From positions 186,001-250,000 of the forward strand of contig CP002916.1 of the NCBI GenBank assembly GCA_000350305.1: a stretch of DNA of 64,000 nt, given 5' to 3'. Shown here piece by piece: positions 1 through 64,000 of the stretch. Below the pieces are notes generated by a model. The model was given only the letters and a program-made list of their open reading frames with translations. It searched no databases and had not been told where the DNA came from. Position 1 is the first letter of the stretch. Each line of letters opens with the position of its first letter. A program made the translations under genes and the position numbers. The DNA comes from Thermoplasmatales archaeon BRNA1 (GTDB lineage: Archaea > Thermoplasmatota > Thermoplasmata > Methanomassiliicoccales > Methanomethylophilaceae).

Positions 1-128
1 TGAAGGTCCGCAGTCCGATCTTCGTCAACGTCTCGTCTTCGAAATCTCTACTCCAGGGATGCAGGATTGCAGATATCCCGGTCATCATGGCTATGATTGA
101 TATGTGTCTCGGAGAGACGGACAGGTGA
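1..128 (+). CDS. fpoD: FpoD (NuoD-like 49 kDa subunit), 3' end only
   Basis: Reading from base 3, 41 codons run to a TGA at 126-128. They end with the pattern C-R-I-A-D-I-P-V-I-M-A-M-I-D and then G-E-T-D-R, which matches the conserved C-terminus of NuoD/FpoD, where a stretch of the form I-A-D-V-V-A-I-I-G-S-I-D is followed by G-E-V-D-R. The subunit forms part of the quinone or methanophenazine site of the peripheral arm. The gene is cut by the left window edge and fpoH begins 7 bp downstream, the standard fpo gene order. It is too short for a database-free call alone, but position and ending agree. Confidence 0.8.
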   Translation, partial: KVRSPIFVNVSSSKSLLQGCRIADIPVIMAMIDMCLGETDR

Positions 129-135
129 GAGAGAA

Positions 136-1311
136 ATGGTCGACTATGTAAGTATCCGCGATTGGATCAACTTCCCCGATCCTCTCTCCAACCCGAACTA
201 CCCGTTCGGCGATGTGTACAACCTTCCGTACGACATCTCCTACAAGCTGTGGGAGATCATCGGCGGAACCCTGGCCTGGCTGATCAACCTGATCTTCCCC
301 GGCAACCCCGTCTCCGACTGGCTCGTGTGCGCTGGCGCGATGAACTTCTTCGCGCTCATCGTCTTCATGATCCTCATGTTCCTGGTGCCCTTCACCGGAT
401 GTCTCGTATCCCTATGGGAGGAGAGGAAGGTCCTCGGACGTGCGATGGACAGGCGCGGAACCATGATCGGACTCATGGGATTCCTGCAGTGCGTCGCGGA
501 CGGTTTCAAGACCTTCATGAAGGAGGATATCAAGATCAAGGAAGGAGACAAGATGGGATTCATGTGGACCTGTTCCCTCATCATCGGAACCTCCGTCCTC
601 ATCGCAATCATGATCCCCCTGTCCCCCAGGTGGTTCGTCGTCAACTACGGCAGCGGACTCCTGATCATCATGGCTCTGTATGCGCTGGCACCTTTCTTCA
701 TCCTCGTTTCGGGATGGTCGCAGAACAACAAGTATGCGATGATCGGAGGTATCAGGGCTACCGAGATGATGGTTTCCTACGAGGTGCCCCTCCTGATCAT
801 CATCGCAACCGTTGCTCTTCAGGCTGGCACTTTCAACATCGGAGGCATCGTCGACGCCCAGTACGACACCATGCCCTACATGATCCCGCAGTTCATCGGA
901 TTCATCACCTTCTTCCTCTGCGCCACCGCGGAGTCGGAGCGTGCACCGTTCGACCTCGCCGAGGCCGAGTCGGAGCTCGTCGAGGGATGGCAGACCGAGT
1001 ACGCCGGAATGAAGTGGGGACTCATCATGCTGGCAGACTATCTGAGAGGGTACGTCTCCTGTGCGATGCTGGTCATCATGTTCTGGGGCGGCTGGAACCT
1101 CCCGTTCATCGGAGACTACAACACCTGGATCCCCGAGATCGTCTTCCTGCTCAAGTGCTGGCTGGCGTTCTTCTTCATGATCATCTTCAGGTGCGCAACC
1201 GGACGTGTCAGGACCGATACCATCCTCAACCTCGGATGGAAGGTCTTCATGCCTCTCGCCATCCTCAACCTCATGGTTGTGCTGGCACTCAAGGTAGGAG
1301 GTGTCTGCTGA
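136..1311 (+). CDS. fpoH: F420H2 dehydrogenase-type complex subunit H (NuoH-like)
   Basis: A 391-aa polytopic membrane protein of the NuoH/FpoH family. It links the peripheral arm to the membrane arm and helps form the quinone/methanophenazine cavity. Hallmarks are the acidic loop with E-S-E-R-A-P-F-D-L-A-E-A-E-S-E-L followed by G-W-Q-T-E-Y (near residues 263-290), and W-E-E-R-K-V-L-G-R near residue 95. About eight membrane segments are visible. I chose the ATG at 136 because AGGTGAGA lies just upstream; an in-frame ATG at 97 overlaps fpoD and lacks such a site. The stop overlaps the start of fpoI (TGATG), so the two are likely translationally coupled. Confidence 0.93.
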   Translation: MVDYVSIRDWINFPDPLSNPNYPFGDVYNLPYDISYKLWEIIGGTLAWLINLIFPGNPVSDWLVCAGAMNFFALIVFMILMFLVPFTGCLVSLWEERKVLGRAMDRRGTMIGLMGFLQCVADGFKTFMKEDIKIKEGDKMGFMWTCSLIIGTSVLIAIMIPLSPRWFVVNYGSGLLIIMALYALAPFFILVSGWSQNNKYAMIGGIRATEMMVSYEVPLLIIIATVALQAGTFNIGGIVDAQYDTMPYMIPQFIGFITFFLCATAESERAPFDLAEAESELVEGWQTEYAGMKWGLIMLADYLRGYVSCAMLVIMFWGGWNLPFIGDYNTWIPEIVFLLKCWLAFFFMIIFRCATGRVRTDTILNLGWKVFMPLAILNLMVVLALKVGGVC

Positions 1312-2057
1312 TGGTAATGACTTACTTCGAGAAGTACAGGGACGGACGCCACAAGAACTGGAAGGATCTTTGGATCATCAAGCCGTTCATCATCTGTATG
1401 AAGGTCCTCTTCAGGACCACCATCCACAGGCCCGTCACCGTCCTGTACCCGTATGAGAAGCTCTGGGAGCCCGACAACTATCGCGGACGCCCCGGACTGG
1501 ACTTCAACAAATGTATCGGATGCGGAATGTGCGCACGCATGTGCCCCTGCGCGGCAATCATCCTGGTCGAGACCCCCGACGACGAGGGTCAGCCTGTCAT
1601 GAGGCCCCAGGTCAACATGGGAAGGTGCTCCTTCTGCGCCTACTGCGCGGAGTACTGCCCCGTCGATGCTATGACCGTCACCCCGATCGTCGAGCTCGCC
1701 GAGTTCACCCGCTCGGACCTCATCTACGGTCCCCGCAGGCTCGCGTACGCCGGAACGACCGAGGGTATGAAGGTCCCCCTCAAGGAGACCCTCATCTCCG
1801 ACTACAAGGCCGGAAACAAGGTCATGCGCGACCACGCGTCCATCGACCGCCCCGAGCTCGAGGGTGCCAAGTGCATCAGCTGCAAGAAGTGCTCGAAGGT
1901 CTGCCCCGTGAACGCCATCACCATGGTGGAGCACGGAGTCAACGCCAAGGGTCGCCCGATCCTCTGGCCCGAGATCAACAGCGAGACCTGTGTCAGCTGC
2001 AGCAACTGCATAGATGCATGTCCCAAGAGCGCTCTTTCCATGAAGGAGGTGCTTTGA
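1311..2057 (+). CDS. fpoI: FpoI-like iron-sulfur subunit with four [4Fe-4S] motifs
   Basis: A 248-aa ferredoxin-like subunit. The N-terminal half is a NuoI/FpoI domain with two CxxCxxCxxxCP motifs (Cys 68/71/74/78 and 106/109/112/116). After a linker with R-S-D-L-I-Y-G (residues 134-140) a second ferredoxin domain follows, with Cys 188/191/194/198 and 227/230/233/237. Classical FpoI/NuoI has only two such motifs, so this is an in-frame extension. No fpoF or fpoO lies downstream, as known for Methanomassiliicoccales, so the extra clusters may offer an electron entry point for ferredoxin or a heterodisulfide-reductase partner (inference). The start overlaps the fpoH stop; a second ATG at 1317 is possible. 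Confidence 0.9.
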   Translation: MVMTYFEKYRDGRHKNWKDLWIIKPFIICMKVLFRTTIHRPVTVLYPYEKLWEPDNYRGRPGLDFNKCIGCGMCARMCPCAAIILVETPDDEGQPVMRPQVNMGRCSFCAYCAEYCPVDAMTVTPIVELAEFTRSDLIYGPRRLAYAGTTEGMKVPLKETLISDYKAGNKVMRDHASIDRPELEGAKCISCKKCSKVCPVNAITMVEHGVNAKGRPILWPEINSETCVSCSNCIDACPKSALSMKEVL

Positions 2058-2058
2058 A

Positions 2059-2382
2059 ATGGGTATACTAGGTAACATCTGGGACTTCATCTGTGATTTC
2101 ACCCAGTACGTCTGGGACAACCCCGACCTGGTCGCTTTCCTGATCGTCGCGGCCATCGGTGTTGCCGGAGCCCTGTGGGTCGTCACCGACAAACAGCCCA
2201 TGCACAGTGCGTTCTACCTTGCGCTGGTGTTCACCACCGTCGCAGTGACCTACTTCTTCCTTGAGACCGAATTCCTCGGTGTCATCCAGATGCTGGTCTA
2301 CGTCGGTGCCATCACCGTCCTGTTCGCATTCTGTGTCATGCTCACCCGCAAGACTATAATGGAGGATGAGGACGATGAGTAA
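2059..2382 (+). CDS. fpoJ: FpoJ N-terminal half (NuoJ-like)
   Basis: A 107-aa membrane protein with three hydrophobic segments and the conserved NuoJ stretch F-L-G-V-I-Q-M-L-V-Y-V-G-A-I-T-V-L-F near residues 72-89. That helix contains the pi-bulge glycine/tyrosine region that couples to proton pumping. NuoJ is split into two genes here, as in the methanogen fpoJ1/fpoJ2 arrangement; this is J1. It begins one base after fpoI and its TAA overlaps the start of the second half. The charged tail E-D-E-D-D-E is cytoplasmic by the positive-inside rule. Confidence 0.88.
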   Translation: MGILGNIWDFICDFTQYVWDNPDLVAFLIVAAIGVAGALWVVTDKQPMHSAFYLALVFTTVAVTYFFLETEFLGVIQMLVYVGAITVLFAFCVMLTRKTIMEDEDDE

Positions 2383-2677
2383 GAGAGCAGCAGCAGGAGC
2401 GGTCCTGGCGATTTCGCTGCTCGTCGTCCTGGGAGCGGCCATCTACATGACCTCCTGGGACGGATTCGGCGACTCGCCTGAACCCATTCCTTACGACAAC
2501 GTGGTAGAATACGACGCCAACGGCGACCCCGTCGCCGTTACCGACGGCTCCCTCAACGAAACCCTGTTCGAGGACTACGGCCCGGTCCTCCTGGTCCTGG
2601 CCATCCTGATGTTCGGGGCCATGATCGGCGGAGTCTGCATCGCAAGAGAGGAGGTTGAGAAGGATGATTCCAATTGA
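2375..2677 (+). CDS. fpoJ2: FpoJ C-terminal half (NuoJ-like)
   Basis: A 100-aa protein with two membrane segments (about residues 8-26 and 68-88) separated by an acidic loop of about 40 residues. It corresponds to the C-terminal helices of NuoJ. I placed the start at 2375 rather than the in-frame ATG at 2366 because GGAGG at 2361-2365 is 9 bases from 2375 but touches 2366. It overlaps fpoJ1 by 8 bp and fpoK by 14 bp, so the three are tightly coupled. The sequence itself is poorly conserved, so the assignment rests mainly on position and topology. Confidence 0.75.
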   Translation: MSKRAAAGAVLAISLLVVLGAAIYMTSWDGFGDSPEPIPYDNVVEYDANGDPVAVTDGSLNETLFEDYGPVLLVLAILMFGAMIGGVCIAREEVEKDDSN

Positions 2678-2966
2678 GTACTTCCTCTCCTTCGGTGCGA
2701 TCCTCTTCGCCATCGGAGCATACGGCGTCTTCACCAAGAAGAGCACGATCATCGTGCTGATGTGCATCGAGCTGATGCTGAACGCAGCGAACATCAACTT
2801 CGTCGCGTTCTCCGCATACGGCTTCGACCCGCTCGGACAGGTTATGGTCATCATGACTATCTCCGTCGCGGCCGCCGAGGTTGCAGTCGGTATCGCAATC
2901 GTGCTGAACGCATACAAGATTTCCAAGACCGTCGGAACCGACGATCTTACGACCATGAGGTGGTAA
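2664..2966 (+). CDS. fpoK: FpoK (NuoK-like) membrane subunit
   Basis: A 100-aa, three-helix subunit of the NuoK/MrpC family. The buried glutamates needed for proton translocation are visible in helix 2 (C-I-E-L-M-L-N-A-A-N, Glu about residue 36) and helix 3 (A-A-A-E-V-A-V-G, Glu about residue 72). The start at 2664 is preceded by GAGGAGG at a normal distance; an ATG 9 bases upstream is less well placed. fpoL begins 1 bp after the TAA. Confidence 0.92.
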   Translation: MIPIEYFLSFGAILFAIGAYGVFTKKSTIIVLMCIELMLNAANINFVAFSAYGFDPLGQVMVIMTISVAAAEVAVGIAIVLNAYKISKTVGTDDLTTMRW

Positions 2967-2967
2967 G

Positions 2968-5022
2968 ATGTTCGTAGAATACGTATGGCTCGTACCCCTC
3001 ATTCCCGTGCTCAGCTTCGTCATCGTGGGATTCTTCGGAAACAAGACCCCGCAGGGCGGAGGATACATCACCGTCTTCGGTGCAGCCGCATCCTTCATCA
3101 TCGCACTGCTCGTTTCCTACGAGTTCTTCACCAGCGACGAGTTCAGCAACCCCGGATACATCACCGACCAGATCGACTGGTTCGCGATCGGCGGACTCCA
3201 GCTCCACTTCGGATATTACGTGGACGCCCTCGCCTGCCTGATGATGCTGTTCGCATCCTTCATCTCCACCCTGATCTTCGTGTACTCCCTCGGATACATG
3301 GGCGACCAGGGAATCAAGAAGAGGAGGTACTTCGCTGAGGTCGCCCTCTTCCTGACCGGAATGCTCGGACTCGCGGCATCCTCCAACATGGTCGAGATGT
3401 TCGTCTTCTGGGAGATCATGGGTCTCTGCTCCTACCTCCTCATCGGATTCTGGAGCTTCGAGCACCCCAGCGGCGACGATGCCGCCGACAACGCCGCATC
3501 CGCGGCAAAGAAGGCGTTCCTCGTCACCAGGGCCGGAGATGTCTGCCTGATGGCAGGTATGTTCGTCCTCTTCCAGGCGATCGGATCCCTCGACTACGTC
3601 GATATCTTCAACGGCGCCAACCTGAACGCCGCCGACCCCGGACTCCTGTCCCTCTCGGCGTTCCTCATCTTCGGCGGAGCTATCGGTAAGTCCGCTCAGT
3701 TCCCGCTGATGGATTGGCTGCCCGACGCAATGGCCGGTCCGACCACCGTCTCCGCGCTTATCCACGCCGCGACCATGGTCAAGGCCGGTGTCTACATCGT
3801 CGCCCGCTGCTTCCCCCTGTTCTGCATGGATATCAACGTCATGCTGTTCGTCGGAATCATCGGAGGCGTCACCGCGTTCTTCGCCGCCACCATGGCGATG
3901 AACAACATGAACATCAAGAAGGTCCTGGCATACTCGACCCTCTCCCAGCTGGGTTACATGTTCCTCTCCCTCGGTGCCGGAGGATACCTCTTCGCACTCG
4001 GAATGAAGAACGGTGACGCAGCGCTCATGGCGGCGGGATCCCTCGGATACACCGCAGGTATCCTCCACATGGCCAACCACGCCTTCTTCAAGGCACTGCT
4101 CTTCCTCTGCTCCGGATCTGTCATCCACAGCTGCGGAACCGAGGACATGCGCTACATGGGCGGAATGGGCAAGAAGATGCCCATCACCTCCGTCACCATG
4201 CTCATCGGATCCCTGTCCATCGCCGGATTCCCGTTCTTCGCGGGATTCTGGTCCAAGGACCTGGTTCTCGATACCGCGATGGACGCCTTCCACCACGGAC
4301 TCGACTCCTCCGCATGGATCTTCATGGTCCTGTGGTTCCTCGGAGTCGTTACCGCGTTCATGACCGCATTCTACATGTTCAGGCTGTGGTTCATGACCTT
4401 CCGCGGCGAGGAGCACGAGAACGCACTGCACTGCCACGGTGAGTCGCCCAACGCGATGACCATGCCTCTGTGCGTCCTCTCGATCTTCGCGGTCGTCTTC
4501 GGATTCACCCTCCTCTTCGGATTCGACGGACTGTTCAGCATCACCTACACTGCCGCCACCCAGGTCTGGCAGATCGGTAACCTGGACGGACACACCGGAC
4601 TCCACTTCGTCGAGGAGCTCTTCACCAACGTGTACACCTACCTGACCATCGTCCTGGTCCTCATCGCGATCGGACTGGCCTTCCTGATGTACTGCAAGAA
4701 GAGCATCAACCCCGGCAAGTTCAGCAGGAACGGAGAGTCCGCGCTCTACAAGACCATCCAGAACAGGTGGTACATGCCCGAGATCTACAACCAGGTCTCC
4801 TGGAAGCTCGGATACGGAGTTGCCAAGATGGTCAACTTCTTCGACACCCAGGTCATCGACGGTTCCGTCAACGGACTGTCCGGTGCCGTCGTCGGTGGAG
4901 GAGAGGCTGTCAGCAAGGCGCAGGACGGAAACGTCCACACCTACGCCGGCGTCGTCGTGGCGGGAATCATCATCCTGTTCGTGGCTGCTCTTGCCCTCTG
5001 CTTTGCATTCGAGGTGATCTGA
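2968..5022 (+). CDS. fpoL: FpoL (NuoL-like) antiporter-type subunit
   Basis: A 684-aa polytopic subunit of the NuoL family. It contains the proton-antiporter core signature, including L-P-D-A-M-A-G-P-T-T-V-S-A-L-I-H-A-A-T-M-V near residues 250-270, and a C-terminal segment (about residues 560-684) matching the lateral helix and final membrane helix of NuoL. The length fits the family. It lies between fpoK and fpoM with 1-bp gaps, the normal order. It pumps ions (H+ or Na+) driven by electron transfer in the peripheral arm. Confidence 0.94.
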   Translation: MFVEYVWLVPLIPVLSFVIVGFFGNKTPQGGGYITVFGAAASFIIALLVSYEFFTSDEFSNPGYITDQIDWFAIGGLQLHFGYYVDALACLMMLFASFISTLIFVYSLGYMGDQGIKKRRYFAEVALFLTGMLGLAASSNMVEMFVFWEIMGLCSYLLIGFWSFEHPSGDDAADNAASAAKKAFLVTRAGDVCLMAGMFVLFQAIGSLDYVDIFNGANLNAADPGLLSLSAFLIFGGAIGKSAQFPLMDWLPDAMAGPTTVSALIHAATMVKAGVYIVARCFPLFCMDINVMLFVGIIGGVTAFFAATMAMNNMNIKKVLAYSTLSQLGYMFLSLGAGGYLFALGMKNGDAALMAAGSLGYTAGILHMANHAFFKALLFLCSGSVIHSCGTEDMRYMGGMGKKMPITSVTMLIGSLSIAGFPFFAGFWSKDLVLDTAMDAFHHGLDSSAWIFMVLWFLGVVTAFMTAFYMFRLWFMTFRGEEHENALHCHGESPNAMTMPLCVLSIFAVVFGFTLLFGFDGLFSITYTAATQVWQIGNLDGHTGLHFVEELFTNVYTYLTIVLVLIAIGLAFLMYCKKSINPGKFSRNGESALYKTIQNRWYMPEIYNQVSWKLGYGVAKMVNFFDTQVIDGSVNGLSGAVVGGGEAVSKAQDGNVHTYAGVVVAGIIILFVAALALCFAFEVI

Positions 5023-5023
5023 A

Positions 5024-6523
5024 ATGGAAGGTTCGTTCATACTCCCCGCAATGGTCCTCATCCCCCTGATCGGAGCCATCCTGACTCTGTTCATGGGCGG
5101 CCTGAGGTCGAAGTACGCAAGGATAACGGCCTTCGTCTTCACCCTCGTCGACCTCGCACTGTCCCTGGTGCTCCTGCTCTCGGACGACCTCAGCGAGTTC
5201 GACTTTACCGCAAGCTGGATCGACACCGAGACGCTCAAGATGGGTCTCATCTTCCGCGTCGACGGACTGAGCATCCTCATGGTCTTCCTGACCGCGCTCC
5301 TGGAAGTCGTTGTCGTGGCGTTCTCCTACAAGGAGGGCGACCGCCCCAACTACTTCTTCACCCTGATCCTCGCCATCGAGGTCGGACTGATCGGAGTGTA
5401 CACCGCCCAGGATTACTTCCTCTTCTACATCATGTGGGAGGTCACCCTGATCCCGATGTACTTCCTCATCAGCTGGTACGGAGGACCCAGGCGCCACTAT
5501 TCCGCTATCAAGTTCTTCATCTACACGCACGTCGCGTCCCTGGTGATGCTGATCGGAATCTTCGCCCTGGCATTCGAGTCCGCGGCCGTACTCGGTCTCG
5601 GATACGTCGACTTCTCGTTCGACGCCGTCCGCGCCGCTTACGGAGGATTCAGCGAGGTCTTCCAGACTCTTGTCTTCGGACTCCTGTTCTTCGGATTCCT
5701 CGTCAAGATGCCCGCGGTCCCCTTCCACACCTGGCTTCCGGACGCCCACACCGAGGCGCCTACCGGAGGATCCGTCCTCCTGGCCGGAGTCATGCTGAAG
5801 ATGGGTTCCTACGGTATCATCCGCGTCAACCTCGAGGTCCTGCCTCTCGGATTCGAGAACTGGCAGTACATCATGATCGCGATGGGTCTCCTTGCAGCGG
5901 TCTACGGCGCATACGCCTGCATCGCCCAGAGGGACCTCAAGAAGATGGTGGCATACTCCTCCATCAGCCACATGGGACTGGTCATGCTCGCGATGGGACT
6001 CGGAACTGCAATCGGTGTCGAGTTCGCGATCTTCCAGATGTTCGCCCACGGTCTCATCTCCGCCATGCTCTTCATGGTCTGCGGAATGGCCGGACACAAC
6101 ATCGGAACCAGAGAGATCCCGCTGCTCGGCGGAATGGCCTCCAAGATGCCCGTCTACGCGGCATTCATGATGTTCGCGTTTATGGCATCCCTCGGACTCC
6201 CCGGACTCATCGGATTCTGGGGAGAGTTCGGTATCGTCTACGGATTCTACGAGTGGGCACAGGCAAACGACATGATCCCGATCATCGTCTTCTGCCTCCT
6301 GTCCCTCCTGCTGACCGCGGGATACTACCTGTGGGCCATGCAGAGGTCTCTGTTCGGAAGGCTTACCACCAAGATCGACGTCTCGCACGCACACGACATG
6401 GACACCATCGAGGCCATCTGTCTCGGAGTGCTCGCCCTCCTGGTCGCAATCTACGGATTCTGGCCGGACCTTGCCCTTCACTACATCGACCTCTACGGCC
6501 TGTCCGTCACCGGGGTGATCTGA
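5024..6523 (+). CDS. fpoM: FpoM (NuoM-like) antiporter-type subunit
   Basis: A 499-aa NuoM-family membrane subunit with about 14 helices. Diagnostic pieces are I-M-W-E-V-T-L-I-P-M-Y-F-L-I near residues 137-150 (essential Glu in helix 5), P-F-H-T-W-L-P-D-A-H-T-E-A-P near residues 233-246, and the Lys-bearing helix with L-K-K-M-V-A-Y-S-S-I-S-H-M-G near residues 305-318. It follows fpoL by 1 bp and precedes fpoN by 1 bp. All pumping residues expected for an active subunit appear to be present. Confidence 0.95.
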   Translation: MEGSFILPAMVLIPLIGAILTLFMGGLRSKYARITAFVFTLVDLALSLVLLLSDDLSEFDFTASWIDTETLKMGLIFRVDGLSILMVFLTALLEVVVVAFSYKEGDRPNYFFTLILAIEVGLIGVYTAQDYFLFYIMWEVTLIPMYFLISWYGGPRRHYSAIKFFIYTHVASLVMLIGIFALAFESAAVLGLGYVDFSFDAVRAAYGGFSEVFQTLVFGLLFFGFLVKMPAVPFHTWLPDAHTEAPTGGSVLLAGVMLKMGSYGIIRVNLEVLPLGFENWQYIMIAMGLLAAVYGAYACIAQRDLKKMVAYSSISHMGLVMLAMGLGTAIGVEFAIFQMFAHGLISAMLFMVCGMAGHNIGTREIPLLGGMASKMPVYAAFMMFAFMASLGLPGLIGFWGEFGIVYGFYEWAQANDMIPIIVFCLLSLLLTAGYYLWAMQRSLFGRLTTKIDVSHAHDMDTIEAICLGVLALLVAIYGFWPDLALHYIDLYGLSVTGVI

Positions 6524-6524
6524 A

Positions 6525-8039
6525 ATGGATGCAACACCTATTGCTGATATCTTCGGGGTTACCACCCCGATCCTCCCGATGATCGTCATGCTCATCGGAG
6601 CGCTGATCATGCCCGGGTGCTACTTCGTCTTCAAGAAGAAGGCACCTCTGACCGCCATCGCCATGGTCATCGTCCTGGTGTCCATCGTCCTCAACGTCAT
6701 GCTCCTCACCGGAACAGTCGACGACGTGGACTATGCTGGCGTGTTCAAGGGAATGTTCGCCTACAACGACTTCAGCGGTCTCATGATCCTCCTGTTCCAG
6801 ATCGTCATCGCGATCGTGATCTTCGTATCTGGATCCAGCACCGAGGTCACCACCCTCCACTACGGAGCGTACATGGGACTCCTGTTCGTCGCGACTTCCG
6901 GAATGATGTTCGTCGCCGAGGCAACCGATCTCGTCGCCATCTTCGTCGGTGTCGAGGCCGTCTCCATCTCTTCCTACGTCCTCGTGGCTATGAAGAGGAA
7001 CGACCCCCGCGCCGCCGAGGCCGCCGTCAAGTACGTCGTCATCGGAGGACTGTCCACCGCTCTGACCATCTACGGTATCTCGATGATCTACGGATCCCTC
7101 CACACCCTGGACCTCGCCGATATGGGTGCAGCGCTTGCCATGTACGGCTACAGCTGGGCCTTCATCATCGGTCTGATCGCCATGGTCGCCGGATACGGAT
7201 TCAAGATCGCCGCCGCCCCGTTCCACATGTGGGCACCCGACGTGTACGAGGGAGCATCCACTCCTGTGTCCGTCATGCTCGCTACCGGATCGAAGAAGAT
7301 GGGTATCGTCGTGTTCATCAAGGTCTTCCTGCTGATGTTCATCATCGCACAGGCCGTTGTCAACATCGAGCCCGCCCAGTACCTCTTCGCGGTCATCGCG
7401 GCGTTCTCCATGACCATCGGAAACATCGTCGCCATCGCGCAGAACAACATCAAGAGGATGCTCGCTTACTCCTCCATTGCCCAGGCTGGTTACATCCTGA
7501 TCGCAATGGCAGTCATGAGCGAGTATGCCCTGACCGGAGGACTCTTCCACATGTTCACCCACGTGTTCATGAAGGGAGGAGCCTTCCTCATCGTCGGAGC
7601 CCTCATCTGCGCCGGTGTCGGCGAGAAGATCAGCGACTACAACGGTCTCGCAAAGCGCGCGCCTCTGCTCGCCTTCGCGATGCTGATCTTCCTGTTCTCC
7701 CTTGCGGGAGTGCCGCCTCTGGCAGGATTCACCTCCAAGTTCGTCCTGTTCTCCGGAGCAGTGTACGGACCCGACGGAGTCATCACCCAGTGGATCTGGC
7801 TGGCATTCATCGCCATCCTCAACTCCGCTATCTCCCTGTACTACTACGTCAGGGTCATCAAGGCAATGTACGTCGAGAAGCCCGCCAAGGAGCCCGAGTT
7901 CGGTGAGAAGCTGGCCATCCCGAAGACCTTCGCCATCGCAATCGCTGTCTGCGCTGTGATGGTCGTCGTCCTCGGAGTCTACCCCCAGCTGATCCTCGAC
8001 CTCTGCGAGCAGGCATCCGCCTGCATGTTCGGCGCTTGA
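6525..8039 (+). CDS. fpoN: FpoN (NuoN-like) antiporter-type subunit
   Basis: A 504-aa NuoN-family subunit and the last gene of the fpo operon here. Conserved pieces include A-A-P-F-H-M-W-A-P-D-V-Y-E-G-A near residues 228-242 and I-K-R-M-L-A-Y-S-S-I-A-Q-A-G-Y near residues 309-323. A hairpin terminator candidate starts 8 bp after the TGA. No fpoO or fpoF follows, in line with the reduced Fpo-like complex described for Methanomassiliicoccales, which is thought to accept electrons from ferredoxin or HdrD rather than F420H2. Confidence 0.95.
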   Translation: MDATPIADIFGVTTPILPMIVMLIGALIMPGCYFVFKKKAPLTAIAMVIVLVSIVLNVMLLTGTVDDVDYAGVFKGMFAYNDFSGLMILLFQIVIAIVIFVSGSSTEVTTLHYGAYMGLLFVATSGMMFVAEATDLVAIFVGVEAVSISSYVLVAMKRNDPRAAEAAVKYVVIGGLSTALTIYGISMIYGSLHTLDLADMGAALAMYGYSWAFIIGLIAMVAGYGFKIAAAPFHMWAPDVYEGASTPVSVMLATGSKKMGIVVFIKVFLLMFIIAQAVVNIEPAQYLFAVIAAFSMTIGNIVAIAQNNIKRMLAYSSIAQAGYILIAMAVMSEYALTGGLFHMFTHVFMKGGAFLIVGALICAGVGEKISDYNGLAKRAPLLAFAMLIFLFSLAGVPPLAGFTSKFVLFSGAVYGPDGVITQWIWLAFIAILNSAISLYYYVRVIKAMYVEKPAKEPEFGEKLAIPKTFAIAIAVCAVMVVVLGVYPQLILDLCEQASACMFGA

Positions 8040-8046
8040 AACTACT

Positions 8047-8068
8047 TCCCGGCCCTAACCGGCCGGGA
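8047..8068 (+). terminator. Hairpin after fpoN
   Basis: TCCCGGCC at 8047-8054 pairs perfectly with GGCCGGGA at 8061-8068 around a 6-base loop, and T-rich sequence follows. It ends the fpo operon. Archaeal termination depends mainly on the T-rich tract, so the hairpin may instead stabilise the 3' end. Confidence 0.55.
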
Positions 8069-8138
8069 TTACCTTTTCCATTCCAATACCGATAGGCATT
8101 ATATCGTACGATGCCGATGCTTTTCCCGAGGTGCAGTA

Positions 8139-8318
8139 ATGGCCGTCAAAGACGAAGTCATCAAAGCAATGAAGGAAGCCGGAAAGCCCCTCAGCGCAGG
8201 GGATGTGGCGAAGATCACGGGAATCGACAGGGCGGAGATCGACAAGGCATTCAAGGAGCTCAAGGCCGAGAACGCCATCGTCTCTCCCGTCAGATGCAAG
8301 TGGGAACCCGCCCAGTGA
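8139..8318 (+). CDS. Small winged-helix DNA-binding protein
   Basis: A 59-aa reading frame. Residues 5-50 look like a winged helix: a first helix V-I-K-A-M-K-E-A-G, then P-L-S-A-G-D-V-A-K-I-T-G and a recognition helix D-R-A-E-I-D-K-A-F-K-E-L-K-A, then a short wing with C-K-W near the end. The gene stands alone between two hairpins and is likely its own transcription unit. The pattern resembles small archaeal MarR/ArsR-like transcription factors, but no target or ligand can be inferred. Codon use matches the neighbouring core genes, so I consider it real despite its size. Confidence 0.72.
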   Translation: MAVKDEVIKAMKEAGKPLSAGDVAKITGIDRAEIDKAFKELKAENAIVSPVRCKWEPAQ

Positions 8319-8325
8319 AACTGCT

Positions 8326-8349
8326 GGCACATGGTTGAACCCATGTGCC
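8326..8349 (+). terminator. Hairpin after the small winged-helix gene
   Basis: GGCACATGG (8326-8334) pairs perfectly with CCATGTGCC (8341-8349) around a 6-base loop, followed by TTAATTTCTTA. It lies 7 bp after the stop codon, as expected of a transcription end. Confidence 0.55.
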
Positions 8350-8458
8350 GTTAATTTCTTACGGTAATCTTATCAGTATTCCGTAATAATTTTACGGGAT
8401 TGTGGCACCATATTGGGCGCTTAATAATATTTAAGTATGCCAGGGCCATGGGTCGTGT

Positions 8459-9427
8459 ATGGCAAACGACTGGCACTCCGTCATCGCGTCCGAGATGGAA
8501 CGCGTTGAGGGAGTCCTTTTCCATGCGGGGAAAGCGGACAATCCCGAGCTCACGGAGATGTGTCAGTACGTACTGGCCAATCACGGCAAGAGGGTAAGGC
8601 CTGCATTCTCGATTCTCTCCTATTACGTGTGCGGCGGGAAGGATCCCACCCGGGCGATCGACGTCGGATGCGGTATCGAGCTCATCCACAACGCCACCCT
8701 CATCCACGACGACATCAACGACCAGGGAGAGCTCAGGAGGGGGGCTAAGGCGCTCTACCGCGAGTATGCCCTGGGCAAGTCCATCGTCTGCGGGGATTAC
8801 CTCTTTGCCCTCGGATACAAGCTCATGGGCTCGTCCTCCGGGGATCTGGTGAACTTCATCATCGAGGCCGCATCCGGTCTCGCCTGCGGGGAGTTCAGCC
8901 AGAAGAAGTATGAGCGCAACGTCATGGTCGGCGAGGCCGAATATATGGACATCATCAGCGGGAAGACTGCCCGTCTGATCGAGTGTGCCGCGAAGTGCGG
9001 TGCCTTCCTCGCAGACAGCACCGATGCGCAGACCATCGACGCCGTCGGCAATTTCGCATTCAAGGCCGGACAGGCATTCCAGATCATCGACGACGTCCTC
9101 GATGTCGCCGGAGACGTGTCCAACACCGGCAAGAAGCTCGGAAACGACATCATCGAGGGGAAACCCACCCTTCCCACCATCTACGCCATCGAGGACCCTT
9201 CCTGCGGTGCACGCATAAGGGAGGTCTTCGAGAACCCCGAATCCACCCGCGAAGAGGTGGCAGAGGCCATCGAGCTTATCAACAAGACCGATTCCATCGC
9301 ACGCTGCCGCCGTCTCGCGGAGGCCATCGCCGAGTCCGCCAAGAGCGAGCTCGACACCTTTGCACCCTCGGTCTACAAGGACTGCCTTTTCGACCTCGTC
9401 GACTTCATCGTCTCAAGGGACAGGTGA
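8459..9427 (+). CDS. idsA: Polyprenyl (geranylgeranyl/farnesyl) diphosphate synthase
   Basis: A 322-aa trans-prenyltransferase that condenses IPP with allylic diphosphates to build the C20 (or C15) chains of archaeal lipids. The first Asp-rich motif is D-D-I-N-D (residues 84-88) and the second D-D-V-L-D (211-215). The family motif G-K-R-V-R-P lies at 43-48. Product length cannot be settled from sequence alone, but the next gene (geranylgeranyl reductase) suggests C20. The start ATG follows a TATA-like AATATTTAAG about 30 bp upstream, so the mRNA may have a very short leader. Its stop overlaps the GTG start of the next gene. Confidence 0.9.
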   Translation: MANDWHSVIASEMERVEGVLFHAGKADNPELTEMCQYVLANHGKRVRPAFSILSYYVCGGKDPTRAIDVGCGIELIHNATLIHDDINDQGELRRGAKALYREYALGKSIVCGDYLFALGYKLMGSSSGDLVNFIIEAASGLACGEFSQKKYERNVMVGEAEYMDIISGKTARLIECAAKCGAFLADSTDAQTIDAVGNFAFKAGQAFQIIDDVLDVAGDVSNTGKKLGNDIIEGKPTLPTIYAIEDPSCGARIREVFENPESTREEVAEAIELINKTDSIARCRRLAEAIAESAKSELDTFAPSVYKDCLFDLVDFIVSRDR

Positions 9428-10524
9428 TTCTTCTGGATACCATCGAGACCGACGTTCTGATTGTTGGATCCGGTCCCGCGGGAAGCCTTGCGGCCAGGGC
9501 TGCAGCCGAGAAGGGAGTCAGGGTCACATTCATCGAGAGGCGCCCCGAGGTGGGCGTCCCGGTCCGCTGCGGGGAGCTGGTGCCTTCCGTACAGGAGATC
9601 AAGGACATGTTCCCCAACCTGGAGCGTGCCGATCCCCTGTTCGATCTCCCCGACAGCCTCCGCTGCAGGGACGTTGAGGGCATCAGGCTCATCGACCCCA
9701 GGCAGAAGGTCAGGGAGTTCCCGTTCACCGGATACACCACCGACAGGGACAGGTTCGACCAGTATCTGGCGGACCAGGCGGTCTCGGCGGGTGCGGAGCT
9801 CATAAGGAAATGTGCATTCGACAGGATCGAGGACGGCATTGCGAAGACAAGCCTCTTCGACATCAGATACAAGGTCATAATCGGGGCAGACGGGCCCGGT
9901 TCCAGGGTCGCCCAGGCAATGGGGCTCCCCGCCAACAGGAACTGCTATCCGGCGGTCTCCGCCCAGGCAGAGGGGGACTTCGACCCCGTCATCCAGATGT
10001 TCTTCGGACGCATCGCTCCCGGCGCCTACGGATGGATCATGCCCAAGGACGGAAGGGCCAATGTGGGGGTGGGATTCTCTCCCAAGTTCTCCAGCGGTTC
10101 CCTCTCGGGATACATGGAGCGGTTCGTGAAGGACCACGGCCTGAAGCTCATCACCCCGATCAAGGGCAAGTATGTGCCCAGCGAAGGCCCGATCTCCAGG
10201 ACCGTCACAGGGAACTGTATGCTCGCGGGAGACGCGGCGGGAGTGGTCATGCCCGTCAACGGCGGAGGCATCCCCCAGGCGATGATTACCGGCAGGATGG
10301 CCGGGGAGGCGGCCGCGGAGAACATCCTGGACGGCAGGCCCCTGGAGGTCTACGAGCAGGAGTGGAAGAACGTCCTCTACAAACCCCTCCACATCGCCGC
10401 CGGCAACAAGAGGCTCGCGGACAGGCTCGCCTTCAAGACCGACCGCAGGACCGCGCTCTGCATGAGCATTCTCGGAACCCGCAGGATGGGCAAGCTGATC
10501 AGGTGCAAGCGCCTGTTCCCGTGA
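9424..10524 (+). CDS. Geranylgeranyl reductase family protein (digeranylgeranylglycerophospholipid reductase)
   Basis: A 366-aa flavoprotein that reduces the double bonds of geranylgeranyl chains in archaeal membrane lipids. The FAD-binding G-S-G-P-A-G is at residues 15-20, the family motif P-V-R-C-G-E near 45-50, and the second FAD motif G-D-A-A-G-V-V-M-P-V-N-G-G-G-I near 267-281. No ATG fits the N-terminus, so I use GTG at 9424, which overlaps the upstream stop as GTGA; AGGGA lies a few bases upstream. Pairing with idsA supports lipid saturation as the role. Confidence 0.87.
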   Translation: MILLDTIETDVLIVGSGPAGSLAARAAAEKGVRVTFIERRPEVGVPVRCGELVPSVQEIKDMFPNLERADPLFDLPDSLRCRDVEGIRLIDPRQKVREFPFTGYTTDRDRFDQYLADQAVSAGAELIRKCAFDRIEDGIAKTSLFDIRYKVIIGADGPGSRVAQAMGLPANRNCYPAVSAQAEGDFDPVIQMFFGRIAPGAYGWIMPKDGRANVGVGFSPKFSSGSLSGYMERFVKDHGLKLITPIKGKYVPSEGPISRTVTGNCMLAGDAAGVVMPVNGGGIPQAMITGRMAGEAAAENILDGRPLEVYEQEWKNVLYKPLHIAAGNKRLADRLAFKTDRRTALCMSILGTRRMGKLIRCKRLFP

Positions 10525-10983
10525 TCATCTCTTCCTGTGGGCGCGCATGGGCGAACCGCAGATCGGACAGTCGTCCCGCTTCTCCTTGTACCATTTCCCG
10601 CAGCCGATGCACTGGTAGTTCCACTTCTCCACCTTGGTGATGCCGTTCTGTCCCACGCCGCGGCAGGGGATGCCCATGATCCTCGCGGTATTCTGTATGG
10701 AGTAGTCGTCGGTAAGGACGGTCCCGCCCACGTCCAACGCAAGTGCCAGCACGGTCATATCGACGGGTGAGAGACGGCCGAGGTCCCCGCTCTTGCGGGC
10801 AGTCTCCTCGACCTTCTTCAGGGATGCCTCGGTGCAGTCGGACACCCTCAGGAGGTCCCCCCAGAGGCCGAGCCTGCGGTCCTTGTACTTCTCGAGTTCC
10901 CTTATAACACCGGGAGGGCAGCAGAACTCCTCATCCGGGAGCTGCTCCATTGAAAACAGTGCGGAACTGTCGAGTACGAGCAT
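10525..10983 (-). CDS. nob1: Nob1-like endoribonuclease (PIN domain and zinc ribbon)
   Basis: A 152-aa protein with the Nob1 layout. The N-terminal PIN domain begins V-L-D-S-S-A-L-F with catalytic Asp 5 and has further acidic residues at D75 and D92/D93. The C-terminal zinc ribbon uses Cys 125/128 and 139/142. Nob1 cleaves pre-16S rRNA at its 3' end (site D) during small-subunit maturation. The gene converges with the reductase gene with no spacer between the stop codons. The basic end R-A-H-R-K-R may contact rRNA. Confidence 0.88.
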   Translation of the reverse strand: MLVLDSSALFSMEQLPDEEFCCPPGVIRELEKYKDRRLGLWGDLLRVSDCTEASLKKVEETARKSGDLGRLSPVDMTVLALALDVGGTVLTDDYSIQNTARIMGIPCRGVGQNGITKVEKWNYQCIGCGKWYKEKRDDCPICGSPMRAHRKR

Positions 10984-11037
10984 TTTACCGCCGAATAATC
11001 TATCTTTAACAATAAAAAGAAAGGGGTTCGTGACGAT

Positions 11038-11047
11038 ACCCTTATAG
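11038..11047 (+). promoter_or_regulatory. TATA box upstream of carS
   Basis: The sequence CCCTTATAGG lies about 25-30 bp before the ATG at 11070, so the transcript probably has a very short leader or none. It would serve carS-pyrE-UDG-HAD as one unit. Confidence 0.45.
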
Positions 11048-11069
11048 GATTCGCGGATATCTTCCGACC

Positions 11070-11642
11070 ATGGACGCCCTGGGTGTCATCGTCATCATGC
11101 TGAACGGTTTCTGGCTCTTCCTGCCGGCCATGATCCCCAATTCCGCCGCTGTCGTTTTCGGCGGAGGGACCAAGATGGATTTCGGCAGATCCTGGAGGGG
11201 CAAGAGGATCTTCGGCGACGGGAAGTCCTGGAGGGGCTTCTTCGGAGGAGCGTTCTCCGGAATAGTCCTAGGTCTCATCCTCATAGGCATCTCCGCGCTC
11301 TTCGGCAGCGACGACTACTGGGGATACGGGAAGTTCTGGGGATGCCTAAGCGTCATAGCGTGCCTGTCCTTCGGAGCCGTCCTCGGCGACCTCTGCGGCG
11401 CGTTCATCAAGAGGAGGTACGGACTGGAGAGGGGAGCCAAGGCGCCCATCCTCGACCAGTACGACTTCGTGATCGGGGCGCTGTGCATAACCGCCCTGTT
11501 CAACCCCGGATGGGTGTACGACATCTACATCGAGGGATGGCATATCGCAGCCCTGATATTCCTCCTCGTCGTGATGTTCTCCATCCACCGCATCGTCAAC
11601 ATCATAGGATACAAGATGGGTCTCAAGAAGGAGCCCTGGTGA
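11070..11642 (+). CDS. carS: CDP-archaeol synthase
   Basis: A 190-aa membrane protein of the CarS (DUF46) family, which activates the unsaturated archaetidic acid with CTP to give CDP-archaeol, the precursor of polar head-group attachment. About five membrane helices are visible. Conserved residues include P-N-S-A-A-V-V-F-G-G-G-T near 24-35, the cytoplasmic motif G-K-R-I-F-G-D-G-K-S-W-R-G-F near 44-57, and the D-Q-Y-D-F-V-I-G-A segment near 130-138. It heads a tightly packed run of genes, with pyrE 5 bp downstream. Confidence 0.92.
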   Translation: MDALGVIVIMLNGFWLFLPAMIPNSAAVVFGGGTKMDFGRSWRGKRIFGDGKSWRGFFGGAFSGIVLGLILIGISALFGSDDYWGYGKFWGCLSVIACLSFGAVLGDLCGAFIKRRYGLERGAKAPILDQYDFVIGALCITALFNPGWVYDIYIEGWHIAALIFLLVVMFSIHRIVNIIGYKMGLKKEPW

Positions 11643-11647
11643 TTCAC

Positions 11648-12184
11648 ATGGCAGACGTCAAGAAGGCTTTGGAGGAGTGCGGGGCACTCCAGTTCGGAGA
11701 CTTCACCCTGGCTTCCGGGGCGAAGAGCAGCTACTACATCGACATCAAGAAGGCGAGCACCAAGCCCGCAGTCCTCGCGCTCATCGCCAAGGAGATGGCA
11801 GCGGAGATGAGGGAACTGGGACTCAATCCCGATCGTGTCGCCGGAGTCGTCCTGGGATCCATCCCCCTCGCCACCGCCCTGTCCCTGGAGACCGGGATCC
11901 CCCTCCTCATGGTCAGGAAGGAGAGGAAGGACCACGGCACCGGGAGGCTCGTGGAGGGAGACCTGAACAAGGGGGACGACGTTCTCGTTGTCGAGGACGT
12001 CATCACCACCGCCGGTTCATCCATGAAGGCCATCGCCGCCCTCCGCGAGGAGGGGGCCAAGGTCGAGAAGGTCTTCTCCGTCATCGACCGCGAGGGAGGC
12101 GGAAGGGAGAACCTCGATTCCATAGGCGTCAAGCTCAACGCCCTCGTGAAGGGTTCCGATCTCCTGAAGGATGCGAAGCAATGA
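11648..12184 (+). CDS. pyrE: Orotate phosphoribosyltransferase
   Basis: A 178-aa enzyme forming orotidine 5'-phosphate from orotate and PRPP in pyrimidine synthesis. The PRPP-binding motif is V-V-E-D-V-I-T-T-A-G-S-S near residues 114-125, and the mobile catalytic loop holds R-K-E-R-K-D-H-G-T near 90-98. The start is taken as the ATG at 11648; a GTG at 11639 overlapping the carS stop is an alternative that adds three residues. The stop overlaps the next gene by ATGA, suggesting coupling. Confidence 0.9.
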   Translation: MADVKKALEECGALQFGDFTLASGAKSSYYIDIKKASTKPAVLALIAKEMAAEMRELGLNPDRVAGVVLGSIPLATALSLETGIPLLMVRKERKDHGTGRLVEGDLNKGDDVLVVEDVITTAGSSMKAIAALREEGAKVEKVFSVIDREGGGRENLDSIGVKLNALVKGSDLLKDAKQ

Positions 12185-12723
12185 GTTTCAAGACCCCCGA
12201 GAAGGACTGCAGTCTCTGCGACCTCTGCAGATGGCGCACCAACCTGGTCCTTCCCTCAGGGGACCTGGATTCCCCCGTGGTCCTCGTGGGAGAGGCACCG
12301 GGGGAGAACGAGGACCTCCAGGGGAAGCCCTTCGTAGGAAGGGCGGGGGAGATCCTCAACAAGATCCTGGAGGACGTGGGGCTCGACCGCGGAAGGCTGA
12401 TGATCACCAACACCGTGAAGTGCCGTCCGCCCCAGAACCGCGAGCCCCAGCCGGAGGAGATGGCCGCCTGCAGGCCGTTCCTGGATTCCGAACTGGCCAC
12501 CAAGAAGGTCATCGTCGGTCTTGGCAAGAGCGCCATACGCGACCTCATGGGGTACGAGGGGCCGATGAAGCCCATCGTAAACACCAGGCAGCACATCACA
12601 GTCGGCGGCAAGGAGATCCTCTTCATCCCCACCTACCATCCGATGGCATGCGTGTACCAGAAGCCTGCCCGCGAGCAGCTGAAGCTCACCATGGTCATGA
12701 TCAAGGAGGAGTTCCTTCCTTGA
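12181..12723 (+). CDS. Family 4-type uracil-DNA glycosylase with Fe-S cluster
   Basis: A 180-aa base-excision repair enzyme that removes uracil from DNA. Motif 1 is G-E-A-P-G-E-N-E-D near residues 38-46 followed by G-K-P-F-V-G-R-A-G, the hallmark of family 4. Cys at the N-terminus (C10/C13) and two further Cys near 80 and 96 fit the [4Fe-4S] ligands. The leucine-loop motif T-Y-H-P-M-A is near 151-156. It begins at the ATGA overlap with pyrE. Confidence 0.9.
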   Translation: MSFKTPEKDCSLCDLCRWRTNLVLPSGDLDSPVVLVGEAPGENEDLQGKPFVGRAGEILNKILEDVGLDRGRLMITNTVKCRPPQNREPQPEEMAACRPFLDSELATKKVIVGLGKSAIRDLMGYEGPMKPIVNTRQHITVGGKEILFIPTYHPMACVYQKPAREQLKLTMVMIKEEFLP

Positions 12724-13517
12724 TCGGATTCGCCATCGACATGGACGGGACCGTCTACAAGGGCGACAATCCCATCCCGGGAGCCAAGGAATTCATCGCA
12801 GAGCTCAGGAAGAGGGGGATTCCGTTCAGGTTTCTGACCAACAACTCCTCCCACACCCGCGGATTCTTCGCCGCCAGGCTGAAGAGGCTGGGATTCGACG
12901 TCACCGACGACGATGTCCTATCCAGCACTCTGGCCACCACCCGCTTCATCGCCGACAAGAGGAAGGGCAAGACCGTCAGGGTGATTGCCACCCCCGACGT
13001 GTGTAAAGAGATCGAGGTCTCAGGCATACAAATGTGCCAGACAGGTCAGCCAGACATCGTCCTGCTGACTTTCGATACCACCATCGACTACGCGAAGATA
13101 AACGACGGGTACCATTGCATGCTCGCGGGTTCCGAACTCATCGCCACCCATCCAGACGACGTCTGCCCCACCGAGGACTCTTACGATGTCGATATCGGCC
13201 CCTTCATCAGACTCTACGAGTCACTTACCGGTAAGGATGCCACCGTCATCGGGAAGCCCAACCGCCTCATGCTGGAGATGGCGGGTGCAGAGATGGGCAT
13301 CCCTCCGGAGGACGTGGTCATGATCGGCGACCGTCTGTCCACGGACATCAGGATGGCGGAGCTTGCGGGAACCAGATCCATCCTGGTACTCTCGGGTGAG
13401 ACCGACAGGGCGATTTTTGAATCCTCCGATTCTAGGCCCACCTTCGTCCTGGATTCCGTCGCGGACATAGTCCCGCAGCTCCTGGACACCGGACGCCTCC
13501 GACCCTCAGTCTTATAA
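12720..13517 (+). CDS. HAD-superfamily phosphatase, NagD-like
   Basis: A 265-aa HAD hydrolase. The nucleophile motif D-M-D-G-T starts at residue 7, motif II is L-T-N-N-S-S near 39-44, and motif IV G-D-R-L-S-T-D-I is near 201-208. The large cap places it with NagD/AraL-type sugar-phosphate or p-nitrophenyl phosphatases; the substrate is unknown. No upstream ATG exists and the first internal ATG would cut the catalytic motif, so the start must be TTG at 12720, 10 bases after AAGGAGG (12703-12709) and overlapping the UDG stop as TTGA. Confidence 0.85.
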   Translation: MIGFAIDMDGTVYKGDNPIPGAKEFIAELRKRGIPFRFLTNNSSHTRGFFAARLKRLGFDVTDDDVLSSTLATTRFIADKRKGKTVRVIATPDVCKEIEVSGIQMCQTGQPDIVLLTFDTTIDYAKINDGYHCMLAGSELIATHPDDVCPTEDSYDVDIGPFIRLYESLTGKDATVIGKPNRLMLEMAGAEMGIPPEDVVMIGDRLSTDIRMAELAGTRSILVLSGETDRAIFESSDSRPTFVLDSVADIVPQLLDTGRLRPSVL

Positions 13518-13544
13518 GCGGGGGGCCTATTCAAAGCCGATAAC

Positions 13545-14102
13545 ATGGACAACTTCCGCAAGACCTGGCTGATGCTCCTCGTCCTCTCCACCGCCCTGTC
13601 CCTCATTTCCGGATACTTCCGCGCGGAGTTCGGGTGGCACAACGGCCTTTCGTTCCTGATAATGTTCGTCCTGCTGTCCATCCTGTCCCGCGTTCCTTCG
13701 GGATACGGCAAGCTGAATTCCGTGCAGATGTTCGGCCCCGTCCTCTTCGGGGTGATCCTCGCAGCCGCCCTCAGCACGGTGGCGACCGCCTGCGGGATCG
13801 TCGGAGCCGGCGAGGATCTGGGATACGGGGGAGCGGTCCTCTACTTCATCGCGATCGCGGCCTGCGGTTTCGCCCTGGCGGGGGTCAACCTGTTCATCGC
13901 CGCACGCGAGGGGGTCGAGCCCATCCTCGGGCCCAACATCCTCCGCGGCATCATATCCTTCCTGCTGTTCATCATCGGACTGATCGCTATCGCAGCAGAC
14001 GGGGACAATCAGGACCTTATGACCGCCAGTTATGCGGGATTCTGCGCGTTTGTCGGTTTCGTATTCATGTGGCGCAGTACCCGTACACCTTACGCTTTGT
14101 GA
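13545..14102 (+). CDS. Multi-pass membrane protein of unknown function
   Basis: A 185-aa protein with about six hydrophobic helices (roughly residues 8-25, 34-48, 63-85, 95-115, 127-147, 155-173) and little else. I recognise no family. A TATA-like CTTATAAG at about 13511-13518 is 27-34 bp before the ATG, so it is probably transcribed on its own, essentially leaderless. Codon use matches the core genome. Nothing in the sequence suggests a substrate or partner. Confidence 0.7.
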   Translation: MDNFRKTWLMLLVLSTALSLISGYFRAEFGWHNGLSFLIMFVLLSILSRVPSGYGKLNSVQMFGPVLFGVILAAALSTVATACGIVGAGEDLGYGGAVLYFIAIAACGFALAGVNLFIAAREGVEPILGPNILRGIISFLLFIIGLIAIAADGDNQDLMTASYAGFCAFVGFVFMWRSTRTPYAL

Positions 14103-14132
14103 CAGAAAAAGAGCGTAAAAATCGCGCTAGAT

Positions 14133-14146
14133 TTAAAATAATATAA
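14133..14146 (+). promoter_or_regulatory. TATA box for the signal peptidase gene
   Basis: An AT-rich stretch containing AATAATATAAG lies about 35 bp before the ATG at 14178. Transcription would start around 14165, so that the Shine-Dalgarno GGTGAT is just included. Confidence 0.5.
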
Positions 14147-14177
14147 GTAGGTCTTGTACTTGGATCGGTGATTGTCT

Positions 14178-14717
14178 ATGGACGCAGGAAAGAAGCGTTG
14201 CTAGGTCATCGTCGCGGCCGCTCTCGTGGTGGTCACAGCGGGCCTGGTGTGCCTCCTCGACCTGAACGACGGTTCACTGAGCGTCAGCGGACGTTCGGTA
14301 AAATACGTCCCCACGGGATCCATGGACGGTCACGTGACCGAGTACGACATCGACAGCTTCCCCGCGAAGACCCTGGTGACGGTGAAGGACGCCGACATCG
14401 GGGACGTGGAGATCGGGGATGTCGTGGTGTTCGACAACAACGGCATCACAACCGTGCACCGCTGTATCGGCATCGGCACGGATGCGCAGGGGAACCTGTA
14501 TCTCACGTGCAGAGGAGACGCAAACTCCACACTGTCCACCGAGACGGTGCATGCCGGGGACGTCGAGGGCATCGTGGTCGGGACCTCCCACTGGATGGGA
14601 GTCCTGGTCGGGTTCGTCAAGAACAGCACGATCCTGTTCGTGGCGGTGATAATCGTCCTCTGCGTGATGGCCGTGACCGTCAAGGACATGGTGGTCATGA
14701 TGAGGAATAAGGAGTGA
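14178..14717 (+). CDS. Type I signal peptidase (archaeal/SipW type) with in-frame TAG at codon 9
   Basis: With TAG at 14202-14204 read as an amino acid, this is a 179-aa signal peptidase. It has a basic N-terminus (G-K-K-R-C), a first membrane helix at about residues 10-28, the catalytic Ser in P-T-G-S-M (S48), a His in T-V-H-R-C (H94) and the acidic R-G-D-A-N motif (D114). These give the Ser-His-Asp set of archaeal and ER-type enzymes. A second helix lies at about 150-170. The ATG at 14178 has GGTGAT at a normal distance. Starting after the amber would need a GTG (14226) inside the first helix and would lose the basic anchor. The adjacent gene is probably its substrate. Confidence 0.8.
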
Positions 14718-14721
14718 GGGA

Positions 14722-15407
14722 ATGAGCGCAGAAGTCAGCTACAGGAACAGGACGGTCATCCTCCTTGTTGCGATGATTGCCATTGCGGCGGCATGCGTGG
14801 GCGTAGCCCTGGCTAACGTTGTATCCACGGTCAGTTCCACCGACAACACGGTCTCTGCCGACTACATCTCCCTGGACATCTACAATGTCTCCGGCGACAC
14901 CGCTATTTCGGATTCCCTCGACTCCGGAAGTCTGGCGTTCACATACACCACCTCCAACGGGGTCATCACCATAGACGGTGCCTCGCCACTGTCCTTCATC
15001 GCTTCCGGCAGCTACTATCTCAAGGCCAGCAGCAACCAGAACTACTCTGTCTACCTGAGGGCATCGTATTCCCTCGACGAGGCCGCAATCCAGGCCGATT
15101 CTCTCGATGTTGCTACCGTCAAGGAGAATGTCCTTGCGGTCATTAAGTACATGACCCTAACCCTGACCCCGTCTCCGGGCCTGCAATCTCCGAGCAGATG
15201 AGTCTTGACGCCCCCAGTGACAGTGTCACGCTCAGTCCGAATGCGAACTACGGAATCGCAATCACCGTTCAGTCCCCTTCGTATTCCTTGTACGCCCTGC
15301 CTGACATCGAGGAGTACATCAAGTACATCGTTCTCGATTTCCGTTGCGCATGGGTCGATATCTACAACGGTGCCAGCGGATACGGAAGCCTCAACAGTCT
15401 CCCCTGA
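14722..15407 (+). pseudogene. Secreted TasA/camelysin-like protein, frameshifted
   Basis: The first frame starts at ATG 14722 after GGAGTGAGGG. It encodes a signal-peptide-like N-terminus (R-N-R-T-V then a helix at about residues 11-31) followed by V-S-S-T-D-N-T-V-S-A-D-Y-I-S-L-D-I, the pattern seen after the cleavage site in SipW-dependent proteins. This frame ends at TGA 15199-15201. A second frame, -1 relative to the first, runs without stops from before 15165 to TGA 15405-15407 and continues the same composition. Joining them near the C-rich repeat at about 15155-15175 gives roughly 226 aa. It may be a one-base deletion, a sequencing error or programmed frameshifting. Confidence 0.6.
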
Positions 15408-15543
15408 TTGCATCAGAGAGAGGCATTCAATGCGCTGGCACATTCCTTTTTCCGCATTATTTTAAATACTGACAAAATATTCCTTTATTAGGGATGCACG
15501 ACGGACGTAAGTCCGCATATGCCCCGATCGATGGGATGTCGGG

Positions 15544-18500
15544 ATGTATCTAAAGCAGATTGAACTGGAGAATTTCAAATCGTTCGGAGGGAAGGTCACC
15601 ATTCCCATGATGGATGGGTACATGGCCATCACCGGTCCGAACGGGTCCGGAAAGTCGAACATCGGCGATGCGATCATGTTCGTTCTCGGGCCCAAGAGCC
15701 CGAAAGCGGTCAGGGCCGGAAGGATCCCCGACCTGGTTTTCAGCGGAGGAGCCAACAAGGCGAAGGCCGATTACATGAAGGCCACCCTCGTCTTCGACAA
15801 CACGGACAGGGTAATGCCCTGGAACGCCGACGAGGTCAGGCTCACCCGCTACGTCAAGCTGAAGGGCGAGGACAAGAGCGATTACACATCCTACTTCTTC
15901 ATCAACGACACCAAGGCAACCCTCGGCGACTTCGACACCCTGCTCTCCAAGGCGAGGATCAGCGCCGACGGATACAACATCGTGCAGCAGGGAGACGTCA
16001 CCAACATCGTCAGGATGGGGAGCGTCGAGAGGAGGAGGATCCTGGACGGGATCTCCGGAATCGCAAGCTTCGATTCCGACATCGACAAGGCCGAGAACGA
16101 GAAGGAGGAGGCCACTGCCAACCTGGACCGCATCTCGATTATCCGCGGGGAGAAGGAATCCCAGCTGAAATCCCTGGAGAAGGACCGCGAGCAGGCGAAG
16201 ATCTACCTCGAGCAGAAGGAGAAGCTCGACATCGCCAAGGCACAGCTCGTGGTCAGGCAGCGCGACAACGAGAAGGCCACCCTCGACGGGATCAACACCT
16301 ATGTCGCACGCCTGCAGAACGACGTCGACGAGCTGGCCAAGAAGAAGGCGGCGAAGAGGCTCGAGGCAGACGAGAACGACAGGGCCATCGAGGCAAAGGA
16401 GAAGGAGATCGAGGACCACACCGGTCCCGAGTACAGGCAGGTCAAGAACGACGTCGAGGAGACCAAGGTCAAGGTCGCCACCGAGAGGGAAAGGAAGGCC
16501 GATGCCCTCCTCGAGGCCGAGGACCAGAAGAACTACCGCCAGGAACTCGCGGACGATATCGACGCCAACCGCGGACAGTACAGCGAAGTGGCCCAGAACA
16601 TCGCAGACCTTCAGTCGCAGCTGGATTCGATCACCGCAGAGAAGAAGGCCGCCCAGAAGCAGGCCGAGGACCTCGGCAGGGAGACCGCCAGCCACGGCGG
16701 GGAGATGACTCAGATCCAGAAGAGGATCGAGGAGCTCGACAGGGCCATCGACCAGTTCGGAGCCGAGGACCAGCAGGCGAAGGCCGACGCGGCATCAGCC
16801 GTGTCCGTATCCGAGACCGCGGAGATCGCCCTCGCCAACGCCGAGAGCGCCGTCGAAGCGGCCAAATTCGAGGTCAAGGACGCCGAGTACAACCTGGCGG
16901 AGGTCAAGAGGGCGGCCGGCCCGGACGACGCCGAGGAGCTCGGGAAACAGGTATTCGCATTCAAGCAGAAGGAGGCCTCCCTGGAGAAACAGGAGGAGGA
17001 CCTCCGTGCAATCGCCGAGAAGAAGAATGCGGAGTTCAACCGCCTCAACGCGGAGAAGAGGGCGTCCGATGCCGCCAACAGCGGTTCCGAGGCGCTCTCG
17101 CAGATCCTCGCCCAGAGGGACTCCGGGCAGATCTCCGGCATCATCGGGGCGGTGTCCGAGCTGGCCACTGTCGACCCCGGATACGAGACCGCCCTCTCCG
17201 TGGCGGCCGGTAACAAGATGCGCGCAGTCGTCGTGAAGGACGACGACGTCGCCGCAACCTGCATCAAATTCCTGAAGGACAACCGCCTCGGAAGGGTCAC
17301 CTTCCTCCCCATCAACAAGATGATGCCCGGGAAGCCCCGCGCCAAGGCGATCATGGTCCTCAAGCAGACCGAGGGGTACGCCACCGACTTCCTGCAGTAC
17401 AAACCGGAGTACGAGAACGTGTTCTGGTACGTCCTCGGGGACACCCTCGTGGACTCCAGCATCGACCACGCCCGCTCCATCATGGGAGGTATCAGGATCG
17501 TCACCAAGGCGGGTGAGCTCATCGAGGCCTCCGGCGCAATGACCGGAGGAACCCTCAGCACCAAGAACATCCCCAAGTTCGGAGCATCCTCCCAGGGGGA
17601 GCTGTCCAGGGCTGCCGAGGAACTCTCCAAGGCGAACGCCGCCCTTGAGGGTGTGCGCGCCGAGCTCAGGGCCATCCGCGACCAGATCAGGGAGACCGAC
17701 GACCTCATGCGCAGGGCCAACTCCAGCAACGCCGAGAACAGAGGCAAGGTCGCGGCGGCGGAGGCATCGCTCAACGCCGCCAAGAAGGCGCTCGCCAAGG
17801 CGGAGGAGGACCTCGCACGCATGAGGAAGTCCACCGCGGAGGCGACCGAAACAGTCAACACCAGGCAGGCAAACGCCGCCGTCATCGCGGAGAAACTGGA
17901 GAACATGCGCAACGAGCGCACCGCCGCCCGCGAGAGGCTCGCGGCGATTGCCCCGGCCGACCTGCAGGAGCGCATCGAGAAGGCGCGCAACGCCGTTTAC
18001 GAGCTCACGCAGAAGGAGAATGACCTCCTCAGCCAGATCGGAGGGGCCAGGGCCGAGCTGTCTGGATTGGACAAGCAGAAGGAGGCCCTGGACGACCAGG
18101 TCTCCAAGACCGACAAGGCCATCGCCGAGGCGGAGGCCGAGGCCGGGCAGCACCAGAAGGCCATGGACCAGCTGGATATCGAGCTCGCGGCCAAGAAGAA
18201 GATCCTCTCCGACATGGAGTCCGGGGTGGAGGACCTCAAGTCCGCCCGCGATGCCCTGGTCGAGAGGAAATACAAGCTCGAGGGAGAGGTCGACAAGGCC
18301 CAGGGAGACATCGAGACCAAGAACGGAATACTCCAGAGCCAGCAGGCGCAGGTGCTCATCCACCAGCAGACGCTCCAGGGATTCGAGGAGGAGATCAAGC
18401 AGATCACCGTCGAGATCCTCGAGCCCATCCCCGCCGAGGAGACCCTCAAGAGGACCATCAGGACCTGCGAGGGAACCATCGGGGAGCTCGGCAACATCAA

Positions 18501-19152
18501 CCTCCGTGCCATCGAGGACTACGACGTCCGCAGGGCGGAGCTGGAGGAGCTCCTCGGGGAGGTCGCCCGCCTCAACAAGCAGATCGACGAGCTCAACAAG
18601 CTTACCGACGAACTCACCGCGAAGAAGAAGGGCCTGTTCATGGAGGCCTACACCGCGGTCAACGACAACTTCAAGCGCATCTACACCCAGCTGTCCGGAG
18701 GCGGAGAAGGCTTCATGGACCTGGACAACCCGGAGGATCCCTTCGCGGGAGGACTCCAGATCAACGCAAAACCCAGGAACGGCAAGCTGCTGAGGCTCGA
18801 GTCCCTCTCCGGAGGGGAGAAGTCCCTCACTGCACTGTCGTTCATCTTCGCCATCCAGGAGTACCAGCCCTCGCCGTTCTACGTGCTCGACGAGGTCGAC
18901 ATGTTCCTGGATGCGGTGAACTCCGAGATGGTGGCCAAGAGGGTCAAGGAGAGCTCGCGCAAGGCGCAGTTCATCCAGGTCTCCCTCAGGAAGGTCGCGC
19001 TCACCGTCGCGGACCACCTGATAGGGGTCACCAGGCCCCCGTCGGGGATCAGTAAGATCATCATGCAGCCTGATATCAGCGAGGTCTCCAAGTACGAAGA
19101 GGAGGCCCTCAGGAGGCAGAAGGAACAGCAGGACAGCGAGGTCCAGCAGTGA
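15544..19152 (+). CDS. smc: Chromosome segregation protein SMC
   Basis: A 1202-aa SMC ATPase that organises and compacts the chromosome. Walker A is G-P-N-G-S-G-K-S-N (residues 31-39), followed by a long coiled coil, a hinge around residues 515-680 with conserved Gly-rich turns (G-A-M-T-G-G-T), a second coiled coil, the ABC signature L-S-G-G-E-K-S near 1087 and Walker B with L-D-E-V-D near 1113-1118. The length is typical. scpA starts within its stop and scpB follows, so the window holds the full condensin operon. A TATA-like TTTTAAATA lies at about 15462-15470. Confidence 0.96.
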   Translation: MYLKQIELENFKSFGGKVTIPMMDGYMAITGPNGSGKSNIGDAIMFVLGPKSPKAVRAGRIPDLVFSGGANKAKADYMKATLVFDNTDRVMPWNADEVRLTRYVKLKGEDKSDYTSYFFINDTKATLGDFDTLLSKARISADGYNIVQQGDVTNIVRMGSVERRRILDGISGIASFDSDIDKAENEKEEATANLDRISIIRGEKESQLKSLEKDREQAKIYLEQKEKLDIAKAQLVVRQRDNEKATLDGINTYVARLQNDVDELAKKKAAKRLEADENDRAIEAKEKEIEDHTGPEYRQVKNDVEETKVKVATERERKADALLEAEDQKNYRQELADDIDANRGQYSEVAQNIADLQSQLDSITAEKKAAQKQAEDLGRETASHGGEMTQIQKRIEELDRAIDQFGAEDQQAKADAASAVSVSETAEIALANAESAVEAAKFEVKDAEYNLAEVKRAAGPDDAEELGKQVFAFKQKEASLEKQEEDLRAIAEKKNAEFNRLNAEKRASDAANSGSEALSQILAQRDSGQISGIIGAVSELATVDPGYETALSVAAGNKMRAVVVKDDDVAATCIKFLKDNRLGRVTFLPINKMMPGKPRAKAIMVLKQTEGYATDFLQYKPEYENVFWYVLGDTLVDSSIDHARSIMGGIRIVTKAGELIEASGAMTGGTLSTKNIPKFGASSQGELSRAAEELSKANAALEGVRAELRAIRDQIRETDDLMRRANSSNAENRGKVAAAEASLNAAKKALAKAEEDLARMRKSTAEATETVNTRQANAAVIAEKLENMRNERTAARERLAAIAPADLQERIEKARNAVYELTQKENDLLSQIGGARAELSGLDKQKEALDDQVSKTDKAIAEAEAEAGQHQKAMDQLDIELAAKKKILSDMESGVEDLKSARDALVERKYKLEGEVDKAQGDIETKNGILQSQQAQVLIHQQTLQGFEEEIKQITVEILEPIPAEETLKRTIRTCEGTIGELGNINLRAIEDYDVRRAELEELLGEVARLNKQIDELNKLTDELTAKKKGLFMEAYTAVNDNFKRIYTQLSGGGEGFMDLDNPEDPFAGGLQINAKPRNGKLLRLESLSGGEKSLTALSFIFAIQEYQPSPFYVLDEVDMFLDAVNSEMVAKRVKESSRKAQFIQVSLRKVALTVADHLIGVTRPPSGISKIIMQPDISEVSKYEEEALRRQKEQQDSEVQQ

Positions 19153-20036
19153 AACCGCTTAAGTCAGAAGGGATGAGAAGTATGGATGGGAACATACAGA
19201 TGGAAACCATGGAGCAGCACCTGCTGTTCCACAAGGCGATGGCGGAGGATCCCGAGACCCTCCGCAAGATGAACGGATACATAGAGACCCTGCACCACGC
19301 CGAGGACGGGGAGAAGCTCGAGGATCCCGTCGACGAGATGATCCGCGGGATGTTCAGCCTCGTTCTCGACAGCGGCATGGACCCCTGGGCGATCGACCTC
19401 GAGGAGTTCGTGAAACTTTACTCCGAGAAGGTCGCACGCAACGCCTTCGACATGGTCGTCGCCGGAAGGCTGGTGCTCATGGCATGGAGGGTTCTGAACA
19501 TGCAGTCCGCGGAGGTCCGCGACCGTGCTGACCCGCCGGTACTGGACGAGCCCGAGTACGACGAGGGGGACTTCGCCTTCGAGGACGAGGACCCCATGAT
19601 CGTGCCCGAGGTCAGCTTCACCCGCGCCTATGCCCGCGACGAGCCCCGCGCAGTCACCATGATGGACCTCATCGAGGCCTTCGAGGAGGCACGCGCCGAG
19701 TCCGAGATCAGGAACGCAAGGCTCATCGCCCGCGCGAAGATGGAGGCCAAGGCCCCCCTCAAGTTCGAGAACAAGGCCCACGAGGAGGATGATGAGGCCG
19801 TCGTCGAGCGTGTGCTCGAGAAGGTCCGCTCCGCATCCTCCGGATCGCCCATCGCGCTGTCCTCCCTCTACACCCAGGACATCAAGGAGAACATCACCAT
19901 CTTCGTGTCCGTCCTCCACCTGGTCAGGGACGGCATGCTCGACGTGACCCAGGAGACCCTCCCCTACGGGGAGATCATGGTGTCCGTCATCTACAGGCCC
20001 GCGGCGGCACAGACCGACGTTGCGGCCACCGCATGA
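19149..20036 (+). CDS. scpA: Segregation and condensation protein A
   Basis: A kleisin of up to 295 aa that bridges the SMC heads. The conserved block D-P-W-A-I-D-L-E-E-F-V near residues 79-89 identifies the ScpA family, and a C-terminal winged-helix-like segment covers about 215-280. The middle is acidic and poorly conserved, as usual. The GTG at 19149 overlaps the smc stop; ATG codons at 19173 and 19182 are alternatives, and the latter has AGAAGGG about 10 bases upstream, so the true protein may begin up to 11 residues later. Confidence 0.87.
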   Translation: MKPLKSEGMRSMDGNIQMETMEQHLLFHKAMAEDPETLRKMNGYIETLHHAEDGEKLEDPVDEMIRGMFSLVLDSGMDPWAIDLEEFVKLYSEKVARNAFDMVVAGRLVLMAWRVLNMQSAEVRDRADPPVLDEPEYDEGDFAFEDEDPMIVPEVSFTRAYARDEPRAVTMMDLIEAFEEARAESEIRNARLIARAKMEAKAPLKFENKAHEEDDEAVVERVLEKVRSASSGSPIALSSLYTQDIKENITIFVSVLHLVRDGMLDVTQETLPYGEIMVSVIYRPAAAQTDVAATA

Positions 20037-20046
20037 GGTGTTCGGC

Positions 20047-20601
20047 ATGAGGGACAAGACCGCAGTGGAGGCAGCGCTGTTCGCTGCCACCGCTCCTCTC
20101 ACCGTCGCGGACATCGTGGAGCGTACCGGGCTCCCCGAGGCGGACGTAAGGTACGCCCTCAAGGACCTCCGCATGGAATACGACATGCGCGATTCCGCGA
20201 TCATCATCTCCGCCACCGGCGGCGAGTACCGCATGATGCTTCGCCCGGAGTACCAGAAGTACACCGACCTGTTCGCCAGGCCGGAGATGCCCCCGGGAGT
20301 CATGAGGACCCTGTCCGCCATCGCGTACAACCAGCCCGTACTCCAGTCAAAACTCGTGAAGGCGCGCGGACCCCGTGCGTACGAGGACGTCGCCAGACTC
20401 ATCGAGATGGGGTACGTGTACTCCAGGCCATCGGGACCCACCTACGAGCTCACCACCACCAAGAAGTTCTCCGAGGATTTCGGTATCGGGAGTACCCGCA
20501 AGGAGGACATCCGCAAGTGGATCGAGAAGATGTCCACGGGCAACTACACTCCCAAGAAAACAAATGTGCCAGATGAGGAATCTGACACAGAATCGGAATG
20601 A
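20047..20601 (+). CDS. scpB: Segregation and condensation protein B
   Basis: A 184-aa protein with two winged-helix domains (about residues 1-75 and 80-155), the layout of ScpB, which binds the kleisin ScpA. Typical elements are V-E-A-A-L-F-A-A-T-A-P-L-T near 6-18 and the second-domain start R-T-L-S-A-I-A-Y-N-Q-P-V near 87-98. The ATG at 20047 is chosen because GAGGTG lies 7-8 bases upstream. The C-terminal tail is charged and probably disordered. A GC-rich hairpin follows the stop. Confidence 0.9.
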   Translation: MRDKTAVEAALFAATAPLTVADIVERTGLPEADVRYALKDLRMEYDMRDSAIIISATGGEYRMMLRPEYQKYTDLFARPEMPPGVMRTLSAIAYNQPVLQSKLVKARGPRAYEDVARLIEMGYVYSRPSGPTYELTTTKKFSEDFGIGSTRKEDIRKWIEKMSTGNYTPKKTNVPDEESDTESE

Positions 20602-20608
20602 TGCCGAA

Positions 20609-20645
20609 GGCCGCGGCAGGGACCTCATCCCTCCTGTCCGCGGCC
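20609..20645 (+). terminator. Hairpin after smc-scpA-scpB
   Basis: GGCCGCGG (20609-20616) pairs with CCGCGGCC (20638-20645), extended inward by AGGGA with TCCCT. T-rich sequence (TTTTCCCCTTTTC) follows about 15 bases later. Confidence 0.55.
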
Positions 20646-20689
20646 GAGGCGTTACCGAGGCTTTTCCCCTTTTCACGTTCGCGCGCGCG

Positions 20690-20810
20690 AACAAGATATA
20701 TAATGTGGCGGGACGGTTCCCTGTCTAGATAACATGACCATCACCAAGGCCAGCATGACGAACGTTCCCCCCAGGGACCGGCCCTGAAGGTCATTTTTCG
20801 AGTGGCTAGC
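20690..20810 (+). promoter_or_regulatory. Promoter and leader of the ABC importer operon
   Basis: A TATA box (AGATATATAA, about 20694-20703) predicts transcription from about 20725, giving a leader of about 85 nt. The leader holds a 17-codon reading frame (20734-20787) without a clear ribosome site and a small hairpin (CAGGG at 20772-20776 with CCCTG at 20782-20786). These could be regulatory, but I see no match to a known riboswitch. Confidence 0.4.
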
Positions 20811-22433
20811 ATGTCTTTCGTGGACAGGATCAACGGTGTATCGGACAACAACAACGTCCGCAAGGCCTGGCTGGGTCTCGCCGTGGCGGTGTTCGTCTGC
20901 ATCATCCTGGTCCCCTCCATGTTCGTCGTCACAAAGCTGTTCACCGAGTGGGGCCTGGTCTCCGATGTCCTCGGCTCCGACCAGATGTCGGTGATCCTGG
21001 GAGCGGTCTGGAACTCGTTCTCCCTCGCGATCCTCGTCACCGTGGTGGACATCATCGTCGGACTGCCCATCGCATGGATCATGGTGAGGAGGGATTTCGG
21101 CGGGAAGAAGCTACTGGACACCCTTCTGGATCTGCCGCTGGCGTTCCCGACCGCCGTCCTGGGTCTCTCCGTCCTGATGTTCTGGGGAGCTCCCGAGGGG
21201 GTCACCATCCCCAGCCTCGGCCTCGGTATCGGGCCCTATGCGATGCTGATCCTCCTGCACTTCATCTTCACCTACCCGTATATGGTGAGGTCGCTCTCCG
21301 CGATCCTGGAACAGATCGACTCCTCCTATGAGACGGCGGCCATGACCCTGGGTGCCAGCAGGTTCACCGCCGTGAGGACGATCACCCTGCCCCTGTTCAG
21401 GGCGGGACTGGTCACGGGATTCATCCTCTGTTTCTCCAGGTCCCTTTCGGAGACCGGGGGGACCCTCATCGCCCTGGTGCTGATGAAGGTAGACACCACC
21501 TTCTTCACCGGACCTACATACATCTCCGCCGCCCACGGAGGAGACATGGGGCCGATGATCCTAATCAGCGTCATCATGATCGCCATCGCGCTCCTTCTGC
21601 TGGTGGTCGTGAAACTGCTGGTCACCAAATTCCACATAAAATGGGACAGGATCCTGCCGGATCTGGGAAGGAAGCTGTCAAGGGGACTGGTTCCCAAGGC
21701 CAAGGACATCTCGGCCATCGTATTCCTGTTCCTGGTGATCCTGATCCCGTCGTTCTATATCTTCGCCTACCTGGCGGAGCCCGCCTCCATCGAGACCGGG
21801 GAGTTGCTCGGTTCGATCGGGATGTCGTTCCTCGTCGCGGGTGCCGCAGTGGCGTTCGACATCATCTTCGGAATCCCTGTGGCGATGTACATCGCCAGGC
21901 ACAAGAAGGAGAAAGCCGCGGGAATCGTGGATACTCTTGTGAACATCCCGCTGCTGGTCCCCACCACTGCACTGGGATTCTCACTCACCCTGTTCTGGGG
22001 AGCCGCCCACGGGAGCGGTCCCTATGCGGTCGCCCTGGTCATACTGGGTCATATCGCGTTCACCTATCCTCTGGTGGTCAGGAACATCACCGGGGCCGTG
22101 GAGGAGGTGGACCCCTCGTACGAGGAGACCGCCATGACTCTGGGCGCAAAGCCGTTCCAGGCGTTCTACAAGATCCTCCTGCCGGTCATCAAGTCGTCCG
22201 TCATAGCGGGAGGCATCCTCGCGTTCACCAGGAGCCTTGGGGAGACCGGTGCGACCATCGCGATCGCTCCCGATGTGCGCACCGTGCCCTGCTACATCGT
22301 GGAGCTGGTGAAGGCCGGCCACACCCATTACGCCGAGGCCGCGATGTGTTCCATCGTCCTGATCGCCATCTGCTTCGTGTTCCTCGTCGCGGTCAGGGTG
22401 CTCACCAAGGGGAAGGAGGCGAGACATGACTGA
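20811..22433 (+). CDS. ABC importer permease, two fused permease domains
   Basis: A 540-aa protein of two tandem six-helix permease halves. Each half carries an EAA loop for the ATPase: E-Q-I-D-S-S-Y-E-T-A-A-M-T-L-G-A near residues 168-183 and E-E-V-D-P-S-Y-E-E-T-A-M-T-L-G-A near 430-445. The fold is that of the molybdate/sulfate/iron(III)/thiamine permease superfamily (FbpB-type fusions). The substrate cannot be read from sequence and no binding-protein gene is present. The start is ATG 20811; a GTG at 20802 is possible. It overlaps the ATPase gene by 8 bp. Confidence 0.85.
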   Translation: MSFVDRINGVSDNNNVRKAWLGLAVAVFVCIILVPSMFVVTKLFTEWGLVSDVLGSDQMSVILGAVWNSFSLAILVTVVDIIVGLPIAWIMVRRDFGGKKLLDTLLDLPLAFPTAVLGLSVLMFWGAPEGVTIPSLGLGIGPYAMLILLHFIFTYPYMVRSLSAILEQIDSSYETAAMTLGASRFTAVRTITLPLFRAGLVTGFILCFSRSLSETGGTLIALVLMKVDTTFFTGPTYISAAHGGDMGPMILISVIMIAIALLLLVVVKLLVTKFHIKWDRILPDLGRKLSRGLVPKAKDISAIVFLFLVILIPSFYIFAYLAEPASIETGELLGSIGMSFLVAGAAVAFDIIFGIPVAMYIARHKKEKAAGIVDTLVNIPLLVPTTALGFSLTLFWGAAHGSGPYAVALVILGHIAFTYPLVVRNITGAVEEVDPSYEETAMTLGAKPFQAFYKILLPVIKSSVIAGGILAFTRSLGETGATIAIAPDVRTVPCYIVELVKAGHTHYAEAAMCSIVLIAICFVFLVAVRVLTKGKEARHD

Positions 22434-23568
22434 GATAGTCCTGGAGGACCTGGTGAAGACCTACGGGGGCGACATCAAGGCCTCCGATCACCTGAGTCTT
22501 ACCGTGAGGGACGGGGAATACCTCTGTCTCCTGGGACCCACTGGTTCCGGGAAGACAACGGCACTCAGGGAGATATGCGGGCTCACCGTCCCGGACAGCG
22601 GGAGGGTGCTGTTCGACGGCAGGGACATGTCCGATGTCCCCATCTCCGTTAGGAAGGCCACCATGCTCTCCCAGAAGTACGCCCTGTTCCCCAACATGGA
22701 CGTCTACGGCAACGTGGTGTTCTCTCCCGTGATAAAGGAATGGAGCGAGAAGGACACCCGCCAGCTTGCCACATCCATGATCGACATGGTCCACATGTCG
22801 AAGAAGATCCACAACATGCCCGGGGAACTGTCCGGAGGCCAGCAGCAGAGGACCGCTCTGGCAAGGGCTCTGTCCTCGGAATCCAAGATTCTCCTCCTGG
22901 ACGAGCCGCTGAGGGCGCTGGACGCCAGGCTCAGGATAGAGCTCAGGAAGGAGTTGAAATCCATGGTCCAGGAGATGGGCCTGACATCCATCCACGTCAC
23001 CCACGACCAGGACGAGGCCCTGGAGGTCGCCGACCGCATCGCCATCATCCGCAGGGGGAAGATCGTGCAGGTGGGGACGCCGACGGAGGTGTTCCAGAAC
23101 CCTGCCACCCCGTTCGTGGCGAATTTCTTGGGACGTTCCAACAACTTCACGGGGAAGCTCATCGCGTCGGACACGGACCGTTCTGTGATCGAGATCGCAC
23201 CCGGCATCCTGATAAGTGCCAGATCCACGGATATTCCTCCCGGGGAGGACGTCGTGGTCACCGTCAAGGTGGGAGCGACCGTCCCGGAGATCGTCGGTGC
23301 GAAGGTCGATGTGCAGGACAAGCACAAACCCGACGTGCTTCCCGAGGGGTACTTCTAGGGAACCGTCAGGAGGGTGCTGTACGAGGGGACAACCATAACG
23401 ATAGAGGTGGAGGTCGAAGGCATAGGCCTGGTGAGCGCGAAGCGTTCGTCCAGGAGGTACGAGGCATACAACCAGGGGGACATAGTCGCGGTCACCTGGC
23501 AGCCGGAGAAGGCATCCGTCTTCCGCATCCCGGAGAACGGATTGGAGGACGAACTGAGGCTTGACTGA
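22426..23568 (+). CDS. ABC importer ATPase with in-frame TAG before its TOBE domain
   Basis: A CysA/FbpC/PotA-type ATPase. Walker A is G-P-T-G-S-G-K-T-T (residues 36-44), the signature L-S-G-G-Q-Q-Q-R is near 137-144, Walker B I-L-L-L-D-E-P-L near 155-162 and the H-loop H-V-T-H-D-Q near 189-194. A TAG at 23356-23358 (codon 311) falls in the C-terminal regulatory region. The same frame continues for 69 codons to TGA 23566-23568, reading G-T-V-R-R-V-L-Y-E-G and ending in a typical TOBE strand pattern. The sibling ATPase downstream has an equivalent uninterrupted TOBE domain. Read-through therefore gives a normal 380-aa protein. No ribosome site precedes the downstream part. Confidence 0.82.
23212..23224 (+). 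repeat. Recurrent DNA word ATAAGTGCCAGAT, copy 1
   Basis: An exact 13-base copy inside the first ABC ATPase gene. It is identical to the words at 38242-38254 (reverse) and 55042-55054. See the finding on the recurrent AAGTGCCAGA word. Confidence 0.7.
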
Positions 23569-23569
23569 C

Positions 23570-24655
23570 ATGGCGAAGATCGAACTGCAGCACGTATCCA
23601 TGAGATTCGGCGATTTCTACGCCATCCGCGATATCAGCCTGGAGGTCCAGGAGGGGGAGTACATCACCATTCTCGGGCCGTCCGGATGCGGGAAGACCTC
23701 CCTCATCAGACTCATCTCGGGGATCTGGACGCCCACCGAGGGTAAGGTCCTCATCGACGGGAAGGACGTCACTCACGTCCCCATGGAGGACCGTGATGTG
23801 GGATACGTGTTCCAGAACATCGCTCTGTTCCCCAACATGAACAACCTGAAGAACGTGGGATACGGGCCGAGGGTTAGGGGGGCGGATTCCGAGGAGGCCG
23901 ATAAGAAGGCAAGGCTCTACCTGGAGCTCGTGAACATGCTCGGCAGGGCAGGGATGTTCCCCGACGAGCTGTCCGGAGGGGAGCAGCAGAAGGTGGCGAT
24001 CGCCAGGGCGCTAGCCAGCGGCTCCAAGATAATCATGCTGGACGAACCCCTCTCTGCCCTGGACACCAGGGTGAGGACCGAACTGCGCTACGAGATACGC
24101 AGGATCGTCAAGGAGCTGGGGATCACCGTCCTCCACGTCACCCACGACCAGGAGGAGGCCATGTCGGTGTCCGACCGCATCGTCCTGATGAGGGCGGGCA
24201 CGATACACGATTCCGGCGCCCCGATAGACATGTACCGTTCCCCCACCAGCATATTCGCCGCCTACTTCATCGGCGAGACGAACCTGCTGGAGGGATTCGT
24301 GACCGGGTTCACCAAGAAGGGCAGGACCATGGTCCGTCTCAGGGGCGGGAAGGTCGTCAGGGGGGAGAAGACGGAGTTCGAGGAAGGGGACGCCGTGGTC
24401 ATATCGGTGCGTCCCGAGAACGTTTACACCGCCACGGAAGGCATCAGTGCCAGAGTGGTGAATTCAGTGTTCATGGGCACCTATTGGAGGGTGCGCACGT
24501 CGTCGGAGACCGGCGACTACATAGAATACAACATCAGCGACAATCTCGTGCCGCCCGAGAACGGCGAAGAGGTCTTCCTGGTGTTCAACAAGAGGATGAC
24601 GAAGGTTTTCGCAAGACCCCCCGAGGGATTGGCGGAGGCGATTAGTCTTGAGTGA
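23570..24655 (+). CDS. ABC importer ATPase, second copy
   Basis: A 361-aa ATPase of the same family as its neighbour but clearly a different sequence. Walker A is G-P-S-G-C-G-K-T-S near residues 34-42, the signature L-S-G-G-E-Q-Q-K near 134-141, Walker B I-I-M-L-D-E-P-L near 152-159, and the C-terminal TOBE-like domain spans about 270-350. One two-domain permease with two distinct ATPases suggests a heteromeric nucleotide-binding pair. The ATG at 23570 lies 1 bp after the first ATPase stop. The stop overlaps the following gene. Confidence 0.88.
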   Translation: MAKIELQHVSMRFGDFYAIRDISLEVQEGEYITILGPSGCGKTSLIRLISGIWTPTEGKVLIDGKDVTHVPMEDRDVGYVFQNIALFPNMNNLKNVGYGPRVRGADSEEADKKARLYLELVNMLGRAGMFPDELSGGEQQKVAIARALASGSKIIMLDEPLSALDTRVRTELRYEIRRIVKELGITVLHVTHDQEEAMSVSDRIVLMRAGTIHDSGAPIDMYRSPTSIFAAYFIGETNLLEGFVTGFTKKGRTMVRLRGGKVVRGEKTEFEEGDAVVISVRPENVYTATEGISARVVNSVFMGTYWRVRTSSETGDYIEYNISDNLVPPENGEEVFLVFNKRMTKVFARPPEGLAEAISLE

Positions 24656-25328
24656 AAAGGGATTGATGGATTGGTTTGGAAAGAGGAAGGAGGAGACCGT
24701 AAGCACCAGGGCCAGGAGCCACGGGGTGGCCGTCCTCGACACCGTGTCGGAGCTAGAGCTCGTCCTGGCTTCGATGGCGAAGGGAGAGAAGGAGACCGCG
24801 CTGAAGGGCGTCGACCGTCTCATGCTCAGCGAGAGGGAGGCGGACCGCATAGAGGACCGCCTGGCAGCGGACATCAGTCGCGGTGACCTCACCGTCGGGG
24901 AGAGGGGCGACCTCCTGCACTTCATCAGGCAGATCGACAGCATCGCAAACTGGGCCAAGGAGGCCGCGCTCCACGTGCAGCTCATCCTGGAGACCGACGC
25001 CGTCGTGCCGAAGGAGATCTGGGAGGAGATGGCTGCAACCGTGAACGAGCTCATAGAGGAGGTCAAGTTCCTCGTGTCCGCCATAGAGACCTACAACTCC
25101 GACATCAAGAGGACGCTCAGGACCATCGACTCCATCAACGACCAGGAGCGCATCATCGACAGCAAGTATTACTCCTCGATCAAGCATGCACACATGTCCG
25201 ACATGGATGCCAAGGCGATCCTCCTGGTGACCGAGGTCATCAACGCCATCGAGATGGCCGCCGACAACGGGAAGGCATCCGGGGACACAATCAACATCCT
25301 AATCACATCAAGGGGGCTTCAGCAATGA
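24648..25328 (+). CDS. DUF47 / PhoU-like protein
   Basis: A 226-aa all-helical protein with the DUF47 (PhoU-related) layout. It has repeated heptad-like helices and metal-binding-type motifs such as E-R-E-A-D-R-I-E-D near residues 63-71 and R-Q-I-D-S-I-A-N-W near 92-100. PhoU-like proteins regulate phosphate transporters; here the partner would be the ABC importer directly upstream, whose last gene it overlaps. The TTG at 24648 has GGAGG 9 bases upstream; ATG 24666 is an alternative. Its stop overlaps glmM by ATGA. Confidence 0.82.
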   Translation: MSEKGLMDWFGKRKEETVSTRARSHGVAVLDTVSELELVLASMAKGEKETALKGVDRLMLSEREADRIEDRLAADISRGDLTVGERGDLLHFIRQIDSIANWAKEAALHVQLILETDAVVPKEIWEEMAATVNELIEEVKFLVSAIETYNSDIKRTLRTIDSINDQERIIDSKYYSSIKHAHMSDMDAKAILLVTEVINAIEMAADNGKASGDTINILITSRGLQQ

Positions 25329-26677
25329 CCAAAATGTTCGGTACAAACGGTGTACGCGGCATAGTCAACAAGGACATGAACGTGCAGCTCGCGCTTCAGA
25401 TGGGAAAGGCAATCGGTTCCGTCTTCACCGGGGCCATCGCCATCGCAAACGACACCCGTCTTTCCTCGGATATGATCTCTTCCGCCGTCTGCTCCGGGCT
25501 GATGGCGGTCGGATGCGATGTCTACGACATCGGGATGGTCCCCACTCCAGCACTCCAGTACTATGTCAAGACCCATGACGACGTCGTCGCAGGGGTGATG
25601 ATCACCGCTTCCCACAACCCTCCCGAGTTCAACGGGATCAAGGTCATCGAGGGCGACGGAACCGAAGCCTCCAAGGAGAAGGAGGGCGAGGTGGAGGAGA
25701 AGTACGACGAGGAGATCCCAACCGTCGCATGGGACAAGGTCGGGAACATACACAAGGTCCCCGGTGCCGGGGAGGCGTACGTGGATGCCATCGTCTCTAA
25801 GCTCGATATCCCTATGATCAGGAAGGCCAAGTTCAAGGTCGTGGTGGACTGCGCGAACGGGGCCGCATGTTTCACCACCCCTCTTCTTCTGAAGAAGCTC
25901 GGGGTACGCTGCATCACCCTCAACGGAACCCCCCAGGGGGAGTTCCCCGGCCATCCTTCCGAGCCCACCGAGGAGAATCTCGGCGACCTGAAGAAGCTCG
26001 TGAAGGACACCAAGGCCAATCTCGGTATCGCCCACGACGGCGATGCCGACAGGTGCGTCTTCGTGGACAACAAAGGCAACTATGTGCCCGGAGACATCAC
26101 TCTGGCACTTCTCGCGAGGAGCATTGTCATGGCCAACAGGGGAGGCTACATCGTCACCCCCGTCGCAACCTCGTCCCTCATCGACGAGCTCGTGAAGAGC
26201 GCCGGGGGAGAGGTCGTCAGGACCGCTGTCGGTGCTCCCATCGTCTCCCGCAAGATGATGGAGATCGGCGGGAAGTTCGGAGGGGAGGAGAACGGTGGAC
26301 TCATCTTCCCCGACCATCAGCACTGCCGCGACGGTGCCATGGCGATCGGGAGGATGCTCGAGAACATCTGCCGCAACGGCGCGCTGCTCAAGCAGATCAG
26401 CACGATCCCCGTGTTCTACACGGAGAAGAGGAAGCTCACCTGCCCCAATGAGCTCAAGGAGTCCGCCATGCAGTTCCTCGACCAGAACACCGAGGGTGTC
26501 TCCAAGAACAAGACCGACGGTCTGAAGATCATGTTCGATGACGGATGGGTACTCGCCAGGCCCTCCGGCACCGAGCCGATATTCCGCGTGTACGCCGAGT
26601 CCAAGGACAGGGACAGGGCCGTCGAGCTCGCAGACCAGTACGAGACGATGGTCAGGAACTTCATCTCGTCCGCTTAA
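25325..26677 (+). CDS. glmM: Phosphoglucosamine mutase / phosphomannomutase family enzyme
   Basis: A 450-aa phosphohexomutase. The phosphoserine loop is T-A-S-H-N-P with S96, the metal site D-G-D-A-D-R is near 238-243, the sugar loop G-E-E-N-G-G near 320-325, and the phosphate-binding loop R-P-S-G-T-E-P near 416-422. Archaeal members interconvert glucosamine-6-P and glucosamine-1-P (or mannose phosphates) for surface sugars; the sequence does not separate these. The TAA is followed at once by a terminator hairpin. Confidence 0.9.
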   Translation: MTKMFGTNGVRGIVNKDMNVQLALQMGKAIGSVFTGAIAIANDTRLSSDMISSAVCSGLMAVGCDVYDIGMVPTPALQYYVKTHDDVVAGVMITASHNPPEFNGIKVIEGDGTEASKEKEGEVEEKYDEEIPTVAWDKVGNIHKVPGAGEAYVDAIVSKLDIPMIRKAKFKVVVDCANGAACFTTPLLLKKLGVRCITLNGTPQGEFPGHPSEPTEENLGDLKKLVKDTKANLGIAHDGDADRCVFVDNKGNYVPGDITLALLARSIVMANRGGYIVTPVATSSLIDELVKSAGGEVVRTAVGAPIVSRKMMEIGGKFGGEENGGLIFPDHQHCRDGAMAIGRMLENICRNGALLKQISTIPVFYTEKRKLTCPNELKESAMQFLDQNTEGVSKNKTDGLKIMFDDGWVLARPSGTEPIFRVYAESKDRDRAVELADQYETMVRNFISSA

Positions 26678-26684
26678 ACCATTC

Positions 26685-26700
26685 AGGGGCTCCGGCCCCT
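26685..26700 (+). terminator. Hairpin after glmM
   Basis: AGGGGC (26685-26690) pairs with GCCCCT (26695-26700) around TCCG, followed by TCCTTTTAC. It separates the convergent glmM and the minus-strand gene ending at 26714. Confidence 0.55.
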
Positions 26701-26713
26701 TCCTTTTACAGAA

Positions 26714-27373
26714 TCACGAAGAGCGTTTCTTGCCCGAGGACTTCTTGGAATCGGGACTGACCGCCATGCGCGGGCCGGTCCCACTCACGGGTTTGGATTC
26801 GGGGGTCTTCTTCGGAGCGGCCTTTTTCGCAGCGGGCTTCTTGGCGGCAGGCTTCTTCTCCGCAGACTTCTCGGCAGGGACCTTCTTAACGGTCTTCCTG
26901 GGCTTTTCCTCAGCGGGTTTGCTGACCCGGACCTCCTCCTCGATTCCCTTCTTCTCAGGGTCTTTCTGCTTCCTGAGCCTTCCGAGCAGCCCCTTCTTCT
27001 TGGGTGCGACGATTATGCCGAGGTCTGCGAGCCTCTCCTCCTGGTCCATCTGATAGAGCTTGGCGACCATGGACGACCCGGTCATCTTGCATTCCAGATA
27101 ATCGTCCGCGTAGCGCCTCTCGGCCTCCCTGGGGCTCATGGTGAGGAACTCGCGGACCTGCAGACTGGATACCGCGAGGAAATTCTGTCCCTCCACTTCG
27201 TACTCGATGTTCCCCTTGGCATCGCCGAAGACGATGATGCTCTTGTTGAGGTACTTGGCGGGGACCTCGGGGTGGAGATGCTCCCTGACCTCCTTGGTGA
27301 GAATGAAACGGCGGTCTGGCCCCATGGCCTCGTAATGGGATTTGGAGACGATGAGAAGTCCTTCCCAGAACAT
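26714..27373 (-). CDS. Conserved protein with lysine/alanine-rich tail, function unknown
   Basis: A 219-aa protein in two parts. Residues 1-115 look folded (L-L-I-V-S-K-S-H-Y near 6-14, D-D-Y-L-E-C-K-M-T-G-S-S near 90-101), and residues 120-219 form a low-complexity tail rich in Lys, Pro, Ala and Ser, with repeats of the type A-A-K-K-P resembling eukaryotic linker-histone tails. Such tails usually bind nucleic acid; that is inference. It starts 4 bp after the agmatinase gene and so belongs to the aIF5A-agmatinase transcription unit. I do not recognise the folded domain. Confidence 0.7.
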   Translation of the reverse strand: MFWEGLLIVSKSHYEAMGPDRRFILTKEVREHLHPEVPAKYLNKSIIVFGDAKGNIEYEVEGQNFLAVSSLQVREFLTMSPREAERRYADDYLECKMTGSSMVAKLYQMDQEERLADLGIIVAPKKKGLLGRLRKQKDPEKKGIEEEVRVSKPAEEKPRKTVKKVPAEKSAEKKPAAKKPAAKKAAPKKTPESKPVSGTGPRMAVSPDSKKSSGKKRSS

Positions 27374-27377
27374 CCGC

Positions 27378-28241
27378 TCACTGCCTCATGTTCTTCCCGT
27401 AGACGGCCAACGCCTCGTTGATCAGCCTTGCTCCGAGGATGGAGGTTATTCCGGAGGGATCCGAGGGAGGGCAGATCTCCATGACGTCGAAGCCTGCAAG
27501 GCGGTCCCCGACGATGTTGATGGCCTTCTTCACGTCGTACGGGTGGAGTCCGAAGGGCTCGGGGGTTCCCGTTCCGGGTGCGTAGGCGGGGTCGATTCCG
27601 TCGATGTCGATGGAGAGGTAGACCCTGTCCGCCTTCAGCCCGTCGAGCATCTTCTTCATAGCCCACTCGATCCCGTTCTCGAAGACCTCGTAGGCGGTCA
27701 CATGGGGGACAACATCGTCCCTTTCGAGTTCCTCGCGTCCGATGCTCCTGTTGCCGACGGAGCAGACGTTCTCTATGCCGTGGACATCGGCGGCCCTCCT
27801 GGTCACGCATGCGTGGGAGAGCGGTGTGCCCATGTATTCATCCCTGGAATCCAGGTGCGCGTCGATGGTGATGAGCGCGATGCTCTTTGGTTCGAAGCTC
27901 TGGATGATGGGGATGGTTCCGGAGTGCTCCCCGCCGATGGCGATGGGGAACTTGCCGTCGCGGATGCAGGGGCCTACGGCGAACCTAACCTCCTCCACCA
28001 TGTCCTCGGGGAGGATGAAATCGTCGCAGTTGCCGTAGTCGCAGACGACGGGCAGCTCCTGGTCGAGCCCGTGCTCGAAGTGGAACTCCTCAAAATTGTA
28101 GGAAGCGCGTCTGACAGCCGTCGGGGCCTCGCGGGCCCCGGCTTTGTAGCTGGCAGTGTGGTCGTACGGAATGCCGAAGATGACCGCGTCCGCCTCGTTG
28201 TACTCGGCGTCCGCGTCCGCGTAGTTCAGTCCGTACGACAT
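27378..28241 (-). CDS. speB: Agmatinase family ureohydrolase
   Basis: A 287-aa arginase/agmatinase-fold enzyme. The binuclear manganese ligands are present: H106 in G-G-E-H-S, D127/H129/D131 in D-A-H-L-D, and D212/D214 in I-D-I-D-G-I-D-P, followed by P-G-T-G-T-P-E-P-F-G. Agmatinase makes putrescine from agmatine. Because the gene lies 13 bp downstream of aIF5A on the same strand, it may instead act in hypusine formation, where an agmatinase-like hydrolase has been proposed in archaea to process an agmatine-derived intermediate on aIF5A. Confidence 0.88.
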   Translation of the reverse strand: MSYGLNYADADAEYNEADAVIFGIPYDHTASYKAGAREAPTAVRRASYNFEEFHFEHGLDQELPVVCDYGNCDDFILPEDMVEEVRFAVGPCIRDGKFPIAIGGEHSGTIPIIQSFEPKSIALITIDAHLDSRDEYMGTPLSHACVTRRAADVHGIENVCSVGNRSIGREELERDDVVPHVTAYEVFENGIEWAMKKMLDGLKADRVYLSIDIDGIDPAYAPGTGTPEPFGLHPYDVKKAINIVGDRLAGFDVMEICPPSDPSGITSILGARLINEALAVYGKNMRQ

Positions 28242-28254
28242 TTGTATTCTGACC

Positions 28255-28644
28255 TCACATCAGTTTCATCCTGTCCATCGCCACGATGTACAGGATCTCG
28301 GCGCCATCGGTCAGGACGGACTCGTGGTCGTCGTTGATGGGCATGGAGAAGGTCTCGAAGGTCTCAAGATCCATGATCTGGACCTCGTTGTTGGCCTCGT
28401 CGATGGAGATGACCTGTCCCTTCCTCTTGTCGATGATGGGGACCTGGACCTTCGCGGAAACAGGGGCGTTCAGAGATTTCTTGGCGCCGGTGAAAATGTC
28501 GGTCGCCTCGATGGATGCCTTTGCGGATCCGTGCTTTCCGGGCTTGGAGGTGGTGATCGAGATGATCTTGCAAGGAGAATCATCGATGTTCACGTACCTT
28601 CCGATCTTGAGCTCACGGAGCTCTTTCATCTCCCACTCTGCCAT
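28255..28644 (-). CDS. eif5a: Translation factor aIF5A
   Basis: A 129-aa homologue of eIF5A/EF-P that relieves ribosome stalling. The hypusine loop T-S-K-P-G-K-H-G-S-A-K is at residues 32-42 and K37 is the modification site. The N-terminal SH3-like and C-terminal OB-fold domains are both present at usual length. On the minus strand, GAAGG precedes the ATG. A TATA box at about 28767-28780 gives a leader of roughly 100 nt. The next gene downstream is the agmatinase. Confidence 0.95.
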   Translation of the reverse strand: MAEWEMKELRELKIGRYVNIDDSPCKIISITTSKPGKHGSAKASIEATDIFTGAKKSLNAPVSAKVQVPIIDKRKGQVISIDEANNEVQIMDLETFETFSMPINDDHESVLTDGAEILYIVAMDRMKLM

Positions 28645-28823
28645 GGTTATTACCTTCTTTATGTTGAAACGCTGCGCTCAGAATACCCGCTTGTTCACCA
28701 GGTTGGTCTGGCTGTTGATAACGACATTTGCGCGCATCGTAAACGGAGGTTTATGGCGCCGTGTCTATATAATAATTAACGCGGGCATATGCTGGACCCC
28801 GCCCGCTGGGGGGATAAAAGTTT
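28645..28823 (-). promoter_or_regulatory. Intergenic region with aIF5A promoter and nop5 3' end
   Basis: A minus-strand TATA box (AATTATTATATAG, about 28767-28780) can drive aIF5A. Nearer nop5, a run of C (28797-28800) and a run of G (28807-28812) can form a small hairpin. No other gene or clear small RNA is seen. Confidence 0.45.
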
Positions 28824-29909
28824 TCAGTGTTTCCGGAAGGGCTTCTTCCCCTTTCCCTTGAAGCCTCCCTTGGGCGCCTTCTTCTTGGGCGGGTCGGGGT
28901 ATTTCTTCTTGACCTCTGCGATCCTCTTCCTGAGGTCCTCGCTGAGCTTGTCGCCCATGAACTCGCCGTGGTAGGCATCGATCTTGGCGGCGATGAGCAC
29001 CTTGCCCGCGAGGGCGCGGGCGATGTTGCCTCTCTGCCAGTAGGGGGCCTTGCGGAGGTCGGGGTACTGGTAGATGACCCCGTGCTTGGGCGGGTTCTTG
29101 CCGGAGCGGAGGTGCCTGAACATGGCCTTCTCCGCCCCGAGGAGCTGCACGGTGGAGGACGGCAGGGATGCGAGCCTGTCGAGGCCTCCGGCCAAACTGA
29201 TGAGTCTGGCACTTAGCGGGCCTCCGAGTATGGCGCACATGTTAGGGCACATGTCCTGCACCAGGGAGGTGATGTACTCCTCCGCGGTCTCCCAGGCCTC
29301 GTAGACGTTGTAGAGGTTCTCGGCGAGCCCCCTCACGGCCTCGAGGTCGGCGGACTCGAAGTCCGCACCCATCGACTCGATCTCCAGACCGAGTTCCTCG
29401 AGGATGGACTCGCGGTCGCCCTTGGCGGCGATGAGGTAAGCGTATTTCTTGTCCTTCGCGTGGTCCGCGAGTTCGGGGAAGTACATCCCGTACCACTCGT
29501 GGAGCCTCTCGCTCAGGAGGTTGGAAACTTCGATGAGGTCGTCAAGCTCCCTGATGGCCTGGACAAGGCTCTTGTCGCGGCCGATGGGCTCGGAGGTCCT
29601 GAGTTTCCCCAGGCGGAGCATGACATCATGCATGAACCGGTCGTCGAATCCGAAGTCGGAGGGGACGATCCACGAGGAGTCGTACATCTCGGGTTTGCCG
29701 AGCTCGGACTGCCTCCTGTCCCCGACGAGGAGCTTCTCCCTGTTGCCGGAGAGCTCGCGCTCCTCGGGAAGCACACCTCCCCTCTGGATCTCCGCCAGCT
29801 TCTCCGCGCAGGCATCGGCATCCTTGGGCATCAGGCGCTTGTCCATGATGCGGTCCGACTTGTTGTCGACCAGGAACACACCGAACCATTTGGTGACCAG
29901 GATGGCCAT
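28824..29909 (-). CDS. nop5: Nop5 (Nop56/58), C/D-box sRNP scaffold
   Basis: A 361-aa core protein of the archaeal C/D-box RNA 2'-O-methylation complex. A long helical region precedes the Nop domain, recognised by G-G-P-L-S-A-R-L-I-S-L-A-G-G-L then P-S-S-T-V-Q-L-L-G-A-E-K-A-M-F near residues 228-262, ending with R-G-N-I-A-R-A-L-A-G-K. The extreme C-terminus is a Lys/Gly/Pro-rich tail. The fibrillarin gene, often adjacent, is not nearby. The ATG at 29909 follows the aldolase stop by 2 bp; a GTG at 29915 overlaps it and would add two residues. Confidence 0.93.
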   Translation of the reverse strand: MAILVTKWFGVFLVDNKSDRIMDKRLMPKDADACAEKLAEIQRGGVLPEERELSGNREKLLVGDRRQSELGKPEMYDSSWIVPSDFGFDDRFMHDVMLRLGKLRTSEPIGRDKSLVQAIRELDDLIEVSNLLSERLHEWYGMYFPELADHAKDKKYAYLIAAKGDRESILEELGLEIESMGADFESADLEAVRGLAENLYNVYEAWETAEEYITSLVQDMCPNMCAILGGPLSARLISLAGGLDRLASLPSSTVQLLGAEKAMFRHLRSGKNPPKHGVIYQYPDLRKAPYWQRGNIARALAGKVLIAAKIDAYHGEFMGDKLSEDLRKRIAEVKKKYPDPPKKKAPKGGFKGKGKKPFRKH

Positions 29910-29911
29910 GT

Positions 29912-30526
29912 TCACCTCATCTCCCTGAGTTTCTCCACTTCCTCGAGGGGAAGGGGCTCGGCGGAATTGCCGAGAATGATCTGCAGATGGGCCTGGAATT
30001 CCAGCTCCTCCATGCGGTTGAAGGCCTCCTCAAGGGTCCTTCCCTGGGTGATGGCCCCGTGTTTTGCCATGAGCATGGCGGGCGCGTCGGAGCATTCGAG
30101 AACGGCCTTCACGAGCTCCTCGGATCCCGGGGTCTCGTACCTGACGGTCGGGACCTGGTCGAGGAGGAGCACTCCCTCGGGGGTGAGGGTGCTCTTGAGC
30201 GGCTCGCCCTTGGTGGCGACCGCGAGGCAGTAGAGGGGGTGGCAGTGCACTATGGCGTTGACCTCGGGATTGGCCTGATAGAGGCCGAGGTGGAACCTGT
30301 GCTCGATGCTTGGTTTCCCTCCGGAAATGACCTTGCCCTTCATGTCCATGAGGACCAGGTCGTCGTCGGTGAGCATTCCCTTGTTGGCCCCCGACGGGGT
30401 GATCAGGATGTGCTTGTCGTCCAGGCGGACGCTCATGTTGCCTCCGGCGGAGACGGTGAGGTTCCTCTGGTAGAGGAGCTTGCAGCACTCCACGAGCCTT
30501 CTCCTGAGGAAGGCCTCGGACATCAT
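29912..30526 (-). CDS. Class II aldolase (MTRu-1-P/deoxyribulose-1-P type)
   Basis: A 204-aa class II aldolase/adducin-fold enzyme. The zinc ligands are H-C-H-P near residues 93-96 and A-K-H-G near 154-157, and the phosphate-binding G-G-N-M-S and S-G-A-N-K-G stretches are at 28-32 and 45-50. It overlaps mtnA, so the likely substrate is the ketose-1-phosphate made by that isomerase (5-methylthioribulose-1-P or 5-deoxyribulose-1-P). Cleavage would give DHAP and an aldehyde. This pairing is known from methanogens and from the anaerobic DHAP shunt in bacteria. Confidence 0.85.
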   Translation of the reverse strand: MMSEAFLRRRLVECCKLLYQRNLTVSAGGNMSVRLDDKHILITPSGANKGMLTDDDLVLMDMKGKVISGGKPSIEHRFHLGLYQANPEVNAIVHCHPLYCLAVATKGEPLKSTLTPEGVLLLDQVPTVRYETPGSEELVKAVLECSDAPAMLMAKHGAITQGRTLEEAFNRMEELEFQAHLQIILGNSAEPLPLEEVEKLREMR

Positions 30527-31524
30527 TCTTTCATCTCCGCGATCTCGGAGGGCTTGAAGATGCCCTTCTCGGTGATGAATCCGGTGACCAGGTCGGAGGT
30601 GGTGACGTCGAAGGCGGGGTTGAGCGCCTTGGAGCCGACGGGTGCGATGCGGATGCCCTGCACCTCGGTCATCTCGGTCTCGGACCTCTGCTCGATGACG
30701 ATGTCCTTGCCGGTCTTGGTGCTGAAATCGAAGGTGGAAACGGGGGCGGCGACATAGAACGGGATGCCGAACTTCTTGGCGACGATGGCCTTATCGTAGG
30801 TTCCGATCTTGTTGGCGAAGTCCCCGTTGGCGGCGATCCTGTCGGCGCCGACGATAATCATGTCGACCCCCTGGCTCATGTAATAGGCGGCGGAGCCGTC
30901 GGGGATAATCGCATGGTCGATCCCCTCCTGGTTGAGCTCCCATGCGGTGAGCTGCATGCCCTGGAGCCTGGGGCGGGTCTCGGAGGCGTAGACGAAGAAC
31001 TTCTTGCCCGCATCGTGGGCGTTCCTCATGGGGGCGAGCGCGGTACCGACGTCGACGGTGGCGAGTGCGCCGGCGTTGCAGTGAGTCATTAGCTTCATGC
31101 CGTCTTTGATGAGGGCCCCTCCGAACTCTCCGATCCTGCGGCACTTGTCGACGGTTATGTTGGCGTACTCGTCGGCGGCCTCCACGGGGTCGGCTCCGGC
31201 CTTGAGCTTCTTGACCATCCAGTCGGTGGCGTAGAACAGGTCGAAAGCGGTGGGCCTGGCGGCTTTGACGTGCTTGGCGGCCTCATCGATGTCTGCTTTC
31301 TGGATGGCGGCAAGGCACATTGCGTATGCGGCTGAGGCGCCGATGGACGGAGCTCCCCTGGTGGTCATGTTCCTGATTGCTTCCGCGACGGCCTTGTAGT
31401 CATCGAAATCCACGATGACCAGCTTCAGAGGGAGTTCCCTCTGGTCGATCATCCTGCATTTGCCGTCCTCGAACCATACTGCCTTGATGTCCTTGGTCTC
31501 GCCGTTCTCCATTCTCGCCTTCAT
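30523..31524 (-). CDS. mtnA: S-methyl-5-thioribose-1-phosphate isomerase
   Basis: A 333-aa enzyme of the eIF2B-related isomerase family. Diagnostic motifs are T-R-G-A-P-S-I-G near residues 55-62, T-H-C-N-A-G-A-L-A-T near 147-156, E-T-R-P-R-L-Q-G near 187-194 and V-G-A-D-R-I-A-A-N-G-D near 228-238. It opens MTR-1-P (or 5-deoxyribose-1-P) to the ketose. Ribose-1,5-bisphosphate isomerase is a related alternative, but the overlapping class II aldolase argues for MTA/5'-deoxyadenosine salvage. The deaminase at the right window edge would act upstream in the same route. Confidence 0.9.
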   Translation of the reverse strand: MKARMENGETKDIKAVWFEDGKCRMIDQRELPLKLVIVDFDDYKAVAEAIRNMTTRGAPSIGASAAYAMCLAAIQKADIDEAAKHVKAARPTAFDLFYATDWMVKKLKAGADPVEAADEYANITVDKCRRIGEFGGALIKDGMKLMTHCNAGALATVDVGTALAPMRNAHDAGKKFFVYASETRPRLQGMQLTAWELNQEGIDHAIIPDGSAAYYMSQGVDMIIVGADRIAANGDFANKIGTYDKAIVAKKFGIPFYVAAPVSTFDFSTKTGKDIVIEQRSETEMTEVQGIRIAPVGSKALNPAFDVTTSDLVTGFITEKGIFKPSEIAEMKE

Positions 31525-31557
31525 GGTTTGGCCTCTGCCCCCGCAATGGCTTGTAAT

Positions 31558-32220
31558 TTAAAAATAACTGGGGACTCGGTACTCGGGAACGAAGGTCAGG
31601 AGGGCGCCGTTGCCGAGCTGTTCGCAGGACTCCATCTTCAGGCGGATGCCTTCGGGCGCGACCCTGCCGTCCCCGTCGGCGGGGGTCGGGGCGGTCCTGC
31701 CGCCGATGATCTGGGGGCCCACGAAGACCGTGTACTTTCCGACGAGCTTCTCGCGGAAGAACGATGCGATGACCTCCCCTCCGCCCTCGACCATGACCGA
31801 TTCGATGCCGAGTTCCTCGCGGATGAGCTCCATGGCCCTCCTGAGGTCGATCTTCCCGTCCCCCGCACGGACGACGGTGGCCCTGGTGCCCCAGTCCTTG
31901 GTGCATTCCCTGCAGGTGACGATGACGGTTTCGGCAAGGTCGTCGAGGACGCGTGCGTCATCGGGGGTGCGGCCGTTAGTGTCGAGGACGATCCTGACGG
32001 GGTTCTCCTCCTTCATCGGCCCTTTCACCGTGAGGTGGGGATCATCGGAGATGACGGTTCCCACCCCGACGAGGATCCCCCTGTACCGTTTCCTGAGATC
32101 CTTGACCCTGGCTATGTCCTCGTCGCTGGATATCCTGACCTGCTTCCTCTCCGGTCCGGCGAGCTTGCCGTCGGCGGACATGGCGCAGTTGACGTGGATA
32201 AAAGGTACCTGCCGGCTCAT
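31558..32220 (-). CDS. 2,5-diamino-6-(ribosylamino)-4(3H)-pyrimidinone 5'-phosphate reductase
   Basis: A 220-aa RibD-C-domain/RIB7-type reductase in archaeal riboflavin and F420 (deazaflavin) precursor synthesis. It starts with the family N-terminus N-C-A-M-S-A-D-G-K-L and contains V-G-V-G-T-V-I-S-D-D-P-x-L-T near 51-64 and the nucleotide-binding V-E-G-G-G-E-V near 144-150. The deaminase domain of bacterial RibD is absent, as expected for archaea. The ATG overlaps the rtcA stop by 4 bp. It terminates with TAA 33 bp before mtnA. Confidence 0.9.
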   Translation of the reverse strand: MSRQVPFIHVNCAMSADGKLAGPERKQVRISSDEDIARVKDLRKRYRGILVGVGTVISDDPHLTVKGPMKEENPVRIVLDTNGRTPDDARVLDDLAETVIVTCRECTKDWGTRATVVRAGDGKIDLRRAMELIREELGIESVMVEGGGEVIASFFREKLVGKYTVFVGPQIIGGRTAPTPADGDGRVAPEGIRLKMESCEQLGNGALLTFVPEYRVPSYF

Positions 32221-33254
32221 ATCCCGTTCGCCCCGGGGGTGACGGTGAAGTGGTATCCGTCGTCCTTCCTCTCGACGCCGAAGCGGACATCGAGGAACGA
32301 CTCGAGGGTGTCCATCTGCGATAGCAGGTGCTTGCTGATCCTGGAAACGATGAACTCGCTCTTGCCGTCGGCCATAGCCATGTACGGCAGGAGCTGGTCG
32401 GCGGTGTGGATATCCACGGTGCTGCCGGTCCTCATCTCCTGGAGGAGGTCGCTTGCCGCATCCAGTCCGGACTGGTGGGCGCTGTGCCCCTTGCTGGAGA
32501 GGACGTTGCTCGAGAGCAGTCCGTTCTCGTACTCCGCCACGAGGACCATTCCGGCACCGCGGGAGGTCCCTTCGCACTTCTGGTACTCGATCTCGATGGG
32601 ATACTCGGGCTCGAAGACCCTCCTGCAGGCATCCATCATGTCCTGGCCGATGCGGTCGGACAGGTGCTGGACGAAGCAGAGCCCGCGGATGCCCTTGAGC
32701 TCACCCAGATGGTCGAGGTCGAGGGGCTTGATGGTGCCGATGGGCTCCTGGGTGACCTTCACATGGCCCCCGCCGATGGGGTAGAACCCCCTCTCGATGA
32801 TCTCGGCGTGTGCATCGATGCCCATCCTCTTCATCAGAGGAAAGAGCACCATGTTGTAGCTGTCGATGGGAGGTGCCCACATGACGTTGGTCCCTCCCCT
32901 GAGGTCGAGGTTGAACGGGGTCTCGTAATCCCTGGCGGCCAGAAGAGTGGCCTGCACAACCAGGGAGATGCTGCCGGCGGTGCCGATGTCCAGAGCTATG
33001 TCGGGGACGCGGTCGTTCCCGGGTTCCACGAGGAGTTCGGAGGACCCGATCTGGTTGCCGGTGATCTTGGAACCCGTCATCTTGGCGATGGCGGCGACGG
33101 CAGTGGTGTGCTGCTTCGACAGCCCGTTGGTGGGGCGGTTCTCCCTGATGCGGGTGAGACGGGTAACGGTATGCGTGAGCGTTGCGAGAGCAACGGACGT
33201 ACGCACCATCTGTCCACCTCCTTCGCCGCGAGAGCTGTCGATTTCCTTGACCAT
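32217..33254 (-). CDS. rtcA: RNA 3'-terminal phosphate cyclase
   Basis: A 345-aa RtcA that converts RNA 3'-phosphates to 2',3'-cyclic phosphates through an enzyme-AMP intermediate. The N-terminal E-I-D-S-S-R-G-E-G-G-G-Q motif is complete and the adenylylated His lies in H-T-A-D-Q near residue 283. I start at ATG 33254, the only one that puts the conserved motif at the N-terminus; the longer upstream frame runs through a tRNA and is not coding. A minus-strand TATA-like ATTAATAAT at about 33281-33290 probably drives rtcA, RIB7, mtnA, the aldolase and nop5. Confidence 0.92.
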   Translation of the reverse strand: MVKEIDSSRGEGGGQMVRTSVALATLTHTVTRLTRIRENRPTNGLSKQHTTAVAAIAKMTGSKITGNQIGSSELLVEPGNDRVPDIALDIGTAGSISLVVQATLLAARDYETPFNLDLRGGTNVMWAPPIDSYNMVLFPLMKRMGIDAHAEIIERGFYPIGGGHVKVTQEPIGTIKPLDLDHLGELKGIRGLCFVQHLSDRIGQDMMDACRRVFEPEYPIEIEYQKCEGTSRGAGMVLVAEYENGLLSSNVLSSKGHSAHQSGLDAASDLLQEMRTGSTVDIHTADQLLPYMAMADGKSEFIVSRISKHLLSQMDTLESFLDVRFGVERKDDGYHFTVTPGANGI

Positions 33255-33326
33255 ATCAGCCAACCGTAGTTTGTCGCGATTATTAATGGTACCGCTGTTA
33301 GTCGCGCAAAAATGGGAGAAATATGG

Positions 33327-33398
33327 TGCGACTGCCGGGAATCGAACCCGGGTCAAAAGCTTGGGAAGCTCTCGTCCTAACCCCTAGACTACAATCGC
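33327..33398 (-). tRNA. tRNA-Gly (anticodon CCC)
   Basis: A 72-nt cloverleaf. Acceptor arms GCGATTG and CAGTCGC pair (one G-T), the T arm has CCGGG around TTCGATT, and the anticodon loop is TTCCCAA, giving CCC (Gly, GGG codon). CCA is encoded directly 3' (33324-33326 on the plus strand as TGG). Confidence 0.93.
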
Positions 33399-33516
33399 AG
33401 CACCTCGGGGATGCCGTACAGGTATTTTATTCCTAGCGTCCGAGTGCCATCAGGATGATTTTCGGCCGCCGAACTAAGACGGTTTTTTATACCGTTGGGA
33501 GTATTGGGACGCAAGG

Positions 33517-33589
33517 GGACCTGTGGTCTAGGGGTTATGACGTCGCCCTTACAAGGCGGAGATCGCCGGTTCGAAACCGGCCAGGTCCA
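33517..33589 (+). tRNA. tRNA-Val (anticodon TAC)
   Basis: A 73-nt cloverleaf with acceptor GGACCTG/CAGGTCC, anticodon stem TCGCC/GGCGG and loop CTTACAA, giving anticodon TAC (Val). The T arm is GCCGG around TTCGAAA. CCA is encoded at 33590-33592. A TATA-like TTTTTTATA lies about 30 bp upstream. Confidence 0.93.
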
Positions 33590-33622
33590 CCATATTCTCA
33601 AAGCGATTGCAAAAGTGCCAGA

Positions 33623-34417
33623 TCATTCGCTCTTATCGTCTCGAGCGTTTCCGCTCACGAATCCGGGGAACTGTCTGCGATCGTCGCTCTCGCTCTCTTT
33701 CGAAGCGGAGACGATGTCCATGACCTCGGTGAAGGGCATCCCGAGCTTCAGGGAGATGGCCACGGGGGTCATGCCCTCTTTGAAAAGCTGGAGGCAGGCC
33801 CTCTTCTTCGAGTCAGCGTCGGAGATGTCGAGGACGTCGCGGTCGGAGAGGATGCATTTGCTCATGGACTCCAGTTCGAAGAACAGGGAGGGGTCCTTCT
33901 CCTTCGTGACGTTGCCCACGGCGGCACCCTGGCCCCTGAGCATGTTCTCGATCCTGCGGCTGCCGATGACGTTCCCGTTGTGGTAGACAAGGCTCATCCC
34001 GGTGCCCTCGCAGTAGTACATCGAGAGCCCGTGGCCGTCGGACCAGATGGGAACGATCCTCCCCGGACCCGACATGCGGGGGGCGTACTCGCTCTCATAG
34101 CGGTTGCGGCGGTCGGAGTAGGCGTCGCAGTCGGGGCACATCCCGATGCGGCTGTTGGATCTGAGGACGACGACCTTCCCGCATTTGGGACAGGTGTAGG
34201 TGGACCTGGCCTCGTTCCACATGGACGAATGGCATTCGGGGCAGTACCTCGGCAGCTTCTCGCTGCGCTGTTCCCATTCAGCTCCGCATCTCAGGCACTT
34301 ATGTTCCACCGAGGTCTTGTCCCACCTGGTGGATTTGCATCTGGGGCAGCGGAACGGCTTGTCCGATCTGGGGGACCACTGGTATCCGCATCTCAGGCAC
34401 CTGTTGCTCATGCTCAT
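33623..34417 (-). CDS. Multi-zinc-ribbon protein with C-terminal helical domain
   Basis: A 264-aa protein. The N-terminal 105 residues hold successive CxxC pairs (C-L-R-C-G, C-P-R-C-K, C-L-R-C-G, C-P-E-C-H, C-P-K-C-G, C-P-D-C-D), enough for three zinc ribbons. A middle region of about 75 residues follows, with W-S-D-G-H-G-L-S, and then a C-terminal segment (about 205-240, K-E-G-M-T-P-V-A-I-S-L-K-L-G-M) resembling a helix-turn-helix of the kind in site-specific resolvase or sigma-4-type folds. It is likely a nucleic-acid-binding regulator, but I know no named family. The start could be 34417 or 34411. A perfect inverted repeat lies just upstream of the start. Confidence 0.72.
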   Translation of the reverse strand: MSMSNRCLRCGYQWSPRSDKPFRCPRCKSTRWDKTSVEHKCLRCGAEWEQRSEKLPRYCPECHSSMWNEARSTYTCPKCGKVVVLRSNSRIGMCPDCDAYSDRRNRYESEYAPRMSGPGRIVPIWSDGHGLSMYYCEGTGMSLVYHNGNVIGSRRIENMLRGQGAAVGNVTKEKDPSLFFELESMSKCILSDRDVLDISDADSKKRACLQLFKEGMTPVAISLKLGMPFTEVMDIVSASKESESDDRRQFPGFVSGNARDDKSE

Positions 34418-34431
34418 CCGTCCTTTTTGTA

Positions 34432-34451
34432 ATCCAACCGATTAGTTGGAT
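34432..34451. promoter_or_regulatory. Perfect inverted repeat upstream of the zinc-ribbon gene
   Basis: ATCCAAC (34432-34438) and GTTGGAT (34445-34451) form a perfect inverted repeat with a 6-base spacer. A minus-strand TATA-like TATAAA at about 34476-34481 would put the start of transcription next to the repeat, so it may be an operator. Autoregulation by the adjacent gene product is a guess. Confidence 0.45.
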
Positions 34452-34695
34452 GTATATGCCATTAAGTTTGACTTGTTTATAGACCTTACCTGTCTTGGAT
34501 TGATTATTTGTGTATGGTGAAAAAAGGCCCATATGAAAGAGCCAGATGTGTTATTGCGTGGATGGTTGATTCAGATTGTAATTTACAACGAATTTGGATT
34601 GTTAACACAAATAATTGCACAAGTCCAATCGTTCAGTTCTTATCTTCACTAAGATATACGCCTTAATAGTGCCCTTAATGGCGACGGTGAGACGA
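34452..34695 (+). other. AT-rich intergenic region between divergent genes
   Basis: No gene seen. It is much richer in A+T than its surroundings, with a plus-strand TATA-like AAGATATAC (about 34649-34657) for the HerA-like gene. There is no tRNA or clear repeat apart from the inverted repeat at 34432-34451. Confidence 0.5.
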
Positions 34696-36150
34696 ATGTT
34701 CGAGGACGGTAAACTGTGGATTGCTCAGAGCGGCGACAAGAAGGTCTTCCTCTACCCGAGGATGGCGAACAGGCACGGATTGATTACCGGTGCTAGCGGT
34801 ACCGGTAAGACGGTGACCCTTAGGGTGCTCGCCGAGTCGTTCAGCTCCGCAGGCATCCCCGTGTTCTTCGCGGACATGAAGGGGGACGTCGGGACGATCG
34901 TCCAGCCCGGGGACCCTGCAAAGATGGCCGACCGTGCCAAGAAGTTCGGCTTCGAGTACGTCCCCTCCGGATTCCCCGCCAGGTTCTGGGACGTCTACGG
35001 CGATCTCGGAACCCCCGTCAGGGCCACCATGTCCTCGATGGGCGCCCAGCTCCTTTCCCGTCTCATGGGTCTCTCCGAGGTCCAGGCAGATGTCCTCAAC
35101 GTCGTCTTCAGCATCGCCCGCGACAGGAAGTGGGAGATCATCGATACCCGCGACCTCAGGGCCGTTCTCCAGTACGTCAACGATCACAAGGACGAGTTCA
35201 CCGACGAGTACGGGACCATGTCCACCCAGAGCATCGGCGCCGTCCAGCGCAACCTGCGCTCCATGGAAGAGAGCGGAGGCGACGTCTTCTTCGGAGAGCC
35301 CGCGATCGAGATCAAGGACTGGATGAAGTGCGACGACGAGGGAAGGGGATACATCAACGTCCTCAACGCGGAGAAGCTCTCCCACAACCCCGCCCTGTAC
35401 GCCACATTCATGATGTGGCTGATGTCCGAGCTCTTCGACAAGCTGCCCGAGGCAGGGGACGTTGAAAAGCCCAAGCTGGTGTTCTTCTTCGACGAGGCCC
35501 ACATGCTGTTCTCCGATGCCCCCAAGGCACTGGTGCAGAAGATCGAGCAGATGGTCAAGCTGATCCGCTCAAAGGGTGTGGGGATCTACTTCGTCTCGCA
35601 GAGCCCGTCAGACATCCCGGACACCGTCCTGGCACAGTTGAGCAACAGGATACAGCACGCCCTCCGCGCGTACACTCCCGCAGAGCAGAAGGCTGTCAAG
35701 GCAGCCGCCACCGCGTTCCGCGCAAACCCCGCGTTCAAGACTCAGGACGTCATCACCGAGCTCGGCGTCGGAGAGGCCCTCGTCTCCTGTCTCGACGAGA
35801 AGGGCGCCCCATCCATGGTGGAGAGGGCATTCATCCTTCCGCCGCAGAGCAGGCTCGGGGCCCTCGACAGGGCCGGTTACGAGAGGGCGATCTCATCCTC
35901 CCCCTACGAGGAGAAGTACAGGGTGAGGGAGGACCGCGAGTCCGCCTACGAGAAGATCTCCGCCCTCAACGCGAAAGATAAGAAGGCCGAGGAGAAACCG
36001 AAGAAGGAGGCTGTCAAGAAGGAGCCTGCGAAGAAGACCAAGTCCACCGGCCAGAAGCAGGCCGAGAGGGCGGCAGGGAACGCTCTTTCATCCTTCGCAC
36101 GCTCCGCGGGCACGTTCGCCGCGAAGTCGCTGTTCGGGAAGAAGAAGTGA
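34696..36150 (+). CDS. HerA/YjgR-like (DUF853) ATPase
   Basis: A 484-aa P-loop ATPase. Walker A is T-G-A-S-G-T-G-K-T (about residues 31-39), Walker B F-F-F-D-E-A-H-M near 262-269, and a sensor-type V-S-Q-S-P-S-D-I-P near 297-305, matching the DUF853 branch of HerA-like translocases. The last about 60 residues are Lys/Ala-rich and probably disordered. Function is not established for the family; DNA or protein translocation is assumed. I prefer ATG 34696 because GGTGAG lies just upstream; ATG 34678 would be leaderless and adds six residues. Confidence 0.8.
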   Translation: MFEDGKLWIAQSGDKKVFLYPRMANRHGLITGASGTGKTVTLRVLAESFSSAGIPVFFADMKGDVGTIVQPGDPAKMADRAKKFGFEYVPSGFPARFWDVYGDLGTPVRATMSSMGAQLLSRLMGLSEVQADVLNVVFSIARDRKWEIIDTRDLRAVLQYVNDHKDEFTDEYGTMSTQSIGAVQRNLRSMEESGGDVFFGEPAIEIKDWMKCDDEGRGYINVLNAEKLSHNPALYATFMMWLMSELFDKLPEAGDVEKPKLVFFFDEAHMLFSDAPKALVQKIEQMVKLIRSKGVGIYFVSQSPSDIPDTVLAQLSNRIQHALRAYTPAEQKAVKAAATAFRANPAFKTQDVITELGVGEALVSCLDEKGAPSMVERAFILPPQSRLGALDRAGYERAISSSPYEEKYRVREDRESAYEKISALNAKDKKAEEKPKKEAVKKEPAKKTKSTGQKQAERAAGNALSSFARSAGTFAAKSLFGKKK

Positions 36151-36181
36151 GATCCGCGGCAATCGAAAATGGAAAGTATGG

Positions 36182-36254
36182 TGGACCCAGCCGGATTTGA
36201 ACCGGCGACCTCCGCCGTGTGAAGGCGACGTCATAACCCCTAGACCATGAGTCC
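36182..36254 (-). tRNA. tRNA-Val (anticodon CAC)
   Basis: A 73-nt cloverleaf with acceptor GGACTCA/TGGGTCC, anticodon stem TCGCC/GGCGG and loop TTCACAC, giving anticodon CAC (Val, GTG codon). CCA is encoded (36179-36181). Its D and anticodon arms are nearly identical to the tRNA-Val at 33517, so the two are recent paralogues. Confidence 0.9.
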
Positions 36255-36289
36255 GTTGGGTGTCGATTAGTATTTTCCTATTTATGATT

Positions 36290-36309
36290 GGCGGGGGACC
36301 TTCCCCGCC
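36290..36309. other. GC hairpin upstream of the ALDH-like gene
   Basis: GGCGGGG (36290-36296) pairs perfectly with CCCCGCC (36303-36309). It lies just upstream of a TATA-like ACATTTATGA, so it is probably DNA-level (operator or insulator) rather than part of the ALDH mRNA. Confidence 0.35.
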
Positions 36310-36344
36310 ACATTTATGAGTGTTACCGCAGATAACCAGGCATC

Positions 36345-37730
36345 ATGTCAGACCGCATCTTCGATGATTCCAAGTTCGATGCAGCTTACGACCAGGCACT
36401 CGACAGCCCCAAGCACGACTTTCCCTCCAAGATCAACGGGGAGAACGTGGCGTCGGGGATCGAGGACCTGCTTGTGAGCCCCGTCGACGACACGATCATC
36501 TTCGGACGCCTGCAGGATCCCGTCCCGGGAACCATGAAGAAGGCGGCCGAGGACGCCGCGAGGGCGTTCGAGATGTGGTCCAAGTCCAGTCCGGAGGAGA
36601 GGTCAAGGATTCTCTCCGCCGTGGCCGATTCCATCGAGAAGAGGCTCTACCGTCTTGCGGCCGACGTCGTCCTCAGCACCGGAATGGTCAGGAAGGATGC
36701 CTTCGCAGAGGCGGAGACCTGCCTCGAGGTCGTCCGTCAGGCATCCAAAGATGCCATGAACGTCAAGGGGAAGCCCCGCGGGGTCTGGGGAATCATCGCC
36801 CTCGAGAGTTCCCCTCTCGCATCGGTCATCGGATACTCTGCCGCGGCCATTGCTGCCGGCAACACCGTCGTCATGATGCCCAGCGGACACTGCCCCCGCC
36901 CCGTCTACGCCGTGTTCGATCTCTTCGAGCAGGCGGGACTCCCGGACGGAGTGCTCAACCTGGTCTGCGACCGTACCGACCGCTTCGCCACCGAGCTCTC
37001 CGACGACGAGAACGTCGCCGGCGTGGTGGCATCCGGATGCGGGAAGGCAATGGATGATATGATATTCCTCGCGGTGGACGACACCCTCGGTTACATCAAC
37101 GAGGTCAAGGGAATGAACCCCATCGTCGTCTCCCAGCCCGGGGACATCAAGAAGGCCGCAGACTCCATCATCGACTCCGCCTTCCAGAACAACGGAAAGG
37201 GACTGTATGCGACCTCCAAGGTCATCGTCTCCGCGGACGACGACAGGGAGCTTACCAAGGCGATCGTCGAGAGGCTCAAGGATCTCAACGTCAACGATCC
37301 CGGGGAGAAGGAGTGCCAGATGGGTCCCCTTATGAACAAGGAAGAGGAGAAGAGGCTCACCGGACTCCTGGATTCTGAGGCCGCCTACGTCGTGATGGGC
37401 GGCAAGAGGGTCAAGAAGGAGTACACCGAGAACGGCCTCTACTACACCCCCATCCTGCTCACCAGCGTGGACCCGGACGACGACATCCAGTACGTGGACT
37501 CCGGTCTACCCATCCTCGTCATCAAGCAGGCTGCCGGCGCCGACGCCATCCTCCAGGAGCTGGACCAGACCGACTGCGGACTATCCGTCGGAGTGATTTC
37601 TTCCGATTCCAAGCTGATCTCCAAGATCAAGGAGTTCGCAGACGAGGAGAACCTCCAGGTGTTCGTGAACACCAGCAGCCGTTCCCTCAAGGCAGCATCC
37701 AAGGCCAGGGCAGAAAACTTCACCGTCTGA
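36345..37730 (+). CDS. Aldehyde dehydrogenase homologue lacking the catalytic cysteine
   Basis: A 461-aa protein with the full ALDH fold length. The nucleotide-binding helix region (G-Y-S-A-A-A-I-A-A-G-N-T-V near 163-175) and the glutamate E253 in N-E-V-K-G-M-N-P are recognisable. The catalytic loop normally reads N-x-G-Q-x-C; here it is N-N-G-K-G-L (residues 282-287), so the Cys is Leu. The oxyanion Asn of P-W-N-x-P is also replaced (E-S-S-P). It is therefore unlikely to oxidise aldehydes. It may be a structural, ligand-binding or acyl-transfer relic. It converges with a degenerate radical-SAM-like gene 2 bp away. Confidence 0.83.
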   Translation: MSDRIFDDSKFDAAYDQALDSPKHDFPSKINGENVASGIEDLLVSPVDDTIIFGRLQDPVPGTMKKAAEDAARAFEMWSKSSPEERSRILSAVADSIEKRLYRLAADVVLSTGMVRKDAFAEAETCLEVVRQASKDAMNVKGKPRGVWGIIALESSPLASVIGYSAAAIAAGNTVVMMPSGHCPRPVYAVFDLFEQAGLPDGVLNLVCDRTDRFATELSDDENVAGVVASGCGKAMDDMIFLAVDDTLGYINEVKGMNPIVVSQPGDIKKAADSIIDSAFQNNGKGLYATSKVIVSADDDRELTKAIVERLKDLNVNDPGEKECQMGPLMNKEEEKRLTGLLDSEAAYVVMGGKRVKKEYTENGLYYTPILLTSVDPDDDIQYVDSGLPILVIKQAAGADAILQELDQTDCGLSVGVISSDSKLISKIKEFADEENLQVFVNTSSRSLKAASKARAENFTV

Positions 37731-37732
37731 AC

Positions 37733-38419
37733 TCAGAAACCGCGGACGCTTACTTTGTGGGTGTAGGTCTTGGCGGCGCTGTTCAGCTTAATGGAATCGC
37801 CCTTTGTGTAAGGCACAATCTTGGAGTAGGCCCTGTCGGGAGAGAACCTGGGGTCGAACTGTCTGATGACCAGGTCGGTCTTCTTCCCCATACCTCTGGC
37901 GAGTCTCTTGATGTCGTCCACGTTCGTGAACCCGGGGACGGCTACGATCTGAATCTCTGAAGGGACGTCCAGATCGGGAAGCAGATCGAGGGTCTTCTGA
38001 ATCTTGGACTCGTCCGCTCCGGGACACGCTTCGGAGAATCTCTCCGATCCCGGGACCGCAGTGAGCACAATGCAGACGTTATCCACCGTCATCGCGCCGG
38101 CGAAGTCGTCGACGTCCTCGGGACGGGTGCCGGAGGTTTCGAGTCTGATCGGGACCTTGGTCTTCCTCAGTTCCTTCAGAAACTTGAAAAGAGAGGGATC
38201 GCGGAGCGGTTCTCCTCCGAGAATGATGCCCTCCAGTGACGATCTGGCACTTATGTAATCGATGATTGGCTGAGGGTCAAGGGAAGGCCCCTCCTCGTTC
38301 CAGAGATCGGGATTTCCGAAGAACGGGCACCTGACGTCGTATCCCCGGAAATCGATACGGCAGCAGTCGAGGCCCTTCCAGTCCTCGACGGTCGTCTTGG
38401 TAAACTTCCCGATGCTCAT
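37733..38419 (-). CDS. Radical-SAM-like (NrdG-type) protein with degenerate cluster motif
   Basis: A 228-aa protein that aligns by eye with anaerobic reductase activating enzymes: the N-terminal K-F-T-K-T-T-V-E-D-W stretch, then F-R-G-Y-D-V-R-C-P-F-F-G-N-P where the family has a Cys-x3-Cys-x2-Cys motif. Only C31 remains; positions 27 and 34 are Tyr and Phe. The SAM-binding G-G-E-P (68-71) and the later L-E-T-S-G-T (93-98) are kept. Without the cluster it should not cleave SAM. The nearby C19-C20 pair is not spaced to replace the lost ligands. It ends 3 bp after the ACT-like gene start region, so the two are probably co-transcribed. Confidence 0.75.
   Translation of the reverse strand: MSIGKFTKTTVEDWKGLDCCRIDFRGYDVRCPFFGNPDLWNEEGPSLDPQPIIDYISARSSLEGIILGGEPLRDPSLFKFLKELRKTKVPIRLETSGTRPEDVDDFAGAMTVDNVCIVLTAVPGSERFSEACPGADESKIQKTLDLLPDLDVPSEIQIVAVPGFTNVDDIKRLARGMGKKTDLVIRQFDPRFSPDRAYSKIVPYTKGDSIKLNSAAKTYTHKVSVRGF
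38242..38254 (-). repeat. Recurrent DNA word ATAAGTGCCAGAT, copy 2
   Basis: An exact 13-base copy on the minus strand inside the NrdG-like gene, read in a different frame context from copy 1. Confidence 0.7.
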
Positions 38420-38421
38420 GA

Positions 38422-39327
38422 TCAGAGGCGCTGGATGCTCTTGAGCTTGAAGACGCCGTTCTGCCTGGAAAGGTGTTCGGGGAGCCTCTTCTCTAGCTCC
38501 CCGACGGAAAGGGAGGACTTCTTGATGTCCGCCACGACCTCGATGTCCATCATCTGGTAGGAGATGAGGACCTTGGTGAACACGGAGATCAGGTTGATCC
38601 CGGCATCGGCGAGCATGCTGAGGGCGGAGTCGATGGACCCCATGCAGTCGGGGACGTCCATGACGATCTTGACCAGGTCGGTGTCCTGCTTGAAGAAGAC
38701 CACGGAAACGAGCCAGGATCCGGGGTCGAGGGTGATCATGACCTCCTGTCCGTCCACGTCGTTCAGGATGTCGCCGTACTCCTTGGCGAGGTCGAAGCAT
38801 CCGTTCTCTACGGTGACGGGGGCACCGTGCCTGAGCTCGGTCTTGAGATTGGTGTCGGAACCTGCGCGGAAGATCCTCCCGATCTGTGCGGGCTTGACGG
38901 AGACGTACTGGATCTTGTCGACGCTGGGGTCCTTGGCATCCCTGAGCTCCTGGAACTTCTCCTTGATGAGGTCGCCCTCTCCCGCGAAGTTGAGGTCCGC
39001 AAGGATGTTCCAGATAATCGTGGTGTCGGAGATGCCGGTCATGGAGACGGAGTTGAGGATCCTGATCTTCTGGTCGGTCAGGAACTTGGCCGCCTGGACG
39101 GTGGATCCGGGGACGTCGTCCGCGTAGACGGTGACGTGTGCGAGGGTGCGGAAGTTCTCCTGGGGGTACATGGAGAGGACAAGCTCGTACCTCTTCGGCC
39201 CGCTCTCGGGGTACTGGAAGAGGGTGCTGTAGACGTAGGCTCCGTCCATGATTCCCATGGTATCGCTCAGCCAATCGTTCAGTTTGATCTTGTTTCCTTC
39301 AACCTTGGTGAAATCCCAACTCTTCAC
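38422..39327 (-). CDS. ACT-like-domain protein, function unknown
   Basis: A 301-aa soluble protein. Two segments look like ACT-type ligand-sensing folds: about residues 75-120 (V-P-G-S-T-V-Q-A-A-K-F-L then I-R-I-L-N-S-V-S) and about 215-270 (V-P-D-C-M-G-S-I-D-S-A-L-S-M-L-A-D-A-G-I-N-L-I-S-V split across the fold). ACT domains bind amino acids and regulate enzymes or transcription. It sits 2 bp upstream of the NrdG-like gene on the same strand. I cannot name a family or ligand. Confidence 0.7.
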   Translation of the reverse strand: MKSWDFTKVEGNKIKLNDWLSDTMGIMDGAYVYSTLFQYPESGPKRYELVLSMYPQENFRTLAHVTVYADDVPGSTVQAAKFLTDQKIRILNSVSMTGISDTTIIWNILADLNFAGEGDLIKEKFQELRDAKDPSVDKIQYVSVKPAQIGRIFRAGSDTNLKTELRHGAPVTVENGCFDLAKEYGDILNDVDGQEVMITLDPGSWLVSVVFFKQDTDLVKIVMDVPDCMGSIDSALSMLADAGINLISVFTKVLISYQMMDIEVVADIKKSSLSVGELEKRLPEHLSRQNGVFKLKSIQRL

Positions 39328-39362
39328 GTTAACGTCTCCTTACTGACGAATGACGATGTCCG

Positions 39363-40043
39363 TCATATAACTTTGCGGTTCGGGTATTTGGGGGAGCCCA
39401 GCGGTTGGGTCCAGAGGGGATCATCGTGGCCGATGTCGCGTATGTCCGCCTCGAGGCTTGGGATGCTCCCAGCCTCCTCCTTCGACGATAGGACGGTGTC
39501 TATGGACTCCTCGGCGAACCGCTTCCTGTCCGGGAAGTCGGTGCCTTCCAGAGCCTCCCCTATGAGCCTCTTGGCCGCCCTAAGGTGGGAGGCCGCCTTC
39601 CTGAGCTTCCTGATGCGGAGCTCGTCGTCGGGGATCTCTTTGGGGGCGACCCTCACGAACACGTACCTCCCAGGGACGCGGATGTGGTTGGCCACGGAGA
39701 AGGCGCACACCGTGCAGTTCCTCTTGACCTCGGTGACGTTCCCGTCCAGGTTCATGTTCATGACCGGGGACATGGCGTTCCCGCAGACGGGACAGATGTC
39801 TGGCAGGGAGGTCTTCGAAGTCTCGCGGTACTCGATCTCCACCTTCGCGGATCTGGAAGACAGCGCGATGCGGCGGATGCGGTCGGCGGAGACGCGGACC
39901 TTGGCGCCGAGGACGGACTCTAGCTCTTTCTTGACAAGGGAGAAAAGCTCGCGCTGGCTCTCTATGCGCTGTTTCCTGGTCATGACCGAGCGGACGGCCT
40001 GGACGATCTCTTCTTCGGAGGGGATCCCGTTCTTCACGTCCAC
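39363..40043 (-). CDS. Archaeal zinc-ribbon protein, function unknown
   Basis: A 226-aa protein with one zinc-binding motif formed by C-P-V-C-G (near 84-88) and C-T-V-C (near 110-113), in a region reading D-G-N-V-T-E-V-K-R-N. The N-terminal about 60 residues are helical and charged, and the C-terminal about 80 are rich in Arg/Lys and acidic residues. I do not recognise it. It is on the same strand as the ACT-like and NrdG-like genes, 35 bp upstream of them, and may share their promoter. Confidence 0.68.
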   Translation of the reverse strand: MDVKNGIPSEEEIVQAVRSVMTRKQRIESQRELFSLVKKELESVLGAKVRVSADRIRRIALSSRSAKVEIEYRETSKTSLPDICPVCGNAMSPVMNMNLDGNVTEVKRNCTVCAFSVANHIRVPGRYVFVRVAPKEIPDDELRIRKLRKAASHLRAAKRLIGEALEGTDFPDRKRFAEESIDTVLSSKEEAGSIPSLEADIRDIGHDDPLWTQPLGSPKYPNRKVI

Positions 40044-40110
40044 CGGATGCCCGTTTGGTGTAATAATGGTAGCGAGGTCTTTTTAGGGCGGAGTATGATT
40101 CGGACGCGCT

Positions 40111-40192
40111 GCGGGAGTATTCGAGTGGCCAAAGAAGTCGGACTTAAGATCCGGTCCCTAGCGGTTCGGGGGTTCGAATCCCCTCTCCCGCA
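40111..40192 (+). tRNA. tRNA-Leu (anticodon TAA)
   Basis: An 82-nt cloverleaf with a long variable arm. Acceptor arms are GCGGGAG/CTCCCGC, the anticodon stem GGA-TCC flanks loop CTTAAGA giving TAA (Leu, TTA codon), and the T arm is GGGGG around TTCGAAT. CCA is not encoded. It marks the left edge of the accessory region that ends near 49611. Confidence 0.9.
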
Positions 40193-40755
40193 CTCGGTTT
40201 GACCTGCCAGACATCTGGTTTTTCGGAATCACAATTATCGGCTAGATGGAATTATTTTGAATCTCTGCCGGGGGTGTTCCGTTGAACCCCAAAAGGAGGG
40301 TATGAGGGGGTGCTCCGGGGATCTCCGCGTAATCGCGAGCGCCACTGCAGTTCCTGCTCCCTGTGGGGAATCTCTACAACAACCCATGGGGTGCGTTCTG
40401 CACCAGGGCGATCGGGAAGGACAAGAAGGCCCTCATGCTTCGGTGAAGACAGGCACGGGTGTTATAGTATCATTGGATGATATTTCATCAAAACCAGCAA
40501 TGGGTTCGATAATTTCCGCATCATGAAACCGAGAAAATATCTTTTACACAGAAGAACCAAGCAATAAATACGCGGGAGTCGTGGTTAGCACTGTCTCCTC
40601 GAGGGCACGCTAATGTGTGCCGTTCTTACGAAAACCCGGCGCTGTTCGTGGACCGGGCGCGGAGACAGACATGCATTCCTCCGACAGCATATGACCTGCC
40701 GGCAGGGAAATTTCGAAAGGATCGGCCGTTAGAAAATGATAGTACAGGGAATCTC
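40193..40755. other. Region without a confident gene (possible gene remnants)
   Basis: No intact gene. A stop-bounded frame at 40333-40446 reads P-V-G-N-L-Y-N-N-P-W-G-A-F and then G-K-D-K-K-A-L-M-L-R, which looks protein-like but has no start and no recognised family; it may be the end of a decayed gene. Longer frames over the region look like chance. Base composition shifts toward A+T after about 40450. Confidence 0.4.
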
Positions 40756-40962
40756 ATGAGAAAGAAATCATACAACATCATGATGGCTGCTTGTTTGGCC
40801 ATGATCTACATCCCTTACTTGATGTCATACTGGTTCGATGTTCTGTCCTCTTACACGGGGTTCGTCTTCACGACCGTCTCCTTTATCGCATTTGTTTCGC
40901 TTGTATTTTTGAGAGAAATCCTCAGAAGAAGGGGTGTTTTCGAAGAGGATTCCAACGGCTAA
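40756..40962 (+). CDS. Small two-helix membrane protein
   Basis: A 68-aa frame from ATG 40756, with AGGGA just upstream. Two hydrophobic helices (about residues 9-25 and 33-48) are followed by a charged tail L-R-R-R-G-V-F-E-E-D. No homologue is recognised. The upstream in-frame extension to 40615 is not protein-like, so I use the shorter start. Confidence 0.5.
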   Translation: MRKKSYNIMMAACLAMIYIPYLMSYWFDVLSSYTGFVFTTVSFIAFVSLVFLREILRRRGVFEEDSNG

Positions 40963-41103
40963 ATTTTTTGTCAAACGACATGAAGATCGATCCTACGGAA
41001 TGTGCTTTTCGGACCTCTCGAAAACCAGCGGTTAATCATAGACAGCCACCGTGAGGGGAAACGGCCCCTGCCGCATTTTATCGGACAATGGTTTTGTACA
41101 TTT

Positions 41104-41700
41104 TCAGAACGGGGGCGCATATATTACAATCGCACTGCCGCAGACTAGAAGGATCCATCCTGCTATGTCACACATTCTCAATGAATGCCTAGCTCCGACA
41201 CGGTCTATTGTATACGGTACAGCCACGGGGCGGAGTATGAATGCGGCTCCGTATCCGACAATTAGAAGTCCCGCTCCTAAATGGACATTGCCGGCGAGGA
41301 CGGGTGCGAGAAAAAGAGCGAGCGGCAAAATGCAATATGAAATGAAGGATTTTGCAAAATTGCCTTCACGGCGTTTGTATCTCGTGAATTCCCTTTCGCA
41401 TTCACGTGAACAATAATCTCCGGAACAGCGATTATTGCACCATGCGCACTTGATCGCAATCTCCTCAGGATTGCTATTGATGGGGGCATTCCCCTCAACA
41501 CGGCCGTCGAATTTTCTGAAGTTAAGCGTTATGAAGAATAAGAAAATAACCGCAATCAGAGGAATAATCAGGTCTGCCATCCAAGAGCCAGATTCTTCAA
41601 GAATATGTGCTCTCAAGCCCCCTCCGATGGACACTCCGAATATTAGCCCCGCGATTGGGTAATATTTGTATTTCGACCACTCTCCCCTTCTCCAATTCAT
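41104..41700 (-). CDS. Membrane protein with a central zinc-finger motif
   Basis: A 198-aa protein. There are two helices at about residues 15-30 and 42-58, a cytoplasmic Cys motif C-A-W-C-N-N-R-C then Y-C-S-R-E-C (about 84-99), and three more helices from about 118 on. The Cys cluster resembles small DUF2116-like zinc fingers with the form C-x-x-C and C-S-x-x-C. The start ATG has GGTGA 6 bases upstream, and its promoter (TATA about 41757-41766) is one arm of the divergent pair around the operator at 41782. Function is unknown. Confidence 0.68.
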   Translation of the reverse strand: MNWRRGEWSKYKYYPIAGLIFGVSIGGGLRAHILEESGSWMADLIIPLIAVIFLFFITLNFRKFDGRVEGNAPINSNPEEIAIKCAWCNNRCSGDYCSRECEREFTRYKRREGNFAKSFISYCILPLALFLAPVLAGNVHLGAGLLIVGYGAAFILRPVAVPYTIDRVGARHSLRMCDIAGWILLVCGSAIVIYAPPF

Positions 41701-41781
41701 GTGAATTCACCCATCCCACAATCGTTGCACTGGCACATATGGCCTTAGACTTGTCCATATTTAAAGAGGATTCATGTAAGT

Positions 41782-41803
41782 AATCACTCACTGATGAGTG
41801 CTC
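41782..41803. promoter_or_regulatory. Operator-like site between divergent promoters, copy 1
   Basis: It begins AATCACTCACT and contains the inverted repeat CACTCA/TGAGTG (41785-41790 and 41795-41800). Its centre is about 31 bp from a minus-strand TATA (41757-41766) and about 31 bp from a plus-strand TATA (41819-41827). The first 11 bases and several later ones match the site at 48679-48700 beside the TetR gene. Confidence 0.65.
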
Positions 41804-41850
41804 AATCAAACACCTTTGCTTTTTATTCATGGAGAAAGTGGAATTTCAAC

Positions 41851-42012
41851 ATGGGTAACATAACGGAGGCAACCATGGAAGAATCCACCTCGTGTGGAGC
41901 GGGGCGTAGCGGTTTACTCTTTGCCACCCAAATGGCCTCCGTTAACGTTCCCTGCAAGTCGTATTACCTCTCTTTGAACGGCCTGATTGCCCACTCGGGG
42001 TGCGGATCTTGA
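41851..42012 (+). CDS. Small upstream reading frame overlapping the adhesin start
   Basis: It encodes 53 aa from ATG 41851, about where transcription should begin, or 45 aa from ATG 41875, which is preceded by a strong AACGGAGG. It ends in TGA 42010-42012, overlapping the adhesin start region. The peptide has Cys pairs and no recognisable fold. It may be a leader that couples translation to the adhesin, or a chance frame. Confidence 0.4.
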   Translation: MGNITEATMEESTSCGAGRSGLLFATQMASVNVPCKSYYLSLNGLIAHSGCGS

Positions 42013-45000
42013 CACTTTGCCATCTCAGGAAATACACGACAGTGGTATTCGCAATTGCACTCGTCGCAGTCGCAATTGCCTATATCGCAACGGACCTGTC
42101 TCAAGCCGACGAAGATCAGCCCCACACAATCACGTTTGACCCCAACACGGGGGAGGCCAAGGAATCCCGTATTTACGTCGCCGAGAACGTAATCGGTTCC
42201 ATATACATCCCCGGTAACGATTTCACAGTCGATGGTGTCGAGTATGAGTACACAAAGGACGGCTATTCTTTTGTCGGATGGTCTGAAAACCCTAATTCCC
42301 TGACCGCAAACATCATGGAGGGTTCTGTATGGGAAGTCCATGCTGACATGACCCTTTATGCGATCTGGGACGCCAATACATATGACGTCACCCTGCACTA
42401 CGGGAACACAACAACTACCATCGGTGTGAAGTACGGGACCACTACGGACACGACCCATATGATGTTTCTCTCTCCGCCTGGGATGAGTGACTATGTGATT
42501 GTTGGGTGGACAACCTACGATATGGTCGCAGAGGGCGAGAAAGATCTCGGAGGAAACGCATATGTCCTCAGATCCGGAGAAGATGTCGAATACTACTCGT
42601 TGAAGATTGCTCTTAAGAGACCGGGAAACGTTGACAACCTCTACCCGGTGTACGCTTACAAATATGATGTCAGCGGCAACGTCTCCGTGAATCTAGGTTC
42701 GGAGGCGACAGGGTGCTACTATATCACCGGTTCGGCTACAAGCGGTGGCGGGGTGAATATCAGCGGAGGATCCCCGACGCTGTATCTTGATTCGCTTACA
42801 CTCGACTTTTCGGCGAGAACGAATTCGAATTCGGCTCCCGTCGTCATAAGCAACGGCGCGGATGTCACGATCGTGACTCTCAGCGACTGCGTCATCAAAG
42901 GGGGATCCAACCAATCTGTGACTCCCAGGCCATCCGCATATGTCGGATATGCGGGAATCAATGTGAAGTCCGGATCTTCTCTGACAATCTCCTCGGCAAG
43001 CATAGGATCGCTTACGGCCACGGGCGGATCGGTTAAAGCCGTGTATGTAAACAGCGGCTGGGGCGGAACAAGATACAACGCATTCGCGGGGGCCGGAATA
43101 GGGGCGGATGGGAGAAACGGCGGCGATGACGGCTGCGGCTCCATCACCATCAACGGAGGGACCGTGACTGCCACGGGCGGATCTGGCTACATACCATACA
43201 ACAACCCGAACTATTACACCGTGATTTCTGGACCAGGCATAGGGGGGTCCGGTGGCACGGTGACCATCACGACGGGCTGTACCGTTGTAGCAGCATCCGG
43301 AAACCTGGCTCGTTATAGCGGGGAGACATACTACACGACAACTGCGGGGATTGCGCGCGATCCGATATATTGCAGCGTCGAGAATGTCGATCCTGATGCC
43401 AACGTTAGCAGGTTCGGACGCAACACTAGCTCCACGTCGGCACAGACGGTGGCCACTCTTTCGTTCCAATTTACCGGAAGCGTTGTCGGCTCAGCCACCA
43501 GTTTTACGATTGATGGGGAAAACACTGTCAACCTCGGCGGAATCGGAATAGATAATGACACGACGATCGAGATTGATGCCTCTCTGATTTCCGACGGGAG
43601 TACGGTGACCATCACCTCCGCCGCAATGAACTACTTTACCGGGACGGCATACGAAACAGACCCCGAGAACCACATGTTCACAGTCAGGAACATCACGATG
43701 AGTACAGATGCCTACACCGGTACCGTATCATTCAGCGTCAACGGCAGCCTGCTAAGCGAACCCATCGGTTACTACGGTGGAGTCTACAACTACTCGGAGA
43801 GCGGCGGCGAGAGCAGTTACAACTTCTACAACAGTTATTCGCTGGTTCTCGCGGCGAACGGTAGTAATCCTCCGTCCACTACCACTGCTACGGTTCGTTT
43901 TGCATTGGTCCTGTACGAAACCTATTCCTTCCTCGGAATGGAGATCAAGTCCGGGAACAACGGGGTTGAGTTCACCGACTATACTGCCGACTATGACTCT
44001 GTTCAGGGCGCTGTGATAATCTCGGCAAACGTCACGCTGGGCTATGGAAGGGATTCGACGATAGCGAACGACTTGTCGTTCACCATAGACAAGAAGAGTT
44101 ACGAGATCACGATACAGAACGTGTACAGCGGAGGGGACTCGTTCCCCGACGGCATTGTGACCTCTGATACTACCGTCCCTTCTGGCATCTCGTGGAACTC
44201 GGGTAATTCCATAGGCACACACAGAGTCTACCACGACGGAACCGTAACATACGTTGTGAATACGAACAACGAGCCGAGACCGTTCCATTTGGATTCCGTT
44301 ATAGTTGACGGCCGTTCGGTAGGATATGCGGATAATGGCGACGGCACATATTCGTTCACGCTCTACAACGTGGTCTCCGACAGGAACATCGCCATCAATT
44401 TCACGGAAACCGTGATAGTCAAGGCGTATGTGCCTGTAGTGCGGGGCACATCGACTGTTATCGGGACCATGATACTGGTCGACGAATCCGGCAACGCTTT
44501 AGCATCGTCTTACGGAAGCGATTCCGATGGAGAATACTACTATGCCGCAATCGAGAAGAACAAGGCTGTCCGTTTCACCGTGGAAATATTCGGGAACGAT
44601 TACGGTCTTGCTGCCGTCTATGCGATTGCATCCGACATGTCAACGACGCGTATCGGTTACCAATCCGGAGGGGATTACATCCTATCCGCTGTAACGTCTG
44701 ACACCTCCTTGGTTGCAGACGTTACCAACCTCACGTACTGGGTTGTCATTAGAAGCGGCTCCACAGACTACCTGTTCAAGGTCCCTGCCGACTCCTATTA
44801 TGCGGCACCCTCGCTGGAAGAGATCGAATCAATCGGCAGCCTGTACATAAAGAGGGGTTATGAGTTCGGCTACTGGGATATAGTGCAGATCCAAGTGGAT
44901 GCGGATCAGAACGTGACGGTGATTGGGGTGGGAGGCGAGGAATCCAAACTTCCCGGGGAGGAGAGGAAGATAGCCTCTGACATAATGTATAAGGCAGTTT

Positions 45001-46805
45001 GGACAGACACCAAGATAAGTTACAGCCTGTCCTTCGATCTCCAGGGCGGAGAAGCAGATAATCCGGATCACTACTTCATCGACGACGGCACAGTCATCCA
45101 GAACCCCACCCGTAAGGGATATGTCTTCGATTACTGGACAGGCACCGGAATCGATGGGACCGCACAATCCATTGTTTTCGATGCGGACACCTACGGCGAC
45201 AGGGCATACGTCGCCCATTGGACAGAGGCGATATTTCTCCAGGTCGAGTTGAGGGACAACAATCTCCACATCAACCCCGATGATGCTGTCATCGAGGTGC
45301 GCAGTTTCCAGTTCGGATCTGCATACGGCAGTCTCCCCATATTCTCCAACTATACCGACGGGTCGGTGACATACATATTCTACGGATGGGCCCTTCCGGA
45401 CGGAACCAAGATTGATTCCAACACCAGAGTGGACATCTACGATGATCAGTACATAGTCATCATCTGGGTGATCAACCACGGCTTCATCATCAACGTCGAC
45501 AACACTTCGACGGGAGGCGTCATCAGCAGCGTCAGTAGCTGCGCGATTGACACCGAGATTACGGTGAACCTGCTCCCCAGTCAGGGATACACGGCCGTGG
45601 GCCTTCTGATCAACGGCGTCCCCGCCGGTGATTTCGTTGCCGGAAGTTCTACATACACCTTCACTCCAGTCAGCAATACCACTCTGAAGGGCGTGTTCCA
45701 GACCATTGAATACACCGTAACGATCTACACGGGCATCGGCCCCGACTACAGCGATACGCCGATTGTGTACACCTATACCGTCAACGATAATCTGACGATT
45801 TCCTCCGCATCCGTGACATCCATACCCGGGTATGCATTTGACGGATGGTCTCTGCATCCTGGCGGCGAGGTGGCTGTGACCAATGCCATCATCATCGAGT
45901 CCCCCACAACGGTAAACTACACCTACTGGGAGGTTTGGCACATCGTCAAATACCACATAACATACGATCCGTTCAGAGGAGATAACGTTTCAGAATTCAG
46001 CATCGGCGATTCGATAACCCTGGTTCCCATCTCCGTCAGCGGGATGTATTTCGCCGGATGGTTCGACAATGAGGAGTATTCCGGGGACCCTGTCGAATCG
46101 TTCACCGCAACCTCTGACCATGATCTGTTCTTCTACGCCAGACTCATCCCGAAGGCGTATGCTCCTGTGGCGGTTGATTTCGTCTACGATGGCAAGCTGA
46201 AGACTGTAGCGTCAGAGAATGAGACCTATTCGGTCCAGCCCGGAGGAGTGATTTCGGCAACCGACGCAGGAACGTACTCGTTCACCCTATCCCTTGCACC
46301 AGGATACATCTGGGATGACGGAACAACTGACTCGAAGGATTATGTTTGGTCCATCTGTTCACGGCACGTGTATGTGATAGCGGATAGCTCCGAGTGGAGA
46401 TTCGGTCAAACGATCGAAATCGGCGGATTCACCGTCATTGGTCTTGCCGACTCCCATATGCTCAGCGCTTCAGCGGCTCCCGAATCAGAGATTGCCGACA
46501 TCGGCACTTACAGGAACATCATCGATCCGGATTCCGTCACCATCATAGACCAGTATGACGACAGCGTCAAGGCGAACTACATAATCCACCTCACCGACGG
46601 AATGATATCGGTCAGTGACCCGATGTACAGTTCGGTGACTGTCACGGTGGAACCAGGGGATGAAGGGGATTCAGATGGTTTCGGAGCATCACTGAGAGAT
46701 CTTCTTGAATCAGACTCCATGAGGAACGTTGCCCCCTTCCTGATTTTGGCTCTATTCCTGATTATACTCTACGCTGCTCTCTCCTGGAGGTGGGATCGTA
46801 CTTGA
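42000..46805 (+). CDS. Large cell-surface adhesin-like protein with Listeria-Bacteroides repeats
   Basis: A protein of about 1600 aa. It has a basic N-terminus and a hydrophobic signal/anchor helix (about residues 11-33), a long Thr/Ser/Gly/Asp-rich beta region (about 190-700), then several flg_new/InlB-B-type repeats recognised by G-Y-x-F-x-G-W or similar (for example near 90-100, 1040-1050, 1280 and 1350) followed by T-L-Y-A-I-W or its variants. A C-terminal membrane helix (about 1573-1592) ends in S-W-R-W-D-R-T. This is an archaeal adhesin-like protein typical of gut methanogens. The start is GTG 42000; TTG 42009, with GGGGTG upstream, is equally possible. Promoter and operator lie at 41782-41827. 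Confidence 0.85.
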   Translation: MRILTLCHLRKYTTVVFAIALVAVAIAYIATDLSQADEDQPHTITFDPNTGEAKESRIYVAENVIGSIYIPGNDFTVDGVEYEYTKDGYSFVGWSENPNSLTANIMEGSVWEVHADMTLYAIWDANTYDVTLHYGNTTTTIGVKYGTTTDTTHMMFLSPPGMSDYVIVGWTTYDMVAEGEKDLGGNAYVLRSGEDVEYYSLKIALKRPGNVDNLYPVYAYKYDVSGNVSVNLGSEATGCYYITGSATSGGGVNISGGSPTLYLDSLTLDFSARTNSNSAPVVISNGADVTIVTLSDCVIKGGSNQSVTPRPSAYVGYAGINVKSGSSLTISSASIGSLTATGGSVKAVYVNSGWGGTRYNAFAGAGIGADGRNGGDDGCGSITINGGTVTATGGSGYIPYNNPNYYTVISGPGIGGSGGTVTITTGCTVVAASGNLARYSGETYYTTTAGIARDPIYCSVENVDPDANVSRFGRNTSSTSAQTVATLSFQFTGSVVGSATSFTIDGENTVNLGGIGIDNDTTIEIDASLISDGSTVTITSAAMNYFTGTAYETDPENHMFTVRNITMSTDAYTGTVSFSVNGSLLSEPIGYYGGVYNYSESGGESSYNFYNSYSLVLAANGSNPPSTTTATVRFALVLYETYSFLGMEIKSGNNGVEFTDYTADYDSVQGAVIISANVTLGYGRDSTIANDLSFTIDKKSYEITIQNVYSGGDSFPDGIVTSDTTVPSGISWNSGNSIGTHRVYHDGTVTYVVNTNNEPRPFHLDSVIVDGRSVGYADNGDGTYSFTLYNVVSDRNIAINFTETVIVKAYVPVVRGTSTVIGTMILVDESGNALASSYGSDSDGEYYYAAIEKNKAVRFTVEIFGNDYGLAAVYAIASDMSTTRIGYQSGGDYILSAVTSDTSLVADVTNLTYWVVIRSGSTDYLFKVPADSYYAAPSLEEIESIGSLYIKRGYEFGYWDIVQIQVDADQNVTVIGVGGEESKLPGEERKIASDIMYKAVWTDTKISYSLSFDLQGGEADNPDHYFIDDGTVIQNPTRKGYVFDYWTGTGIDGTAQSIVFDADTYGDRAYVAHWTEAIFLQVELRDNNLHINPDDAVIEVRSFQFGSAYGSLPIFSNYTDGSVTYIFYGWALPDGTKIDSNTRVDIYDDQYIVIIWVINHGFIINVDNTSTGGVISSVSSCAIDTEITVNLLPSQGYTAVGLLINGVPAGDFVAGSSTYTFTPVSNTTLKGVFQTIEYTVTIYTGIGPDYSDTPIVYTYTVNDNLTISSASVTSIPGYAFDGWSLHPGGEVAVTNAIIIESPTTVNYTYWEVWHIVKYHITYDPFRGDNVSEFSIGDSITLVPISVSGMYFAGWFDNEEYSGDPVESFTATSDHDLFFYARLIPKAYAPVAVDFVYDGKLKTVASENETYSVQPGGVISATDAGTYSFTLSLAPGYIWDDGTTDSKDYVWSICSRHVYVIADSSEWRFGQTIEIGGFTVIGLADSHMLSASAAPESEIADIGTYRNIIDPDSVTIIDQYDDSVKANYIIHLTDGMISVSDPMYSSVTVTVEPGDEGDSDGFGASLRDLLESDSMRNVAPFLILALFLIILYAALSWRWDRT

Positions 46806-46860
46806 TTCCTGAAAATGGCGATTCTCTCCATCGACCTGATGGGGCGAAAGGAGTCGAAAC

Positions 46861-47667
46861 ATGTCTGCACTGATTTTCACGGACATTGCGTTAGAGGATC
46901 TCGGGGGCCACCCCTTCGAAGATAAGATTCCCGGAGGGGTTGCGACATGCCATCGCTGGGGGCCTCTTGCATTTAGGCGCATTGATGAAAAAAAGGTTGA
47001 ACTTTTGGCAAAACAGTTCGATAAAGTTGATTTCGGGACGGAAAGAGATCTTCATCTCTATCAGTGCTCTGCAATCGAGAGGGTGTCCGAAAAGATCTAC
47101 TTCAACATGTATGCTGGCATGCACACATGCTACGCCCTTGTTCCGTTTGCTTGCAGATATCTTCGCGATGGCCACTATGTCGCCATTCACATCGGCGATG
47201 AGGGTTGGCATCCTCACTACCACCCAACGATCAACGTAACCGTCTCTCCTGAGGGGATTAGGGATCTTCAACACGGTTTCCTGGACATGGACGGCATGTT
47301 CATTTTCCGGCCGCAGGGAGGGACCTATGAACCTCTTGCTATAATCTTCGACCAAATGTGCCAGGATACCCCCGAAAGATCGGACTGGCATACGTGGATG
47401 CTTCCCAAGAAGGAGACCACGGTCGGAGAACTTGTAACCAGACTCGGGATAAGGTCGGATACTGTTGTGATCCTCAGACCCCTGGATTCCCAGAGGGACG
47501 GCATGCCCTTCGGAAATCATTCGAACATCTGGGAGCTTGTTCACAGGGACTCCGCCTACAAACTGAGCATAGTCGAAGGATACCGTCTTTATTTCAAGAC
47601 ATCCCACGGAGACCCCTCAGCATTCGGTGAGATGGAACCGGAGGTGTACATCAAATTGAAACCATGA
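46861..47667 (+). CDS. Protein of unknown function downstream of the adhesin
   Basis: A 268-aa soluble protein with a good ribosome site (AAAGGAG) upstream of ATG 46861, 55 bp after the adhesin. It is rich in His, Tyr and Trp, with H-I-G-D-E-G-W-H-P-H-Y-H-P near residues 116-128 that could bind metal. No signal peptide or membrane helix is seen, and I recognise no family. It may be co-transcribed with the adhesin. Confidence 0.65.
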   Translation: MSALIFTDIALEDLGGHPFEDKIPGGVATCHRWGPLAFRRIDEKKVELLAKQFDKVDFGTERDLHLYQCSAIERVSEKIYFNMYAGMHTCYALVPFACRYLRDGHYVAIHIGDEGWHPHYHPTINVTVSPEGIRDLQHGFLDMDGMFIFRPQGGTYEPLAIIFDQMCQDTPERSDWHTWMLPKKETTVGELVTRLGIRSDTVVILRPLDSQRDGMPFGNHSNIWELVHRDSAYKLSIVEGYRLYFKTSHGDPSAFGEMEPEVYIKLKP

Positions 47668-47746
47668 CGGCATAAAGAAACATCATTTACTGCCGCTGGA
47701 ATCGGACACATCCTCTTCTGCAGAATCAGGATCGTCCGGAAGCCGG

Positions 47747-48343
47747 TCAGTCATTCTCCAGCTCCTCATTTTTGTCTTCCGCTTCTGTCGTCCAAGAACA
47801 ATTCTCGACCGCATCCTCGGATTCGGGGCTGTCTATGGATGTGAAGCCCCCATATACGTAACCGTTTGTCAGACGTATTTCGGGTTCGTCGTAAACAATC
47901 ACATACATTGCAGATCCGTCAAACGTGCTCTTCATGGCCGTCTCGTAATGAGGAGGGCCGTCATCTACTAAGCGACGCAGCTTCCACCAAGAGATTGCAT
48001 TGATCACGGCAAAGAAACAGAAAACCAAGAATGCACCCATGGCGAAAGCATGGGAAACTGTCATGCCCATTACGTCATCGAAGACGTATAATGTGTCTCC
48101 GCCTGCCAGTGTTTTATAGGCCGTCGATAGCGAGCGGTCGATACAATACGCAACGTATGCCGAGCAAAGACCCGCTGCTGCCATGAATACGCCGGACCAT
48201 AGAATCCACTTTGAAGAACGGTATATCCCTTTGCCCAATATTGTACGTCCGCCATCACCAGTGCAACCGTTGCAAACAGTCTCCGTGGAATCATCACACT
48301 GACACTCGTGTCCTTCGGTTGTTCCATCATTCTTTTCGGTCAC
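47747..48343 (-). CDS. Two-helix membrane protein, function unknown
   Basis: 198 aa from GTG 48343, which has GAAGGGGG upstream. There is a Cys-rich N-terminal segment (C-Q-C-D-D, then C-N-G-C, about residues 14-29), two membrane helices (about 45-70 and 100-120), then a soluble C-terminal part with acidic ends. The same frame extends upstream for about 98 codons interrupted by a single TGA at 48458-48460, so this may be the 3' part of a longer damaged gene (see next entry). It diverges from TetR across the operator at 48679. Confidence 0.55.
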   Translation of the reverse strand: MTEKNDGTTEGHECQCDDSTETVCNGCTGDGGRTILGKGIYRSSKWILWSGVFMAAAGLCSAYVAYCIDRSLSTAYKTLAGGDTLYVFDDVMGMTVSHAFAMGAFLVFCFFAVINAISWWKLRRLVDDGPPHYETAMKSTFDGSAMYVIVYDEPEIRLTNGYVYGGFTSIDSPESEDAVENCSWTTEAEDKNEELEND

Positions 48344-48637
48344 ATATAGGCCCCCTTCGGCAAAGGAAAGCTTAGGCAAATGCCGTCCCGAGGAAACAAA
48401 GATTGTTTCGTGGCCGCAGTCTGCGGCTGTTTCCCAATCGAAATTCCTCCAAGAATCTCAGACGTTGACAAATCGACAGTCACCCCATTCCATATCGTGC
48501 CGATCCGTGACGACTCCAGAGGGTGAGACGGCCAACTCTTCCGCAGGAAAAAGAGAACCCGAATCACAACCGTGGGGGTTGCTCTTGACTTCCAAAGTCG
48601 TCCCATAACACCGTATCTGCCGTTGGATTAGCGGCAA
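48344..48637 (-). pseudogene. Upstream in-frame segment interrupted by TGA
   Basis: From TTG 48637 the minus-strand frame reads protein-like sequence (for example C-Y-G-T-T-L-E-V-K and H-D-M-E-W-G-D-C), meets TGA at 48458-48460, and continues (W-R-N-F-D-W-E-T-A-A-D) into the membrane-protein frame. A competing 88-aa frame from ATG 48606 ends at 48340 in a GTGA overlap but has a shadow-like composition. A nonsense mutation is the simplest reading. Confidence 0.4.
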
Positions 48638-48678
48638 TACGTTGTGTTTTTAGACATTTAACAAATCGTTATGTGAAC

Positions 48679-48700
48679 AATCACTCACTACAAAGTGATT
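48679..48700. promoter_or_regulatory. Operator-like site between divergent promoters, copy 2
   Basis: It begins AATCACTCACT and has the perfect inverted repeat AATCACT/AGTGATT (48679-48685 and 48694-48700). Its centre is about 30 bp from the TetR TATA box (48716-48723) and about 31 bp from a minus-strand TATA-like element (48655-48661). The spacing mirrors copy 1 at 41782. Confidence 0.7.
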
Positions 48701-48746
48701 GGTTGCACACCTCTGATATTTATGTAGTGCAGACGATGGAAATGGG

Positions 48747-49322
48747 ATGGCGAATAAGAAGGGGGAGATAATAGATACGACAATACGCCACATTGCCGAA
48801 CGGGGTGACTCTTTTTCCACGGCACAGATCGCATCTGAAATCGGATGTTCTCAATCACTGATATTCAGGTACTACAGGTCAAAGGATCATTTGATGTCGG
48901 AATGTTTCGACAGGATATGCCACGAACTGAAGGTGATTTTCAAAAGTGTGAAAGTTCCAGACGTTCTGGTCCGCGAGTCGGTCATCGAATACATGGTTAA
49001 TGTCTAGGAAGCATATTGTGACCGGCTGGAATCCAACGACCATGTCGCCAAGGCCTACATATTCTTCGTAAGCACTGGCAGACGATTTCCTCATGGCTTC
49101 AGAACCGCTGATGCCGTTCTGAAGAACATACTTAGGCAGGACTATGATCGCTTGAAGAAGGCCTATCCGGATTTCGATTTCGTAGCCGGTTACATCATAA
49201 TGATATCCAACCTCATAGCAACCGGCAAATTCATCGACCGGACATAGTGCGATGACGTGATGGCAAAACTCGAAGAGATCCTCAAATACGGCATTTTGGG
49301 AATCGAAGGGAAAAAAGATTGA
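48747..49322 (+). CDS. TetR-family regulator with two in-frame TAG codons
   Basis: Reading both TAG codons (49005-49007, codon 87; 49245-49247, codon 167) as amino acids gives 191 aa ending at TGA 49320-49322, the usual TetR length. Residues 8-57 form the HTH domain (T-A-Q-I-A-S-E-I-G-C-S-Q-S-L-I-F-R-Y-Y-R-S-K-D-H-L). The part after codon 87 is helical with A-K-A-Y-I-F-F-V and a final A-K-L-E-E-I-L-K-Y-G-I, typical of TetR ligand/dimerisation domains. Stopping at the first TAG would leave only the DNA-binding domain. Its promoter contains an inverted repeat, so autoregulation is likely. TATA spacing suggests a leaderless mRNA. Confidence 0.8.
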
Positions 49323-49447
49323 CCCATTGCAACCGTTAGAATGCACGGATGTTGAAGGGCCCCCTGTGCGCATTCCGAACATATATTTCCCCTTACCGTT
49401 GACCGTTCGTTGGTCGTGAACGCCACCGGGGCGGAATTTGATTTTCG
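49323..49447. other. Short region without a supported gene
   Basis: Between TetR and the recombinase remnant I see no intact gene. A short frame ending at 49455 may be further upstream debris of the recombinase. Confidence 0.35.
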
Positions 49448-49611
49448 TAGCTGAGGCAAACCTTTGCGCAGTACCTGATTGACGAAGGCTTCCGACGGAT
49501 CATGTCGCAGTGACCCTCGGACATTCCAGTTGCAAAACCACTGAATGTTCTTATGCGAGACCTCGCGACGACAGGATCGTCGCGGAGATTGTGAAGAAAT
49601 GGTGTGATTGA
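49448..49611 (+). pseudogene. Tyrosine recombinase (integrase) C-terminal remnant, frameshifted
   Basis: One frame reads L-R-Q-T-F-A-Q-Y-L-I-D-E-G-F-R-R-I (from 49451), like the L-R-H-T-F-A-T-x-L motif of tyrosine recombinases. A second frame continues V-T-L-G-H-S-S-C-K-T-T-E, then S-Y-A-R-P-R-D-D-R-I-V-A-E-I, and stops at TGA 49609-49611. This is the L-G-H-S-S-x-x-T-T-x-x-Y catalytic end, with the tyrosine in Y-A-R. The frame breaks near 49500 and the rest of the gene is missing, so it is a decayed integrase. Confidence 0.65.
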
Positions 49612-49684
49612 AAATGAAACCGATTAGAACATACGCCAGCGGCCTCGGGTTAAATGCGCGTCCTCCCGTACCGATTCTGGTGCT

Positions 49685-50881
49685 TCAGTCGTCCCCGTCC
49701 TCTTCGTCGGGGTCGTAGTGCACGGCCTTCCTGACGTCCGAGACGGGCACATCGTAATCGATGGCGTTGCGGAGGAGGTCCTCGTACTCGGGCTTCCACT
49801 TGCGGTAGCCGAACCCCTCGGAGACCTTGATCCTCACGTCGCCGAACTCGGTGCGGTAGGATTCGAAGCGGGAATGCATCTCGTAACGCTCGCAGACGTG
49901 GGTCCTGACGCCTATGGTCGATGTATGCGCCAGGATGGTCATGGCAAGGTCCTCCTCATCCTCCTCGCGGCAGATGCAGGTAAGGAGGTATCCTGGCCTG
50001 CTCTTCTTCATGATGCAGCCGGTGATGAAAGCATCCAGGGCACCGGCCTCCATGAGGATGTCGATGACCGATCCCATGTCCTCGGGGCTCATGTCGTCTA
50101 TGTTGCAGCTGAGCTCCTTCACGACCGGGAGGTCGCCATCGACCTCGCCGATGAATGCGCGGACCATATTCGCGATGCCCATGTCCTTCTTGCCCAGGCC
50201 GTATCCCATGTCCTCGAACTCCATGAGCGGGAGCTGTCCGAAGGATTCTGCGAAGTGCTTGACTATGGCGGCCCCGGTGGGGGTGGTGAACTCCCCCTCG
50301 GCGTCCCCGGCGTATATCGACATCCCCTGGAGGATGTAGGCGGTGGCGGGGGCGGGGACCGGAAGGGTCCCGTGGGCGCAGACGACCTCCCCGTATCCGG
50401 TACGGAGAGGGGAGGCGATTATCGTCGCGGGAGCGAGCCTCTCGATGAGCATGCACACCCCGACGACGTCGGCGATGGCGTCGAGGGCACCCACCTCATG
50501 GAAGTGGACCTCGTTCACGGGCTTGCCGTGGACGTTGGACTCGGCCTCTGCGATGATGGCGTATATCGCGGCGGCGTCGCTCTTGACGCGGTCGGAGACG
50601 TTCAGGGAACCGATGAGCTTGAAGACGTCGCCCACCATGTGGTGCTGGTGCTTCTTCTCGTTCTCGACGTCCCCCTCCTCGACACCCCCGCAGCTGATGG
50701 AGACGCGGATGCCCGAGATCTTCGATTTCTCGTCGATGCTGACGTTGCAGACGATCCCGGGGATGCCCAGCCCCTCGATCATGCCCTTGAGCTCGAAGGG
50801 GTCTTTCAGAAGGTCGGCCAGAGCTCCGAGCAGCATGTCGCCGGAAACGCCGGCGTTGCATTCCAAGTAAAGGGTCCTCAT
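49685..50881 (-). CDS. larC: Nickel-pincer cofactor synthesis protein LarC
   Basis: A 398-aa protein of the LarC (DUF111) family, which uses CTP to insert nickel into the pyridinium bis-thiocarboxylate cofactor. Family features include the N-terminus L-Y-L-E-C-N-A-G-V-S-G-D-M-L, the His-containing V-H-F-H-E-V-G-A-L-D-A-I-A-D near residues 127-140 and S-C-N-I-D-D-M-S-P-E near 263-272. Unlike some bacterial genes it is one continuous frame, with no programmed shift. The start ATG 50881 overlaps the larB stop (ATGA). The acidic tail E-E-D-G-D-D is short. Confidence 0.92.
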   Translation of the reverse strand: MRTLYLECNAGVSGDMLLGALADLLKDPFELKGMIEGLGIPGIVCNVSIDEKSKISGIRVSISCGGVEEGDVENEKKHQHHMVGDVFKLIGSLNVSDRVKSDAAAIYAIIAEAESNVHGKPVNEVHFHEVGALDAIADVVGVCMLIERLAPATIIASPLRTGYGEVVCAHGTLPVPAPATAYILQGMSIYAGDAEGEFTTPTGAAIVKHFAESFGQLPLMEFEDMGYGLGKKDMGIANMVRAFIGEVDGDLPVVKELSCNIDDMSPEDMGSVIDILMEAGALDAFITGCIMKKSRPGYLLTCICREEDEEDLAMTILAHTSTIGVRTHVCERYEMHSRFESYRTEFGDVRIKVSEGFGYRKWKPEYEDLLRNAIDYDVPVSDVRKAVHYDPDEEDGDD

Positions 50882-51630
50882 AGGGGTGCAGTTCTCCTGT
50901 CGATCATGCCGGCGATGTAGCCGGCCCCGAAGCCGTTGTCGATGTTGACGACGCTTACGTCCGAAGAGCACGAGTTCATCATAGATAAAAGGGCAGTAAG
51001 GCCCTCGAACGATGCCCCGTATCCCACGGAAGTGGGGACGGCTATGACGGGAACGTCCACGAGACCTCCCACGACGGATGGGAGAGCGCCCTCCATCCCG
51101 GCGACGACTACAACCGCCCTCGCCCTCAGGAGGACATCTGTTTTCGAGAGTAAACGGTGGAGACCGGAGACACCGACGTCGTACACCCTCTCCACCCTGG
51201 ATCCGAGGGATTCGGCGGTCACGGCGGCCTCCTCGGCGACGGGGATGTCGGAGGTGCCCGCGGTGACCACGCAGACCAGGCTGTTCGGGGAGGGCTCCTG
51301 AGGTTTCCCGATGACCGCGATGCGTGCATCCTCGAAGTATCTGGCACGTGTGAATTTACCGACTATATCCGCGGCCTTCTCCTTGGAGCAGCGTGTGATG
51401 AGGACGCACTCCGCACCGGACTCCATGAGGGCACTTGCGATGCCCACGCACTGCTTGGCATCCTTGCTCTCGCCGTAGACGACCTCGGTGCTGCCCTGCC
51501 TTATGGCGCGGTGGGAATCCGCCTTGGCGTACCCGAGATCGATGAACGGCGCCGCCCTGAGCCGGACGGCAGCATCCTCCGGGGAGATATTCCCGTCGCG
51601 GACGGCCTCGAGGAGCTCCCTGACGTTCAC
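50878..51630 (-). CDS. larB: Nickel-pincer cofactor synthesis protein LarB
   Basis: A 250-aa LarB, which carboxylates and hydrolyses nicotinic acid adenine dinucleotide to start cofactor synthesis. The PurE-like core is visible: V-V-T-A-G-T-S-D-I-P-V-A-E-E-A near residues 125-139, then V-V-A-G-M-E-G-A-L-P-S-V-V-G-G near 183-197 and P-T-S-V-G-Y-G-A near 206-213. The gene overlaps larC and larE by 4 bp on both sides, a three-gene operon. Confidence 0.93.
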   Translation of the reverse strand: MNVRELLEAVRDGNISPEDAAVRLRAAPFIDLGYAKADSHRAIRQGSTEVVYGESKDAKQCVGIASALMESGAECVLITRCSKEKAADIVGKFTRARYFEDARIAVIGKPQEPSPNSLVCVVTAGTSDIPVAEEAAVTAESLGSRVERVYDVGVSGLHRLLSKTDVLLRARAVVVVAGMEGALPSVVGGLVDVPVIAVPTSVGYGASFEGLTALLSMMNSCSSDVSVVNIDNGFGAGYIAGMIDRRTAPL

Positions 51631-52397
51631 TGGGGAGGCCTCCTCTGGGCATAGGTTACGGAATCGTACTGCCCCAGGAGGATCTCTTCGATGTCACGCT
51701 TGTTCTGTTCGAGCAGGTTCCTCTGTTCCCTGGGAACCTCCAGAACCGCCCCGTTGCCGCGGGTGCGGATCCTGAAGTCGGTGAACCCGAACTTCTCGAT
51801 GATGGACTCGCAGTTGTCGGTGCGCTTCAGGAGGGCCTCGGTGATCGGGACCCCCGGCTCGCACCTGGTGGCGAGGCAGGAGTATGTGGCAATGTTCCAT
51901 GTCCAGAGGCCCGCCTCGTGGGAAAGGCGCCTGATGTCGGGCTTGAGCAGACCGGCTTCGCGGAGCGGGGAGCGGATGCCGAGCTCGGGGAGGGCCCTCA
52001 TGCCGGGGCGGTCGTCGGGGTCGTCGGAGGCGTTGGTGCCGTCGATGACCAGGTCGTATCCGTCGGCCTTCGCCCTCTCGATGATCTTGGAGAAGACCAG
52101 CCTCTTGCACCAGTAGCAGCGGTCCTGGTCGTTGGCGGCGATGCGTTTGTCCGCCAGGGAATCACCCTCGATGACTTTCAGGGGGCGGCCGAGCTGGAGC
52201 GCGGTCCTGAGTGCGTCGTGGCACTCGTGCTCGGGCTGGAACTGGGAGCTGAAGAAGTAGACTGCGACGTCGGCATCGCAGTTGACGGCGGCGTAGAAAA
52301 GGTAGGAGGAATCGCATCCTCCGGAGAACGCTATGGCGACTTTCGGATTCTTCACGAAGAACTGCTTCAGTTCATCTGGCACATATTTGGTGTTCAT
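51627..52397 (-). CDS. larE: Nickel-pincer cofactor synthesis protein LarE
   Basis: A 256-aa PP-loop sulfur transferase. The ATP pyrophosphatase motif is S-G-G-C-D-S-S (residues 25-31), C-Y-W-C is at 94-97, and S-C-L-A-T-R-C at 173-179. C174 lines up with the sacrificial Cys of Lactobacillus LarE. The additional Cys (C94, C97, C179) leave open a [4Fe-4S] type that does not consume itself. It heads the larE-B-C operon. No larA or other user of the cofactor is in the window. Confidence 0.9.
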   Translation of the reverse strand: MNTKYVPDELKQFFVKNPKVAIAFSGGCDSSYLFYAAVNCDADVAVYFFSSQFQPEHECHDALRTALQLGRPLKVIEGDSLADKRIAANDQDRCYWCKRLVFSKIIERAKADGYDLVIDGTNASDDPDDRPGMRALPELGIRSPLREAGLLKPDIRRLSHEAGLWTWNIATYSCLATRCEPGVPITEALLKRTDNCESIIEKFGFTDFRIRTRGNGAVLEVPREQRNLLEQNKRDIEEILLGQYDSVTYAQRRPPQ

Positions 52398-53539
52398 CTT
52401 TTCTCACCCGCCTGCGGGCGCTTCAGTTGTTTTCCAAAGTTACGGTTCGCGTAGTATAGAAGGTCCATTCCGTGCAGATCGATCGAGGAGGGGCCCGAGC
52501 GGACGAAGAACGTGTATGTGTCCTTCTCCGTTAGGAACACCGGCTCGTCGGAGCGCCTGCAGTCGACCCTCATGACTCCCTTGCCGTCGAAGTCTACGAT
52601 AAAGTAGCCGATATAGGGGATATATTCCTTGCCTATCTGATTTTCGACAAGGTGATTCAGGTGTAATGTTAACTTGTCGCGGCTGCCGTCGAACGCCTCC
52701 TCATCGATGCCGTTTATGGTCCCGTCGTCGGAGACCCCGATGAGCAGGGTGCCGCCCTTCGTGTTCAGGAAGGCTACGATGGTCTTCAGCACGGCCCTCT
52801 CGATGCGGGGGTCCTTCTCCCCGGTCTTGAGGTTGGTACGGAGGGTGGACTTGAACTCGAGCACCGAGGACTCCCCCCTGGCGATCATCTCGGTTATGGC
52901 CTTGCGCTGCCTGTCGTTCATGTCCGCCGGGACGTTCTCTTTGAGGAAACGGTCCAGAGTGTGGGCGAACAGGCCGTTGTGGCGGTTTAGGTAGAATGCC
53001 GCGGCCACCAGCAGGACTCCGACGGAGATCCACACCATCCTCACGACGAAGTCGTTAACGGCGGAGACCTCCTCGGTGCCGAACGCCCTGTCGAGTCCGA
53101 ACGAGAAGACGCAGATCCACATCGAGAACGTCTCCGCGACGCAGAAAGCGGTGAGGGTGACGGATGCGGGGCTCTCGTGGTCGAGGCCAGGCGTGCCCCT
53201 GATCATCCTGAATACGACGATGAGTCCCACTAGGCACATGAAGAACCCCAGCAGGATGTCGCCGGCGATGTAGATGTTGGCCCCGTAGTGTTCCAGGAGC
53301 TTCGCGGTCTGGAGGGCGACCATCATGCAGGTCATGACGGCGACCAGCGCGACGGGGATGTAGACCTTCCCGCGGCGGCTTATCAGAAGGTAGATGGCGA
53401 TGGCGAGGGTGGGGACCGCGATGAGGATGTTCTCCCACTCCTCGGTGTAGAGGCCGGCGGCGAGGAAGCAGACCGCGACGATGACCATAAGGATGTATCC
53501 CGTGTGGTGGCTTATATCGCTGCCGTCGGCTTGCCGCAT
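52394..53539 (-). CDS. Membrane protein with C-terminal AlbA_2 (Schlafen-type) domain
   Basis: A 381-aa protein. The first about 200 residues hold six hydrophobic helices. After a linker, residues 220-340 form an AlbA_2 domain: E-S-S-V-L-E-F-K-S-T-L-R, then I-V-A-F-L-N-T-K-G-G-T-L-L-I-G-V-S-D-D-G. AlbA_2 domains occur in putative transcriptional regulators and Schlafen nucleases. The membrane fusion would place it at the membrane. It overlaps larE by 4 bp but has no obvious link to the nickel cofactor. The start at 53539 follows TATA-like sequence weakly. Confidence 0.75.
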   Translation of the reverse strand: MRQADGSDISHHTGYILMVIVAVCFLAAGLYTEEWENILIAVPTLAIAIYLLISRRGKVYIPVALVAVMTCMMVALQTAKLLEHYGANIYIAGDILLGFFMCLVGLIVVFRMIRGTPGLDHESPASVTLTAFCVAETFSMWICVFSFGLDRAFGTEEVSAVNDFVVRMVWISVGVLLVAAAFYLNRHNGLFAHTLDRFLKENVPADMNDRQRKAITEMIARGESSVLEFKSTLRTNLKTGEKDPRIERAVLKTIVAFLNTKGGTLLIGVSDDGTINGIDEEAFDGSRDKLTLHLNHLVENQIGKEYIPYIGYFIVDFDGKGVMRVDCRRSDEPVFLTEKDTYTFFVRSGPSSIDLHGMDLLYYANRNFGKQLKRPQAGEKR

Positions 53540-53635
53540 CGGACAAAAATAACGCGCGTAACCTATAAGATTTCGCCCTTATCCGAGCCAACCTTTATAA
53601 CACTCAATTTATGTCCCCGCTCTGGAGAATCTATT

Positions 53636-54568
53636 TTGGCAGAGGAAACCGAAAAACAGCGCAGGGCTGAGCCCAAGGATGCAGACAAGAAGGCACCCGC
53701 AAGGTCCAGTGGAAATGCGCAGTCGTCCGGCCGCGGCGCGTCCGGTCCACGTTCGAGCTCCAGAGACGGACCGAGGCCTTCCGGCCCGAGATCCGGGGAC
53801 CGCCCCCAGGGCGACAGGCCTTACAAGCCGCGCGAAGGAGGAGCACCCAGATCCGGCGACCGTCCTCAGGGAGACAGGCCCTTCAGGCCCCGTGACGGTT
53901 CCTCCCCCTCTTCCGGTTCCCGCCCCCAGGGCGACAGACCGTACAAACCCCGTGAAGGAGGAGCACCCAGATCCGGCGACCGTCCTCAGGGCGACAGGCC
54001 CTTCAGGACCCGCGAGGGAGCACCTTCCGCAGGAGGGCCCCGCCCCCAGGGCGACAGGCCCCAGTACCGCGACTCCAAGTTCTCCTCCCAGGAGGACGAT
54101 GATGCGGTCCGCGGACTCGGGAAGGACACCGGCACCGACGAGACCGATTCCGCACCCGCAGGCGTCAAGATGGCCGTCCGTCTTCCCAGGAAGAACGACG
54201 ACTACAGCCGCTCCTACCGCGGAACCTCCGCCAGGGCGACCAGCGGTCAGCGCAACGGACCCAACAAGCAGGGACGCCACGGAAAGGCGGCGCCCGGTGC
54301 AAAGAAGCAGTTCGCCTCCAGACAGCCCATGCTCTCCATGCATAAGGTGACCCCGTTCAAGTACGACATGAACCAGATCCTCATGACTTCCTCCATGGAC
54401 CCCTCCATGGCATCCGGATTCCTGGCAACCATCGTCGCCAAGGCCTCCCGCGTGTCCATCAAGGACGCCAAGGAGTACATCGGAACCTTCCTCGAGGCAG
54501 GCAACATCACCAAGGACGAGCACGACAAGTTCTGCAAGCTCCTTGACAGGTACAGCAAGTACAGGTGA
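53636..54568 (+). CDS. Arg/Pro-rich disordered repeat protein with conserved C-terminal domain
   Basis: 310 aa from TTG 53636, 8 bases after GGAGA; a TATA box (CTTTATAAC, about 53592-53600) lies upstream. Residues 1-135 are disordered, with a 20-residue repeat starting R-P-Q-G-D-R-P present about 4.5 times. A basic Gly/Arg/Ser linker follows. The last about 80 residues (from H-K-V-T-P-F-K-Y-D) look folded and helical. RG/RP-rich tails of this kind usually bind RNA or promote condensates, but nothing here proves it. It ends 19 bp before the PPC-domain gene. Confidence 0.72.
   Translation: MAEETEKQRRAEPKDADKKAPARSSGNAQSSGRGASGPRSSSRDGPRPSGPRSGDRPQGDRPYKPREGGAPRSGDRPQGDRPFRPRDGSSPSSGSRPQGDRPYKPREGGAPRSGDRPQGDRPFRTREGAPSAGGPRPQGDRPQYRDSKFSSQEDDDAVRGLGKDTGTDETDSAPAGVKMAVRLPRKNDDYSRSYRGTSARATSGQRNGPNKQGRHGKAAPGAKKQFASRQPMLSMHKVTPFKYDMNQILMTSSMDPSMASGFLATIVAKASRVSIKDAKEYIGTFLEAGNITKDEHDKFCKLLDRYSKYR
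53801..54064 (+). repeat. In-frame 60-bp tandem repeat, about 4.4 units
   Basis: Units begin at 53801, 53861, 53921, 53981 and 54041, each with CGCCCCCAGG or CGTCCTCAGG. Units 1 and 3 encode identical 20-residue sequences and units 2 and 4 resemble each other, so the array has a 120-bp higher-order period from duplication of a pair. Confidence 0.9.
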
Positions 54569-54587
54569 TCCCCTGAGATCGGCCGAG

Positions 54588-55031
54588 ATGCGCGCCGGCA
54601 GGATATTCGTCCTCGCTCTCGAGAGCGGAGACCCAATCAAGGCGACCGTCGAGAACTTCTGCAAGGACAAGGGGATCTCCTACGCCACTTTCAGCGTCGT
54701 CGGCGGTATCGCCGAGGGTTCCACCTTCGTGGCCGGGCCCGCCATGGACGGCGGAAAGATCAACGAGCCCATCGTCCCCATCGTCCGCCCGATTACCGAG
54801 CCCTCCGAGTTTACCGGCACAGGCACTGTCATGCCCTCAGAGGACGGAACACCCGTCATGCACCTCCACGGTTCGTTCGGTCGCGACGGCAGGTCCGTAT
54901 CGGGATGCTTCCGCGGGGAGGCTATCGTATGGCTGACCATGGAGATCGTGCTCATCGAGCTGATCGGCAGCGGCCCCGTCCGCAAGAGGGACGAGAGGAT
55001 CGGAGTATCCCCCCTGAAGATAGAAGAATGA
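54588..55031 (+). CDS. PPC (DUF296) domain protein
   Basis: A 147-aa single-domain protein of the PPC/DUF296 family. Typical elements are G-R-I-F-V-L-A-L-E-S-G-D near the start (4-15), F-S-V-V-G-G-I-A-E-G-S near 37-47, M-H-L-H-G-S-F-G near 87-94 (metal-binding His pair) and G-C-F-R-G-E-A near 104-110. Bacterial and archaeal members form trimers of unclear function; plant relatives carry AT-hooks, absent here. The start is ATG 54588; earlier in-frame codons overlap the upstream gene. Confidence 0.85.
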   Translation: MRAGRIFVLALESGDPIKATVENFCKDKGISYATFSVVGGIAEGSTFVAGPAMDGGKINEPIVPIVRPITEPSEFTGTGTVMPSEDGTPVMHLHGSFGRDGRSVSGCFRGEAIVWLTMEIVLIELIGSGPVRKRDERIGVSPLKIEE

Positions 55032-55041
55032 TCCCGGCACG

Positions 55042-55054
55042 ATAAGTGCCAGAT
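55042..55054 (+). repeat. Recurrent DNA word ATAAGTGCCAGAT, copy 3
   Basis: An exact 13-base copy in the 30-bp gap between two convergent genes, so here it is outside coding sequence. Confidence 0.7.
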
Positions 55055-55061
55055 TACGTTT

Positions 55062-55418
55062 TCAGCGCCTGTTGTAGGTGTCCGCCCAGCGGTTGAAGAC
55101 CTCGTCGGAGTAGTCGTTCATGATCCTCTGGTCGACCTTGTTGTTATCCGGTGTGATGAATCCCGCGATGGGGAGCTCGGAGTCGCAGTAGGGGCACCTG
55201 ACGTATTCGCAGCGGGAGGAGGCCTTGGGGCAGTACTTGCACGCGACCGCCCTGGACTGGAAAAGGCTGAACTCCTTCCCGCAGACCGGACACTTGAACC
55301 TCTTGGCGGCCACCTTGAGCTTTGGGTCGATACCTGCCTGTCTCTCCTCGGGAGTGATCCACATCGGCTGGGTCGGCGAGATGGGCGCCTGATAGGGTTC
55401 TCTGTCGTATCCGGACAT
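55062..55418 (-). CDS. Zinc-finger protein, function unknown
   Basis: A 118-aa protein. Cys pairs C-P-V-C-G (about residues 43-47) and C-K-Y-C (60-63), then C-E-Y-V-R-C-P-Y-C-D near 70-79, indicate one or two zinc ribbons, followed by an acidic/aromatic C-terminus. The ATG at 55418 lies 1 bp after the GGGP synthase stop and has AAAGGA upstream; an earlier in-frame start would overlap that gene. I do not recognise the family; it may be transcribed with the lipid genes. Confidence 0.65.
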   Translation of the reverse strand: MSGYDREPYQAPISPTQPMWITPEERQAGIDPKLKVAAKRFKCPVCGKEFSLFQSRAVACKYCPKASSRCEYVRCPYCDSELPIAGFITPDNNKVDQRIMNDYSDEVFNRWADTYNRR

Positions 55419-55419
55419 C

Positions 55420-56160
55420 TCAGATTCCTTTTGCTGCTTTGACGACGGCATTCAGGATGCTGCTGTCGGAGACCTTCTCGACGAAGGTTCCGGTGACGAT
55501 CGCGTCCGCTCCCGCCTCCCTGGCGGCCTGTGCCTGCTCGGGGGTGTGGATGCCTCCTCCGACAATGAGGGGTATGTGGATGACGGACTTGACCGCTTTG
55601 ATCATCTCGGGGGACACGGGCTGGTCCGCTCCGGATCCCGCCTCGAGGTAGATGAGCTGGAACCCCATGTACTGGGCTGCGAGGGCCCATCCGACGGCCT
55701 CCTGGGGGTCGTCGCGCTTCACGAGTTTGGACTCGGTGACGCGTCCGACGGTCATTCCGGGTTCGACGATGATGTAGGCCATGGAGATGCATTCGATGCC
55801 GAGCTTGGCGATGTAGGGCGAGACCTTGGCGTGGAAGTGGGTGATGAACGCCGGGTTCTTGCTGTTCATGATGCTCATGTAGAACATCCCGTCGACCTCG
55901 GGGGAGATCGCGGACGGATCGGAAGGGAAGTAGATGGTGGGGAGCCCGGTGGCCTCCTTGATCGCCCTCGCGGTGGATCCGAGGTTCTCGGAGGTGACAC
56001 CGGTAGAACCGCCGATCATGAAAGCGTCGGTACCGGCCTCCTTGAGCCTGGCGGCGATGCTCTTGGTGGTCTCGTCGGTAAGTTTCTCGGGATCAAGGAG
56101 GGTGATGTGGATGGTCCCCTTCTTCATCTTCTCGAACAAATAATCCTTCAGTCCGGTCAT
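55420..56160 (-). CDS. Geranylgeranylglyceryl phosphate synthase
   Basis: A 246-aa TIM-barrel enzyme that joins sn-glycerol-1-phosphate to GGPP, the first ether bond of archaeal lipids. Typical motifs are H-I-T-L-L-D-P-E-K near residues 18-26, G-G-S-T-G-V-T near 49-55, Y-L-E-A-G-S-G-A near 170-177 and the phosphate-binding V-G-G-G-I near 199-203. It overlaps the DGGGP synthase gene by 4 bp, so the two successive enzymes are encoded together. Confidence 0.95.
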   Translation of the reverse strand: MTGLKDYLFEKMKKGTIHITLLDPEKLTDETTKSIAARLKEAGTDAFMIGGSTGVTSENLGSTARAIKEATGLPTIYFPSDPSAISPEVDGMFYMSIMNSKNPAFITHFHAKVSPYIAKLGIECISMAYIIVEPGMTVGRVTESKLVKRDDPQEAVGWALAAQYMGFQLIYLEAGSGADQPVSPEMIKAVKSVIHIPLIVGGGIHTPEQAQAAREAGADAIVTGTFVEKVSDSSILNAVVKAAKGI

Positions 56161-56984
56161 ATTACAACACCTAGCACGAATGCGATGAGGGCGGCGAACA
56201 TCGCCACCTTAGCGAATTTCTCAGCCTTGTGCGCGTCCTTGAAAACAGTGACTGCGCAGTAGATAAAGATAATGTCAGCGAGGACGACGGTCAGGTAGAG
56301 CACCCCGAACGTGTCGTTGATCAGAGGGATGAAACTCAGCGCGGGACCTGCCACGAAGAACGCAGCGGATACGGCCGCTGCCTTCCTGGCACCTATCATC
56401 ATGGGGAGGGTCTTGCGCTCCCCCTCGTCGGATTCCTGATCCTCGATGTCCTTGGCGATTTCCCTGCCGATGCTGACGAGTGCGGCGAGGAGGCCGAGGA
56501 CCCAAACCTTGGAGAAGTCGTCGACGACGGCGCCTCCGAAGATGAACACCATCCCGGTGAGGACGGCGATGTCGACGTTGCCGACGAATCCGCGCTGCTT
56601 GAGGAGGACCTCATAGGCGACCATCAGGATGACTGCGATGACCACGACGAGCACGGAAATTATGTTGATGAACAGGGCGAGGACGATGGCCGCCGCCAGC
56701 CCGAGTATCCCGCACCACAGGCCGGTCCTCCTGGAGAGCTCGCCGGTGACCAGCGGGCGCTCGGGATGGGCGGTCTTGTCGATCTCCACGTCGATGTAGT
56801 CGTTGAGGGAGTTTCCTCCGGCTATGAACGCGAACACGACGAAGAACGCGAGGACGACCTCGGTCGCGCTGTCCTTGACATCCCATCCCGCAGCGATGAA
56901 GCAGGTGATGAGGAATGCAACGGATCCGAGGAAGCAGTTGCCCAGCCTGAAAAGGCGGAGATACTTGTTCACGGACTGTGCCAT
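56157..56984 (-). CDS. Digeranylgeranylglyceryl phosphate synthase (UbiA family)
   Basis: A 275-aa membrane prenyltransferase adding the second geranylgeranyl chain to GGGP. The two Asp-rich motifs are N-S-L-N-D-Y-I-D-V-E-I-D near residues 58-69 and D-I-E-D-Q-E-S-D-E near 180-188, with about eight helices. Length and overlap with the GGGP synthase gene support the assignment. Confidence 0.93.
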   Translation of the reverse strand: MAQSVNKYLRLFRLGNCFLGSVAFLITCFIAAGWDVKDSATEVVLAFFVVFAFIAGGNSLNDYIDVEIDKTAHPERPLVTGELSRRTGLWCGILGLAAAIVLALFINIISVLVVVIAVILMVAYEVLLKQRGFVGNVDIAVLTGMVFIFGGAVVDDFSKVWVLGLLAALVSIGREIAKDIEDQESDEGERKTLPMMIGARKAAAVSAAFFVAGPALSFIPLINDTFGVLYLTVVLADIIFIYCAVTVFKDAHKAEKFAKVAMFAALIAFVLGVVI

Positions 56985-57014
56985 AACGCGCGCGTATATT
57001 AGTCATACGGGTTG

Positions 57015-58007
57015 TCAGCGGCTGAAAACGTGATAGTATCTGCTCAGGGAGCCGTGGACGAACTGCTCGTAGACGCATTCGCGTTTCATGAAGGGGGTAT
57101 CCATGGTGTGGGGGAGGACGACTCCCGCCTTGCCGCCGGCGGAGAGGACCTTGGGGAAGGCCTCCAGCGCGCGGGCGTAGATGCGGTCGATATTCTCGCC
57201 GCCGGTCTTGGTGCTCCTTCCGTACGGGGGATCGCAGACGATGGCGTCTATCTCCGAGAAGCGGGAGGGGATCTCACCCACGTCGATGGTCTCGAAATCA
57301 TGGAGTGCCAGACAGTAGAAATCCATATTCTCGCGGGTACCCGCGACCATCTCGGGGTCGAAGTCCGAGGCGATGGCCCTCATGCCCATCTCGGCCGCCT
57401 CGATGACCAGTCCGCCGGTCCCGCAGAAGGGGTCCAGGACGGTCCCTCCCCTCTTCACTCCGGTGAGGTTGATGAGCGCCCTAGCGTATCTAGGGTGCAG
57501 TGAGATGGGGGAGAAGAATGGTCTCTCGCTGACCTTCCTCTGCCTGAGCAGGTCTGCATCCATCTTCCTCCTGAGGATGAAGAGGTGGCAGCGGTCGCTC
57601 ATGAGCATGCGCACGGTGAGGTCGGGCTCCTTGAGGTTGACGTCGTTCTTCCTGGAGAGGACAGCACCCGCCTCGCGGGTGATCTTCTGGGAGTCTACAT
57701 CCTTCATCCTCCCCTCGAAGCGGTACCCGCGGATGGCGAAGGTACCCTCGGGGAGCTCCACCGATTCGACGGGGGAGAGGTCCGAAGGGTCGAAAGAACA
57801 GAGGTACTCTCCGACCTCATGGGTCAGTGCCAGACGGTCGCATATCGGATCGAGGAATCCCTCGTCGAACTCCGATATGAGGTAGCCTGGGCCCTCGGCA
57901 AGTACCGAGAACTGCCCAGAGGTCTCGGTCCCGATGGTGGTCAGGGCCTCGTCCCTGGGCATGTTCCCAAGCATCTCGCCGGAAAGGCCGAAGAGATATG
58001 ATTTCAC
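57015..58007 (-). CDS. tRNA (guanine-10-N2) methyltransferase, Trm-G10/Trm11 type
   Basis: A 330-aa protein. The N-terminal about 160 residues fit a THUMP-containing region, followed by a Rossmann methyltransferase with L-D-P-F-C-G-T-G-G-L (about 190-199) for SAM and the catalytic D-P-P-Y-G-R near 248-253, the N2-guanine methyltransferase signature. It modifies G10 of tRNA. It is 12 bp downstream of radA on the same strand and probably co-transcribed. Confidence 0.9.
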   Translation of the reverse strand: MKSYLFGLSGEMLGNMPRDEALTTIGTETSGQFSVLAEGPGYLISEFDEGFLDPICDRLALTHEVGEYLCSFDPSDLSPVESVELPEGTFAIRGYRFEGRMKDVDSQKITREAGAVLSRKNDVNLKEPDLTVRMLMSDRCHLFILRRKMDADLLRQRKVSERPFFSPISLHPRYARALINLTGVKRGGTVLDPFCGTGGLVIEAAEMGMRAIASDFDPEMVAGTRENMDFYCLALHDFETIDVGEIPSRFSEIDAIVCDPPYGRSTKTGGENIDRIYARALEAFPKVLSAGGKAGVVLPHTMDTPFMKRECVYEQFVHGSLSRYYHVFSR

Positions 58008-58019
58008 GTTTGGGGGACT

Positions 58020-58964
58020 TCATTCGTCCTTTATGCCGTCTTCGGTCACCATGAACACCGCCTCTCCCTCGGGCATGTTGGGCGAGTCGACGAGCCTGGC
58101 GATCCTCTTGCCGGCCTTTCCCTTCCTCAGGTAAATCCTGAAGGTGGAGGTGTGTCCGACGATGGATCCCCCGATGGGCCTCATGGGGTCCCCGAAGAAC
58201 GCGTCGGGCTTGGCGGCGACCTGGTTGGTGACAGCGATGGCCGCGTTGTTGATTGTGGCGAAGCTCAGCAGGTCGTGCATGTGCTTGTTGAGGATCTGCT
58301 GCCTCTCAGCGAGGGCCCCCCTTCCGAGATACTCGGAGCGGAAGTGGGAGGTGAGGGAATCCACGATGAGGAGCCTGACCTTCAGATTCTTGGCGAGGTC
58401 GTTGGCCTTGTCCACCAGGAGGACCTGGTGCTGGGAGTTGAATGCCCTTGCGACGTGGATCCTCTTGAGGGTCGCATCCGGGTCGACGCCGAGGTAGTTG
58501 GCCATCTGGACGATCCTCTCGGGGCGGAAGGTGTTCTCGGAGTCGATAATGATGACGTCGGAGTCGAGACCTCCCCTGTCCTCGGGCATGGTCGCGTTGA
58601 CCGCGAGCTGGAAGCAGACCTGGGTCTTGCAGCTTCCGAACTCGCCGTAGAACTCGGTGATCGCCTGGGACTCGATCCCTCCTCCCAGGAGCTCGTCGAA
58701 GGCCTTGGACCCGGTGGTGAGCTTGGTAACGGACTCCCTCCTCTGGAGGATGGAGTCTCCGGTCTCGAATCCGCCGATGTCGGCGCAGAGCTTCGCGCCT
58801 TCGATGATGTCCTGTGCCTTCTTCTCTCCGATCTCGCACGCCTCTGCAAGGTCGGCGGGGGCGGCGACTGCGATCTTCATCATGTCGGAGTATCCGGCCT
58901 CGCGGAGCTTCTCCGCGATGGCGGGTCCGACTCCAGGTATGTCCTCAAGGGTCTTCTCAGCCAT
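58020..58964 (-). CDS. radA: DNA repair and recombination protein RadA
   Basis: A 314-aa archaeal Rad51/RecA homologue. An N-terminal helix-hairpin-helix ([10 protein letters not shown]) precedes the ATPase core. The Walker A region is G-E-F-G-S-C-K-T (107-114), where the glycine before the Lys is Cys. Walker B is L-L-I-V-D-S near 206-211, and loop 2 contains A-V-T-N-Q-V near 252-257. No intein is present. The length is typical. The Walker A substitution is the only oddity. Confidence 0.95.
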
Positions 58965-59173
58965 GGTTCCTTCCTTCTGTTTCTTTCTACGGTGAGACTC
59001 TATTTAAGCCTCGGTCAGGGGGGTCACCGAATCTGTCCGAAGACCGAATCACGGTTCTTCCTGTTCCCTGGTATGATTACAACAATAACGTTATAGAAGT
59101 TAAAACCATCGATGTTATTGCTCCCGCCCTGTCCCCATATGTTTATAAGTCTGGTAACAATCGGCGGTGTACC

Positions 59174-59545
59174 ATGGCAAAGAAGAGGAGGCTCGTCAAA
59201 GAGGAGCCTGAAGAGGAATACGAGTTCAAGCCCACCGAGTTCGACGAGCGTGAGTTCATTCTCTCCCAGATGTACAGCACCAAGGTGCTCTTCATCGTCA
59301 TCCTCATCGCCATCGGTGTCGGAATCCTCACCGCGGCCATCGTCAACGCTATGGGCACCGGTATGGGGGCCGCCGCAGTCGACACCCTTATCGTCTTCTT
59401 CATCGCAGCCATGCTGAAGAAGATCCTTATGGCCATCGGAATGAGGGCAGACCTTATCGAGGCCCGTTCTTTCATCGGAACGATCTTCGTCTACCTCGTG
59501 ATGTGCCTCGGAATCTGCATCCTGTTCATCAACGTCGTCTTCTGA
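59174..59545 (+). CDS. Small membrane protein with charged N-terminus
   Basis: A 123-aa protein. The first 35 residues are highly charged (K-K-R-R-L-V-K-E-E-P-E-E-E), then three hydrophobic helices follow at about 37-58, 66-85 and 100-120. TATA-like GTTTATAAG lies about 35 bp before the ATG. No family is recognised; it resembles small conserved archaeal membrane proteins with DUF-type annotation. Confidence 0.68.
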   Translation: MAKKRRLVKEEPEEEYEFKPTEFDEREFILSQMYSTKVLFIVILIAIGVGILTAAIVNAMGTGMGAAAVDTLIVFFIAAMLKKILMAIGMRADLIEARSFIGTIFVYLVMCLGICILFINVVF

Positions 59546-59572
59546 ACGCCGTCTGATCGTTACGGGGCATAA

Positions 59573-60901
59573 TCACTCGATCTTCCAGCTCTGCTGGGGG
59601 TCCATCAGTTCCGTGAGCAGCAGCCTGTCGCCGTGCTCGATGGACTCTTCGTGACCGAGGATCTTCATCGAATCGGGGTCGATCTCCCTTCCGATGCCCG
59701 CGAGAGCGGCCTCGTCCTCGAGCATCTCCCTGGCGGTGAAGTACATGCGCTCGGTGACGACTGTCCATGAGCCGTCCTCGATGAACGGCTCGCCGTACTC
59801 GTTGTTCCTCCATTTGGAGAGGAAGTTGTCGGCGGTGCGGACCCATACTGGGGGACCGACGTGCTTGACCGTCTTCGAAAGGACATCGCGGTCGAGCTCG
59901 TAGGCGATCTCCAGGTGGTCGTCACTCATGTAGTGGACCGCCCTCAGGACGTTGAAGTCGAACTCGTCGAGCTTCTTGGCAAGGGCATCCTGCGTCTTCC
60001 ACAGCTGGGAGTATAGGTTGTCCTCGATGACGTCGGGGCGCTTGAAGATGACGGTGAGGATCCTCGACCCGTGGAGGGAAGCGGTGCTCTCCAGCTGCTC
60101 GGCGCTCATGGGGGTGCGCTTGTGCGGGAAGAAGAACCTGGCGTCGGGACCGCGGAGGTAGTCCTTGGCGGCGACTATGAAAAGTGCCAGGGTGTCGAGG
60201 TGGACCGCGGAGGCGACGTTCCTCTTCTTGTCCACGGGGTCGTAGACCACGAGGGGTCCGATCATGGGGGGACCGCGCGCCTCTATCTCGATGGTGGTAC
60301 CTTCCCTCCATCCTCCGGCAGCCGCCTCGAGGACTCCGTCGAAGCTCCCGAACTTCATCACGAGGAGCTCGCACAGGTATCCGGAGAATCCGCGGGTGTT
60401 GGGCTCCGCACCGTAGGTGCCGATGCCCTTCATGAACTTCTTGAGCAGGCGGACCTGGTCGTGCTGACCGGGCTGCATGTGGGTGAGCACGTATTCGGTG
60501 TGGAACGGGGTGCGGTCCACCGCGGACTGCAGTTTCTCGGTGTCCTTCAGCTTGTAGCTGGGGACGAGGTCCACGTCTACTCCCTTCCAGACGCCGCGGG
60601 TGTAGGGGTGCTCGGAGTACATCCTCTCGCCGTGGAGGAGGTCCTCGCCGACCTGGAGTCCGATCCTCTCGACCTCGGACTTCGGGGTAGCGGAGGGGAA
60701 CAGCATGAAAAGGTCGATGTCGGGGTCGGACAGGTAGGTGTCCTTGGAGAACGATCCGACGAACCTCAGTTCGGCGTCGATGGAGTTGTCGTCGAGGTAC
60801 TTCTGGACGGCGGCCCTGAGGTCCTCGGCGGCCTCGGCTATGCGCTGCCTCTCCTCCTCGGTGGGTTTGATCTTCCGAAGGACCTCGTCCTCGACGTTCA
60901 T
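59573..60901 (-). CDS. cca: CCA-adding tRNA nucleotidyltransferase (archaeal class I)
   Basis: A 442-aa enzyme that builds or repairs the CCA end of tRNAs. The nucleotidyltransferase motif is G-S-F-S-K-D-T then D-P-D-I-D-L-F (G49 to F65), with carboxylates D61 and D63 and a third in V-D-V-D-L near 110. Length and domain layout fit class I archaeal CCA enzymes. It is needed at least for the tRNA-Leu here, which lacks an encoded CCA. A shared AT-rich promoter region (about 60905-60940) separates it from the next, divergent gene. Confidence 0.94.
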   Translation of the reverse strand: MNVEDEVLRKIKPTEEERQRIAEAAEDLRAAVQKYLDDNSIDAELRFVGSFSKDTYLSDPDIDLFMLFPSATPKSEVERIGLQVGEDLLHGERMYSEHPYTRGVWKGVDVDLVPSYKLKDTEKLQSAVDRTPFHTEYVLTHMQPGQHDQVRLLKKFMKGIGTYGAEPNTRGFSGYLCELLVMKFGSFDGVLEAAAGGWREGTTIEIEARGPPMIGPLVVYDPVDKKRNVASAVHLDTLALFIVAAKDYLRGPDARFFFPHKRTPMSAEQLESTASLHGSRILTVIFKRPDVIEDNLYSQLWKTQDALAKKLDEFDFNVLRAVHYMSDDHLEIAYELDRDVLSKTVKHVGPPVWVRTADNFLSKWRNNEYGEPFIEDGSWTVVTERMYFTAREMLEDEAALAGIGREIDPDSMKILGHEESIEHGDRLLLTELMDPQQSWKIE

Positions 60902-60995
60902 GAGGCGTGGAATTACATTCGCTTATTAAAGATGTCTATTAATGGACAGTCCGTGTCGGGACATGTTGATTAGCTTACAACATAATCGGTCCCGC

Positions 60996-61445
60996 ATGCA
61001 TCCGAGTTTCCGCGAGGTCCTCGAGAGACAGGACGGCATCGTCGCCGAGGGCGGCATGCTCTTTTCCGTCACAGAGGGAGGTGCATCCCTCATGATGTAC
61101 ACGGGGAACTCGGACACCGTGTGCGTGCCGGACTCCGTTTCGGGGGCTCCCGTGGTCTCGATCGACGAGTCGGCGTTCTCAGGCAATCTAGCCCTCAGAT
61201 GTGTGAGCATCCCCGGGTCCGTGAGGGATATCGGGGACAGCGCCTTCGAGGGATGCTCCTGCCTCCAGAGGATCTACATCCAGGGGATACCCTCGTTCGG
61301 GAACAGGTGCCTCTCCCTCGGGACCTACGACAGGCAGGTTATCTGCGAGGTGTTCGCTCCGGAGGAGGTGCTTCAAATGCTCTCGGATCCCAGGTCGTGG
61401 GCTTACGATCCCGACGGTACATTCTTCGTCCCGAAGAGAAGATGA
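60996..61445 (+). CDS. BspA-type leucine-rich-repeat protein
   Basis: 149 aa from ATG 60996 (longer starts at 60942 or 60963 are possible). The middle contains BspA/LRR_5 repeats: V-V-S-I-D-E-S-A-F-S-G near 55-65, then I-P-G-S-V-R-D-I-G-D-S-A-F-E-G-C-S near 73-89. There is no signal peptide or anchor, so unlike many BspA-like surface proteins it may be cytoplasmic. The end F-V-P-K-R-R is basic. It converges with the hydrolase gene without a gap. Confidence 0.72.
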   Translation: MHPSFREVLERQDGIVAEGGMLFSVTEGGASLMMYTGNSDTVCVPDSVSGAPVVSIDESAFSGNLALRCVSIPGSVRDIGDSAFEGCSCLQRIYIQGIPSFGNRCLSLGTYDRQVICEVFAPEEVLQMLSDPRSWAYDPDGTFFVPKRR

Positions 61446-62321
61446 TCATTTCCTGCTGGTGTGCTCTCCGAAGTTTGCGGGGGGACACCATTCCGGCACC
61501 CAGAATCCGTCGGATTCGTAATATGTCCTGAGTTTGCCGAGGAGCAGGCTCTCGCCGACGTCCAGGTGCATGAAATCCTCTCCCGCGACGGTGGGGACGC
61601 CGCTCTCCTTCTCGCACATGGCCGCCTGGGCGACGGGATCGTTCTCGATCATGACGATGCCAAGATGGATGAAGATCACCAGTTCGGGTCTGACCTGCTT
61701 GGCGATCTTGATCGCCTCATCCGTATTCATATGCCAACGGATGAGGTTCCTGGAGGGGGTGGTGACGGGGAGGATAAGCACCCTGCTGCCCATGTACTGC
61801 TCCCCGATCTCCTCGGTGTACTCGGTATCCGAGAGGTAGGAGACGATGCCGTGCCCAGTGTGGAACTTGAAGCCCATATTGGTGGGGTCGGAATGCTTGG
61901 CTCTGGTGACCTCCACCTTCATCCCGTCGATATCCAGGACGTCCCCGGGGCGGATGATCTCCGAGGAGACGGGCAGCTGGAGATGATATGCGCTGATGGC
62001 GGGTCCGAGGCCCCCGGTACCGGTCATGACTGTCTCGCTGCCGTAAACCCTCCCCCTCTTCTTCCATCCGCCGTGGGTCATCCCCTCGATGACGGAGGGA
62101 GCATCGGAGTAGTGGTCGGGGTGGCAGTGGGAGACAATCACGCTCTCCGTGAGTCCGGGGTCGTACCTCAGGCGCTTCATGGATTCCAGTGCGCCCGGTC
62201 CGGGGTCGATATGAAGGTAGTGGCCGTCGTGCTCGATGAGCATGCCTCCGGTGGAGCGGGTCTGGAAAATGGTGGTGTGACGACCCCCGCCGGTACCAAG
62301 GAACGTGATCCCGAAGCTCAT
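61446..62321 (-). CDS. Metallo-beta-lactamase-fold hydrolase
   Basis: A 291-aa enzyme with the zinc motif H-C-H-P-D-H at 65-70 and the family N-terminus F-L-G-T-G-G-G. Further ligands would be H154-type in R-A-K-H-S-D and the final His in I-F-I-H-L-G near 235. It resembles the RNase Z/phosphodiesterase branch but is not a canonical RNase Z. The substrate is unknown. I start at ATG 62321; a longer frame adds 11 non-conserved residues. Confidence 0.8.
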   Translation of the reverse strand: MSFGITFLGTGGGRHTTIFQTRSTGGMLIEHDGHYLHIDPGPGALESMKRLRYDPGLTESVIVSHCHPDHYSDAPSVIEGMTHGGWKKRGRVYGSETVMTGTGGLGPAISAYHLQLPVSSEIIRPGDVLDIDGMKVEVTRAKHSDPTNMGFKFHTGHGIVSYLSDTEYTEEIGEQYMGSRVLILPVTTPSRNLIRWHMNTDEAIKIAKQVRPELVIFIHLGIVMIENDPVAQAAMCEKESGVPTVAGEDFMHLDVGESLLLGKLRTYYESDGFWVPEWCPPANFGEHTSRK

Positions 62322-62754
62322 AGCATTATAACCCGAGTTTGTCAGTTGGCACACGGTTCTAACTATTTATGTCATACCGTTTCCTGTTCTCAGTTGGTAG
62401 ACCTCTCTTCCGAACTCACAACCGTTCGTACCTGATTTCCGGAAATGACATAATGTCCAAATGGACCAAAAACACGGGAATTCACAATCTAGTTAGGTAG
62501 ATTTTTCCTTGTCCGGGCATGTACGAACCGTAACTGGGAACAGGGCCGGCATCAGACGCAATAACAACGAACTCGGGTTAGTAAATGCGGAAAAGGGCCT
62601 TCGGCCGGTCGCGGGAGGTATTCTTTTTTTGCGAGTGAGACTCCCTCGGCAAGGCCCGTTCGGCAGCGGGGGCCGAAGGCAGACTCCCATATGTCCCGGT
62701 ATATATCTGATTCTCCCCGACAACGTTATTTTACCCGTGGGCATTCCAGCAGCC
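62322..62754. other. 433-bp intergenic region with structured element and promoter
   Basis: No gene seen. The left part (62340-62500) is AT-rich. The right part contains a 10-bp perfect long-range stem (next entry), a T7 tract at 62624-62630, and a near-palindromic TATA element (about 62698-62708) that can serve the deaminase gene on the plus strand and possibly a minus-strand transcript. Confidence 0.5.
62597..62680 (-). ncRNA. Possible structured RNA closed by a 10-bp stem
   Basis: On the minus strand the segment starts GCCTTCGGCC and ends GGCCGAAGGC, a perfect 10-bp terminal stem. Inside, GGGAG can pair with CTCCC and CCCG with CGGG. CCTTTT follows the 3' side, and a minus-strand TATA-like element lies about 20-30 bp upstream. 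This fits an 84-nt small RNA or the leader of the hydrolase gene. I found no match to RNase P, SRP RNA or tRNA features. Confidence 0.35.
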
Positions 62755-64000
62755 ATGATCACAGTATTCCGCGACGCGTGGATCCTCACGCAGAACGCGA
62801 CCAGGGACGTCATCAAGGGGGACCTCGTTGTCGATGGCGAGAAGATCGTCTCCGTTGGAGGCAAATACAACGGCACCGCCGACAGGGAGATCGACTGCTC
62901 CAAAGACGTCATCATGCCGGGTCTCATCAACACCCACACCCACATCGCAATGGAGGTCATGAAGGGAACCCTGGACGACCTCCTCTTCCCCGATTTCCTC
63001 AACAGGAGCTTCAAGGTGGATGCGGACAGGACCGACGACGATCTCGCCGTCGGAACCAAGCTCGGATGCATGGAGATGATGGCGTCCGGAACCACCACCT
63101 TCGTGGACATGTACTACTCCGAGGATATCATCGCCAAGGCCACCCAGGAGGCCGGCATCAGGGGGGTCTGCTGCTGGTGCTGCCTCGACGAGGACAAGAC
63201 CACCCAGAAGGGCAACCCCGTCCAGAACTGCAAGAACTTCTACCAGCAGTTCAAGGGACAGAGGAAGATCATCCCCGGTGTCGCGCTGCAGGGGGTGTAC
63301 TGCTGCAACGAGGACACCTGCGTGGAAGCCAACGCATTCTCCGAGGAGGTCAACGCCCCTCTCACTTTCCATCTCTCCGAGACCCGGGGAGAGGTCAACA
63401 ACCACAAGGCCGAGACCAGGATGAGGCCCGCCGAGTGGCTGTCTCACATCGGAGTGCTCAACGACCGCTGCATCGCCGCCCACTCCGCATGGCTGACCAT
63501 GAACGAGATCCGTCTGATGGGAGAGGCCGGCATGAGCATATCCTCCTGTCCGGTCTCCAACATGAAGCTTGCCACCGGAGGGGTCGCACCCATCCCCGAG
63601 TTCAACAAGTACGGCGTGAACGTCTCCCTCGGAACCGACGGGAACACCACCAACAACACCCTCGACGTGATTGCCGAGATGAGGAGTCTGGCACTTCTCC
63701 AGAAGTCCTCTCGCTGGGACCCTACCGTTCTGCCTGCTCAGGAGCTCCTGGACATAGTCACCGTCAACGGTGCCAAGGCCATCCACATGGAGGACAAGCT
63801 GGGATCCCTCGAGCCAGGGAAGTTCGCGGACATCGTCGTCCTCGACGGACGCATGCCCAACATCCGCCCGCTGGTGAAAGAGAACCTCGTCTCCGTGCTC
63901 GCGTATTCCGTGTCCTCCGCCAACGTGAAGACCGTCATGTGTCAGGGAGACCTCGTCTACGAGGACAGGAAGTTCCTCACCCTCGATGCCGAGAGGATAA
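62755..64000 (+). CDS. MTA/SAH/5'-deoxyadenosine deaminase family amidohydrolase (3' end off window)
   Basis: 415 codons are visible and no stop is reached, close to the family length of about 420-430. The zinc ligands are H61/H63 in N-T-H-T-H, a His in H-L-S-E-T-R near 210 and A-H-S-A-W near 241-245, with the Asp in G-T-D-G-N-T-T-N-N near 292-300. Archaeal members deaminate S-adenosylhomocysteine, methylthioadenosine or 5'-deoxyadenosine; in Methanocaldococcus the last feeds a MtnA-like isomerase and a class II aldolase, both of which occur at 29912-31524. A TATA box at about 62698-62707 leaves a leader of roughly 25 nt. Confidence 0.88.
   Translation, partial: MITVFRDAWILTQNATRDVIKGDLVVDGEKIVSVGGKYNGTADREIDCSKDVIMPGLINTHTHIAMEVMKGTLDDLLFPDFLNRSFKVDADRTDDDLAVGTKLGCMEMMASGTTTFVDMYYSEDIIAKATQEAGIRGVCCWCCLDEDKTTQKGNPVQNCKNFYQQFKGQRKIIPGVALQGVYCCNEDTCVEANAFSEEVNAPLTFHLSETRGEVNNHKAETRMRPAEWLSHIGVLNDRCIAAHSAWLTMNEIRLMGEAGMSISSCPVSNMKLATGGVAPIPEFNKYGVNVSLGTDGNTTNNTLDVIAEMRSLALLQKSSRWDPTVLPAQELLDIVTVNGAKAIHMEDKLGSLEPGKFADIVVLDGRMPNIRPLVKENLVSVLAYSVSSANVKTVMCQGDLVYEDRKFLTLDAERI

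Follow-up and report, generated by a model that had tools for sequence, protein, structure and literature searches.

In 'Ca. Methanomethylophilus alvus', pyrrolysine codons are described in 16 proteins besides the methyltransferases and TAG stops are rare (1.6%); the same account argues that an in-frame amber mutation would be stable under such conditions (PMC4153887). For ISO4-H5, 46 genes with pyrrolysine codons are reported (PMC5011839). As far as excerpts of these two accounts go, both organisms resemble the gut-type Thermoplasmatales archaeon BRNA1 in having in-frame TAG in ordinary genes whose homologues are often TAG-free, but differ from it in that the excerpted gene lists name no signal peptidase; in BRNA1 the TAG is at codon 9 of such a gene. 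A literature search on pyrrolysine and signal peptidases gave apparently nothing about an archaeal amber-containing signal peptidase. The second relevant system is the SipW–TasA pairing of Bacillus (PMC10269814, in excerpt), in which an archaeal-like signal peptidase (NCBIfam NF046067) lies beside the gene of an exported protein, as in BRNA1. The BRNA1 protein differs in matching this model of SipW of Bacilli at 31.7 bits (E 1.1e-7), far below the curated cut-off of 190 bits, and in that its substrate is presumed.

The window, the whole 64,000-nt stretch analysed here, corresponds to positions 186001–250000 of one 1,461,105-base contig. Within it, the frame opening at ATG 14178 is interrupted solely by a TAG at codon 9 before it reaches the TGA at 14715–14717, and this TAG is very probably read through as pyrrolysine. 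The features concerned are as follows:

14167..14172, + strand: Shine-Dalgarno-like GGTGAT, read from the sequence, ending 5 nt upstream of ATG 14178
14178..14717, + strand: putative gene of a SipW/Sec11-like signal peptidase, 179 residues if pyrrolysine is counted at the TAG, stop TGA 14715–14717 (ORF, profiles, alignment, model, structure match)
14202..14204, + strand: in-frame TAG, codon 9, between the basic tail and the first membrane helix (read from the sequence)
14205..14258, + strand: first hydrophobic helix, residues 10–27 (sequence reading; helix 3–29 in the model)
14226..14228, + strand: GTG, alternative start judged unlikely (inside the helix, without a clear Shine-Dalgarno sequence)
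14722..15407, + strand: gene of the presumed substrate, with an exported-protein-like N-terminus, frame-broken (Pilin_N E 0.0091, below cut-off; substrate role from position)
15544..19152, + strand: smc, constant 3' neighbour in the orthologous slot (named from recognised sequence)

The first-pass annotation had described an ATG at 14178 preceded by GGTGAT, an amber at codon 9 and then the first membrane helix, and the sequence confirms this arrangement. Codons 1–8 encode MDAGKKRC, and residues 10–27 (VIVAAALVVVTAGLVCLL) are hydrophobic without a break over 18 residues. The in-frame starts 3' of the TAG are GTG 14226, 14229 and 14247, all inside the first helix, followed by ATG 14322, whose Met belongs to the catalytic Ser-Met pair. 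An ATG with a Shine-Dalgarno sequence was found beyond the nearest upstream in-frame stop in 5/201 genes where that stop was TGA, 0/125 where it was TAA and 3/67 where it was TAG (signal peptidase included), the count having been made on 401 predicted genes, of which the script skipped 8 near stretch ends. TGA and TAA together (5/326 genes) put the frequency expected by chance at roughly 1.5%. By itself, the start signal at 14178 is thus suggestive, and the case rests on homology of the N-terminal tail and helix.

Homologues were sought in 102 genomes of the family, 27 of which gave a match, at 42 places in all, and internal stops were counted within the matched span. A single match contained one, namely the window gene; the other 41 were without TAG. 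Conservation of the TAG among homologues was accordingly rejected (1/42 matches). Since that count covers the matched region only, the N-termini were read one by one. A tail and a hydrophobic helix precede the catalytic Ser in 29 of the 30 loci read (one was unparsed, and L119 repeats L075), and the TAGs in these N-terminal loci lie solely upstream of the apparent start. The tails are mostly basic, that of L006/L007 weakly so. Eight same-genus loci likewise have the signal peptidase gene after that of a HAD phosphatase and before smc. The closest orthologue, L005, starts MGFELTKKRAVSIAAVV, as against MDAGKKRC-TAG-VIVAAAL in the window, an alignment in which the TAG would be either a one-residue insertion or opposite a hydrophobic residue. 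Homologous coding sequence therefore flanks the TAG on both sides, with eight codons only on the 5' side, and the orthologues, with their tail and helix, do not start after this position, the pattern that the first-pass annotation had named as a refutation. A scan of named genome contigs with the signal peptidase returned 80 candidates, none of them relatives; the same scan with a four-orthologue alignment gave five loci among 17 candidates, four of which are apparently contigs already in the sample; the fifth, L119, reads the same as L075.

These N-termini bear directly on the view that translation begins at GTG 14226 (or 14229) and that the ATG and TAG upstream are there by chance. An in-frame GTG is present and the frame after the TAG is open, but no clear Shine-Dalgarno sequence was seen in the 20 nt inspected before each of the three GTG codons, and a start at 14226 would shorten the hydrophobic run from 18 residues to 11. 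The codons from TAG to GTG encode a conserved helix, which the orthologues retain in full together with the tail. Because orthologues in the same pre-smc slot begin before the helix with a short tail, initiation at GTG 14226 is very unlikely.

The protein matches the NCBIfam archaeal type I model TIGR02228 (sigpep_I_arch) at 37.4 bits (E 2.2e-9), below the curated cut-off of 51.85 bits. All 15 members of the protein alignment (A2) match TIGR02228 and 12/15 match NF046067 (E 0.001 or better). Ser-Met, His and Gly-Asp motifs are present, S48 M49, H94 R95 and G113 D114 being invariant in 15/15 aligned proteins; S48, H94 and D114 we take to be the Ser-His-Asp catalytic residues of archaeal/ER type I signal peptidases. 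No Pfam family was found, and a PDB sequence search gave no match. The predicted structure (mean pLDDT 82.3) is closest among solved structures to 7p2q_A (Z 10.6, rmsd 5.7, 136 aligned; Foldseek E 1.5e-4), with 7p2p at Z 9.8, although LexA-type peptidase domains score nearly as high. These chains are presumably human SEC11C and SEC11A (the listing calls them SPC paralogues C and A); they have the fold in common over residues 1–151 of the model and differ in sequence, at 21% identity. The proposed identity as a signal peptidase is supported by both NCBIfam models and by the SEC11 match, and the product is probably an accessory SipW/Sec11-like enzyme with predicted protease activity.

The genome encodes the machinery that such a codon would need, namely PylS, PylBCD and tRNA-Pyl. 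pylS scores 262.7 bits, over its cut-off, and is adjoined by pylC and pylD, both likewise over theirs. Directly upstream of pylS a tRNA-like sequence with a CTA anticodon was read by eye as tRNA-Pyl; ARAGORN gave no report of it. PylB, also over cut-off, is encoded separately (L120, G000:C1:442315-443328), about 550 kb from the pylS-pylC-pylD cluster, unlike in the operon described in PMC5011839, of which pylB is part. An Rfam PYLIS_1 match near pylS (35.1 bits, under the gathering score of 70) lies inside a MtmB gene and is uninformative about the signal peptidase gene. No unusual RNA structure was found 3' of the codon 9 TAG (z −0.88), and such signals are described as not obligatory for pyrrolysine coding (PMC4153887).

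TAG usage was sampled over 464 kb of the genome (the window plus 20 stretches) with a purpose-written, crude gene finder, two versions of which yielded 14/401 and 13/402 genes with internal TAG. None of the 402 predicted genes ended at TAG, and 13 contained it. In a control genome from another family of the order (G048, 160 kb), TAG terminates 13/120 genes and is internal to none; in a same-genus genome (G011, 160 kb), it terminates 1/127 and is internal to 2. When TAA was made readable as a check on false calls, 9/402 genes showed an internal TAA, all at codon 132 or later, so that some of the internal-TAG calls could be false. A family match spans the TAG, however, in 12 of the 13 other TAG-containing genes: two MtmB, one MtbB, two MttB, CobN, PutP, PotA-type and heme-type ABC ATPases, GNAT, PPK2 and CehA/McbA, the PPK2-like, CehA/McbA and heme-type ABC ATPase matches being under the curated cut-off. 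The presence of MtmB, MtbB and MttB is as expected. In the PotA-type ABC ATPase (window 22426–23568) the TAG is codon 311, within the TOBE domain, and in the CobN-like gene (L055 3649–7392) it is codon 966. A frame of 587 aa whose codon 17 is TAG (L049 15894–17657) has no family match, was called by one version of the gene finder and accounts for the difference between the two. The amber proposed at the outset to lie within a gene is thus borne out, in a genome that has the pyl genes and no TAG-ending genes in the sample, and in BRNA1 TAG seems to be a normal sense codon rather than a special signal. An archaeal code in which all TAG codons are pyrrolysine was reportedly described in a 2025 Science paper.

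The gene that follows at 14722 shifts frame somewhere within about 15147–15201, through a sequence error, a real mutation or a programmed shift. Similar-looking exported N-termini occur downstream of the signal peptidase in L009, L011, L012, L013, L015 and L022; no such gene was seen in L005, L006, L007, L008, L010 and L023, where smc comes next. The position of the gene at 14722 and the analogy with the SipW–TasA pairing of Bacillus suggest that its product may be the substrate. Four same-genus genomes, one of them 99% complete, gave no signal peptidase match, so the gene seems dispensable within the genus.

Given the frame-broken neighbour, sequence error or local decay is possible. The locus might be decaying and the amber a genuine nonsense mutation, matching the break next door, and the four same-genus genomes that gave no match fit that view. 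Against it, eleven columns are invariant over the 15 aligned proteins, including S48, H94 and D114, and by that count all are kept in the window gene. Its identity to orthologues (31–43%, compared with 61–70% for HAD and 71–79% for Smc) is in line with that of the L005–L011 pair (36, 70 and 82%), and since divergence relative to HAD and Smc is similar to that of other orthologue pairs, nothing points to relaxed constraint. A TAG would, moreover, hardly terminate translation where no sampled gene ends in one, and a nonsense mutation is very improbable. That codon 9 was wrongly sequenced or assembled could be suspected from the possible error or mutation less than 1 kb away, but no other indication of a substitution error was found, and such an error is highly improbable.

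The first-pass annotation had also held that so early an amber would make secretion of the neighbouring substrate depend strongly on TAG decoding. Carried further, the TAG would be a selected gate coupling surface-protein export to pyrrolysine supply: as it precedes the membrane anchor, no protein would be made without decoding, and the accessory signal peptidase, hence surface-protein export, would be available only when pyrrolysine is. The TAG is, however, found in this species alone among the 42 matches and occurs in many unrelated genes, and a second, TAG-free signal peptidase, probably the housekeeping enzyme, is encoded near 1.9–2.2 kb of the contig (TIGR02228 24.4 bits, below cut-off). 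The claim of strong dependence is unsupported on these grounds and is further weakened by the lack of TAG-ending genes (0/402), by the lack of a match to the gene in four same-genus genomes and by the broken frame of the presumed substrate. Nothing was found in support of a regulatory role for codon 9, and a selected gate is extremely improbable.

Under the favoured reading, decoding as pyrrolysine, translation would start at ATG 14178 and the cell's PylS and tRNA-Pyl would insert pyrrolysine at codon 9. The TAG would have arisen in the BRNA1 lineage alone and be tolerated because it is a sense codon there. Assuming that the predicted first helix inserts into the membrane, the residue would lie at its cytoplasmic end, where the identity of the side chain is probably of little importance. 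Codon 9 is, so read, a real but ordinary case of the scattered pyrrolysine coding already described in relatives. The start of this gene is prone to misannotation, with GTG taken in place of ATG. A membrane protease joins the proteins probably made with pyrrolysine by archaea that have the pyrrolysine code, and the case supports TAG as an ordinary sense codon in the BRNA1 lineage, not a special signal.

Follow-up and report, generated by a model that had tools for sequence, protein, structure and literature searches.

Genes and sites at the locus

The window analysed here, a 64,000-nucleotide stretch of DNA from Thermoplasmatales archaeon BRNA1, holds two sites that were located by motif and dyad scans and that each lie between divergent promoters. 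Site 1 (positions 41782 to 41803), an imperfect dyad, separates an adhesin-side promoter from a zinc-ribbon-side promoter, and site 2 (48679 to 48700) is the dyad AATCACT-N8-AGTGATT. On the minus strand beside site 1 is a gene for a zinc-ribbon membrane protein of 198 aa (41104 to 41700). On the plus strand, a 53-aa frame (41851 to 42012) begins with an ATG that is 27.5 nt away from the TATA of the site 1 plus promoter, and its end overlaps the GTG start of a gene for a 1601-aa adhesin-like protein (42000 to 46805). The latter carries Listeria-Bacteroides repeats, as recognized by PF09479 (69 bits, cut-off 27) and TIGR02543 (46 bits, cut-off 20.95), together with an N-terminal signal-like stretch and a C-terminal hydrophobic stretch. 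A 268-aa gene of unassigned family (46861 to 47667, plus strand) follows the adhesin gene after 55 nt and is possibly co-transcribed with it.

Site 2 is bordered on the plus strand by a TetR-family regulator gene (48747 to 49322) and on the minus strand by a divergent membrane-protein gene of up to 210 aa (47747 to 48379). The start of this minus-strand gene is uncertain, with a GTG start giving 198 aa, and no relative of its product besides itself was found among 102 family genomes. A preliminary description of this DNA had placed TetR at one site and the adhesin and a zinc-finger membrane protein at the other, which agrees with the arrangement observed.

The TetR-family gene

The TetR frame starts at 48747 and reaches its TGA stop at codon 192; codons 87 and 167 are TAG. 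Its 191 codons contain no frameshift and no TAA or TGA. The two in-frame TAG codons were absent from the preliminary description. PF00440 matches residues 8 to 52 with 34.1 bits (cut-off 24), which identifies an N-terminal helix-turn-helix domain. A structure model of the read-through protein comprises ten helices (mean pLDDT 80), including an all-helical C-terminal dimer/ligand domain. The model is poor near residues 163-168 and 184-191, and it places residue 87 within helix 76-96. Comparison of the model with the PDB gave 23 matches at E <= 0.001, and those listed are almost all of the TetR type. None of the named TetR subfamilies (FadR, BetI, AcrR and others) gave a score above its NCBIfam equivalog cut-off; the best scores came from BetI models (33.4 of 201.3 and 33.1 of 118 bits), and the bacterial FadR model gave 20.1 of 200 bits.

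Two sites with an exact shared motif and mirrored geometry

The motif AATCACTCACT-N4-AGTG, which the preliminary description had reported at 41782 and 48679, occurs with 0 mismatches at 41782-41800 and 48679-48697 in a scan of the 64-kb window. When up to 3 mismatches are permitted, the window yields 4 matches compared with a shuffle mean of 1.14, and the two additional matches overlap site 2 on the minus strand. The same description had proposed a genome scan for this motif near TATA boxes, and such a scan of the 1,461,105-base genome returned sites 1 and 2 as the only perfect matches, with no place at 1 mismatch and a sole 2-mismatch place that overlaps site 2. Viewed as ATCACT-N8-AGTGAT dyads, site 1 spans 41783-41802 with 1 mismatch (centre 41792.5) and site 2 spans 48680-48699 with none (centre 48689.5). 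The TATA centres are at 41761.5 (minus), 41823.5 (plus), 48658.5 (minus) and 48720.5 (plus), such that all four promoters place their TATA 31 bp from the centre of their own dyad, in line with the spacing of about 30-31 bp on each strand described previously.

The likeness of the two sites is also wider than had been stated, and extends over 53 bp (36 of 53 bases equal, 41774-41826 compared with 48671-48723). A recent duplication of a promoter segment was rejected as its source because identity in the flanks drops to 24/74 and 23/74 and there is no likeness between the proteins encoded on the minus strand at the two sites. Identity of 36/53 or better is reached at 24 other window offsets, and bare similarity of this degree is therefore unexceptional. 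The pair is raised above chance by its exact repetition, its position and its conservation in other genomes.

An element at each promoter

Searches for the full dyad near orthologues in congener genomes gave no match and one unrelated match, and therefore a one-sided element was sought. The resulting composite element has the form GTGA-N8-RYAMCT-N5-TATA, or a near variant. In the window it is found with its TATA at the site 1 minus promoter (41758 to 41787, minus strand; 0 mismatches to the left-type pattern, rank 2 by both the left-type and the joint matrix described below), the site 1 plus promoter (41798 to 41825, plus strand; a perfect composite match that is rank 1 by the orthologue matrix and rank 4 by the joint matrix), the site 2 minus promoter (48655 to 48684, minus strand; 2 mismatches to the left-type pattern, rank 1 by the left-type and joint matrices) and the TetR promoter (48695 to 48722, plus strand; a perfect composite match).

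The step from GTGA to TATA is constant across all promoters that were lined up. In contrast, the gap between facing GTGA halves, as read by eye, measures 10 nt at each of the window sites, 2 nt in G089, 12 nt in G091 and 13 nt in G088, and the TetR half is present in G006 and G012 without a clear left element before it. Because the GTGA-TATA step is fixed while the gap between halves varies and some relatives are one-sided, we infer from the aligned sequences that there is one element per promoter and that each dyad represents two elements placed back to back. Thus, the sites and the geometry of the original proposal hold, but its view of one operator shared between two promoters seems to give way to an element fixed to each TATA.

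Conservation of the element upstream of TetR genes

A profile built from three TetR proteins has matches in 27 of 102 family genomes. Thirteen of the matching places, spread over 12 genomes, cover the greater part of the length, and the remainder cover the N-terminal part only. The upstream regions of all 13 near-full-length places were inspected. The preliminary description had held that absence of the sites next to orthologous genes would count against regulation. The element is present before TetR in all seven close orthologues (G000, G006, G012, G088, G089, G091 and G120), and the six distant full-length relatives carry no such element (upstream scores of at most 6.1). The GTGA lies 51-56 nt upstream of the TetR ATG in these seven genomes, and the sites score 23.1-38.8 bits when each is left out of its own training; for G000, both window sites were excluded from training.

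The TATA centre lies 25.5-30.5 nt before the TetR ATG in 7/7 genomes (26.5 nt for the window TetR), which is the geometry of leaderless archaeal mRNAs, whose TATA precedes the start codon by about 25-30 nt. At site 1 the distance from TATA to the first ATG is 27.5 nt on the plus strand and 23.5 nt on the minus strand; on the minus side of site 2 the first ATG is 52.5 nt from TATA and in another frame. Relatives of the TetR protein were seen in Thermoplasmata archaeon isolate SIG3 and methanogenic archaeon isolate RUG10898.

Specificity of the element

A scan of 14 congener genomes with GTGM-N8-ACACCTYTNNTWTTTA, permitting up to 2 mismatches, gave 4 matches, all of them perfect, compared with 1 for a reversed control. 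These are the TetR promoters of G000, G006 and G012, the three congeners with a full-length TetR orthologue, and the adhesin-side promoter of the window. A looser search for this right element (3 mismatches) added matches only at chance level. The left-type pattern (up to 3 mismatches, 11 genomes) gave 8 matches compared with 1 in the control. Five of these are both window minus promoters and the TetR-divergent promoters of G088, G089 and G091. A sixth is in G012, some 340 bp beyond TetR, and the remaining two, each with 3 mismatches, are on other contigs of G091.

The left-type core CGTAACT-N5-TTAAATA (up to 1 mismatch, 11 genomes) gave 4 matches, one each in G088 and G089 and two in G006, compared with 5 scattered matches for the reversed control. 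None of the 4 is more than 3 kb away from TetR. Both G006 elements share a contig with TetR, and lie 0.7 and 2.3 kb beyond that gene. The weight of this core comes from its place near TetR, and not from the number of matches. A generic promoter element was considered and rejected on these same few TetR-proximal occurrences, although the reversed control has 5 matches.

Matrices trained on promoters of other genomes, with registers set by eye, provide an independent ranking. With a matrix from six TetR promoters, the window plus sites rank 1 and 2 (24.3 and 23.1 bits), with 17.4 for the next window score and 16.6 for the best of 20 Markov windows. With a matrix from three left-type promoters, the window minus sites rank 1 and 2 (26.5 and 21.1), with 14.4 for the next and 17.0 for the Markov best. 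A joint matrix of 12 promoters puts the four window promoters in the first four places (25.8, 25.2, 22.7 and 20.5 bits), with 10.3 bits for the next and 15.5 for the best of 20 Markov windows; 3 of the 12 training promoters were found by pattern, one such pattern having been built with the window sites in view. Removal of the TATA part from the matrix moves site 1 down to rank 9 in the window; site 2 keeps the first place, with 15.6 against a Markov best of 15.8. Specificity is thus a property of the combination of element and TATA.

Chance likeness between two AT-rich intergenic regions, for which the many window offsets of equal identity might speak, is very improbable. It is already contradicted by the composite scan and the three other-genome matrix rankings, which set the four promoters 10 bits above the next score, and it must also accommodate an exact match unique in the genome and a symmetrical 31-bp geometry.

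Candidate target genes

The putative targets appear, from their predicted products, to have membrane and secreted proteins as a common theme. In G120, the stop codon of TetR shares bases with the start codon (ATGA) of a gene for a 118-aa zinc-ribbon membrane protein, which is homologous to the 198-aa protein of the window (31.5% over 149 aa, E 1.9e-8; 36% aligned). In the window, the zinc-ribbon gene and TetR are 7 kb apart, with the element at both. Other zinc-ribbon homologues are in genomes without this TetR, with no such TetR beside them. The best right-element score at these loci is 10.4 bits, and the left-element scores are 21.0 (L107), 16.4 (L091) and 15.9 bits (L094).

The gene divergent from TetR encodes a DUF3784-type membrane protein in G088, a membrane protein of 70-83 aa in G091 and a secreted Gly/Ala-rich protein in G089. 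A homologue (28%) of the G089 protein follows one of the two G006 elements. The secreted Gly/Ala-rich protein was rejected as a general regulon member: 4 of 102 genomes have one, the window genome has none, and the loci in the TetR-less genomes G013 and G079 reach element scores of at most 14.3. Listeria-Bacteroides repeat proteins, the kind to which the adhesin-like protein belongs, have been counted as adhesion proteins in those members of the order that are host-associated (PMC7883539). A defence system was also considered as a reading of the locus and set aside, a PADLOC defence-system search having given nothing of weight.

A proposed local TetR regulon

TetR-family regulators bind palindromic operators, usually at their own promoters, and a conserved element and a dyad stand at the promoter of this TetR gene. 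We consider it probable that the paired, promoter-attached elements of the window belong to a small local TetR regulon of this methanogenic archaeon, whose genome codes for pyrrolysine. The product of the TetR gene next to site 2 would most likely bind its own promoter and that of the divergent membrane gene, and most likely also the adhesin and zinc-ribbon membrane promoters 7 kb away, thereby controlling itself and three further promoters; a ligand would most likely alter this binding. The sites, their geometry, their conservation at the TetR promoter in 7 genomes and their rarity elsewhere are observed; the identity of TetR as the binder, the existence of a ligand and the sign of regulation are inferred. 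The prediction of one regulator for four transcription units is borne out to the extent that the four promoters share the element and rank together; that TetR is its reader is what the sequences suggest.

An alternative is that another DNA-binding protein, or a separate promoter class, reads the element and that TetR is just one target. Archaeal promoters often carry upstream sites for several regulators, and descent by itself could explain why the TetR promoter has the element. However, all four composite matches in 14 congeners fall in the three genomes with a full-length TetR, and in G000, G006 and G012 the further copies, outside the TetR promoter, are close to TetR, at 0.3-7 kb. We therefore regard another reader as unlikely, and continue with TetR as the probable regulator. 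Whatever its reader, the copy at TetR's own promoter could simply have been inherited along with the gene.

The element stops some 5 nt short of TATA and abuts the position of the TFB recognition element (BRE). A bound dimer could block TFB and cause repression, or could help to recruit TBP/TFB and cause activation. Repression, the usual behaviour of TetR proteins, is slightly favoured over activation. Among other promoters, TATA was seen for 7 of 61 ORFs, too few to judge BRE strength. Archaeal TrmB-type regulators are described as activating from sites upstream of BRE/TATA and repressing from sites downstream, and dual or activating roles are described for regulator sites just upstream of BRE/TATA (PMC4158304). 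The sites of TrmBL1/Tgr, Ptr2 and TFB-RF1 resemble the window element in this upstream position (PMC4158304), but unlike the window regulator these proteins are not of the TetR family.

A close comparison by family is FadRSa, a local repressor of the TetR family in Sulfolobus acidocaldarius for which four genomic sites are reported (PMC6449355): both are archaeal TetR proteins with few semi-palindromic sites, known or putative, in one region that includes their own promoter. At its own gene FadRSa has its site just downstream of the start, and at other promoters its sites are 130 bp or more upstream, whereas the window element is directly upstream of each TATA, and FadRSa targets lipid genes rather than the membrane and adhesin genes proposed here (PMC6449355). 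FadRSa (6el2) comes at rank 31, with 17% identity, among the PDB matches, and by sequence the window TetR is no close relative of it. The TetR activator CAETHG_0459 of acetogens, which binds RNA polymerase, is likewise linked to a promoter motif common to several genes; it is bacterial (PMC6873888). Among open-licence papers, we found no description of such a regulon, or of a regulator of such surface and membrane genes, in this order. The proposed regulon is a testable one for surface and membrane proteins of a pyrrolysine-coding methanogen, with a named element, four promoters and one candidate regulator.

Implications of the in-frame TAG codons

The genome carries pylS, pylC and pylD, as well as an mtmB gene with an internal TAG. 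Codon 87 of the window TetR corresponds to Trp in all eight other aligned homologues, and of 46 columns that are invariant in the others it departs at 7, more than the two congeners do (1/40 and 3/42). These features would fit a decaying pseudogene, with sites that are relics of a regulon still working in relatives. Against this, the 191-codon frame is uninterrupted apart from TAG, neither the two sites nor any of the four promoter elements is damaged, the pyrrolysine genes are in place, and two distant TAG-free orthologues depart as much (7/46 in G089 and 8/47 in G120). We judge decay distinctly unlikely. Of the two readings of these codons, pyrrolysine or decay, we favour pyrrolysine because the TetR frame and promoter appear intact. 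A TetR gene with two TAG codons may not yield full-length protein.

Some non-methyltransferase genes of Methanomassiliicoccales are predicted to contain pyrrolysine (PMC4153887), and the TetR gene resembles these in having in-frame TAG within an ordinary gene of a pyrrolysine-coding genome. It differs from those genes in encoding a transcription regulator and in carrying TAG twice, once where Trp is conserved.

More speculatively, and in our view quite doubtfully, TetR could be gated by pyrrolysine, with full-length protein made only with charged tRNA-Pyl and otherwise an 86-residue stub. Such a stub would keep the DNA-binding domain without the dimer/ligand domain. Display of the adhesin and membrane proteins would then be coupled to pyrrolysine (methylamine) state via two UAG codons, and the unit of control would be the TATA-attached element, single or in back-to-back pairs. 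TAG-free orthologues exist, among them those of G006 and G012, so binding can be tested without pyrrolysine, and the UAG codons make it possible to ask directly if pyrrolysine enters regulatory proteins.

Base composition of the region

Genes within the stretch 41104-49322 have a G+C content at the third codon position of 0.48-0.64, and the two genes that flank it, which we take to be larC-like and aldehyde-dehydrogenase-like, have values of 0.84-0.85. Perhaps this stretch is an acquired or fast-evolving island. The TetR gene (48747-49322) contains two in-frame TAG codons in this Pyl-coding genome, and codon 87, which is TAG in the window, corresponds to Trp in all eight other homologues.

Genes adjoining the element in related genomes

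Elements of the type seen at the window promoters are also located upstream of two mutually homologous genes on the minus strands of G006 (L054:10215-10790) and G089 (L053:8217-8861). Both encode secreted proteins that carry a hydrophobic stretch rich in Gly and Ala and have no assigned Pfam family. In G012, an element (L051:8899-8932, minus strand) lies ~340 bp beyond TetR; no clear gene was found downstream of it, and the adjoining gene is presumably TnpB-like. The TetR gene of G091 is divergent from a gene for an MKKSY membrane protein. In the window, a small membrane protein with the N-terminus MRKKSY (40756-40962, plus strand) appears similar to this protein as judged by eye only, and the sequence upstream of its gene shows no conspicuous element of this kind.

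Short reading frames at site 1

Two short frames flank the dyad at site 1 (41782..41803). A 13-codon minus-strand frame (41697-41738; MCQCNDCGMGEFT) begins with an ATG 23.5 nt from the minus-strand TATA and closes with a TGA that shares bases with the ATG of the 198-aa gene. On the plus strand, a 53-aa frame (41851-42012) is positioned at a leaderless distance from the plus-strand TATA, and its end reaches the GTG start of the adhesin gene.

Follow-up and report, generated by a model that had tools for sequence, protein, structure and literature searches.

TetR-like regulators carrying an in-frame UAG have been described in pyrrolysine-decoding methanogens, namely MA2902 of Methanosarcina acetivorans, listed since 2007, and a counterpart in M. 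barkeri (PMC1914089, PMC3639795), and it was stated to be unclear whether MA2902 truly contains pyrrolysine (PMC1914089). Candidatus Methanomethylophilus alvus uses TAG for 1.6% of its stops and encodes 16 putative pyrrolysine proteins outside the methylamine methyltransferases, among them a transcription-factor-like protein; its ambers were read as stable mutations in a suppressing background (PMC4153887). ISO4-H5 has 46 amber genes in all (PMC5011839). The tetR gene of Thermoplasmatales archaeon BRNA1 reported here is like MA2902 and the M. barkeri gene by description, as a TetR-family gene with UAG in its frame in a methanogen that decodes pyrrolysine, but there an amber gene occurs in two species, whereas here two ambers occur in one genome. 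With Ca. M. alvus and ISO4-H5, which belong to the same archaeal order, it shares private in-frame TAGs in assorted genes and a scarcity of TAG stops; the genes concerned are different, and here the replaced residue is identified as an invariant Trp. Since TetR-like UAG genes had already been listed, an amber tetR is a known type of gene, and the statement of an earlier note on this DNA that no such regulator had been described is right about a switch, though not about this type of gene.

The window is the whole 64-kb stretch analysed, positions 186001-250000 of a single-contig genome of 1,461,105 bases with a completeness of 99.7%. The gene lies on the forward strand at 48747-49322, from an ATG at 48747 to a TGA ending at 49322, and comprises 191 codons when TAG is counted as sense. 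Codon 87 (49005-49007) and codon 167 (49245-49247) are the in-frame TAGs, both on the forward strand, and a scan of the reading frame for other lesions found no TAA, TGA or frameshift besides these two. Residues 8-52 match Pfam TetR_N (PF00440) with an E value of 2.3e-8 and 34 bits against a cut-off of 24. The AlphaFold2 model of the 191-residue protein, in which TAG was entered as Lys, has a mean pLDDT of 83.5 and consists of 11 helices, including the all-helical C-terminal domain of the TetR fold; the solved structures closest to it in a fold search are TetR regulators (TM about 0.6). The TetR/AcrR structures RamR (3vvx), TM1030 (2id6) and that from Rhodococcus (3f1b) resemble the BRNA1 protein in model fold and N-terminal sequence, but fewer than 20% of residues are identical in the fold alignment, and these proteins are encoded by standard codons. 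By Pfam, fold and homologues the product is a TetR-family regulator, with putative DNA-binding and dimerisation functions, which bears out the earlier description of a 191-residue TetR frame with TAG at codons 87 and 167.

In the model, codon 87 falls in the middle of a helix (76-96), and codon 167 lies within a low-confidence loop (162-168) ahead of the last helix (169-188). A stop at codon 87 would leave the DNA-binding part and half a helix, with the C-terminal domain gone, close to the prior view that the codons before the first TAG are essentially the DNA-binding domain. The terminated product would be devoid of the predicted C-terminal helices by which TetR dimers pair.

Eleven other genomes from the archaeal family of BRNA1 yielded 12 distinct full-length collinear homologues, and these homologues identify the sequence behind the TAGs as a true TetR C-terminal domain rather than a chance reading frame. 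An alignment scan with the TetR protein gave two loci, in a methanogenic archaeon MAG and a Thermoplasmata MAG, both also present among the other homologue matches, while peptide-pattern scans of genome contigs and viral contigs using the TetR protein alone gave no match. The relatives in these two MAGs, along with the methylamine and pyl genes of the source genome, place it among the gut Methanomassiliicoccales. The gene is missing from most genomes of the genus, and the gene tree is poorly resolved inside the close TetR clade. In the alignment, which had been proposed as a means of seeing what replaces each TAG, codon 87 corresponds to Trp in 12/12 distinct homologues, encoded by TGG in the six closest, and codon 167 to a variable position in a loop, occupied by E, I, G, T, S or N. 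None of the 12 has TAG at either position, which indicates that the ambers are private to the source genome and not a conserved device. The TGG codons of the six closest homologues make a single G-to-A transition the simplest origin of the TAG at codon 87. That it stands one base away from their codon would also suit a sequencing or assembly error as the source of the TAGs, but two independent errors would be required, both yielding TAG, in a single-contig genome of such completeness, and the genome-wide excess of TAG described next argues further against an error, which is considered extremely improbable.

The genes pylT, pylS, pylB, pylC and pylD are all present in the source genome. A tRNA gene with a CTA anticodon adjoins pylS and represents pylT; an ARAGORN run reported no tRNA-Pyl, and the gene was located through its anticodon context instead. 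Folding of the candidate gave no clear cloverleaf (z −0.47), and its identity follows from the anticodon, the CCA end and the position beside pylS. The pylB gene lies about 550 kb away from the pylT-pylS-pylC-pylD group (loci G000:C1:442315-443328 and L015).

The use of TAG was evaluated in a 477-kb sample made up of 20 genome stretches, the 64-kb window and the pyl region. When TAGs with clear upstream coding in their own frame were followed, 7 of 9 continued in frame into coding sequence, as compared to 15 of 358 for TGA and 1 of 24 for TAA (16 of 382 together; Fisher p = 3e-8). Of the stop triplets in all six frames of the sample, 20% are TAG, yet TAG accounts for at most two of about 370 to 390 terminators, which amounts to a strong depletion as terminator in a crude count that leaves out short or atypical genes and has thresholds above the tetR gene itself. 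Two cruder counts were set aside, one being noisy as it lacked frame competition and the other, made by ORF choice, being rough. The read-through genes to be expected, MtmB, MtbB and an MttB-family protein, were found. According to a recent proposal, every TAG may be read as pyrrolysine in some archaea. Pyrrolysine proteins are recognised in part by a pyl cassette in the host and a TAG within a frame that is homologous on both sides of it, and both are seen for tetR. A cassette together with a TAG that is scarcely used to terminate leads one to expect read-through of tetR; pyrrolysine at its UAGs is likely on genomic grounds.

An operator-like site is found in the tetR promoter at 48678-48712 (forward strand), where the inverted repeat CAATCACT-8-AGTGATTG at 48678-48701 is followed by ACACCT. 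A matching site lies at 41781-41815 on the same strand, upstream of a large repeat-type, adhesin-like surface protein with TIGR02543 repeats (42000-46805, forward strand), a candidate target on account of the shared motif. When 23,758 segments of the 477-kb sample were scored against the tetR promoter, this adhesin promoter, at 41761, came first with a score of 19.5, as against 15.0 for the best unrelated segment. Patterns built from both operator-like sites match these two places only in the whole genome, a result that is partly circular, since the patterns were drawn from the same two sites. Independently of these patterns, the tetR homologues in six other genomes have, about as far ahead of the start, a related promoter block of GTGAGTG, then ACACC, then a TATA-like stretch; in two of these genomes, G006 and G012, the block is confined to the promoter of the tetR homologue. 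The earlier proposal of operators common to about 41782 and 48679 is thus upheld, as the match is clear of background and the motif has relatives in six other genomes. Autoregulation of TetR and its control of the adhesin may fairly be inferred from these sites rather than regarded as demonstrated, and the predicted regulon would comprise two sites, tetR itself and one adhesin.

A further operator-like match in genome G098 was rejected as chance, as it sits inside a GatB-like gene. In G006 and G012, genes resembling repeat-type surface proteins also lie near the tetR homologue, no more than about 6.5 kb away (L013:4-2211 and L014:790-2079), and the link between regulator and surface protein may accordingly be wider.

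Constraint on the gene was assessed from branch lengths. The terminal branch of the source tetR measures 0.33 before the first TAG and 0.37 behind it, and those of the four nearest homologues 0.15-0.42 and 0.30-0.54 on either side of the corresponding position, so evolution behind the TAG has not been quicker than it has among homologues. In both parts, change is heaviest at third codon positions. The branch lengths and the codon-position pattern suggest that most of the divergence of tetR arose under constraint on both sides of the first TAG, which speaks against a young pseudogene, a gene whose use was lost, whose Trp codon turned into TAG and which acquired the second TAG later, so that the repressor would be inactive even if read through. 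The branch lengths leave the age of the TAGs undated, and very recent decay would look identical. Such decay would agree with the loss of a Trp kept in 12/12 distinct homologues, with the evident dispensability of a gene that most genomes of the genus are without, and with a low codon-usage score (0.03) across the first 86 codons. Four further changes affect C-terminal positions conserved in the other six members of the clade and point the same way, but those members carry 1 to 5 such changes each. Degradation at many other positions, by which the earlier note would have recognised a simple pseudogene, was not found on comparison with homologues of other species, and the freedom from frameshift, TAA and TGA, together with the retention of the operator motif at both tetR and the adhesin, also weighs against loss of use. 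About 0.4 of single-step nonsense routes give TAG under a 2:1 transition weighting, and two out of two would arise by chance at about 0.16, which weakly favours a gene that is read. On balance, a young pseudogene appears rather unlikely, but it is the chief alternative to the explanation that follows.

The explanation considered probable is that pyrrolysine is inserted constitutively at ambers that arose by drift, in a local repressor that either works or has been weakened. An ordinary TetR protein would bind operators in its own promoter and in that of the nearby adhesin. Its two TAGs would be private, near-neutral mutations (at codon 87 most simply a change of TGG into TAG) which appeared in a lineage decoding UAG as pyrrolysine nearly everywhere and almost never using it to stop; they would be tolerated because the ribosome inserts pyrrolysine and the 191-residue protein is still made. 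We infer all three of its elements, that is, repression, pyrrolysine insertion and decoding that is constitutive rather than gated. With an invariant Trp lost at the first TAG, the full-length protein may be impaired, and the low codon-usage score also counts against this explanation.

The earlier note had proposed instead that the balance between truncated and full-length repressor would signal methylamine or pyrrolysine status and could thereby control the adhesin. The anatomy of the modelled protein would permit this, since termination at codon 87 cuts off the C-terminal domain; with two ambers one after the other, the dependence on decoding would become steeper, and the operator is common to the adhesin promoter. 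UAG decoding is described as trimethylamine-dependent in one bacterium, Acetohalobium arabaticum (as cited in PMC4153887 and PMC8211752). Speaking against a switch, the amber position is kept in none of the 12 homologues, and for the related Ca. M. alvus the scarcity of TAG stops was interpreted as pointing to constitutive decoding (PMC4153887). A repressor of this sort, which would be specific to the lineage, would dimerise only after both ambers are decoded, and pyrrolysine shortage would derepress the surface adhesin, a scheme to which little credence is given.

Other amber genes of the same genome bear on this point. An ABC transporter ATPase in the window (22426-23568, forward strand) has TAG at codon 311 inside its TOBE_2 domain, where relatives have G, R or H. 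A CobT-family phosphoribosyltransferase (L022:9668-10783, reverse strand) has TAG at codon 229, within a conserved domain, at a position that is Glu in 9/9 relatives compared, and a sodium:solute symporter (L033:7600-9114, forward strand) has TAG at codon 363 inside its SSF domain. The nearest same-genus relatives of CobT and the ABC ATPase have sense codons and no TAG at these places; these TAGs are as private to the source genome as those of tetR. With read-through occurring genome-wide, CobT included, gating would affect many genes, and with read-through in genes as unrelated as CobT, the symporter, the ABC ATPase and the methyltransferases, nothing marks tetR out for it. The proposed pyrrolysine or methylamine switch finds no specific support and is judged very unlikely; if true, it would make the genetic code the basis of a nutrient sensor.

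Amber codons have taken the place of an invariant Trp in the regulator and an invariant Glu in CobT, and UAG acts as a sense codon in this genome. If both proteins work, pyrrolysine would be tolerated far outside methyltransferase active sites, and the organism would rely on it for general functions. A frame of 697 codons (L029:17652-19745, reverse strand) contains three TAGs, two of them adjacent at codons 490 and 491, has no Pfam match and is possibly decayed. The CobT of genome G013 is found as two overlapping pieces (L072 and L073, G013:C20) in different frames, with one TGA, possibly owing to a frameshift or an assembly error.
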